From positions 1 to 29,956 of the IMG/VR virus record IMGVR_UViG_3300048014_000404: a DNA stretch of 29,956 nt; one strand, given 5' to 3'. Origin of the DNA: a virus. The translations under genes and the position numbers were made by a program. Position 1 is the stretch's first letter. The number at the start of each line of letters is the position of its first letter. A model generated the notes under the pieces. That model searched no databases, was not told the origin of the DNA, and saw nothing but the letters and a program-made list of their open reading frames with translations. Positions 1-29,956 of the stretch are shown here, in pieces.

Positions 1-1134
1 TCATGGCGTTCTGCCCCCAAAATGAATCTTTATTACTGCGGGAATAAATGGGGTGTACCTGACAGTTATTTTATAATTGAGGCGTTTAAATTCACTATCC
101 CAAAACGCAGCGACGCGAGGATCCGCGAAATGCCATTCAATCTTCCGGCCATCGGCGGCAGAGATCTGCCGAAAGGCTTGACTTACCGTATCAGAATATT
201 CGCTCAATTTACGGAAGACAAAATCGGGAATGTCTACAAACCAGGGCTTCGTGGTTTTCGCTTCAAGCATTGTACCGTCGCTTTCCCTGCAGCCATCGAA
301 TTTGACACCATTTAGCTTGACACCCATGCCAAGCGGCAACCCGCTGATTTGTGCCTGGTATAGAAGCTGCCCTGGTTTTCGCTCTGCCGAATCTGCTTCG
401 AAGCTTGGATCTGGGCAGGTCCGGGGATCTTTGTCAGTGGACGCACGAGCGCGTGTTGCTGAGTTATCGTTTGATACTTGGCCCGCATCCGTTTGATAAG
501 TGGGGGTTGGATAGATTTCGTCGTCCTTTGGCTTGGACGATCCGCTAACACCTCCACCGATAGTCAATGGTGGGAATAGCGGAAGCGTCAAAGCCTGCGC
601 CGGCACGATATTAGAATTTGTCCGATGCTGGTTAGATCGACGACCAGTCGAATGAAAGGCGGTTTCTCGAACTCCGCCGGCTAAAGAAGAATTGGCTGAC
701 AATGCCTGTGACATAGCTTTGTCGGGGCTCTGTCCATTATCGTCCGTCCACCTTCCATCCGAGTCACGAGGTTGATCATCGCTGTATTTCTCGATTCCGC
801 CGCTGGATATCTTCTGGAGTCGCAGCATCCCACTTCGATCAATATCCGGTAGCCGGAGCATCAGACACAACATTGCGGCTCGCGCAACATCTTCAGTGTC
901 AAGTGCCTGTGCGATTGATTGGAGGCCTTTTAGATAATGATGAGACGATGTCGTGTCATCGCCATACGCAGCGTCGAAAATCCTCTGGAGGTCATCCAGC
1001 GGACGCACCTGGAATCCCAAATTTGTCTTGCTCAGAAGAGGTAATCCTCCCAGCATTATTTGGTCTTTTGAGCAAAATAGGCCGGAATCTGCTGCGTTTG
1101 GAACGAGCCTGAACGTCTGTACCGACCAGAGCAT
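1..1134 (-). CDS. Tox-REase-5-like nuclease toxin with shared phage N-terminal module
   Basis: The C-terminal ~110 residues look like the restriction-endonuclease-fold toxin family Tox-REase-5: an FDGC segment carrying the metal-binding Asp, followed by LEAK (the ExK pair, near residue 290) and an FADP segment further on. I infer a DNA-cleaving effector. The N-terminal ~115 residues hold an ALDTEDVARAAMLCLMLRL helix and a QPRDSDGRWT linker, and match the module at the start of the protein at 14421-15263; the middle is a low-complexity linker. I chose the ATG at 1134 because GGAG lies 6 nt upstream; an ATG at 1146 adds four residues but has no Shine-Dalgarno. No signal peptide or membrane segment is seen. 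The gene follows the holin and is AT-richer than the lysis genes. Its TGA overlaps an ATG in the pattern ATGA at the window edge, where an immunity gene would be expected. Confidence 0.72.
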   Translation of the reverse strand: MLWSVQTFRLVPNAADSGLFCSKDQIMLGGLPLLSKTNLGFQVRPLDDLQRIFDAAYGDDTTSSHHYLKGLQSIAQALDTEDVARAAMLCLMLRLPDIDRSGMLRLQKISSGGIEKYSDDQPRDSDGRWTDDNGQSPDKAMSQALSANSSLAGGVRETAFHSTGRRSNQHRTNSNIVPAQALTLPLFPPLTIGGGVSGSSKPKDDEIYPTPTYQTDAGQVSNDNSATRARASTDKDPRTCPDPSFEADSAERKPGQLLYQAQISGLPLGMGVKLNGVKFDGCRESDGTMLEAKTTKPWFVDIPDFVFRKLSEYSDTVSQAFRQISAADGRKIEWHFADPRVAAFWDSEFKRLNYKITVRYTPFIPAVIKIHFGGRTP

Positions 1135-1157
1135 GCTTCGCTCCATTCTATTTTATC

Positions 1158-1163
1158 ATTATA
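1158..1163 (-). promoter_or_regulatory. -10 box of a candidate promoter for the toxin gene
   Basis: On the minus strand this is a perfect TATAAT within an AT-rich 60-bp gap, 24 bp upstream of the chosen start codon. No good -35 hexamer lies 16-18 bp upstream, so activator dependence or an extended element is possible. The position fits a cargo gene expressed separately from the late operon. This is inference from sequence only. Confidence 0.4.
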
Positions 1164-1206
1164 AATCAATAAGTTGTAACATGCCGATGTGATCATCGAT
1201 GTCAGG

Positions 1207-1749
1207 TCAGCTCGACTTCGTCGCGGCCTTTGCCGCCCCGCCCATCAGCGTGGTCAGCTGCTCTGTCTTCGCCTCGCTGCCCCGGCTCGATCCGAATTCG
1301 AAGCCGTAGACGTCCTTCACGATCGCAACCAATGCGCCTGACAGGATCAGCAATATGTCGCGCGTCGGTCCTTCGGGGATCGAGTGGACCAGCAGGACCC
1401 AGATCAGGCTGATCAGGCCGCCGATCGCGGCGTAGGCCAGGATGTCGGCGCGGATGTTGCGGCGGCCGGCTTGCGCCAGGCCCAGGTCGCGGCTCCGGGC
1501 GCTGGCGCGGTCGGCCAGATAGGCTTTCTCCAGGTCCTCGGCCTGGGCCGCCATCGCCTGCTGGAAGGCGAGTTGCGCGGCGCTGTCCGCCTTGATCGCA
1601 TCGACCGCGGCCTGGCCGGTCTTGCCGGTGATCGTCTCGGCGGTGCCGACGACCTGCTGGGCGACATCGCCGGCCTTGTCGCCACCCAGCCAACGGACGA
1701 TGGAAGGGACATATTGAGCGAGGCCGAGGGCCATCGAAATCGGGTCCAT
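1207..1749 (-). CDS. Holin of the GTA/3TM type
   Basis: A 180-residue protein. Its N-terminal half is amphipathic and helical, with the start MDPISMALGLAQYVPSIVRW. The charged segment around YLADRASARSRDLGLAQAGR is typical of the GTA_holin_3TM family. Two clear hydrophobic segments follow (about residues 105-123 and 130-147) before a hydrophilic tail. I infer an inner-membrane holin that releases the endolysin. It starts 1 bp after the stop of the SleB endolysin gene and so sits in a three-gene lysis cassette with the small membrane protein at 2197. An alternative is a holin-associated membrane protein, with the upstream small membrane protein acting as the holin. Confidence 0.7.
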   Translation of the reverse strand: MDPISMALGLAQYVPSIVRWLGGDKAGDVAQQVVGTAETITGKTGQAAVDAIKADSAAQLAFQQAMAAQAEDLEKAYLADRASARSRDLGLAQAGRRNIRADILAYAAIGGLISLIWVLLVHSIPEGPTRDILLILSGALVAIVKDVYGFEFGSSRGSEAKTEQLTTLMGGAAKAATKSS

Positions 1750-1750
1750 G

Positions 1751-2200
1751 TCAGGGCTCCACGAGAAGGTTATAGAAAGCGTGATTGCCGATCTGGATCA
1801 GCGGCTCGCGGAAATGTCCCCAGCCATAGGGCCAGGGCAGCGAGGCCACTTTGTAGTGGGTGGCGCCGAAGGTCGGGTCGTCGATGCGGTCGGCGATGGC
1901 CTGTTCGGCGACCTGCTTGGCCAGTCGGAAGCTGGAATCGCCGTCGCCCACCGCCAGCAGCTTCGCCCGATTGGGATCGCCGGGGTTCCAGCATGAGAAT
2001 TGGCTTTTGGCGCGGCACACGCTCGCCCAGTCCCGGCCCCACCAATAGGCGCCGGCATGGGCGGCGCTGATATCGATGCGGTTGCGGATCACGGCAGCGA
2101 CCGCGATCATCCCGGCCTCGCCCTCGCCGCGGGCCTCGCCCCACAAGGTGCGGGCAAGGGTGTCGAGCGCGTCCGGGGCCGCGACGGCTCCGGCGCTCAT
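1751..2200 (-). CDS. Cell-wall hydrolase, SleB/Hydrolase_2 type endolysin
   Basis: A 149-residue protein with the Hydrolase_2 (SleB/CwlJ) pattern. The early LARTLWGEARGEGEAGM contains the catalytic-type Glu. It is followed by AVAAVIRNRI, then SVCRAKSQFSCWNPGD, and a late PTFGATHYK segment. The predicted role is peptidoglycan cleavage at lysis; there is no signal peptide, so a holin is needed for release. I chose the ATG at 2200 because it overlaps the TGA of the upstream small membrane protein (ATGA). A longer in-frame start at 2263 would run through that whole overlap and add unrelated residues. Confidence 0.85.
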   Translation of the reverse strand: MSAGAVAAPDALDTLARTLWGEARGEGEAGMIAVAAVIRNRIDISAAHAGAYWWGRDWASVCRAKSQFSCWNPGDPNRAKLLAVGDGDSSFRLAKQVAEQAIADRIDDPTFGATHYKVASLPWPYGWGHFREPLIQIGNHAFYNLLVEP

Positions 2201-2403
2201 GGCCGGCTTCGTGTGCGGCGAACGATCCGCCATACGCCAAGCAGTCCGACGATCGCCCCGCACAGCGAGGCGACGGTCGCGGCGACGATGTTCACGGTGT
2301 AGAGAAACTCGGACCAGAAAGGCGTGGTCAGCAGCACGACGCCGGTCGCGGTTTGGGCATAGGCGGCGCTCCCCGCGCCGCCGGCAAGGCCTGGATCGGT
2401 CAT
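2197..2403 (-). CDS. Small membrane protein of the lysis cassette
   Basis: A 68-residue protein with two hydrophobic stretches (about residues 20-30 and 34-58) and a basic C-terminus, WRIVRRTRSRP. The size, topology and direct overlap with the endolysin start suggest a holin or antiholin-type protein. It is translationally coupled to the endolysin by the ATGA overlap at 2197-2200. No family signature is recognised, so the functional assignment rests on context. Confidence 0.6.
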   Translation of the reverse strand: MTDPGLAGGAGSAAYAQTATGVVLLTTPFWSEFLYTVNIVAATVASLCGAIVGLLGVWRIVRRTRSRP

Positions 2404-2474
2404 ATTGTCCTCTTGGATTTCGGGTACAAAAAAGCCGCCCGGAGGCGGCTGAGATGCTGGATACCGATCCCGCT

Positions 2475-3044
2475 TCAGGCGGTCGGTGTCGGATAACCTG
2501 TCGTCACATCGATGGCGGCGAGCGTCGGCTGGTTGGCCGCCGCGGCGATCGCGTCCTTGATCGCGCGCAGCCGCAGGATGCAGGCGCTGACATAGCCAGC
2601 GACGGCGCGGCCGAAGGCATAGGTGGTCGGGGCGTCCATCGGCACGTGGCTGTTGTCGGCCGCGACCCAGTAGAACCCGGTCGGCCAGGGGCTGTTCGCC
2701 GGGTCGGTGATGCTGCCCAGCGCCATCAGGCTCATTGCCGCGATCTGGGTCTGGCTCTCGGAATCGATCTGGTACAGCACGCCGGAATAGGTAAAGCCGG
2801 CGGCGATCAGCCCGTCGAACACCGACTGGGCCGAATCGACCTTTGAGGCCTGATTATCCGTCAGGGTCGGCACGTATGGCACGTAAGCGCCGTTTACCAC
2901 CTTGTCGCCGCGCCCAGGGACGACGCCGGCGGGAAGCGCCAGATAGGCGAAGCCGGCGCCTGGAGCCGGCGCCTGGTCGGCCGGAAGGTTGACGGTGTTG
3001 GCGATCAGCCCGGTCGTGGTGGCATAGATCAGAAAGCTCGGCAT
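2475..3044 (-). CDS. DUF4376-like tail-associated protein
   Basis: A 189-residue protein placed directly after the large tail-tip/fibre gene, with a 4-bp gap. The C-terminal half has the DUF4376 character: YQIDSESQTQIAAMSLMA, a central tryptophan-rich FYWVAADNSHVPMDA segment, and a closing helix around CILRLRAIKDAI. DUF4376 proteins usually accompany phage tail fibres and are thought to help fibre assembly or form part of the fibre. The start at 3044 has a GAGG Shine-Dalgarno 7 nt upstream; a longer reading to 3146 would overlap the fibre gene. Confidence 0.7.
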   Translation of the reverse strand: MPSFLIYATTTGLIANTVNLPADQAPAPGAGFAYLALPAGVVPGRGDKVVNGAYVPYVPTLTDNQASKVDSAQSVFDGLIAAGFTYSGVLYQIDSESQTQIAAMSLMALGSITDPANSPWPTGFYWVAADNSHVPMDAPTTYAFGRAVAGYVSACILRLRAIKDAIAAAANQPTLAAIDVTTGYPTPTA

Positions 3045-3048
3045 CTCG

Positions 3049-6000
3049 TCACCTCTGCAAGATCGCGCCGAACATCGAACCGCCATTGGTGTCGATCGAC
3101 GAGGCGTTGGTTTCGACGAAATGGAGGTCGATATTGTCGCCGGCATTGACGGCGACGGACCCGCCGAGGAAGGCCGAGCCGTCGCTGGTGAAGCTGCTGG
3201 ATGACGGCTCCTGCAGGACCGTCGTGCCGTTGATGTCGAGTTTCAGATAGCCGGGCGGGCTGCCCGTCGTGCCGATTCTGGACAGGCCGACGGCCGACAT
3301 GAAGACGAAGTCGCCCGCCGCGTCGGCGGTATGGGAGAACAGCACGAAATTGCCCGGCGTGAGCGACGCGCCGTAGGCATAGCTGATCGCGTTCGACTGG
3401 ACGTTTCCGGTGCCGACGACGCTGGTCCCCAGCGACGATTCCTCGAAGATCACGTTGCCCGAGGCATCCCAGATCCACAGGCCATCGGCGCCGGCATAGT
3501 GACCCAGCACGCTGCGCAGGCGACCGGCGGAATCGACCGTCGCGAAATAGGGGCCATAGGTCAGGCCGGCCGACGTGCTTTGGCCGCCATTCATCTGGAC
3601 GTAACCGCTGCCGCCGGACGACGCGGTGAAGTCGTAGCCCTGGAAGAAATTGGCCGCGATCTTGTCGCCTGTGATCGTTCCGGCGGCGATGTTGGTTCCG
3701 GTGATCGTCGTCACCGCGAGATTCGAACCGGTGATCGTCCCGCCGGCGATATTGGTTCCGGTGATGCCGCCCGCCTGGATTTGCGCGGCCGTCAGCGTGC
3801 CGGCGGCGATCTTCGAGGCATCGATCGTGCCGGCCATGATCTGGGTCGCGGTGATCGTGCCGGCCGCGATCTGCGTCGCGGTGATCGTGCCATCGACGAT
3901 CAATGACCCCTGAAGGCGGCGCAGCAACTTCATGTTGCCGACGCACCAATAGCCGGTCCCGGCGCCGGTGGCGTTTACATAGGCGTAGCACTGGACCGAG
4001 GCGGCGTTCGTCGGCGGCGTGAGGGTCACGCTGGCGTTCTGGATCGACCCGGTTCCGTGGATGGCGTAGCCGGCGCTGGAAATTCCAGCTCCGGATGCAT
4101 CGACATAGTTCGCCTGGATGACCAGGTCGAAGGTCGGGATGCCGCCCACCGCGCAGGCGTCGAAGCTGAAAACATAGGTCTCGTTCGCCGTGACCGGGAT
4201 CGGCGGCGTCCCCGCGCCGTAATTCGCTGAGCCGCTCGAAAACGCGCCTTCGCCGATCACCAGATAGGTCGGTGTGTTGACGTAATTCCCCAACGCGGAC
4301 GTCTGGTAGTAATTGGCCCCGCTCACCGCGCTGAGCAGGCTCCAATAGGCGTGGTCGCTGAAATTCGGATCGAGGATCAGGTTGGTGGTGTCGCCGATAT
4401 AGAGCTTCGTCGCCGTCACGGCCTGGGCGGCCAGCTGGTTGACGCCGATCGCACCGGCGGCGATCTGGCCGGCGGTGATGGTATTCGCCGCGATCTGCCC
4501 GGAGGTGATCGTGTTGGCCTGGATGTTGTTCGCGGTGATCGTGCCGGCCGCGATCTGCGCGGAGGTGATGGTGGCCGCGGCGATATTGCCGGCGGTGATG
4601 GTGTTCGCCGCGATCTGCGTCGTCGTCACCGCGCCCGCCGCCAGCAGCGGGGTGGTCACCGCGCCGTTGGTGATTTGCGTCGTCGTGATCTGGCCGGTCA
4701 GTTTCGCCGCGTTCAGCGCCGCGATCTGGCTGTCGCTCAGCATGCCCGTCACGTTCGCGGCCGGCACGGCGACGGTCCAGGCGCCGGCGTGGTAGCGGTA
4801 GAGCTGGCCGTCAGTCGTCAGAACGGCGGTGGCGCCCTCGGCCGCGCTTCCCGGCAGGGAGGACACAATCTGCACCGGGGTGAGCCCCGAGGCGAATTTG
4901 GTGATGTCGATCGCGCCGGCCGGGATGTCGGCCGCGCCGATGGTCGATATCCAGGCCGAGCCGTTCCACCGATAGAGCGTGGCCGTGCTGCTCTCATAGG
5001 CCACGTTGCTGGTGGCGGGGTTGGCCGAAGCGATGCTCGACACGACCTGGACGACGTCCAGCCCGCTGATCAGGTTGCCAGCCGCGATGGCGTTGGCGGC
5101 GATCTGGGCGTTGACGATTTGGCCGGTAATATCGGCGGCATCCACACCTAGGGTCGTGGCGCTGACAGGCCCCAGATAGCTGCTGAAATTGCCCGACGTG
5201 TCCTGAGCCCTGATCCAGTACCAGCGCGTGTCGCTGAGGTTCAGCCCGGGCCGCACATAATGCGTGGACGTCACGAGCCCGATGCGGGAGGCATGCGCCA
5301 GCACGTTATCGGCGCTTTCCCATATCTCGTACCACGCGATATCGTTCTCGGCCGACGCGACCCAATCGAGTGTGATCTGCCGATAGCCGCCCGAGCAGGA
5401 CGGGCTGGTGGGCGCCGGCGGGGGCGTCGTTTTGCCGACCGTGGTGGTATTGAGATTCTGATCCCAGGCCGAATAGAACGGCCCGCTCGTCCGGACGGCG
5501 CGGACTTGCACGTCAAAGGCCGTGTTCGGCGGAAGCGGGCTGATGACGAAGCTGGTCGTATCCTTGCCGCCGCGCCAGCTGACCCAGGGGCCGGGGCCGG
5601 CATGTGTGCGGTACTGGACCTCGTATTGATCGAACAGCGGATCCGGCGAGGCGGTCCAGGAGACGACGCCGAACGAAATCCAGGTGCCGTCCTGCTGTTG
5701 CTGAGCGCCGACCGTGAAGGTGACGCCGGACGGCGGATAGACGAATTCGCCGGCGCCGTTCGGATTATAGGTGTAGGCCGAAACGTCCGACAGCTGCTGC
5801 TGGCCGCCGCCATAGCTATTGAAGGACAGGAACTTCAGATAGAGGGTTTGTCCGACATAGGAGACCGGCGTCACCGGCAGGTCGAAGGAGGCTACGGAGT
5901 CGTCCAGGCGGCAAAACAAGGTGCCGGCGGCATGCGCGGCGATCGTCGAGCCATAGACGCCGCGCCGCAGATAGGTCAGCCCATATTGATTGGCGCCGGT

Positions 6001-7692
6001 CAAGGTCGCGGTCTCGTAGGACATCAGCTCGCCATCGACATAGCAGAGCGTCCGGAAGGCGTCGGCGTCGGCCTGGACGCCCGACAGCAGGGTGCCGTGA
6101 CTTTCGCTGAGATCGACCGACAGGGTGTGGGTGGTGTCTGGGTCGGAGCCCGCGGCCAAGGTGTTGAGCAGCGTGCCCTGGCGCGACGGACCTTTGATCC
6201 GCCCCATCAGCTTATAGGTGCTGCCATCGAGCGATAGCCATACGTCGCAGCCGCCCCAGTTCGGGCCGCCGGAAGCCCCGACCATGATCTGCGGCGCCGT
6301 GATCGAATTGGCCGCCAGCATCGCGGGCGGCGGCTCGAAGATCAGCGGTGTGTTTACGTTTCCGGGCGGCGTATTGTAATCGGCGATGAAGGGCGATCCC
6401 CCCGAATAGCTATAGAGCGGCGCGGCGCCGGTGCCGTCGAGATATTCCTCGGCCGTGACCGCGATATTGCCGTTATCGTCCTCCTGGAGCGTGAGGATGC
6501 GAACCCACTGATTGGTCAGTCCGAGGCCCGGTTCGGTGATCTCGACGATGTCCATCGGGTCGAGCAGGCAATAGCGCCAGCCGAGCGTGAAGCTATAGAC
6601 GTTGCGCACCGCCTGGCGCTGGAGCTTCAGGGTCGCCGCCATGGTGGCCGCGCCCAGGTCGCAGAATTGATGCGACTGGGATGGCTGGTCGACCCGCAGC
6701 CCATAGGCCTCGATCGCCGCCGCGTTTTCGGCCGTTACGATCTCCGCGTTATACTGGTTGGCGCGGCTCAAATATTCGAGATTGATGCGGTTCCAGGCGT
6801 CGGACGGTCGTTTGCGCGAGCACTTCACCGGGTCGCCGTCGCCGGTGTCGATGAAGTCGTTGTCGCCTAGGCTATAGAGTGGGGCCGAGGGCGCGGTATA
6901 GGTCGCGCCGTTCGCGGTGATGGTCTGGTCGCCGTAAGGAACGATGGTGAGGCTCTTGCCCGACCAGACGAACTCGCTATTGCAGTCCTGGACGATCTGA
7001 TTGAGCTGCCTGGCCGCGTCCGTCTGAGTATCGAACAGCGGCGAGATCACCATGCCGGTGGCCCGGCAATAGGCGGAGAATACCGAAAGATCCCCCAGCC
7101 GCGCCGAAGGGAAGCCAACGCCATAGCGGGGATTGGTCAATATATCGGTGACGACATCCCTGGGGTCGGCGTCGGGCAGGCCGGAGATGGCGTTCGGAAA
7201 CAGCCCCGTGACCTCGAAGGCGAGGTTCGGCAGCTGCGCCGATGAACCGAGATCGTAGGCCGCCGCGCAGACATAGGCCGTGCCGGCATAGGACAGCGCT
7301 TTCGTGGGATGCTTGGTCGTCCATGTGCCCCAGGGCGCCTGGCTGAGCGAACCGTTGAAAAAGGTGAGACCGGAATCAGCGAAGGCTGTGACGGTTTTGG
7401 AGGCATAGACATTCTGGATATCGGCCATCGTCCCTTCGCCCAGCGCGAAGATGAAGGACGTCTTATAGTCCGTCGTGGTCGAGCCGCCTTTGCCGCCGCC
7501 GCCCCCACCGCCGCCTTTGCCGCTGGATGAACTGCTTTGCTGGATCGCCTGGAAGTCGTCGTAATCGACCAAGTTGGCGGTGCCGCGCGTGCGGCCGTAC
7601 CAGACCGGCATGACGCCGCCATAGCAGGAACTCTGGATGCTGACGCCCGACGCGATGGTGGGCGCGGGGGTTTTCGGGCCGCCGAGACTCAT
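3049..7692 (-). CDS. Large tail-tip / host-specificity fibre protein (gpJ-like)
   Basis: A 1547-residue protein. The N-terminal ~600 residues resemble the phage baseplate hub/host-specificity family (opening with MSLGGPKTPAPTIASGVSIQ), with a poly-Ser/poly-Gly loop near residues 52-71. Fibronectin-type beta domains follow at about 640-850. Then come two blocks of 10-residue repeats of the form TITAxQIAAG, at about 990-1105 and 1262-1350, separated by a jelly-roll-like domain starting near LILDPNFSD. A C-terminal beta-rich domain of about 190 residues is the likely receptor-binding tip. I infer the central tail fibre, with the repeats forming a beta-helical shaft. It follows the NlpC/P60 gene as in GTA and lambdoid tails. 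The C-terminus and repeat blocks are the likely host-range determinants. Confidence 0.85.
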   Translation of the reverse strand: MSLGGPKTPAPTIASGVSIQSSCYGGVMPVWYGRTRGTANLVDYDDFQAIQQSSSSSGKGGGGGGGGKGGSTTTDYKTSFIFALGEGTMADIQNVYASKTVTAFADSGLTFFNGSLSQAPWGTWTTKHPTKALSYAGTAYVCAAAYDLGSSAQLPNLAFEVTGLFPNAISGLPDADPRDVVTDILTNPRYGVGFPSARLGDLSVFSAYCRATGMVISPLFDTQTDAARQLNQIVQDCNSEFVWSGKSLTIVPYGDQTITANGATYTAPSAPLYSLGDNDFIDTGDGDPVKCSRKRPSDAWNRINLEYLSRANQYNAEIVTAENAAAIEAYGLRVDQPSQSHQFCDLGAATMAATLKLQRQAVRNVYSFTLGWRYCLLDPMDIVEITEPGLGLTNQWVRILTLQEDDNGNIAVTAEEYLDGTGAAPLYSYSGGSPFIADYNTPPGNVNTPLIFEPPPAMLAANSITAPQIMVGASGGPNWGGCDVWLSLDGSTYKLMGRIKGPSRQGTLLNTLAAGSDPDTTHTLSVDLSESHGTLLSGVQADADAFRTLCYVDGELMSYETATLTGANQYGLTYLRRGVYGSTIAAHAAGTLFCRLDDSVASFDLPVTPVSYVGQTLYLKFLSFNSYGGGQQQLSDVSAYTYNPNGAGEFVYPPSGVTFTVGAQQQQDGTWISFGVVSWTASPDPLFDQYEVQYRTHAGPGPWVSWRGGKDTTSFVISPLPPNTAFDVQVRAVRTSGPFYSAWDQNLNTTTVGKTTPPPAPTSPSCSGGYRQITLDWVASAENDIAWYEIWESADNVLAHASRIGLVTSTHYVRPGLNLSDTRWYWIRAQDTSGNFSSYLGPVSATTLGVDAADITGQIVNAQIAANAIAAGNLISGLDVVQVVSSIASANPATSNVAYESSTATLYRWNGSAWISTIGAADIPAGAIDITKFASGLTPVQIVSSLPGSAAEGATAVLTTDGQLYRYHAGAWTVAVPAANVTGMLSDSQIAALNAAKLTGQITTTQITNGAVTTPLLAAGAVTTTQIAANTITAGNIAAATITSAQIAAGTITANNIQANTITSGQIAANTITAGQIAAGAIGVNQLAAQAVTATKLYIGDTTNLILDPNFSDHAYWSLLSAVSGANYYQTSALGNYVNTPTYLVIGEGAFSSGSANYGAGTPPIPVTANETYVFSFDACAVGGIPTFDLVIQANYVDASGAGISSAGYAIHGTGSIQNASVTLTPPTNAASVQCYAYVNATGAGTGYWCVGNMKLLRRLQGSLIVDGTITATQIAAGTITATQIMAGTIDASKIAAGTLTAAQIQAGGITGTNIAGGTITGSNLAVTTITGTNIAAGTITGDKIAANFFQGYDFTASSGGSGYVQMNGGQSTSAGLTYGPYFATVDSAGRLRSVLGHYAGADGLWIWDASGNVIFEESSLGTSVVGTGNVQSNAISYAYGASLTPGNFVLFSHTADAAGDFVFMSAVGLSRIGTTGSPPGYLKLDINGTTVLQEPSSSSFTSDGSAFLGGSVAVNAGDNIDLHFVETNASSIDTNGGSMFGAILQR
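3650..3905 (-). repeat. Tandem ~30-bp coding repeats, distal fibre shaft block
   Basis: Degenerate 30-bp units encode TIT-x-QIAAG type decapeptides; on the plus strand they appear as recurring gtgatcgtgccggc and gcgatctg strings. They fall at about residues 1262-1350 of the tail-tip protein, just before the C-terminal tip. The same unit builds the block at 4430-4700. Confidence 0.75.
4430..4700 (-). repeat. Tandem ~30-bp coding repeats, proximal fibre shaft block
   Basis: About nine degenerate 30-bp units encode decapeptides such as ANTITAGQIA. They form a proximal shaft block at about residues 997-1090 of the tail-tip protein, separated from the distal block by a ~160-residue beta-rich insertion. 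Confidence 0.75.
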
Positions 7693-7780
7693 GGATCGGC
7701 TCCTCTCGAGCGGAAGGGAAGAATTGATCCACAGCTCGCGGATTCCCCGGCATCAGGATTCAACGCCAAGGAATCCGAAT

Positions 7781-7916
7781 TTTATCCACAGATTTATGCA
7801 GATTACACAGATTGCATGAAATGCATCATTGCCTCCGGCACTTCGAGTTTCCGGGTGCCGAGGCAATAAATTCAACCTCTTAAATCTGCGTAAATCTGCG
7901 AAAATCTGTGGATAAA
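7781..7916. repeat. Palindromic intergenic element (MITE/REP-like)
   Basis: The 230-bp gap between the NlpC/P60 gene and the tail-tip gene holds a long inverted repeat. The left arm, starting TTTATCCACAGATTTATGCA, is complementary with mismatches to the right arm ending AAAATCTGTGGATAAA. Inside it, a second stem at 7828-7867 pairs ATTGCCTC..GGCAC with GTGCC.AGGCAAT. AATCTGCG/ATCTGTGGAT-type repeats are common in bacterial chromosome intergenic regions, so this is probably a host-derived mobile palindrome. It could also act as an mRNA stem-loop between late genes. No transposase is present. Confidence 0.6.
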
Positions 7917-7924
7917 CTTCTTTG

Positions 7925-8362
7925 TCAGGCTTTGGGCCAGAGGGTGAAGAAACGACGGGGCCGCCCCGCGAGCCGGCCGGCGTCGCCGCGGTCGAGCGTG
8001 ACGCCGATATCGATCATTGCGTGGATGATCTCCGGCCATGCGACGACGATGGCCCCATGGGCGAAGGCGCGGCCCCAGCGGTAAAGGACGAAATCGCCTG
8101 GACCGGTCGGCCCGGGGACTTCGGTCGCCTGGGAGGTGACGACATCTAGATAGCGCTCGACATCGCGGTGCAGATGCCAGTCTGGTGGGTAGTGATCGAC
8201 CGTGATCGGCGGGATCGAGCCGACCGCCTCGTACACCGCAGCCGGCAGCATCGCGCAATCCACGCCGGCGCCCTTGAGCTGGGCGGCATGGTGATACGGC
8301 GTGCCGAGCCAGGTGCGCGCCTCCGAGACCACGGCGGCGCGCTGCTGCGCCTCGTACATCAT
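7925..8362 (-). CDS. NlpC/P60 family tail peptidase
   Basis: A 145-residue protein with the NlpC/P60 pattern: TWLGTPYHHAAQ, the catalytic Cys in GVDCAML, and the catalytic His in FAHGAIVV, after a GDFVLYRW strand. This matches the phage/GTA tail cell-wall peptidase (GTA gp14 position), predicted to cut peptide cross-links during DNA entry. I chose the ATG at 8362 because it overlaps the TGA of the DUF2163 gene (ATGA); the next codon is also ATG. A longer in-frame stretch to 8593 is the shadow of the DUF2163 gene. Confidence 0.88.
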   Translation of the reverse strand: MMYEAQQRAAVVSEARTWLGTPYHHAAQLKGAGVDCAMLPAAVYEAVGSIPPITVDHYPPDWHLHRDVERYLDVVTSQATEVPGPTGPGDFVLYRWGRAFAHGAIVVAWPEIIHAMIDIGVTLDRGDAGRLAGRPRRFFTLWPKA

Positions 8363-9231
8363 ACCGCCGTCTCTGGTACGGGCACGAACGGCTCGCCTTC
8401 GAAATGTTGCTGGTTGCCGAACTTGCTCTGGCAGGTGCCCAGCGTCTTGTCGCAGCCGGGGTAGAGGGTGACCGTGTCGCCGGGGGCCGGGGCGACCGGG
8501 AAAGGCACCAGGGGCATGATTACGCCGGCGCCGCTGATCAGCGCGTGATCCTTGATGGGGAAGGACTCGCCTTCCATCGCGCCGCTTGTCCATGTGCCGG
8601 TGCCCAGGCTGAAATGGGTGCTGCCCAGGGTCATGCCGGGGATGTTCAGGATTGTCAGGCTATTGCCCGATCCTGCCGTCCAAGAGGTGGCGAAGGTGGA
8701 TTTGACCAGGGTGCAGCCGGCATCGAATAAGGTGCGGGAGCATCCGGGCTGGAACAGACGCCAGGGCCATTGCAGGTTCAGCAGCTCCAGATGGGTATTC
8801 GCCTTAATCGTCGCCTGGATGCGGCCCGGATCGACCTCGACGACACGGCCGAGAAAGAGCGTCATCAGCCCGGCGCCGGTATCGCCGAATGTCGCCATGA
8901 AGGCACGGTCGAGCTGAACCTCGGCACCATCCAGTGCGCCGGCGCGCAACGCCGAGAGCCAGGGGACGCCCTGCAGCAAGTCGTTCGGGCCGGCCGTCAT
9001 CGTGATGTCGAGCTCATCGACCTGTACGCCGACGTTGAACTTGACCTTAGACCGCTCGAAGAACGGCGCTTGGGACGAGAAGACATTCCCGGTGGCCTGA
9101 TCGGTGATGTCCTGGTCGGCTGTCGTGTAACGGACCACGGTGCCGTCGACCAGTGAGAAGCTGTAGCAGTCGGCCATGAAGAACTGTGCCGAGCCAAGGA
9201 TCGCGCGCAGGCTGCTCGATACGGTTTTCAT
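8359..9231 (-). CDS. DUF2163 tail protein (GTA gp13-like)
   Basis: A 290-residue tail-tip protein. It opens MKTVSSSLRAILGSAQFF with the strand CYSFSLVDGTVVRYTTADQD, which is characteristic of DUF2163. Its C-terminal part has a cysteine-rich GCSRTLFDAGCTL and a DKTLGTCQSKFGNQQHFEGE segment typical of the family's phage_BR0599-like C-terminal domain, where paired cysteines may bind metal. I chose the ATG at 9231; in-frame extension to 9330 would overlap the upstream DUF2460 gene and gives residues unlike the family start. Its position between DUF2460 and NlpC/P60 matches GTA tail-tip order. Confidence 0.88.
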   Translation of the reverse strand: MKTVSSSLRAILGSAQFFMADCYSFSLVDGTVVRYTTADQDITDQATGNVFSSQAPFFERSKVKFNVGVQVDELDITMTAGPNDLLQGVPWLSALRAGALDGAEVQLDRAFMATFGDTGAGLMTLFLGRVVEVDPGRIQATIKANTHLELLNLQWPWRLFQPGCSRTLFDAGCTLVKSTFATSWTAGSGNSLTILNIPGMTLGSTHFSLGTGTWTSGAMEGESFPIKDHALISGAGVIMPLVPFPVAPAPGDTVTLYPGCDKTLGTCQSKFGNQQHFEGEPFVPVPETAV

Positions 9232-9284
9232 GGAGGTTCTTTCGCGTCGCGCTATCTCGCCGGGACCGGTGGGCGCCAAGTGTG

Positions 9285-9908
9285 TCAGCCATTCTTCAAG
9301 CTGATGAAGTCGAGTTTTTTCTGTTCCCACAGCCGGTTCATGAATTTGGCGAAATCATATTGGTCAGCCAGGAAGCGGACCGGCCAGTAATAGGCGATGT
9401 CCGCGACGATGCTCTGGCCCGCGGCGGGCGCGCCGGTGAGGAAGTTGACCGTGCCGTTGGGCGTGACGCCATTTTCCCAGTTGCCGACGCCGTAATCGGT
9501 GCCCTGGATCTTGGGAACGCCGCCTACCTTCAGATTGGAGACCAGAAGCGGCGCCAGAACGGGTTCGTCGAATCCACCGAAACTGCGGACGAGCTGAAAC
9601 TGGGCCTGCGATCCGGTGCCGACGCCGATCGGCTGGCCGGTCACGGCGTTGTCGTCGGGATCGGTGAAGAGGAAGGAATCGTAGGCGCCCTGCCGCGCCA
9701 GGAAGAACGCCAGCAGAGTGTGGAACTCGTCGTTTGCGTCGTCTCGCAAAAAGTTGAACGACAAGGTCCACTGCCAACGCGGATAGACCTGCAGGGCCGC
9801 GCGATTTTCCTGGCCCGATACCGCCTGCTGGATCAGCGTCTTGAAGACGGGCGTGCGCACGACCGGATATTCCAGACCGGCGAGGCTGGGGAAGACTTCG
9901 CTGCTCAT
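9285..9908 (-). CDS. DUF2460 distal tail protein (GTA gp12-like)
   Basis: A 207-residue protein. It shows the DUF2460 start (FPSLAGLEYPVVRTPVF), the YPRWQWTLSFNFLRDD segment, the FFLARQGAYDSFLFTDPDDN turn, and the C-terminal ADQYDFAKFMNRLW..LDFISLKN signature. DUF2460 proteins form the distal-tail hexamer of GTA-like siphophage tails. GGAAG lies 8 nt upstream of the ATG. The gene sits between the tape measure and DUF2163 genes in the canonical order. Confidence 0.9.
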   Translation of the reverse strand: MSSEVFPSLAGLEYPVVRTPVFKTLIQQAVSGQENRAALQVYPRWQWTLSFNFLRDDANDEFHTLLAFFLARQGAYDSFLFTDPDDNAVTGQPIGVGTGSQAQFQLVRSFGGFDEPVLAPLLVSNLKVGGVPKIQGTDYGVGNWENGVTPNGTVNFLTGAPAAGQSIVADIAYYWPVRFLADQYDFAKFMNRLWEQKKLDFISLKNG

Positions 9909-9922
9909 CGCCGTTCTTCCCT

Positions 9923-11077
9923 CTAGACCAGCGCGGGATCGAAGCCGCGGTGGGCGCCACGCAATGCCTTGGCCAGCGCGCTCTTGTTATTGGATAGCAG
10001 CCGCTGAAAGCTGGCCGCGTCGACGGCATGGATATGGATGTCGCCGCCCGATTGCCCCCCACTCGCCAGCCCGGCGCGCAGGGGTTCGGCGATGCTGGCG
10101 GGCAGCACCATCTCCCGCTCGTGCAGCTGGGTCATGGGATTGAGCCCGGCTGGAATGTCGAAGCCGCCCTCGGCTGAAAACACGTCGTAGGCCATGACGG
10201 CGGTGAAGGCGGCGACTGCCGCGGCCGGCGCCAGAATGGGACCGACGATCGGAATTTCCGCGGTCGCGCTATAGGCGCCCGCGGCCGCCTTGTTGGCGTC
10301 GCCGAATACCGAGACCGATCCGGCCGCGGCGCTTGCGGCCTTGCCCTCGGCGGCCGCGGTGTTTTGCGAGGCGAGCCGCGCGGCGTTGCCGGCCTCGCTC
10401 GCCGAAGTCATTGTCAGTTCGGACACGATCCAGTCGGTCGCCCGCTTGACCGCCATGTTGGTAAAGTCCGAGACGATCGACTGGCCGACCTTGGCAACGG
10501 CCTGACGCAGAGTCTCGTTGCCCTCGATGATGCCGTTCAGCGACGACTGAAAGGCGCTGCCGATCGGCGCGACGATCGATCTCCAGGATTGCTGCGCTTC
10601 GGCGACGGCTTTCTGGTCGAGCGCGCGAATCTTGGCGTCATGCGCCGCCTTCGCCGCCTCCATCCCGTTCAGCATCTTGTTATAGGCGGCCAGCGTTTCG
10701 TCGTTGGCCTCGTATTCGTGGGCCAGGTCGTCCCGCAGCCTCTCCAGCTTCGCGTCCTCAAGCTGCTTTTCCTGCACGGTCGCCTCGTCAGCCGAGATTT
10801 CGTGCAGGCTTTTCAGCATCTGGATTTGCGAGGCCTGCGCCGCGAAATCGTCCTCGACCGCCTTTTTCTGGGCCGCGGCCGGGGCGCTCATATCGGCGAT
10901 CGATTTCGCCAGGTCCTCGAAAGAAGGAGCTATTTTGTGGGCATCATTGCTGATTCCTTCTAAACCCAGCTGAATTCCTGCGCATGTCGCATCGAGCTGC
11001 TGCTTGGCCTGAGCGAGGCCGGCATCCAGCTCATCGGTTGCGACGGTAAAGCCGATATCGATCGAGGTGTCGGCCAT
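9923..11077 (-). CDS. Tail tape-measure protein (short)
   Basis: A 384-residue protein. It opens MADTSIDIGFTVATDELDAGL, followed by long coiled-coil-prone helices (about residues 20-190). A small hydrophobic, Ala/Gly-rich stretch follows at about 255-300 (IPIVGPILAPAAAVAAFTAV). The C-terminal segment GGFDIPAGLNPMTQLHEREM is common to phage tape-measure C-termini. The gene lies directly after the tail-assembly chaperone genes and before the distal-tail gene. It is short for a siphophage tape measure (often above 600 residues), predicting a short GTA-like tail. GAGG lies about 6 nt before the ATG. Confidence 0.82.
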   Translation of the reverse strand: MADTSIDIGFTVATDELDAGLAQAKQQLDATCAGIQLGLEGISNDAHKIAPSFEDLAKSIADMSAPAAAQKKAVEDDFAAQASQIQMLKSLHEISADEATVQEKQLEDAKLERLRDDLAHEYEANDETLAAYNKMLNGMEAAKAAHDAKIRALDQKAVAEAQQSWRSIVAPIGSAFQSSLNGIIEGNETLRQAVAKVGQSIVSDFTNMAVKRATDWIVSELTMTSASEAGNAARLASQNTAAAEGKAASAAAGSVSVFGDANKAAAGAYSATAEIPIVGPILAPAAAVAAFTAVMAYDVFSAEGGFDIPAGLNPMTQLHEREMVLPASIAEPLRAGLASGGQSGGDIHIHAVDAASFQRLLSNNKSALAKALRGAHRGFDPALV

Positions 11078-11097
11078 GTGATTCCTCAGCGTCTAAG

Positions 11098-11355
11098 TCA
11101 GAAAGTGCCGGCGCCGTTCTTGCCCAACGTCGCGAGTAAGCCGCCCAGGTCGTTAGGGCGGCGGTCCTCGTTCTTGAAGCCGGCTATCGCGCGAAGCAAC
11201 AGATGAGCCGGCGGGTATTTGCGCCAATAGGCGGCGAGTTCCTCGAATTCCGGGAGCGTCATCTCGTCGATCTCGGGCCGGCGATAGCCGCAGGCGGTGG
11301 CGATCAGGCCGTAGATGTCGCCCCATCGGAAGGGCTCGCCGCCGGTACTTCCCCC
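11098..11355 (-). CDS. Tail-assembly chaperone extension (gpT-like), read by -1 frameshift
   Basis: This open stretch has no start codon of its own. It encodes about 84 residues containing PFRWGDIYGLIATACGYR, MTLPEFEELAAYWR and PPAHLLLRAIAGFK, a pattern common in phage tail-assembly proteins downstream of gpG. It is in the -1 frame relative to the chaperone gene at 11304-11633 and overlaps its last codons. A slip at the G-run at 11351-11355 would give a fusion of about 178 residues. By analogy with lambda gpG/gpGT, the extension would recruit major tail protein to the tape measure. It ends with TGA at 11098-11100. Confidence 0.68.
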   Translation of the reverse strand, partial: GGSTGGEPFRWGDIYGLIATACGYRRPEIDEMTLPEFEELAAYWRKYPPAHLLLRAIAGFKNEDRRPNDLGGLLATLGKNGAGTF

Positions 11356-11633
11356 GGCGAAGCGCTCCGCCTTTGCAGGCCGGACAGGACCGCGACGGCC
11401 GAGACCGCCGCCTGCAATTGCGGAACCGTCGGCGACAGCTCGTCGAAGGCTTCGCGCGTGAAGCTTGGATCGGCGGTGCGGATCGCGGCGGTCACGATAT
11501 CGCCCTGGGCCTCGAGCTTGGCTTCGCTGTCGATGCCGAGCGACAGGAAAAGCGGCAGCACCCGCTTCAAGTCGCGGAATTTCAGCGGCGCGATTGGATA
11601 GTCGCGGTCGCCGAGCATTATGGTGTCGGCCAT
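11304..11633 (-). CDS. Tail-assembly chaperone (gpG-like)
   Basis: A 109-residue acidic, mostly helical protein starting MADTIMLGDRDYPIAPLKFR. It lies 3 bp after the major tail protein gene and before the tape measure, the usual place for the gpG-type chaperone. The region DLKRVLPLFLSLGIDSEA and the short degenerate C-terminus after LSGLQRRSAS fit a protein whose end overlaps the frameshift product. There is no enzymatic motif. The role, coating or solubilising the tape measure before tail polymerisation, is inferred from position and the overlapping -1 frame. Confidence 0.72.
   Translation of the reverse strand: MADTIMLGDRDYPIAPLKFRDLKRVLPLFLSLGIDSEAKLEAQGDIVTAAIRTADPSFTREAFDELSPTVPQLQAAVSAVAVLSGLQRRSASPGEVPAASPSDGATSTA
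11350..11357 (-). other. Candidate -1 ribosomal slippery site
   Basis: On the minus strand the site reads CCGGGGGA, with zero-frame codons CCG GGG GAA. A P-site tRNA on GGG can re-pair perfectly on GGG one base back, after which GGA is read in the -1 frame and the chaperone extension follows. It is not a textbook X-XXY-YYZ heptamer, but GC-rich slip sites occur in tail chaperone genes. Confidence 0.5.
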
Positions 11634-11636
11634 AGT

Positions 11637-12371
11637 TTACTCGCTCAGCCAGATGTTGCCGATATTGCCAGCTGCGTCGGCGGCGGCCTGGAAGTCGAAT
11701 TCGGGGATCATGAAATCCTCGTTCTTGAAGGCGAGCGACAGCTTGGGCGCGATCACCGAATTCAATTGGAGGTTCAATAGCTTGCCCTGGTACTGCTCGT
11801 TCAGGATCAGCTTGAAGGTCGGCCCCGATCCCATCAGCATGTTGCCGAGCGACAGGCTGGTGCCGGCGGTCGTCGTATAGCTGTAGGTGAACAGCAGGGC
11901 GGCGTTGGCGTCGCCGGCGCTGAAGCTATAGATGCCGCCCGAGACGGTGTACTGGCCGGTCGTGGGGCTGCTCTCGACCGGCGTCAGCATCGCGCCGGTC
12001 GCGGCATAGGCGACGCCGAGATCGGTAACGAAGGTCGTGTGATTGCCGACCGTGACGGTATAGGCGGCGCTGGCCGGCACCGATCCCGCCTCGTTCAGCT
12101 GGGTCAGCGTGTTGCCGGTCGATAGTGTCTGGCCGAAGAAGATGTTGTTGAAATTGGACGCGCTGATCCGCGCCGCCTTGGCCTTGCCGGTGATCTTGAG
12201 ACCGCCGCGGGCCAGGGCCACCGGCGCCTGGAACTGGCCGGTCAGCTCCTTGATCGTGAAGCTGAGGTCGAGCTGAACCTCCTGCAACGTGCCGAACTGC
12301 GCCGGCGTCGCGGCGGTGGTGTCGGTGCGCAGCGCGATCAGCGCGCCCACCCCGAAAGCATATTGGGTCAT
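11637..12371 (-). CDS. Major tail tube protein
   Basis: A 244-residue beta-rich protein. Features include a KELTGQFQAPVALARGGLKI strand pair, KITGKAKAARISASNFNNIF, and a C-terminal strand LNSVIAPKLSLAFKNEDF followed by the helix FDFQAAADAAGNIGNIW. This is the usual layout of alphaproteobacterial siphophage tube proteins. The central region (about residues 85-165) resembles an extra beta insertion. I chose the ATG at 12371, with AAGGAG 8 nt upstream; a TTG at 12377 lies too close to that Shine-Dalgarno. The gene sits between the small conserved protein and the chaperones. Confidence 0.82.
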   Translation of the reverse strand: MTQYAFGVGALIALRTDTTAATPAQFGTLQEVQLDLSFTIKELTGQFQAPVALARGGLKITGKAKAARISASNFNNIFFGQTLSTGNTLTQLNEAGSVPASAAYTVTVGNHTTFVTDLGVAYAATGAMLTPVESSPTTGQYTVSGGIYSFSAGDANAALLFTYSYTTTAGTSLSLGNMLMGSGPTFKLILNEQYQGKLLNLQLNSVIAPKLSLAFKNEDFMIPEFDFQAAADAAGNIGNIWLSE

Positions 12372-12415
12372 GGTCAAATCTCCTTGGCGGCCGCCAAAGG
12401 CGGCTGTTTATGTAA

Positions 12416-12604
12416 TCAGCGACCTCCGGTCGCGTCCGCGATTTCGGAATGCAGATGGGTGAGAACCGTACGCAGATGGTTGTAGGCCTCGACGGAGCGC
12501 GACACGGCCGAGCCGGCGATATGGGTGTTGAACCAGCGGTCGATCGCGGCGCGGATATCGGGTGCGGCCGCCTGTTCGGCGGGCGGCTGAAGTGTCTCGG
12601 GCAT
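12416..12604 (-). CDS. Small conserved phage protein
   Basis: A 62-residue protein, mostly one helical region: IRAAIDRWFNTHIAGSAVSR, then EAYNHLRTVLTHLHSEIA. AAGGA lies 7 nt before the ATG and the gene fills the gap between the tail terminator and the tube gene, so it is likely expressed. The central RWFNTH..SAVSRSVEAYNHL pattern resembles small proteins in other phage tail clusters, but no function is known to me. Confidence 0.65.
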   Translation of the reverse strand: MPETLQPPAEQAAAPDIRAAIDRWFNTHIAGSAVSRSVEAYNHLRTVLTHLHSEIADATGGR

Positions 12605-12613
12605 GGGGTGTCC

Positions 12614-13048
12614 TTATGGGATGAGGATGTCGACGGGCACGACGGCGTAGGCATATTCGCCCAGCAGTCCTTCGTCGGTTTCGATGCGGCCGTTGATGGT
12701 GACCCGCCTGGCGAGCCCGCCCAGCGTGAGCGCGCGGTCTGGGTCTGAGGCGCCGAAGGATTGCTCGATCGCGTCCAAGAGCGGGCTCAGCAGCGACGAG
12801 GTGGGAAAACTCCTGTCACCGGAATGGGCGTAAAGCACGAGGTCGAGATGCATGATCCGCTTCAGCGGCTGCATCCCGGTCCAATCGACGGTTTCGCCCT
12901 TGTAGATCTGAAAGAGGGCCGGGCAGTTGCCGGCGCCGATATCCTGCGGGGATTTCAGGCGGCGGCTGGCCGTCTTGATGTCGCTGGTCGCGGCGAGGCA
13001 CCGTGTCAGATGCGCGAACAAGGCGGCCTGGACGGCTTCGCGGTTCAT
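12614..13048 (-). CDS. Tail terminator / DUF3168-like tail completion protein
   Basis: A 144-residue protein. The order is an N-terminal helix AVQAALFAHLTRCLAAT, a beta region with PALFQIYKGETVDW and KRIMHLDLVLYAHSGD, a helix LSPLLDAIEQSFG, and the ending YAYAVVPVDI. Size, architecture and position after the gp10-like gene match DUF3168 tail-terminator proteins, which cap the tail tube at the head end. Its ATG overlaps the TGA of the gp10-like gene. Confidence 0.72.
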   Translation of the reverse strand: MNREAVQAALFAHLTRCLAATSDIKTASRRLKSPQDIGAGNCPALFQIYKGETVDWTGMQPLKRIMHLDLVLYAHSGDRSFPTSSLLSPLLDAIEQSFGASDPDRALTLGGLARRVTINGRIETDEGLLGEYAYAVVPVDILIP

Positions 13049-13518
13049 GGGTGGAGGGCTCCGTCGAGTGCGGCGGCGATGGCGGCTCGTATGTCGGGGG
13101 CGAGTTCGGCCAAGGCGCTGCGCAAATAGGAATGGGCGGGATAATCGACCCGGCGATCGTAAGCCCGCACCGCAGCCTCGACCGGGCGGATGGCGCGGCC
13201 GAAGGCCTCGGCCTGCCGCCGCAGATGTGCGCGGACCGTCTCGACCCCGTCGAAGCCATATTCCTGGAAGGCGGCATAGGGCGTGTCGGCGGTGACGGTC
13301 GCGGCGATCCGGCTGGTGAGATCGACGCTCGCCGCCAGCGATTCCCTAAGCTTGCCGGAGCGGGCGTTGAGGACGTCCCCCGACAGGTTGCGTTCGGCGA
13401 TGGCGCGAAGCCTGCCGGCGAGGTCGACCGAGACCGCGCCGATAGCGTCGTCGGCGCGCCCCGGCAGGGCCGCGAGATTATCCGCGACGGCGCCGGCATC
13501 GAGGGTGACTGTGATCAT
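13045..13518 (-). CDS. HK97 gp10-like head-tail joining protein
   Basis: A 157-residue protein with an N-terminal strand ITVTLDAG and a long helix. The segments DLAGRLRAIAERNLSGDVL and YAAFQEYGFDG match the HK97-gp10_like family (aligned residues around RTGxLxxSI and a YAxxxEYG motif). It likely connects head and tail. No Shine-Dalgarno precedes its ATG at 13518; instead the ATG overlaps the TGA of the degenerate connector remnant just upstream. This suggests that ancestral translation was coupled to the connector gene before the cargo island was inserted. Confidence 0.78.
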   Translation of the reverse strand: MITVTLDAGAVADNLAALPGRADDAIGAVSVDLAGRLRAIAERNLSGDVLNARSGKLRESLAASVDLTSRIAATVTADTPYAAFQEYGFDGVETVRAHLRRQAEAFGRAIRPVEAAVRAYDRRVDYPAHSYLRSALAELAPDIRAAIAAALDGALHP

Positions 13519-13634
13519 AGGAGGTTTGCTCGGCTACAGCGGGCGATGAACGCGCTTACATCTTTTCGGGCATAGGAGGTGGTCGCCATACCGCTCGGTC
13601 CCTCCGAGGCCTTGCCAGGCCGTAATCCGAGCAT
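13515..13634 (-). pseudogene. Degenerate duplicate of the head-tail connector 3' end
   Basis: Read on the minus strand, this gives GMATTSYARKDVSAFIA..RCSRANLL followed by TGA. It parallels the C-terminus of the intact connector at 15336-15896, GMATTAYAQKDVSPFVA..ARYAKANLA followed by TGA, with a 4-codon deletion near the end and further divergence upstream (GKASE versus GKVSE). The matching stretch is about 33 codons. The TGA overlaps the gp10 ATG. I interpret it as the original connector 3' end, displaced when the cargo island at 13.6-15.3 kb arrived with a replacement end. A 39-residue ORF remains open from ATG at 13634 and may still be translated. Confidence 0.75.
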
Positions 13635-13733
13635 AACGAAAATGTTAGCTGTCAGGTTTACCAAGGAATTGGTGAAAAAGTTTACTGAGCCCGCGTTCGG
13701 ACTCTGTACCGCCCTTGGACATGCCGCTGCGTC

Positions 13734-14408
13734 TTACGCGCTGGCAATCTCGAAATGTGACCAGCTGTAATCCACGGTTGAGGCAAGTTCTTTCCGGATT
13801 CCATCGGGATCGGACTCAAGTCGTGCCAAGTACGACTGTGCCTCTATTGCCAATCTGGCGTAATTTTTGGGGGACTCGGCGGCATATCGGATTGTATCGC
13901 GGAGTAGTCCGGAGGCTTCGTCATTACGCTCAGCGTATAGAGCGCATTGCGCCAGTTGTAGGCAGATCAGTGCGAAGTTTCTTTGGGTTTTTGACTTCAG
14001 AAGTCCATTAGGAGTGCCGCGAGCAATAAATCCGGCCAAGTCGAATTTTGTGAATCCCTGAGCCGCTGCCTCTGCGATGGTCTCGGCCCCTTGCTCTAGG
14101 TAATAGTACTGCGGAGATATAACGTCATAGATTTCAGTTGTCAGAAAGTCACGCCGATCACGGAACATGAGCCCATAATACATCTCGAATTTAATGGTCG
14201 TGTTGCTTGTTTTCACCAGAATTTTCGGTACGATTGGCCCGTTTGCCACCAGCCAGAGTTCGATCGGCCAAAGCGGGATGAGCGGCGTTACAATATCAAA
14301 TCGACGTGCAGTGCAGCCGGGCAAATGCGGCGCCATCAACAAGCTCACTTGGTCCCCGATAGCTCGGGCGGCCTGGAAACTATAGCGCTTAGACGGATAT
14401 TTAAACAT
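13734..14408 (-). CDS. Candidate immunity protein for the adjacent nuclease-fold protein
   Basis: A 224-residue protein of unknown family, AT-richer than the neighbouring head genes. The N-terminal half contains beta strands (FDIVTPLIPLWPIELWLVA, KILVKTSNTTIKFEMYYG). The C-terminal half looks like TPR-type helices (about residues 145-205: ALICLQLAQCALYAERNDEA, then YARLAIEAQSYLARLES). It starts 12 bp after the stop of the nuclease-fold gene, and the pair forms a discrete island between the connector and gp10 genes. Toxin-immunity order is the basis for the call; nothing in the protein itself proves immunity. Alternatives are a chaperone or loader for the nuclease, or an unrelated cargo protein. 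Confidence 0.5.
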   Translation of the reverse strand: MFKYPSKRYSFQAARAIGDQVSLLMAPHLPGCTARRFDIVTPLIPLWPIELWLVANGPIVPKILVKTSNTTIKFEMYYGLMFRDRRDFLTTEIYDVISPQYYYLEQGAETIAEAAAQGFTKFDLAGFIARGTPNGLLKSKTQRNFALICLQLAQCALYAERNDEASGLLRDTIRYAAESPKNYARLAIEAQSYLARLESDPDGIRKELASTVDYSWSHFEIASA

Positions 14409-14420
14409 CCAGCTTCTGCT

Positions 14421-15263
14421 TCACTGTTGTGTGATCAGGAAATGGTCATAAGCGGGATTGCCCGGCATATTGGCCAAAGTCTTCTGTTTTTGTGCTTCTA
14501 CCGCTGCGTCGCTGGTATTGGCCGCACGGCCGGTCTTAAGTTCGAATACTGCTAACGGGTGACCGAGAGGTCCATAAACTACATCAGGAACCGATGAGCC
14601 AGGAAGCCGAATATCGAACGGAATGTGGATTTTGTCCAAGTAGACCGGATCGGTATGAAAATTAGGATTGCCGAGAGCGTCAATTTGCGCCTTAAAGGCG
14701 TCGTGAAGTTTTTGTCCGTATTCTGGCATTCCGGGCCGAAATCCAACCTTAGCGACGGCTAGGATCGCCTGCCAGGCCACCACGACTAACAACTTATGAG
14801 CAATATCGATTTCCTCGTTGCCGGGTAGTCCCGCTCTGTATGTGGACACGAATCCGATGCCCATCGCAGAGGCGACTTGCTGGAAGCCTGGGGGGAGATA
14901 AGCGCTTGGGCCGCTAGCAAATTGACCACCACCCGGCCCATCCGGCTTATGGAATGGATTATATTTGGTAAGCTGACCGGTGGGATCGATTCGCATAAAG
15001 AGCAAGACTAGCGACGCGCGCGCCAGATCGTCCGCGTCTAATGCGCGTGCCAGCGCTTCCGGCCCACTGCGACTGCTTGACAGCCGCATGAGGCCATTTG
15101 AACAGGTGGCTTTTGTAATTGCGAGCGCTGACCAAGCCGGCACGACACGGCCGAGGTGATCAAGTTCGGTTATAGGCGTTCCATCGGCGAGGTAGGCGTG
15201 AGCTTCGGATATGAACGGCAGGCCGTGAGGGTTGACGTCCACGGCCAATCGGTAGGTCAGCAT
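14421..15263 (-). CDS. PD-(D/E)xK-like nuclease protein with shared phage N-terminal module
   Basis: A 280-residue protein. Residues 1-120 resemble the N-terminal module of the protein at the left edge: the starts are alike (MLTYRLAVDVNPH), the ALDADDLARASLVLLFMRI helix aligns with its counterpart, and the KYNPFHKPDGPGGGQFASG linker matches a GRWT-type linker. The C-terminus carries D227 in PDVV and E241-L-K243 in FELKTG, a PD-(D/E)xK arrangement, preceded by a helical region with HKLLVVVAWQAILAVA. I infer a nuclease effector. GGAG lies 7 nt before the ATG. The gene interrupts the connector-gp10 order and is AT-richer than both. No secretion signal is seen; the linker style resembles phage proteins that join a virion domain to a toxin. 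Confidence 0.62.
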   Translation of the reverse strand: MLTYRLAVDVNPHGLPFISEAHAYLADGTPITELDHLGRVVPAWSALAITKATCSNGLMRLSSSRSGPEALARALDADDLARASLVLLFMRIDPTGQLTKYNPFHKPDGPGGGQFASGPSAYLPPGFQQVASAMGIGFVSTYRAGLPGNEEIDIAHKLLVVVAWQAILAVAKVGFRPGMPEYGQKLHDAFKAQIDALGNPNFHTDPVYLDKIHIPFDIRLPGSSVPDVVYGPLGHPLAVFELKTGRAANTSDAAVEAQKQKTLANMPGNPAYDHFLITQQ

Positions 15264-15335
15264 CTGATTTCTCCAGAATGCGCCCCAAGACGTCCCAAGG
15301 CCGGCGGCTTAGAAGCGCCGATCGATCAAGACAAA

Positions 15336-15896
15336 TCATGCGAGATTCGCCTTGGCATAGCGGGCGATCACGCTGGCGACGAAGGGGCTGACATCCTTCT
15401 GCGCGTAAGCCGTGGTCGCCATGCCGCCCATGCTTTCGGAGACTTTGCCCAGCCGGTCGCGCCCGCGATAGCGCAGGCCCACCAGCTCCATCACGGCCTC
15501 GGCGACGTCGGCGGGGGCTGAGGCATATCCGGCGGTATAGGTCACCGCGACATTGGCAAGCGCGCGGTTGAACCAGTGGCCGAACAGCAGGATGACATTG
15601 CCGTTCAGCCGCCAACCCGACTGTCCAGGCACCATCGCCTGCGGGACCGGAATATTGTCGATACTGAGCGAGGTCACGCTGGTGACTGGCGTTTGCCGCA
15701 GATAGAGCCGGCCATTGCCCTTGCCGTCATAGAGCTCGCTATAGCTCTGCTCCAGGATCGACCGCGCGCAGGCCGTCACGAAGAAGGCGCTGGCCGCCGA
15801 AATCAGACGGGACAGCACCGCGTCGTCGTTGGATTGCAAATCGCCGCCCAGATAGGCTTTGACGTCGCCCAAGGAAACGAGATCGCCTTCGGCCAT
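15336..15896 (-). CDS. Head-tail connector (gp6-like)
   Basis: A 186-residue, mainly helical protein. It opens with LVSLGDVKAYLGG, then DDAVLSRLISAASAFFVTAC, a beta pair YDGKGNGRLYLRQTPVTSVT, and a helix DVAEAVMELVGLRYRGRDR. This is the pattern of phage gp6-like head-tail connector proteins. AGGAGG lies about 7 nt before the ATG. It follows the capsid gene, as expected. Its last ~40 codons have a degenerate second copy at 13515-13634. Its stop overlaps an ATG (ATGATT) that opens no convincing gene, whereas the remnant's equivalent ATGAT is the real gp10 start. Confidence 0.82.
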   Translation of the reverse strand: MAEGDLVSLGDVKAYLGGDLQSNDDAVLSRLISAASAFFVTACARSILEQSYSELYDGKGNGRLYLRQTPVTSVTSLSIDNIPVPQAMVPGQSGWRLNGNVILLFGHWFNRALANVAVTYTAGYASAPADVAEAVMELVGLRYRGRDRLGKVSESMGGMATTAYAQKDVSPFVASVIARYAKANLA

Positions 15897-15958
15897 CCGA
15901 TACCCTCCTCAAGATTCGAGGTGGCCGGCCCCCGGATTGGCGAGGGCCGGCGACCCGA

Positions 15959-17446
15959 TCAGCCGTTGGCGATATTGGCGATAACGCCCATCGCGAAGGG
16001 CGCGTAGACAGCCAGTACCTCCTCGGCATAGACGCCGAACTCGTAGGCGCGGGTCTTCAGCGGCCAATCCATCCGGTAATAGTCGCGCCGCGTCTTCACC
16101 TCGGCGACGTTGGGCACGTTGCTGGACTGGTACTGGGCCGGCAGATTCTCGGCCCAGCCGATGATCGTGCCCGGCGGCACGAACGGGTGGATCTTGACCG
16201 GAATCTTGTAGCCGCCGTCGAGCGCGAACGGGTTGTAGTAATATTCCACCACCCCGTTGGCGACGATCGCGAACGGGTCCTGCCCGTCGGTGGTATAGCG
16301 CAGCAGCGGGGCCGAGCTGCTGCTGAGCACCTTGTTGGTGATGCCGCGTTGCTCCTGGCTGTTGACGTAGAGCACGGTCGGGCTGACCTGATACAGGTCC
16401 CACATTTTCTCCAGCATCAGGTCGATCTCATTTACCGAGCCGCGGCCCGAACTGGTCAGGGTCGTCCCGGCGCCCGCCGTCCCGGTCTCCAGATAGTTCA
16501 CATAGGCGCCCGAGCTGGACTTCAATGCCGAGGTCAGCAGCCCGTCATAGGCCAAGCCGGAATTGGCCGAGCAGTCGGCGGTCACCGCCGTCGCCGCCTG
16601 GCTCGAGGCGTTCAGCGGGGCGGAGAAGGTGGCGCTGTTGATCGTCGTGATCGCCTGCAGCTTCTCCGACCCGGCAGGGCCAACATACCAGGCATAGCCC
16701 AGCGCGCCGACGATCGGCGTGACCGAGGCGGATAAGACTTGCCCCGATGTTACCACCTGTGTTGCGTTGGTCGATGGCGCGGAGGACCCGCCATTCAGAG
16801 TGAAACTGTTGCCGTCCGCCCCGGTGATGCTTTTCGAGGTGGCGACGCCGGCGGCGATGCTGGAATTGCGATAGCCTTCATAGGTCAGCGCCACCACGAT
16901 CACCGAATAGGTTGCCGCCGGCAAGGTCGCGCCCGATCCGCCGGCCGAGAGCGCCGGCGTCGCCGGCGTGCCGAGCTGCAAGCTGCCATTGCCGCCCAGG
17001 AAGGCATTCTCCTCCTTCAGCATCATTTTCTGCAGCAGGCGCATGGTCGCCACCGCCTGCACATCCTCGAAGCCCTGGGCGGCGGAGACGGCTTCGAAGG
17101 TGACCGAATCCTCCTCGCCGACCGTGGCGTAGGACGCCGAGCGGGTCGAGGTCGAATAGCTCATCCTGCCGGACCGCTGCCCTTCCGGCACCCAGCCCAT
17201 CGCGTCCCAGCCGGAGCCGATGATGGCATTGACCTGCCGCCAGTTGGTCGCCGTGCCGGTGCCGCCGCCGACGCGGGGCAGCACATTGCGGATCGGCGTC
17301 GCCGCCGGATAGAGATTTTTGGCCGAGGGTTGCAGGTCATAGGCGACCAGGCCGGTGCCGGTATTGATCGTTTTGGCCAGCATGTCGCCGTTGGCCAGCG
17401 CATCCTTCACCAGGGCGAGGGTCTCGGCGGTCGTCGTACCGTTCAT
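15959..17446 (-). CDS. Major capsid protein, HK97-like with inserted beta domain
   Basis: A 495-residue protein. N-terminal features include TAETLALVKDALANGDMLA, AATPIRNVLPRVGGGTGTA and DSVTFEAVSAAQGFEDVQA. The C-terminal features are VNEIDLMLEKMWDLYQVSP and a late FVPPGTIIGWAENLP, as in phage major capsid proteins. Between about residues 155 and 290 lies a beta-rich insert (LPAATYSVIVVALTYEGYRN, then LGYAWYVGPAGSEKL) resembling an Ig/fibronectin-like domain, so the chain is longer than a typical ~300-400-residue capsid. I chose the ATG at 17446, with GGAG 9 nt upstream; ATG at 17461 lacks a Shine-Dalgarno. No separate decoration or scaffold gene is recognised, so the insert may decorate the shell. 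Confidence 0.8.
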   Translation of the reverse strand: MNGTTTAETLALVKDALANGDMLAKTINTGTGLVAYDLQPSAKNLYPAATPIRNVLPRVGGGTGTATNWRQVNAIIGSGWDAMGWVPEGQRSGRMSYSTSTRSASYATVGEEDSVTFEAVSAAQGFEDVQAVATMRLLQKMMLKEENAFLGGNGSLQLGTPATPALSAGGSGATLPAATYSVIVVALTYEGYRNSSIAAGVATSKSITGADGNSFTLNGGSSAPSTNATQVVTSGQVLSASVTPIVGALGYAWYVGPAGSEKLQAITTINSATFSAPLNASSQAATAVTADCSANSGLAYDGLLTSALKSSSGAYVNYLETGTAGAGTTLTSSGRGSVNEIDLMLEKMWDLYQVSPTVLYVNSQEQRGITNKVLSSSSAPLLRYTTDGQDPFAIVANGVVEYYYNPFALDGGYKIPVKIHPFVPPGTIIGWAENLPAQYQSSNVPNVAEVKTRRDYYRMDWPLKTRAYEFGVYAEEVLAVYAPFAMGVIANIANG

Positions 17447-17647
17447 GAAATCAGGCTCCATCTGAAGGGACGGGACGCCATCCGGCGTTCCCTCTCGCCT
17501 TGCCCAAGGGCGCGTTGATAGTTCCGGATGGCGGGCTTCACCGGCCGGAAGGTCGATCCTTGCGATACTGCGTTGCGCCTGCGGCACCCTGGCGCGGTTG
17601 CGCCGGCCCGATCGGCGGGCCTACCAACGCAGGACCGTAGAGATTGG

Positions 17648-18361
17648 ATGTTGTCGATGTCGTCTGAACTGGAAATGCTCGTCACCGCCTTCGAGCGGGA
17701 CAACGCCGCGCTGGTGGCTCCGACCCAGGCCATGCTGGCCGGCTTCATCGCCGACCGGCCGCTGCATGCCCGCTTCATGAACACGCTGTCGATGCTGGAG
17801 CACCTGGGCAGCCACAAGATCATGGCGACCCAGCACGGCCCGCATATCGACCTGCCGACGCTGAAGCACCTGGCCGAGGAAACCCGTCACGCCTTCTTCT
17901 TCAAACGCCACGCCAACCGCGAGGCCGGCCGCGAGATGACCAGCGCCGTAACCGATATGATCACGCCTTTGGCCGCCCGCCGCTATTTCCAGCGGCTCGA
18001 GGCCGAAATGGTCCGCGCCTTCCCGGCGAACATCCATCCCCGCGCCGTCTACCTCACCATGTCGATAATCGTCGAATTCCGCGCCGTTTGGGGTTACCGC
18101 CTCTATCAGGCGGCGCTGGTCCGCGCCGGCAGTCTGGTGTCGCTCAAAAGCCTGCTGGCCGAGGAGAGCGGGCATTTGACGGATATGGCGCAGCGGCTGA
18201 GCGGTTTGGGTGAACTCGATATGGCACGGTTGCGCGGGTTTTGCGCTTTAGAATCGGCACTTTATGGCAGGTTGCTAGGCGCCTTCGCCGAGGCGGTTGA
18301 GCATCACCAAGCGGCATCGTCTGAAAGAGAATTTGATGCTGCTCGCGCCTGCTTTGGGTAA
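17648..18361 (+). CDS. Ferritin-like diiron protein
   Basis: A 237-residue, fully helical protein with a classic diiron carboxylate layout: E51 in MLEHLGSHK, E78-T-R-H81 in LAEETRHAFF, E143 in IIVEFRAVWGY, and E173-S-G-H176 in LLAEESGHL. The spacings (27 residues to the first ExxH, 29 between the second Glu and the second ExxH) match ferritin-like oxidase or oxygenase bundles. Iron binding and a redox role are inferred from family knowledge; the substrate is unknown. I chose the ATG at 17648 because the ~40 in-frame residues upstream look non-coding, though no strong Shine-Dalgarno is seen. It points away from the capsid gene, is GC-rich like the host, and is not a usual virion gene. It heads the plus-strand cargo island. 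Confidence 0.62.
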   Translation: MLSMSSELEMLVTAFERDNAALVAPTQAMLAGFIADRPLHARFMNTLSMLEHLGSHKIMATQHGPHIDLPTLKHLAEETRHAFFFKRHANREAGREMTSAVTDMITPLAARRYFQRLEAEMVRAFPANIHPRAVYLTMSIIVEFRAVWGYRLYQAALVRAGSLVSLKSLLAEESGHLTDMAQRLSGLGELDMARLRGFCALESALYGRLLGAFAEAVEHHQAASSEREFDAARACFG

Positions 18362-18433
18362 CACTTCCGGCATGTCGTCTGGGACGATGGCGATCAGAAA
18401 GTTTATCTTGAAATGCACCTTGATCGTTTTTTC

Positions 18434-18462
18434 TTGTTAGATCATCACGGCGGTTCGATAAT
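18434..18462 (+). promoter_or_regulatory. Candidate sigma-70 promoter of the OST-HTH operon
   Basis: TTGTTA and GATAAT are separated by exactly 17 bp, giving four and five matches to the consensus hexamers. The site lies in an AT-rich 165-bp gap, about 65 bp upstream of the TTG start at 18527. It would drive the two-gene plus-strand operon independently of the late genes. Confidence 0.45.
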
Positions 18463-18526
18463 ACCAATGCTGAAAACATCTCTGATTGTCCTAGTCGACC
18501 TACGCTCCTAAAATAAGGAATGAATT

Positions 18527-19228
18527 TTGTCAGACTCCGACACCCACGCCGTAGCGGAGCGCATCAAAGAATATGTATTGCAGCATTGGGCTGAGAGTAG
18601 AAATGCGCTGTTGCTATCTAAAATAGGTGCACGACTAAGGCAGGATGAGCCTCATTCCGTCGAAATTATCGGCAAGAGCCTTCGATTGTTTATCGATGCG
18701 ATTCCAGAAATCGCGGTCATTCAGCATCCGAATATCAGAGAAAGGGTAGGGGCCATTCCCGCTGATGTCGTGGGGCTCCATCCACCTGAGGAATTGCTAG
18801 CGCAGAGCGCCCCGGGGACAGCAAGGCCGTCCCTTCGCAGAGATTTTTGGGAAGCATTCTATCGTCCCATCAATGGGCGTAGATTCGTTTTACTGCATAA
18901 GAACGATGTTGGCGGTTTTTCGATTGATGATTTTGATGCTCCACCCCAAACTTCAGAAATTTCGGTAGAGATACTTGCTTCCGATTTAATCTCAGTTTCT
19001 AGAGAGATTAATCGTACGGACGCAATTTGGGAAAAAATAAGAGCTTGGTGTCAGCGAAACAATTTGAAAATCGACCTCTTCGTACTAAAAAGCCACACTC
19101 CGTCTTCAAGTTTTCAGAGTAGTAAGTCGTCTACCTTGTTATTAAAAGCGATCGAAAATTTGTCAGTCGAAGATCAGAAAAGGATATCTATTCCATTGGA
19201 TATACTGATTAAAATTATAGGAACTTAA
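18527..19228 (+). CDS. OST-HTH/LOTUS-like domain protein
   Basis: A 233-residue protein. Residues about 8-80 look like an OST-HTH (LOTUS) winged helix: ERIKEYVLQHWAESRNALLL, then SKIGARLRQ and IGKSLRLFIDAIPEIAVI. The remaining ~150 residues contain FWEAFYRPINGRRFVLLHK and a charged C-terminal helical part that I do not recognise. LOTUS domains bind RNA in known cases; RNA binding here is inferred. It starts with TTG, with AAGGAA 6 nt upstream and an in-frame TGA just before it, so no longer start exists. The TAA overlaps the next ATG by one base (TAATG), indicating coupling. Codon use and AT content differ sharply from the phage core, a sign of transfer. Confidence 0.5.
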   Translation: MSDSDTHAVAERIKEYVLQHWAESRNALLLSKIGARLRQDEPHSVEIIGKSLRLFIDAIPEIAVIQHPNIRERVGAIPADVVGLHPPEELLAQSAPGTARPSLRRDFWEAFYRPINGRRFVLLHKNDVGGFSIDDFDAPPQTSEISVEILASDLISVSREINRTDAIWEKIRAWCQRNNLKIDLFVLKSHTPSSSFQSSKSSTLLLKAIENLSVEDQKRISIPLDILIKIIGT

Positions 19229-20088
19229 TGGACTCCGCACAGCACATTCTCTTTATAGGTGCTTCGCCTTCAGTTGCTTCAGAACTCGCGAGAATCAAAA
19301 AGAGCTTTCGAAATACATGTATTACAGCTCCGGCTGCTCGAAAGCATGAGCGAGGTTTGTCTATAGCGGCAAGCGAAAAGGCACTTAAAGACCTCGTAAA
19401 GATTTTGTCTGTCGGATCAAATACCGAAGATGCAAGACTCTGCGTCTTTAGCTATGAATCGGTTAACCAAAACGAGAATAAAGAATTTAATCGGTTTTGG
19501 CATCCTGGTGCCTGGACGGAACTGCTTCCGCTATCACTTAGCAATCAACCAGCTGCTACTCGAATTCATATTGAGAGGCGACTTCGCGACATCCAAATAT
19601 GTCTCCACGAAATTTCCAACCATGTTTATAGAAGGCGCCGACGTTCACCCTTGTCTTTGCCGATTAAAAATTTCGATTCAGATGTTTCTAGAAAAATAAG
19701 TGATCTAAATTGGTACAAAAATAAGGACAAAGCTTCCATCGTTAGTTTTCTTCAGGGTCTACAGCGATCCTTCGTGGGTCAATGGTCAGCAAAAGGGGGG
19801 CACGTTGATAACCGAAACCTTTGTTACTCTCCCGCGAAGGATGAAATCTGTCATGGCCTACCCCACCCTGTTGGTTCAACCGACGGTTGTTTCTTGAAAG
19901 GCCGATTTAGATTTGGCGTCGCCTTATACCCAGGATTTCACTACGACGTAACGGACAATCGATCTCGCACGCTTGCCTGCACGCTCGTTGATTGTAACGG
20001 AGAACAAAGAGACCTCCGTTCTGAGAACCGCACCTACATCAATGTGTTTCCAAACGACCATCTGCTCCCTGCATTGAGATCTGCTTAA
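19228..20088 (+). CDS. Unrecognised protein coupled to the OST-HTH gene
   Basis: A 286-residue protein I do not recognise. The N-terminus looks like a Rossmann-type strand-turn (HILFIGASPSVASELARI), followed by a helical middle with a basic run YRRRRRSP near residue 130. The C-terminal ~100 residues are beta-rich and carry several His and Cys residues: CHGLPHPVGSTDGCF, YPGFHYDV and YINVFPNDHLLP. The H-Y-D and N-D-H motifs are plausible active-site or metal-ligand candidates, but this is not proven. The ATG overlaps the upstream TAA. The gene ends just before a hairpin terminator. It is AT-rich, without membrane segments or signal peptide. A two-gene defence or superinfection-exclusion unit is one explanation. 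Confidence 0.6.
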   Translation: MDSAQHILFIGASPSVASELARIKKSFRNTCITAPAARKHERGLSIAASEKALKDLVKILSVGSNTEDARLCVFSYESVNQNENKEFNRFWHPGAWTELLPLSLSNQPAATRIHIERRLRDIQICLHEISNHVYRRRRRSPLSLPIKNFDSDVSRKISDLNWYKNKDKASIVSFLQGLQRSFVGQWSAKGGHVDNRNLCYSPAKDEICHGLPHPVGSTDGCFLKGRFRFGVALYPGFHYDVTDNRSRTLACTLVDCNGEQRDLRSENRTYINVFPNDHLLPALRSA

Positions 20089-20094
20089 AACGCA

Positions 20095-20119
20095 AACAGG
20101 GCGCAATTTGCGCCCTGTT
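20095..20119. terminator. Hairpin terminator, possibly bidirectional
   Basis: ACAGGGCGCAA and TTGCGCCCTGT are perfectly complementary around one T (loop AATTT in practice), directly after the operon stop at 20088. On the minus strand the stem is followed by TTTGCGTTTT, and on the plus strand by CGTGTTT. Minus-strand late transcription would have to read through it to reach the capsid gene. Confidence 0.6.
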
Positions 20120-20133
20120 CGTGTTTCGATCAG

Positions 20134-20160
20134 TCACTTCGCCGCGGAGTGATCTTTTTA
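20134..20160 (+). terminator. Rho-independent terminator of the plus-strand operon
   Basis: TCACTTCG and CGGAGTGA form an 8-bp stem (one T-G wobble) with a three-base loop, followed immediately by TCTTTTTATT. It is a second terminator 40 bp after the first, ending the OST-HTH operon. Confidence 0.65.
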
Positions 20161-20185
20161 TTCAGACCCTCGCCGTGTGCCGGGT

Positions 20186-20458
20186 TTCAGCCTCTCTGAC
20201 GTCATGGCTGAAGCTGCACATTCACGATCCCCCTATACGCGCGCGGACTGAACACGACATCGTATAGGCTTCTCGACGGATATCGACGGTTATCTATATG
20301 CATACCTCTGAGGTGCCGTCAATCAAACTGGAGTTAACCGTTTGATTGAATCTGAACCCAATACCTAGGATTGGGTTCAGATCCGCTCCCATACAAGGGC
20401 GGATACCTTAGACGTATTTGAGGGCTTCCGTGGTAGTTTTCAACCAGGCTGTCTAAGG
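20186..20458. ncRNA. Candidate structured RNA or hairpin array
   Basis: No gene is seen in 20089-20474. The stretch is built of consecutive stem-loops: TTCAGCC/GGCTGAA (20186-20212), CCTATACG/CGTATAGG (20232-20268), GACGG/CCGTC enclosing ACCTCTGAGGT (20285-20320), TCAATCAAAC/GTTTGATTGA (20319-20349), a perfect 13-bp stem ATCTGAACCCAAT with loop ACCTAGG (20350-20382), ATCCG/CGGAT (20381-20404), and CCTTAGAC/GTCTAAGG (20406-20458). Adjacent stems share or nearly share boundaries, unlike random sequence. It matches no RNA family that I recall. The transcribed strand is unknown: it lies downstream of two plus-strand terminators, and also directly after the prohead protease gene on the minus strand. 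A DNA-level recombination or packaging site is the alternative. Confidence 0.5.
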
Positions 20459-20474
20459 AAGAAGAGGACGATCC

Positions 20475-21275
20475 CTACCCATTCGCAAGCCGCTCGATCT
20501 GCCCCAGCGTCAGCGGCTGCCGCAGCGCCCGCTTCGTCAGCTCCACCGGATCGCTGGTAACCGCCTCGGCGGACCGAAACCCGCCCAGCCGATCGGTGGA
20601 TTTCTCGATCGGCACCGCGCGCAGCGCCGCCTTGCGCTCCGCCGGCATCCGGGCGAGTGCCTTTTTCAGCGCGTCGTGCTCGGCGATCAGGCCGGCGATC
20701 TTGTCGGCCATGTCATCGCCCTGCTCGTCATCTCCGGCATCGTCGTCCAAAGCGCAGCCGTCGCAGGCGGCGCCCAGGGCGACCGCCTGATCGTGAATGG
20801 CCTGGATCGTGGCAAGGTCGGCAGCCGAGTTGCGCGCACCGACCTTTTCCACGGCTTCGGCCTTATACATGGTGAACACCGCCTCGGGGTTGGCGGGCCG
20901 GTCGACCAGGCTGATCTCCGAGAGTTTCACGCCGGTGATCACATGCTTCTGCGCCCGGTCGCGCCCGACCACGCTGCCGCCGATGGAAAAGCCCTTATAG
21001 ACGCCGGCGGTCACCTTCTCCCATGCGGTCGGGTCGACGATATGGGCGGCGAGGAACAGGCCGCGCGCGTCCATCTCCGCCTCCGTCGCCACGCCCACGG
21101 CCGAGGGCTGGTGCATCTCGCGGATATTGGCGAAACGCATATAGTCGGGCAGGGCCGCCTCCAGCGCCTCGCGCTTCACGATCTCGCCCTGGCTGTCCAG
21201 CGCCTCGGTCGAGGCATAGCCGAACACCATCTGCTGGTCCTCGTCGATCTTGGTGATTGGGGCGTAGAGTTTCAT
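20475..21275 (-). CDS. Prohead serine protease, XkdF-like, with C-terminal scaffold-like region
   Basis: A 266-residue protein. Residues 1-130 form the protease: QQMVFGYASTEALDSQGEIV, H55 in REMHQPSAVG, S97 in YKGFSIGGSVVGR, then LSEISLVDRPANPEA. This is the XkdF/S78-type prohead protease pattern with a His/Ser catalytic pair. The C-terminal half is acidic and helical (DDDAGDDEQGDDMADKIAGL and following helix), likely a fused scaffold that is removed during maturation. Its ATG overlaps the portal TGA (ATGA at 21272-21275). Normally the capsid gene would follow directly; here 3 kb of opposite-strand cargo intervenes. Confidence 0.85.
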   Translation of the reverse strand: MKLYAPITKIDEDQQMVFGYASTEALDSQGEIVKREALEAALPDYMRFANIREMHQPSAVGVATEAEMDARGLFLAAHIVDPTAWEKVTAGVYKGFSIGGSVVGRDRAQKHVITGVKLSEISLVDRPANPEAVFTMYKAEAVEKVGARNSAADLATIQAIHDQAVALGAACDGCALDDDAGDDEQGDDMADKIAGLIAEHDALKKALARMPAERKAALRAVPIEKSTDRLGGFRSAEAVTSDPVELTKRALRQPLTLGQIERLANG

Positions 21276-22648
21276 GAATTGTCTCCATTGGAATTATCCG
21301 CATCGGGGGTGGCGCCTTTGAGGACGCTCTCGAGCGTCACCGCGCCTGCGCCGGTATAGATCAGCAGCGTGTCGCCGCCTTCGACCGGGTCCTGGCCGGC
21401 CTCGGCCCGGGCCTCGTTGATCGTCTTCAGCCCGGCTTTGAGCTTCATGTCGGTGATCTGCGCCTGCTTCAGCAGATCGTCCGATTTCTCGTCGATCCAT
21501 TCGAACTCCAGGTCCGGGTAGCCGAAATCATCCTCGATCACCTGATCGACCAGGCATTTGATCCACAGCATGATCGGGCCAAGCCCCTCGCTCAGCGCCA
21601 TTTCCTGAGCGTTGTCGGCGGTGGCGCGATTCATCTGGCGGGTGAAGGGCGCGGGCGAGGCGGAAAAGGCGTAGCAGACGATCCGCGCCAGCCATTCGTC
21701 GAAATCGTCCTTCAGCGGCGGTTCGCGCATCGGCTGATAGCGGAAGTCGGCCGGTACGAACTTGGCGTGCCGGCGCTCAGCCGTGTTGCCGGCCAGGATC
21801 GTGTCCCAATATTCCTGGAACTGGCCGATCTGCTCCATGGTCCAGTTTTGCGGCACACCGATCAGCGCGTCGGGCATATTGCCCTCGGTGAAATAGTGCA
21901 GCTGGGCCAGCTGGCGGCGCAGCGCGATATTGACCGTGGTGATGATCTGCTCGACCGGGGAGAAGCCGTAGATCTTGGCGGTGCGCGGGTTGCGCGGCAG
22001 ATAGATCAGCTCGTCACAGGAGAAATCGGCCTTGGGCACGCCGTGCAGAACCTGCTGATAGGCAGGGTCCGGCGCGGTGGGCGTGCGGCCCTGATCGTCG
22101 ATCAGCACCTTGATTGTGGCGCCGTCCACCGGCTCCAGCGCCAGCAGGGCGCCGCCGACGCTGCGCACTTTATAGAGCGTCGGCGCATCGATGACGAACA
22201 GATCCTCCAGCAGCATGCGCAGCCAGGTGCCCCAGCGATGGGCGCCGTCCGGCTTGCGGAAGAAGGATTCCAAGGCAGTGATGCGCGGGTCCGACGACGC
22301 GTTCGGCGTCTTCGCGCCTGCGGCGACTTTCGGCCGGATATTCCAGCGCAGGCGCTCGACCTGGTCTTTCCGCGTTTCGATCACCAGCCGCAGCAGGTCA
22401 TAGCTGTCGGCCAGGGCCCGCATCTGCGGGAATGAGACGCCCTCCTCCCCACGCGGCTGATACTGGATGTTCAGGCCCGAGCGGTAATCGAACCGCCTGG
22501 GTTCGGTGAAGACCGGGGCGGCGGGCTCCAGCGGCTGGAGCGGCCCGAACCAGTCGTCGGGCGCCACGCCGCGAATGGCATAGCGCATACCGGCCGCGAC
22601 CCGGCCGAGGAAGCCCGGCGGCTGCATGCCCTGGATCAGCGGCGTCAT
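21272..22648 (-). CDS. Portal protein
   Basis: A 458-residue protein with SPP1/HK97-type portal features. The N-terminal wing contains FPQMRALADSYDLLRLVIET. The stem region has ELIYLPRNPRTAKIYGFSPV and QIITTVNIALRRQLAQLHYF. The clip/crown region includes FSASPAPFTRQMNRATADNA, and the C-terminus has LKAGLKTINEARAEAGQDPV, a pattern shared by many portals. It forms the dodecameric DNA gate at the head vertex. I chose the ATG at 22648 because AAGG lies about 4 nt upstream and it clears the upstream stop; ATG at 22666 would overlap the preceding gene. Confidence 0.9.
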   Translation of the reverse strand: MTPLIQGMQPPGFLGRVAAGMRYAIRGVAPDDWFGPLQPLEPAAPVFTEPRRFDYRSGLNIQYQPRGEEGVSFPQMRALADSYDLLRLVIETRKDQVERLRWNIRPKVAAGAKTPNASSDPRITALESFFRKPDGAHRWGTWLRMLLEDLFVIDAPTLYKVRSVGGALLALEPVDGATIKVLIDDQGRTPTAPDPAYQQVLHGVPKADFSCDELIYLPRNPRTAKIYGFSPVEQIITTVNIALRRQLAQLHYFTEGNMPDALIGVPQNWTMEQIGQFQEYWDTILAGNTAERRHAKFVPADFRYQPMREPPLKDDFDEWLARIVCYAFSASPAPFTRQMNRATADNAQEMALSEGLGPIMLWIKCLVDQVIEDDFGYPDLEFEWIDEKSDDLLKQAQITDMKLKAGLKTINEARAEAGQDPVEGGDTLLIYTGAGAVTLESVLKGATPDADNSNGDNS

Positions 22649-22655
22649 TTTACCT

Positions 22656-23105
22656 TCAGGCGGCATCCGGGATCCCCACCGCGTTGAAAAAGGAATGAAG
22701 CTGGATGATGCGTCCGCCCACCGTTCGGCAGGTGAAGCCCAGCAGGTAGCGGGCCGCCGGCGGCTGGCCGATCGCCTGCGCCGCCACGGTGCCCATCAGC
22801 ATGGGCTGCCCGTCCAAGGCCGCCGCGAAATTGGCGGCCGGGATATCGACGGGGAAGAACAAGGTCTGCAAACTATTCGGATCGAGCCTGTCGCCGATAT
22901 CCAGCGCCGGCGCCAGGTCGATGGCGAAGACATCGTCGGCGGCGGTGGATAAAGGTTGGAAATCCCGTCCGGCATAGCCGGAAATGAAGACCGGGCTGAG
23001 TATCCGCCGAGGATTCAGCGCTACCCCGCCGCCGCGCAGGCCGTCCAGGCAGAACGAGTTCGGCCCGCCTTGCCCCAAACCGAGCGTAATCGGCCAGCCT
23101 GGCAT
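22656..23105 (-). CDS. Hypothetical small virion-associated protein
   Basis: A 149-residue beta-rich protein. It opens PGWPITLGLGQGGPNSFCLD and ends with GRIIQLHSFFNAVG; there are no catalytic motifs or membrane segments. AGGAG lies 6 nt before the ATG at 23105, which supports this start over the longer in-frame run to 23921 that shadows neighbouring genes. Its position between a tail-type protein and the portal suggests a head or neck accessory protein. The family is not recognised. Confidence 0.65.
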   Translation of the reverse strand: MPGWPITLGLGQGGPNSFCLDGLRGGGVALNPRRILSPVFISGYAGRDFQPLSTAADDVFAIDLAPALDIGDRLDPNSLQTLFFPVDIPAANFAAALDGQPMLMGTVAAQAIGQPPAARYLLGFTCRTVGGRIIQLHSFFNAVGIPDAA

Positions 23106-23141
23106 GGCATTCTCCTGATATGTCGAAGGCGAGCGCGGGGT

Positions 23142-23172
23142 CTTGGAGACAGATTGCAATTTGTCTCCCAAG
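23142..23172. other. Strong intergenic stem-loop
   Basis: GGAGACA pairs with TGTCTCC around the palindrome ATTGCAAT, and the stem extends by CTT/AAG past one bulged C. It fills the 89-bp gap between two late genes. There is no U-run on the minus strand, so it looks more like an mRNA processing or stability element than a terminator. Confidence 0.5.
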
Positions 23173-23194
23173 GAACATCGGCCTGGGCTGGCCG

Positions 23195-23728
23195 CTAAGC
23201 CGCCCGCCGGCGGGAGGTCGGGGCGGTGGCGCTGTCCAGCGTGAAGCTCATCGCCGGCGTCATCCCGTCCAGCCGGTTGGCGGTCAGCGTGACGCCGTCC
23301 TGCGAGATGTTTCCCAGCACGGCGGATATTCCATAGAGCAGTTGCGCCAAGGTCGCCGGCGCGCCGTTGGCGGCATAGCTCTCGGGCAGCGCGGTTGCGA
23401 GCACGCCATCCGTGACCTGGGACAAGGTCGGAACCGCGCTGTACGGATCGAGCGCTACCACCTGGGTTTTCACGTCGGCCGGATCGCCACCGGCGGCGGT
23501 GGCGTGCAGCAGCAATATGCCGTCCGTCGTGACGTCGCTCCCGGACGGGGTCAGCTTGTACCAGCCTGAACCGACCTCGGCGACCGTGCCGGCGGGCGCC
23601 GCGAAGGCGCCGCCATTCTTCGACAGCAGAACCGTCGGCGCCGCGCCGGCCAGCCCGGTTACATGATCGCCGGCCTGAGCCAGGAAAAACAGGATCGGAC
23701 GGGAATCGCCGTTCAGAATCAGCTGCAT
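23195..23728 (-). CDS. Phage tail-type protein (baseplate/fibre N-terminal-like)
   Basis: A 177-residue protein. Its first ~100 residues match a widespread phage tail domain: DHVTGLAGAAPTVLLSKNGG, AAPAGTVAEVGSGWYKL, DGILLLHATAAGGDPADVKT and QVVALDPYSA. Such domains usually attach fibres or decorate virions. The C-terminal part (ATLAQLLYGISAVLGN and after) looks like a short helical linker, ending in a basic SRRRAA. AAGGG lies 7 nt before the ATG. It follows the SGNH tail protein gene by 14 bp, so the two probably act together at the tail. Confidence 0.7.
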   Translation of the reverse strand: MQLILNGDSRPILFFLAQAGDHVTGLAGAAPTVLLSKNGGAFAAPAGTVAEVGSGWYKLTPSGSDVTTDGILLLHATAAGGDPADVKTQVVALDPYSAVPTLSQVTDGVLATALPESYAANGAPATLAQLLYGISAVLGNISQDGVTLTANRLDGMTPAMSFTLDSATAPTSRRRAA

Positions 23729-23742
23729 GATGTGCCCTTGCG

Positions 23743-26094
23743 TTATTCGTTGGCGACGCGGGAGCGGCTATAGCCGGCAGAACCACTATCGAGCGACCCG
23801 CCGGTTGCCTCCTGGATCTTCTTCGCCAGCGCGGCGGCGATTTGGCCATTGGCCCAATAGACGGGGTGGTTTCCGTCCATCGTCCAATCCGTCGCCGTGG
23901 TCGTTTGGTTGAAATGCGCATCCAGGCCGAGATCGATCAGCGCGGCCTTCGCGTCGCTATTGGCCGTCACATAGGCATCGAGAGCGCCTGTAATCGCAGC
24001 GCGACAGGACCCGTCGAAGGGAACGATGACGAAAATCCACGCGGCCGGGGCGGCGGCGCGGGCAGCCGCAAGCCAGCCACTTACCGAGGCCGTTACGGCC
24101 GACTGGTCACGATTATTGTCGTTGCGGCCGAGATTGACGGCGATGATGTCCGGCGCCGGATTGAGCAAGCCGCCGACCAGGCGCGAGCGGCCGTTCGAAT
24201 ATTTATTCCAACTGGAATTGACGTCTTGGCCAGGGGTGAAAAAGGCAACCGCGCCGGGCGGACTGCCGCCGGCCGAGGCGATGGTCCAGCCGAGGCCGCC
24301 GAATCCGACCTGTCCATATTCGGCGCCCAACCCCTGGCCCAGGAAAGCCGAATATTCGAGCTGGCTATCGACGCGATCGACGTTGGGGCTGCCGGTAAAG
24401 GCGTTGGCTTCGACCCCTTCGGTGATGCTGTCCCCGAAGATCAGCACCCGCTTGGCGCTCAGGCTCGGCGCGGCGCTTGCCCTGCCGGAATCCACCGCGA
24501 AGCCGGTTATCTTGAGCGCGCTTTGCGGGTCGGCGCCGGCCGACAGGCCCCAGCGGTCGTAACCGTCCTGGGTTCCGACCATGCAGAAATACAGGGTGTG
24601 GGCGCCGTCGGCCAGGCCGGAGGCCAGCGTCAGCTGCCCGGAGGCGCTTGTCAGCTTTTGATTGCTGAACGGTCCGTCATCGATCGACCAGCGAATGTTG
24701 GGCCAGAAGGTGCTGTCTCCGTAAAGCGCCGCATAGGCGGAGATATCGAGGTTCATCTTCAGGCTGGTGCCGGTGAAACCGAGCTTCACATAGGCGCCGT
24801 TGGTCGCGCTGATCGCGTAGGCGGACCCGCTGACGAACCAGTTGAAGGGCGAGAAGAAGACGTTGGGATCGCTGACCGGTATCGCGACCGGCCCCGCGGT
24901 GACCGTGCAGCTCGCCTGGCGAGACAACGAGAACTGGCCACCGCCCGTGGCCGTCAGCTGGATCGTACTCCCGGCCGACCCGGCGGGCGGCGTGTAGGTG
25001 AAAGTCTGGGGCGCGGGAACGCCGCCCTGGGTGAAGGCCAGCGAGGGCGGCGAGAAGGTTCCGCCGGCGCCACTGTCGGAGAAATTGACCGTTTCGATGG
25101 TTTGCAACGAGCCATTCAGCGTCACGGTGAAATCGCCCGTCGCGGCACTCGGCGTCGTACTCTGGTTCGCCGGGGTCAGCGTGAAGGCAGTGGCGGGGAT
25201 GTTGAGCGCGCACTGCGTGGATTGGCTCGCCACGATCCCGCCGGAGGCCGTCGCCGTAAGCGTAATCGGCGAACTCGTCGCGCCGGCCGCCGGCGTATAG
25301 GTGAAGCTATGATTGGCCTGGTCGTCGATCGTCAACGACGCCGGCGTGAACGCGCCGCCCGCCCCGCCGTCCGACAGCGCGATCGCGACGGACGCACTCG
25401 GCGGCCCGTTCAACGCGATCGTGTAGTTTCCGGTCGGCGCGCCGGGAGAGGCTGAGAGGGAGGATGGGGTGAGCGAGAAATTGGTTGCGGGCTGAATGAG
25501 ATCGTCGAGCGAGACATTATCTATCGCAGAGCCCGTTGACGCCCCCTCTTGCCAGAACCCGAAATATCCCGGCGCTGAGATGGTCGAATCAACAACCGAC
25601 GTCGAATAAGCCGAGGGCTCGGTATTGGCGAGCGGCCAAATCTTGGCCGAAATAGTTGTGCCCTGTACTTTAAATCTGATGCCGAGATTCTTCCCGGCTA
25701 AGGAACCCGATGATCCGGACGGCACGAAGGTGTGAATGCTTCCCAGCACACCGCTGACAACGGTGTGTATTTCCCAAGCGCCATCAATGCTCCCGATATT
25801 ACTGATGGCGAGTAGGTAGCCGTTCTGACCATCTGCCGAGCAACGAATCATCGGAATGATGATCGTCTGCCCACCATTTAGGTTCGCCTCGAAATAGACC
25901 TCCATATCGGCCAACAGAGCGTGGCCGGTATACGTGATCTGAGCGCGATCACCGCTAGAGCTGGATAGGCCATTAGGCGCCGATGTACTAACGGCATTTT
26001 CGACCGCCCAGTTGGAACTGGCGACCGGGGTCCAGCCGGAGGGCAAGGTTCCGACGATCGTCGAGTCGAAGTCTTGGGAGTAAACGACTGTCAT
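23743..26094 (-). CDS. SGNH-hydrolase tail protein with Ig-like repeats
   Basis: A 783-residue multidomain protein. Residues ~1-200 form a lectin/LamG-like beta domain. Two Ig-like repeats follow at ~203-300 and ~300-398 (shared TFTYTPPAGSAGSTI and FTYTPAAGATSSPI motifs). A CE2-type jelly roll is at ~400-545, and an SGNH esterase at ~550-760. The SGNH blocks are GDSITEG near 551, NLGRND near 655 and DGNHP near 738, giving the Ser-Gly-Asn-His set plus catalytic Asp. The predicted role is removing O-acetyl groups from surface polysaccharide during adsorption. No signal peptide is seen, consistent with a virion part. The first ~200 codons are visibly AT-richer than the rest, indicating a mosaic joint. 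The start at 26094 lacks a strong Shine-Dalgarno. Confidence 0.8.
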   Translation of the reverse strand: MTVVYSQDFDSTIVGTLPSGWTPVASSNWAVENAVSTSAPNGLSSSSGDRAQITYTGHALLADMEVYFEANLNGGQTIIIPMIRCSADGQNGYLLAISNIGSIDGAWEIHTVVSGVLGSIHTFVPSGSSGSLAGKNLGIRFKVQGTTISAKIWPLANTEPSAYSTSVVDSTISAPGYFGFWQEGASTGSAIDNVSLDDLIQPATNFSLTPSSLSASPGAPTGNYTIALNGPPSASVAIALSDGGAGGAFTPASLTIDDQANHSFTYTPAAGATSSPITLTATASGGIVASQSTQCALNIPATAFTLTPANQSTTPSAATGDFTVTLNGSLQTIETVNFSDSGAGGTFSPPSLAFTQGGVPAPQTFTYTPPAGSAGSTIQLTATGGGQFSLSRQASCTVTAGPVAIPVSDPNVFFSPFNWFVSGSAYAISATNGAYVKLGFTGTSLKMNLDISAYAALYGDSTFWPNIRWSIDDGPFSNQKLTSASGQLTLASGLADGAHTLYFCMVGTQDGYDRWGLSAGADPQSALKITGFAVDSGRASAAPSLSAKRVLIFGDSITEGVEANAFTGSPNVDRVDSQLEYSAFLGQGLGAEYGQVGFGGLGWTIASAGGSPPGAVAFFTPGQDVNSSWNKYSNGRSRLVGGLLNPAPDIIAVNLGRNDNNRDQSAVTASVSGWLAAARAAAPAAWIFVIVPFDGSCRAAITGALDAYVTANSDAKAALIDLGLDAHFNQTTTATDWTMDGNHPVYWANGQIAAALAKKIQEATGGSLDSGSAGYSRSRVANE

Positions 26095-26167
26095 GTTCGG
26101 TTCGCAACCCTGTATTACTAGGAATATTTAGGTGATTTATTTCTTGACAGTTAAATGCGGTAATCTG

Positions 26168-26195
26168 ATTAGAATCACCGTTATCACGATAACAA
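26168..26195 (-). promoter_or_regulatory. Candidate promoter with overlapping palindrome upstream of the SGNH tail gene
   Basis: On the minus strand TTGTTA and TCTAAT are 16 bp apart. The palindrome GTTATC-AC-GATAAC at 26180-26193 overlaps the -35 side and could be an operator. The 190-bp gap (26095-26286) is AT-rich and holds no gene. Confidence 0.35.
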
Positions 26196-26286
26196 TTATC
26201 TTGAGGGCAGAGAGCTGGACGTTGATGTTCGAGTTTGGTATTTTGACAGTTTAGGTCACTATTATCCGACTCTGCTGTTACTTGTA

Positions 26287-27306
26287 TTAATTTACTGCTA
26301 GCTTGAAGTGATCACTTAACGACCGAGAGTAGGTTTCAACCTTGGAGTATGAGAGCCATGATATCATTATCGTAATAAAAACAACTCCTATTACATAGGT
26401 CGTGAGGCCGGCGTAACCAGTAATATTCGCCGACACTACTGCTCTCCGAACAACAAACAGAACAGGGAGGTGTACTAGGTAGATCGAGAACGAAATCTCA
26501 CCCAGCCGATATAAAGGCAACCAGTTTAGAGCTCGCGCAGCGAATCCTCTTTCTGCGGACAGAGCCAGAATACTCAGAGCGAAAATTGGAACAATTAAGA
26601 TATCGCTCAATCCAAATAATGTAGAGATAAAAGCGGCGAATAGGCAAATAGCGTCGGGCAACCGATATCCGAACGTCTGCCAACGACAGAGCGATACGCC
26701 GATCGAGAACTCGCAAATACACCGCAGAAACGGCAAATAAGAGTTGGCCGAGGAGTGGTCGAGCGATCCACCGGTAGTGGCACAAATCCAAATTAGAACG
26801 CTATACGAGACTAGGACGGACGAGACCGAGATTAGGCGGCTTGTTTTCAGTACCAGCAAGACGATCAGCGGCATTAATAAGTTAACGATCCATTCCGTAC
26901 TGATCGACCAATCCGGACTGTTGAAACTCTGGTTGGTCGATTGGACTCCCGGCAACCGATGAATAAGGGTCGCTTCTAACAGGAGCTGTCTAAATCCGGG
27001 CCATCGTCCGAATGCGGCGATCGTCACTGCCGAGATAGCAAGAACGACGAGGTGTAGTGGAAACAGCCTTAAGGCGCGCTTCGTCACAAACCGTCGATAA
27101 GAGGCGGTGGTCGAAACCCTATCACCGTAGGCGCGGGCAAGCACGAAACCGCTTAGCAGGAAAAAGAAATCGACCCCGAGATAACCCCGCAGTAGAAAGC
27201 CATGTGGATCCGGCATCGGTACGGGGTGCAATGATCGCAGGTGATAGCCCAACACCCACATTGCGAATATGCCCCGCAATGCGGTTAACGCCCTGATCTC
27301 ATTCAT
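26287..27306 (-). CDS. Membrane O-acyltransferase (Acyltransferase_3 family)
   Basis: A 339-residue protein with about 9-10 hydrophobic segments. The family start is RALTALRGIFAMWVLGYH, including the Arg and His typical of Acyltransferase_3 proteins. GYLGVDFFFLLSGFVLARAY and RFVTKRALRLFPLHLVVL follow, as in OatA/OafA-type enzymes. It is predicted to move acetyl groups onto O-antigen or exopolysaccharide across the inner membrane. As phage cargo this would be a lysogenic-conversion gene that masks the receptor. It is AT-richer than its neighbours, has no strong Shine-Dalgarno, and its start codon lies in a small inverted repeat (27305-27317). It sits directly upstream of the SGNH esterase-bearing tail gene, suggesting paired modification and de-modification. 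Confidence 0.85.
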   Translation of the reverse strand: MNEIRALTALRGIFAMWVLGYHLRSLHPVPMPDPHGFLLRGYLGVDFFFLLSGFVLARAYGDRVSTTASYRRFVTKRALRLFPLHLVVLAISAVTIAAFGRWPGFRQLLLEATLIHRLPGVQSTNQSFNSPDWSISTEWIVNLLMPLIVLLVLKTSRLISVSSVLVSYSVLIWICATTGGSLDHSSANSYLPFLRCICEFSIGVSLCRWQTFGYRLPDAICLFAAFISTLFGLSDILIVPIFALSILALSAERGFAARALNWLPLYRLGEISFSIYLVHLPVLFVVRRAVVSANITGYAGLTTYVIGVVFITIMISWLSYSKVETYSRSLSDHFKLAVN

Positions 27307-27520
27307 GGCTCAGCCATACGCGGAATCACCGCGAATTTGAACGAAATAGATTTGATCGGCGTCAATTGGCCCGTGCCCTTACGACGGGCTTGCACCTTGT
27401 GCGGAGGACGCCCTCAGCGTCCGCTTGCCCTGCGGCATCGGTTTGCCCTCATAGTCGAAGCAGGCTGCGACGGGAATGACAGTGGGAGTGTTCAGGGCTA
27501 ATGACCTCTGAAGTTGGCGC

Positions 27521-28234
27521 CTATGATCTTCCCACCACCCAAATCCGCTCGGCCTTCTCCCGCCAACGGTCGGCCAGGCTCGCACTGCCCGCCAGCCCGG
27601 CGCAGGCGTCGGCGATCGCGCGCTGCGCGGCGGCGGCCGAGAGCTTGTCAGGGGAAATCCAGTGCACGATCGTGCGGCCGGTTGCGGCGTGGATGATGGG
27701 GAAGTCGCTCAACAGGATTTGATCCAACGCGGCCAGGTCGCGGCGCACCTCCTCCAGCTCGGCATAGCGGCGCCAATATTCGGCCACGAGCCAGCCGCCT
27801 TCCTCGCGCAGCACGGCGGCCACCGCCGGTTTGATCCGTGCGCGGGCGTCGCCGACCTGGGCATCGGCAGCGGCGATGTCGTCGCGCAGCCTGGCCAGCG
27901 CGTCGCGCGCGGCCCCGGCTTTCAGAGTCGCGGCATGCAGCGCGCCCAGGGCCTCCTGCCGGGCCTTCAGGTTGGGGTCCGGCGCGGCGCCGATGCCGCT
28001 ATCGGCCCATTCGGCCATGCGCGCCGTGTAGTCGGCATCAAGCGCCGCCAGCCGGGCGCGTGCGGCGGCCTCGAGCGCGATTTCGGCTTCCAGCCGCTCC
28101 ACCGGCGCGCGGGCGGCGGAGGCTTTGCGTTCGGCGTCGTGCAGGTCGAGCACGATCTCGGCCAGTTCGTGGCGCGCCGGCGTGACGTGGGCGAGGCTGG
28201 GCGCCGCGCGTTCGGCGTGTGCGGTTTTCGGCAT
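27521..28234 (-). CDS. Coiled-coil protein of the packaging region
   Basis: A 237-residue, Ala-rich protein, almost entirely helical. A long coiled-coil-prone region spans residues ~20-165 (LHDAERKASAARAPVERLEA and LARLRDDIAAADAQVGDAR). A C-terminal segment follows with GRTIVHWISPDKLSAAAAQ. GAGGG lies about 7 nt before the ATG. Its place between the large terminase and the tail/portal genes, and its helical character, suggest a packaging accessory or scaffold-type protein. No family is recognised. The 215 bp between it and the acyltransferase contain no convincing gene. Confidence 0.6.
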   Translation of the reverse strand: MPKTAHAERAAPSLAHVTPARHELAEIVLDLHDAERKASAARAPVERLEAEIALEAAARARLAALDADYTARMAEWADSGIGAAPDPNLKARQEALGALHAATLKAGAARDALARLRDDIAAADAQVGDARARIKPAVAAVLREEGGWLVAEYWRRYAELEEVRRDLAALDQILLSDFPIIHAATGRTIVHWISPDKLSAAAAQRAIADACAGLAGSASLADRWREKAERIWVVGRS

Positions 28235-28263
28235 GGCTTGCCCTCATCGTCAAAGGTTGGAAA

Positions 28264-29631
28264 TCAGTCGGCCGGCGCGGGCTTGACGTGCTCCAGCTTT
28301 TTGCCCTGGGCCAAGTGCGCCGCGAAGTCGATCATTCCGGTGGTCTGTTCGCTCAGCATCAGCTCGGTGATCGCCCAGACCAGCGCATCCACCCGGTCGG
28401 GCGAGCTTTCGCCGCCGCCCGGCTCCCAGTTGCACATCTGGTCCTCCAGGGCCGGGAAGCCGCCGGCATGGCGCACGCGGTGCTGCTCATAGAGAGCGGC
28501 CACCGGTTCGGCGCGGGTCTGCTTGCCTTTACTGGCCGTTACCGCCTTGTAGGCGACATTTGGGTTCACCGTGCGCAGCAGGATCTCGATCATCTCGCCG
28601 CCATTATTGACCTCGCCGACGATGCGGTCGGCGCGATATTCGGCATAGAGGTTGACCGCGCGGCGCGCCCATTCATCGGCGGTGAAGTGGCCGGAGGCGT
28701 CACACAGCACATAGGCCAGCCCGTCGCGGCCCAGGGAGGCCACGATGATTCCGGTCTCGTCCGACCTTTTGCCGGATGTGACCGCCGGGTCGATCGCCAC
28801 GACCGTGCGGCGGGGCGCCGCCGCCGCACCCGCCGGCACCCGCGCCGCCTCGATCATCGCCCGGCTCCACAGCGCGCCGTCCGCCTGCTCCAGCAGCTCG
28901 GCATGAATCTCCTGCCGGCCAAGCCGCGTACCCTCATAGCGCCGGGCAATGGCGGAGATGAAGGTCGCCGCCAACTGGTCGCGGTTGGCATAGGTCGAGC
29001 CGCTGGTGACCCGCGTGGCGGGCGAGGCGATCAGCTCGCGCAGCAGCCGGATCGGCTTGGGCGTCGTCGTCACCACTACGCGCGGCCGTTTGCCCAACCG
29101 CAATCCCAGGAGCAGATTATCCCAAGCGGCCTGACCGAGCCTCCAGCTCGAGATTTCATCGGCCCAAGCCAGGTCGTGCTGCGGGCCGCGTAGCCGCCGC
29201 GGCTCGTCGGCGGAATAGCACATGGCGATTGCGCCGTTATTCCAGACCAGGCGGCGCTTGGACACCTGATAGATCGGCCGGTTCCTGGGCCCTGCCACGC
29301 TCAATATGCCGCTTTCGCCCTCGACCATCACGTCGCGCACATCCGCCGCCGTCGGGCCGATCAGGGCGATGCGGCGCGCCCGCCGCGCCTTGACCTCGGC
29401 CAGGATCATCTCCGCCCCGGTCCGAGTCTTGCCGAAGCCGCGCCCCGCCAGAACCAGCCAGACGATCCAGTCCGTGTCGGGCGGCGGGCGCTGGTCGGCA
29501 CGCGCGTGGTGACGCCATCCGAAGGCCACCATGGCCTTGGATTTCTTAGGCAGAGGGGCCAATACCTCCCGCCGCTCGTCGGCGCTCAGCGATACGATCA
29601 AGCTCTGCGTGGATTCGGCGGTCGAGCTCAT
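28264..29631 (-). CDS. terL: Terminase large subunit
   Basis: A 455-residue protein. The ATPase has Walker A GRGFGKT (residues 63-69) and Walker B DLAWADE (153-159). The RNase H-like nuclease carries VVAIDPAVTS near residue 280 with its Asp, a second acidic strand VGEVNNGGEMI, and DALVWAITELML near the C-terminus. This is the Terminase_6/GTA TerL-type motor that cuts concatemers and pumps DNA through the portal. Its start overlaps the end of the small-subunit gene by 86 bp in another frame; MSSTAESTQSL is a plausible TerL start and no later ATG leaves the N-terminus intact. Confidence 0.93.
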   Translation of the reverse strand: MSSTAESTQSLIVSLSADERREVLAPLPKKSKAMVAFGWRHHARADQRPPPDTDWIVWLVLAGRGFGKTRTGAEMILAEVKARRARRIALIGPTAADVRDVMVEGESGILSVAGPRNRPIYQVSKRRLVWNNGAIAMCYSADEPRRLRGPQHDLAWADEISSWRLGQAAWDNLLLGLRLGKRPRVVVTTTPKPIRLLRELIASPATRVTSGSTYANRDQLAATFISAIARRYEGTRLGRQEIHAELLEQADGALWSRAMIEAARVPAGAAAAPRRTVVAIDPAVTSGKRSDETGIIVASLGRDGLAYVLCDASGHFTADEWARRAVNLYAEYRADRIVGEVNNGGEMIEILLRTVNPNVAYKAVTASKGKQTRAEPVAALYEQHRVRHAGGFPALEDQMCNWEPGGGESSPDRVDALVWAITELMLSEQTTGMIDFAAHLAQGKKLEHVKPAPAD

Positions 29632-29956
29632 CCTCGTCCTCTTCGGTAAAGTCGAGATCGTCGTCGCCCGCCGTGCCGGCCTCCCTCTCTTTTTCGACCA
29701 GGCGGATGACCAGCCCGACCAGAGTGCCGAAGCTTTCGATGACGCCCTTGTTGCGGCCGAGAAGCTGCTCGAATTCCGGCGGGAGTTCCTTGGTTTTGGG
29801 GGGCTCCGTCGCGGCCAGCTCGGCCTCCGCCACCGGCGCCCCTTTGCGCTTGCGGGTCTTTACCGGCGGCATCATCGTTTGAAGATGATTGGCCAGCCGC
29901 ATGGCGGTGCGCCGCAGCTTGACCAGGTCGCGGGCCTGCGGCTGGGCGCGGCTCAT
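29546..29956 (-). CDS. Terminase small subunit (may extend beyond window)
   Basis: A 136-residue protein that reads to the right edge of the window, where its ATG is the last codon; an upstream start outside the window is possible. A basic helical N-terminus (LVKLRRTAMRLANHLQTM) is followed by a Lys/Pro linker, a helix with GVIESFGTLVGLVIRLVEKE, and an acidic tail (DDDLDFTEEDEDELDRRIH). Position before and overlap with terL, and this general layout, match GTA/alphaproteobacterial phage small terminases that recognise DNA for packaging. There is no clear Shine-Dalgarno because the sequence stops. Confidence 0.65.
   Translation of the reverse strand: MSRAQPQARDLVKLRRTAMRLANHLQTMMPPVKTRKRKGAPVAEAELAATEPPKTKELPPEFEQLLGRNKGVIESFGTLVGLVIRLVEKEREAGTAGDDDLDFTEEDEDELDRRIHAELDRIAERRRAAGGIGPSA

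What the first reader, a model, noticed from the sequence alone, without database searches (positions are those of the whole stretch)
20095..20458. Gene-free 365 bp made almost entirely of consecutive stem-loops
Nine stem-loops follow one another with almost no spacer, including perfect 13-bp, 10-bp and two 8-bp stems (details in the feature). The first two look like terminators of the OST-HTH operon; the other seven have no ordinary explanation. It lies between an RNA-binding-type (LOTUS-like) operon and the prohead protease. It could be a structured noncoding RNA acting with that operon, a late-mRNA element on the minus strand, or a DNA recombination or packaging site. It matches no RNA family I recall.
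Basis: partly seen in the sequence, partly recalled or inferred. Interest (0 to 1): 0.75.

Follow-up and report, generated by a model that had tools for sequence, protein, structure and literature searches.

The report
Convergent structured RNA beside defence-like gene pair
Next to two unfamiliar genes carried as cargo by a phage lies a previously undescribed folded RNA of about 190 bases, made from the opposite strand; the same three-part cassette turns up among anti-phage defence genes in unrelated bacteria, so it is probably a new RNA-plus-protein defence-type system.

Summary
The stem-loops are real and far above chance (five perfect stems of 8 bp or more; 0.15 expected), but they are two different things. 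The half next to the operon (about 20095-20293) encodes a conserved, pseudoknotted RNA of about 190 nt on the MINUS strand, convergent with the operon, with its own promoter-like site (-35 at 20322-20317, -10 at 20298-20293) and terminator (20119-20095). Five loci with 35-41% identical two-gene operons (Novosphingobium, three Rhodobacteraceae, Rhizobium) carry the same RNA in the same place. A covariance model built without the window finds it there at 62 bits (E 1.2e-15). Sixteen of 36 pairs show compensatory changes; no shuffle of 500 reaches the observed pairing. No Rfam family matches; neither protein has a significant family match. Relatives sit among restriction, Abi, Ietas and Hma genes; in the window the cassette fills a variable cargo slot between prohead protease and capsid. 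Best reading: a mobile RNA-protein defence-type cassette in which the RNA binds, and probably restrains or scaffolds, the protein pair. Function is inferred, not shown. The perfect hairpins at 20319-20458 lie outside the RNA, occur in no relative and stay unexplained. LOTUS/OST-HTH identity of the first protein was not confirmed beyond a winged-helix fold.

The parts
20095..20293 (-). New structured noncoding RNA of about 190 nt; predicted 5' end near 20287-20285, covariance-model core 20293-20125, 3' end in the terminator
   Evidence: Leave-one-out covariance model R2 hit 20293-20125 minus, 62.1 bits, E 1.2e-15; covariation; alifold z -6.6 on the minus strand
20317..20322 (-). -35-like hexamer TTGACG of the RNA promoter
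   Evidence: TTGAC present on the convergent strand in 8 of 8 loci, 227-253 nt from the operon stop in 7 of 8; in the window alone the promoter does not beat shuffles (43 of 200 as good)
20293..20298 (-). -10-like hexamer TATAGA, 18-nt spacer
   Evidence: Sequence; counterparts TATAAG, TATACA, CATAAA, TATCCT in relatives
20095..20119 (-). Terminator hairpin (11 bp, 3-nt loop) with tail TTTGCGTTTT on the minus strand; relatives have hairpins with long T tails on the same strand
20232..20268 (-). Helix P2b of the RNA (CCTATAC/GTATAGG); relatives CTC(A)TAAC/GTTAGAG and CTTCAAC/GTTGAAG
20184..20213 (-). Helix P3 region (TCAGC/GCTGA inner arms; TGTGC/GCACA outer arms nearby)
20130..20135 (-). 3' arm of pseudoknot (GACTGA on the minus strand)
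   Evidence: Pairs with 20246-20251; arms differ but stay complementary across loci (CTGAGTT/AACTCAG, CCTGAG/CTCAGG)
20246..20251 (-). 5' arm of pseudoknot (TCAGTC on the minus strand), in the loop of P2b
18527..19228 (+). First cassette gene, 233 aa: N-terminal winged-helix fold (predicted), middle region, conserved C-terminal RISIPLDI motif
   Evidence: no Pfam, NCBIfam or PADLOC match at a significant score
19228..20088 (+). Second cassette gene, 286 aa: predicted Rossmann-like N-terminal half, conserved HG..HP, GRFRxG, GFHY and YINxFPND motifs
   Evidence: no significant match in any family library used
20319..20349 (.). Perfect 10-bp inverted repeat overlapping the -35; not conserved, outside the RNA
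20350..20382 (.). Perfect 13-bp inverted repeat; not conserved, outside the RNA; unexplained
   Evidence: no match in 80 related phage loci
20406..20458 (.). Perfect 8-bp inverted repeat (loop 37 nt); not conserved, outside the RNA; unexplained
18292..20475 (.). Extent of the inserted cargo (cassette plus hairpins), absent from related phages
   Evidence: DNA homology to relatives stops at 20475-20477 and resumes at about 18276-18292; L023 and L048 have only 62 bp between

Best explanation
The gap encodes the RNA part of a three-part mobile cassette: a winged-helix protein, a second protein of new family, and a convergent, pseudoknotted noncoding RNA of about 190 nt with its own promoter and terminator. 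SHOWN by comparison: the RNA is real, structured, on the minus strand (several lines of sequence evidence), and linked to the protein pair in all six recognisable loci. INFERRED: the RNA is transcribed from its own promoter and bound by the protein pair (the winged-helix protein as likely RNA binder) to form a ribonucleoprotein that keeps the second, presumably effector, protein inactive or correctly assembled; phage or plasmid entry disturbs the complex and sets off defence. The phage would carry it as a cargo gene set that protects its lysogenic host against rivals. It would work like RNA-restrained systems such as AbiF or type III toxin-antitoxin, with different proteins, RNA and gene layout.
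For: Independent model finds the RNA in the window (62.1 bits, E 1.2e-15). 92-93% of pair cells are standard pairs; 15-16 of 36 pairs have changes on both sides; 0 of 500 shuffles reach the observed value; slid controls pair only 29-41% of cells. RNAalifold unaided gives nearly the same minus-strand structure, -34.6 against -28.0 kcal/mol on plus, z -6.6. Strand: promoter-like TTGAC on the convergent strand in 8 of 8 loci, 2 of 8 on the other; T-rich tails of the hairpin on that strand; in the fold predicted for the + strand, A.C cells outnumber G.U cells outside one invariant end pair, and read as G.U on minus. No shared open frame in the RNA. Defence context: Ietas-type ATPase and NTase-HEPN (L004), type I HsdM/HsdS and Abi_C (L006; HsdM by reading), PDC-S36 (L007), type III methyltransferase (L009), and a very distant pair as the last genes of an Hma operon (L101). 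Variable phage cargo slot.
Against: No expression, binding or phage-protection data. The RNA could act on targets unrelated to the proteins. The most distant loci (L016, L099) have the same layout but RNAs that the model does not recognise. The protein models are poor (pLDDT 51 and 62), so neither RNA binding nor an effector activity is supported by fold. L008 shows only a tRNA-side island without a recognised defence gene. Only six recognisable loci exist in the data searched, and they are partly related.
Confidence: 0.57

Rival explanations
1. The RNA is an antitoxin in the strict sense: one of the two proteins is toxic alone and the RNA neutralises it by direct binding, as in type III toxin-antitoxin or AbiF, mainly for maintenance of the element rather than phage defence.
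For: Compact, constantly linked RNA plus proteins on plasmids, islands and a phage; AbiF-RCd22 shows such a mechanism in a phage (PMC12373285).
Against: No sequence repeats; the RNA is convergent rather than upstream and co-transcribed; no toxin fold recognised. The defence-island context argues for more than maintenance.
Confidence: 0.2
2. The RNA is a guide or tracr-like scaffold that leads the proteins to nucleic-acid targets.
For: Pseudoknotted RNA with conserved unpaired motifs (CGGCGA, TCCGTGG, ATGATC) linked to two proteins.
Against: No variable guide-like segment common to all loci: length is 161-169 nt and variation is spread over helices; no nuclease domain recognised.
Confidence: 0.1
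3. The RNA is a trans-acting or antisense regulator of the operon or of host or phage mRNAs and has no lasting contact with the two proteins.
For: Convergent orientation, ending next to the operon stop.
Against: The terminator lies between RNA and operon, so the RNA hardly overlaps the coding sequence; conservation follows the structure.
Confidence: 0.1
4. Ordinary explanation: the region is only terminators and chance inverted repeats at the edge of inserted cargo.
For: May hold for the hairpins at 20319-20458, which have no relative.
Against: For 20095-20293 it is contradicted by covariation and by the independent model hit.
Confidence: 0.03

Closest known systems
AbiF / Abi_2 systems with antitoxin RNA (RCd22 of Clostridioides difficile, PMC12373285)
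   Same: Structured noncoding RNA with own promoter and terminator next to a phage-borne defence-type protein gene
   Different: There the RNA (132 nt) lies upstream and is co-transcribed with an Abi_2-family protein, with two repeated motifs; here the RNA is convergent, has no repeats, and the two proteins have no significant Pfam match
Type III toxin-antitoxin (ToxIN and relatives)
   Same: RNA plus protein, pseudoknotted RNA, found on mobile elements
   Different: No tandem repeats, no recognised toxin of that kind, RNA 3' and convergent instead of 5' of the toxin gene
Retrons and defence-associated reverse transcriptases
   Same: Structured RNA with linked proteins in defence islands and prophages
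   Different: No reverse transcriptase in the cassette
Hma / DUF499-centred BREX-related systems (PMC8565338, PMC12839542)
   Same: A very distant pair of the same two genes ends an Hma operon in L101
   Different: The window and the five close loci have no HmaABC genes recognised beside the pair in the stretches seen
OST-HTH / LOTUS domain proteins (PMC2848206)
   Same: Predicted N-terminal winged helix; TDRD5 LOTUS chain among weak Foldseek matches (rank 7, E 1.3)
   Different: No Pfam match; other winged helices score as well or better; bacterial OST-HTH proteins are usually fused to an LK-nuclease domain, not so here

Membership tests
Any Rfam 15 family | Score at or above the gathering threshold | tested here: not met
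   No match in the window, nor for the RNA in L004, L006-L009; best sub-threshold match is to the terminator hairpin (sraA 25.5 bits against 56)
Type III toxin-antitoxin | Tandem repeats in the RNA gene | tested here: not met
   No repeat array within the RNA (only 10-nt two-copy matches D4 and D5, likely chance)
Type III toxin-antitoxin | RNA gene directly upstream of the toxin gene in the same transcript | tested here: not met
   RNA lies 3' and on the opposite strand in all loci
Type III toxin-antitoxin | RNA binds and neutralises the toxin | not testable with these tools
   Needs experiment
AbiF systems | Abi_2/AbiD/F family protein | tested here: not met
   No such Pfam or PADLOC match for either protein
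Retron / DRT | Reverse transcriptase gene in the cassette | tested here: not met
   Cassette genes have no RT match
OST-HTH / LOTUS domain | Sequence profile match (PF12872) | tested here: inconclusive
   No Pfam match at E up to 5 in seven homologues; short divergent domain, so absence is not proof
OST-HTH / LOTUS domain | Winged-helix fold with LOTUS as nearest relative | tested here: inconclusive
   Winged helix supported for residues 1-84 (Z up to 7.4, rmsd 2.6, 69 aligned); model pLDDT 62 and rows tied, so family not resolved; TDRD5 at Foldseek rank 7, E 1.3
Hma system | HmaA, HmaB and HmaC genes together | tested here: inconclusive
   Present beside the distant pair in L101, HmaA only as a C-terminal fragment in the stretch seen. 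None apparent in the window, whose other large frames read as phage genes, but not every window gene was scanned
Anti-phage defence system | Lowers phage plating when present | not testable with these tools
   Only genomic context available

The most novel reading that the evidence does not exclude
A previously undescribed class of anti-phage ribonucleoprotein: two protein families without recognised relatives and a new pseudoknotted RNA, neither toxin-antitoxin, retron nor CRISPR-like, in mobile elements of Alphaproteobacteria, and in a remote form attached to an Hma/BREX-related operon.
Probability: 0.4. Interest if true: 0.9.

Novelty: new variant of a known kind. Interest (0 to 1): 0.75.

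Why it matters
RNA-containing defence systems (CRISPR, retrons, type III toxin-antitoxin, AbiF, DRT) have each opened a new mechanism. This cassette adds an RNA with no Rfam relative and two proteins with no significant family match, in a compact unit of about 2 kb that can be cloned and tested whole. The distant copy at the end of an Hma operon suggests that the same protein pair can serve as a module of larger systems. The covariance model and the strand assignment give a direct way to find more members and to design the first experiments.

Tried and rejected
Plus-strand RNA: rejected (wobble pattern, promoter, terminator tails). Single-sequence folding of the 169-nt core is not remarkable (z +0.2 on the minus strand of the window): the evidence is comparative. 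A '+ strand second terminator' at 20133-20153 is not conserved as a hairpin. Phage-native element: no relative of the cargo in 80 related phage loci by DNA or by model R1. Relatives of the proteins in viral contigs: none found. A DNA pattern for the RNA in viral contigs gave 7 matches, taken as chance (no model hit). RNA without proteins: not found in 190 genomes of the class, with strict filters. AlphaFold models were too weak for the second protein; its PDB matches are Rossmann-like only, E 0.014 or worse. PDB sequence profiles: nothing credible. LOTUS chains were not among the 50 listed VIA-align rows, which excludes nothing. Guide-RNA idea: no common variable segment. Hand-picked helix arms favour the chosen strand by construction, so the alignment-based counts are the ones to rely on.

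Full report
WHAT IS THERE. The window is a virus record (IMG/VR) of 29,956 bases. The stem-loops exist as stated and exceed chance greatly.

HOMOLOGOUS LOCI. The second protein has relatives of 37% identity in two Novosphingobium resinovorum megaplasmids, and of 37-41% in Pseudaestuariivita, Roseobacter, Aliiroseovarius and Rhizobium. All have the first gene directly upstream, overlapping or abutting. The cassette is rare: in a sample of 395 genomes of the family of L008 only the three known carriers were found, in 395 of the family of L009 the known one plus a distant relative (L016), and in 385 of the class no further one. Very distant pairs with the same gene order were found in L016 and L099/L101.

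THE RNA. In every close relative the operon is followed by a hairpin with a variable sequence and then by a conserved segment of about 165 nt. The conserved segment forms helices P1, P2a/b, P3, P4 and a pseudoknot between the P2b loop and the 3' side. In the alignment with the window, 92-93% of pair cells are standard pairs, 15-16 of 36 pairs have changes on both sides, none of 500 shuffles does as well, and slid structures pair only 29-41% of cells. Unsupervised RNAalifold returns nearly the same structure on the minus strand (z -6.6). The window itself is a divergent member: where relatives have CTC(A)TAAC/GTTAGAG it has CCTATAC/GTATAGG, and where they have CTGAGTT/AACTCAG it has TCAGTC/GACTGA. 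A model built without the window finds 20293-20125 minus with 62.1 bits and nothing else in the record. The seventh sequence counted (L005) is a near copy of L004 and adds little.

STRAND AND TRANSCRIPTION UNIT. Four lines place the RNA on the minus strand. (a) TTGAC, the core of a -35 box, lies on the convergent strand in 8 of 8 loci, 227-253 nt from the operon stop in seven of them; the chance per locus is 0.21-0.45 and the six close loci are homologous, so this is supportive rather than independent proof. The full -35/-10 match beats most shuffles in L006, L007, L008, L016 and L099, but not in the window, L004 or L009. (b) The hairpin beside the operon has a T-rich tail on the minus strand in L004, L006, L008 and L009. 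(c) Even in the fold predicted for plus, non-standard cells are often A.C, that is G.U on minus. (d) The alifold energy is better on minus. The transcript would run from about 20286 to about 20095. This is inference from sequence; no transcript was seen.

DISTANT COPIES. L016 and L099 show the same layout: a strong hairpin right after the stop of the second gene, and a TTGACA site on the convergent strand 298-322 and 239 nt away. The model does not recognise their RNAs, so membership of these two in the RNA family is open.

CONTEXT. L004: NTase-HEPN gene upstream, Ietas-type ATPase and DUF6414 gene downstream. L006: HsdM, HsdS and an Abi_C-like gene upstream. L007: PDC-S36 candidate defence gene, and an integrase-like gene by reading. 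L009: type III-like methyltransferase. L101: HmaA fragment, HmaB and HmaC directly upstream of the pair; Hma was proposed as a defence system in PMC8565338 and regrouped as DUF499-centred BREX-related systems in PMC12839542. In the window, comparison with 80 related phage loci shows that the slot between protease and the neighbouring plus-strand gene holds different cargo in different phages, or only 62 bp in L023 and L048. The stretch from about 18292 to 20475 has no DNA match there, and no RNA hit.

PROTEINS. Neither has a significant match in Pfam, NCBIfam, PADLOC or PHROGs; a few marginal matches (for example Sigma54_activ_2, E 0.0025, below its cut-off) are not shared by homologues. The first is predicted to start with a winged helix (residues 1-84; Z up to 7.4, rmsd 2.6 over 69 residues, a value that may mean only a common arrangement). 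LOTUS/OST-HTH is possible (TDRD5 at Foldseek rank 7, E 1.3) but unproven. The second has a Rossmann-like N-terminal half in a weak model and a conserved C-terminal half with invariant H, N and D residues.

THE REST OF THE ARRAY. The 10-bp, 13-bp and 8-bp perfect repeats at 20319-20458 are also far above chance (0 of 300 shuffles), but they lie upstream of the RNA's promoter, have no T tails, and occur in no other locus seen. The 10-bp repeat overlaps the -35, and ACGGTTA/TAACCGT flanks the promoter (20286-20292 and 20335-20341), so an operator role is conceivable; the 13-bp repeat is unexplained.

MECHANISM. The committed reading is an RNA-protein cassette in which the RNA restrains or assembles the proteins, with defence as the likely role (0.57). 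Shown: RNA structure, strand (by several lines), linkage, mobile and defence-rich context. Inferred: transcription, RNP formation, restraint, trigger and effect. The closest working parallel read here is AbiF with RCd22 (PMC12373285). It is not a member of the type III, AbiF or retron families by the features tested. The literature check covered only open-access papers and a few searches, so an earlier description elsewhere cannot be excluded.

Noticed in passing
17528-18361 and 18292-20475; L019-L048: The slot between prohead protease and capsid genes is a variable cargo site in this phage group: 62 bp in L023 and L048, 0.9-1.9 kb of different sequence in L019, L020, L024, L031, L035, L038. 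The neighbouring plus-strand gene (17528-18361, weak ferritin-like match) is shared by only some of the phages.
   Followed up: partly
L031, L035, L038 (cargo between protease and capsid): Several related phages carry in this slot secreted-type proteins ending in a PEP-CTERM-like sorting tail (VPEP...LFLTG...RRR, from reading the sequence), sometimes two copies in tandem.
   Followed up: no
20319-20458: Three perfect inverted repeats (10, 13 and 8 bp) upstream of the RNA promoter, 0 of 300 shuffles as good, not found in related phages or cassettes.
   Followed up: partly
20286-20292 and 20335-20341: ACGGTTA and TAACCGT form an inverted repeat flanking the RNA promoter; possible operator.
   Followed up: no
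L009:6001-6852: The Rhizobium copy of the second gene is split by a frameshift, while its RNA is intact and scores 151.8 bits.
   Followed up: no
L101:7199-15948 (minus): A distant copy of the gene pair forms the last two genes of an Hma (DUF499-centred) operon whose HmaA appears to be only a C-terminal fragment in the stretch seen; group II intron pieces lie downstream (L099:265-540 minus).
   Followed up: partly
L005:7187-8415: An IS3 element is inserted just beyond the RNA promoter in plasmid pSA2, leaving RNA and promoter-like site intact.
   Followed up: no
23101-23586: Second region of the window with up to four perfect stems of 8 bp or more in 365 bases, equal to the count of the region studied in the same scan.
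   Followed up: no
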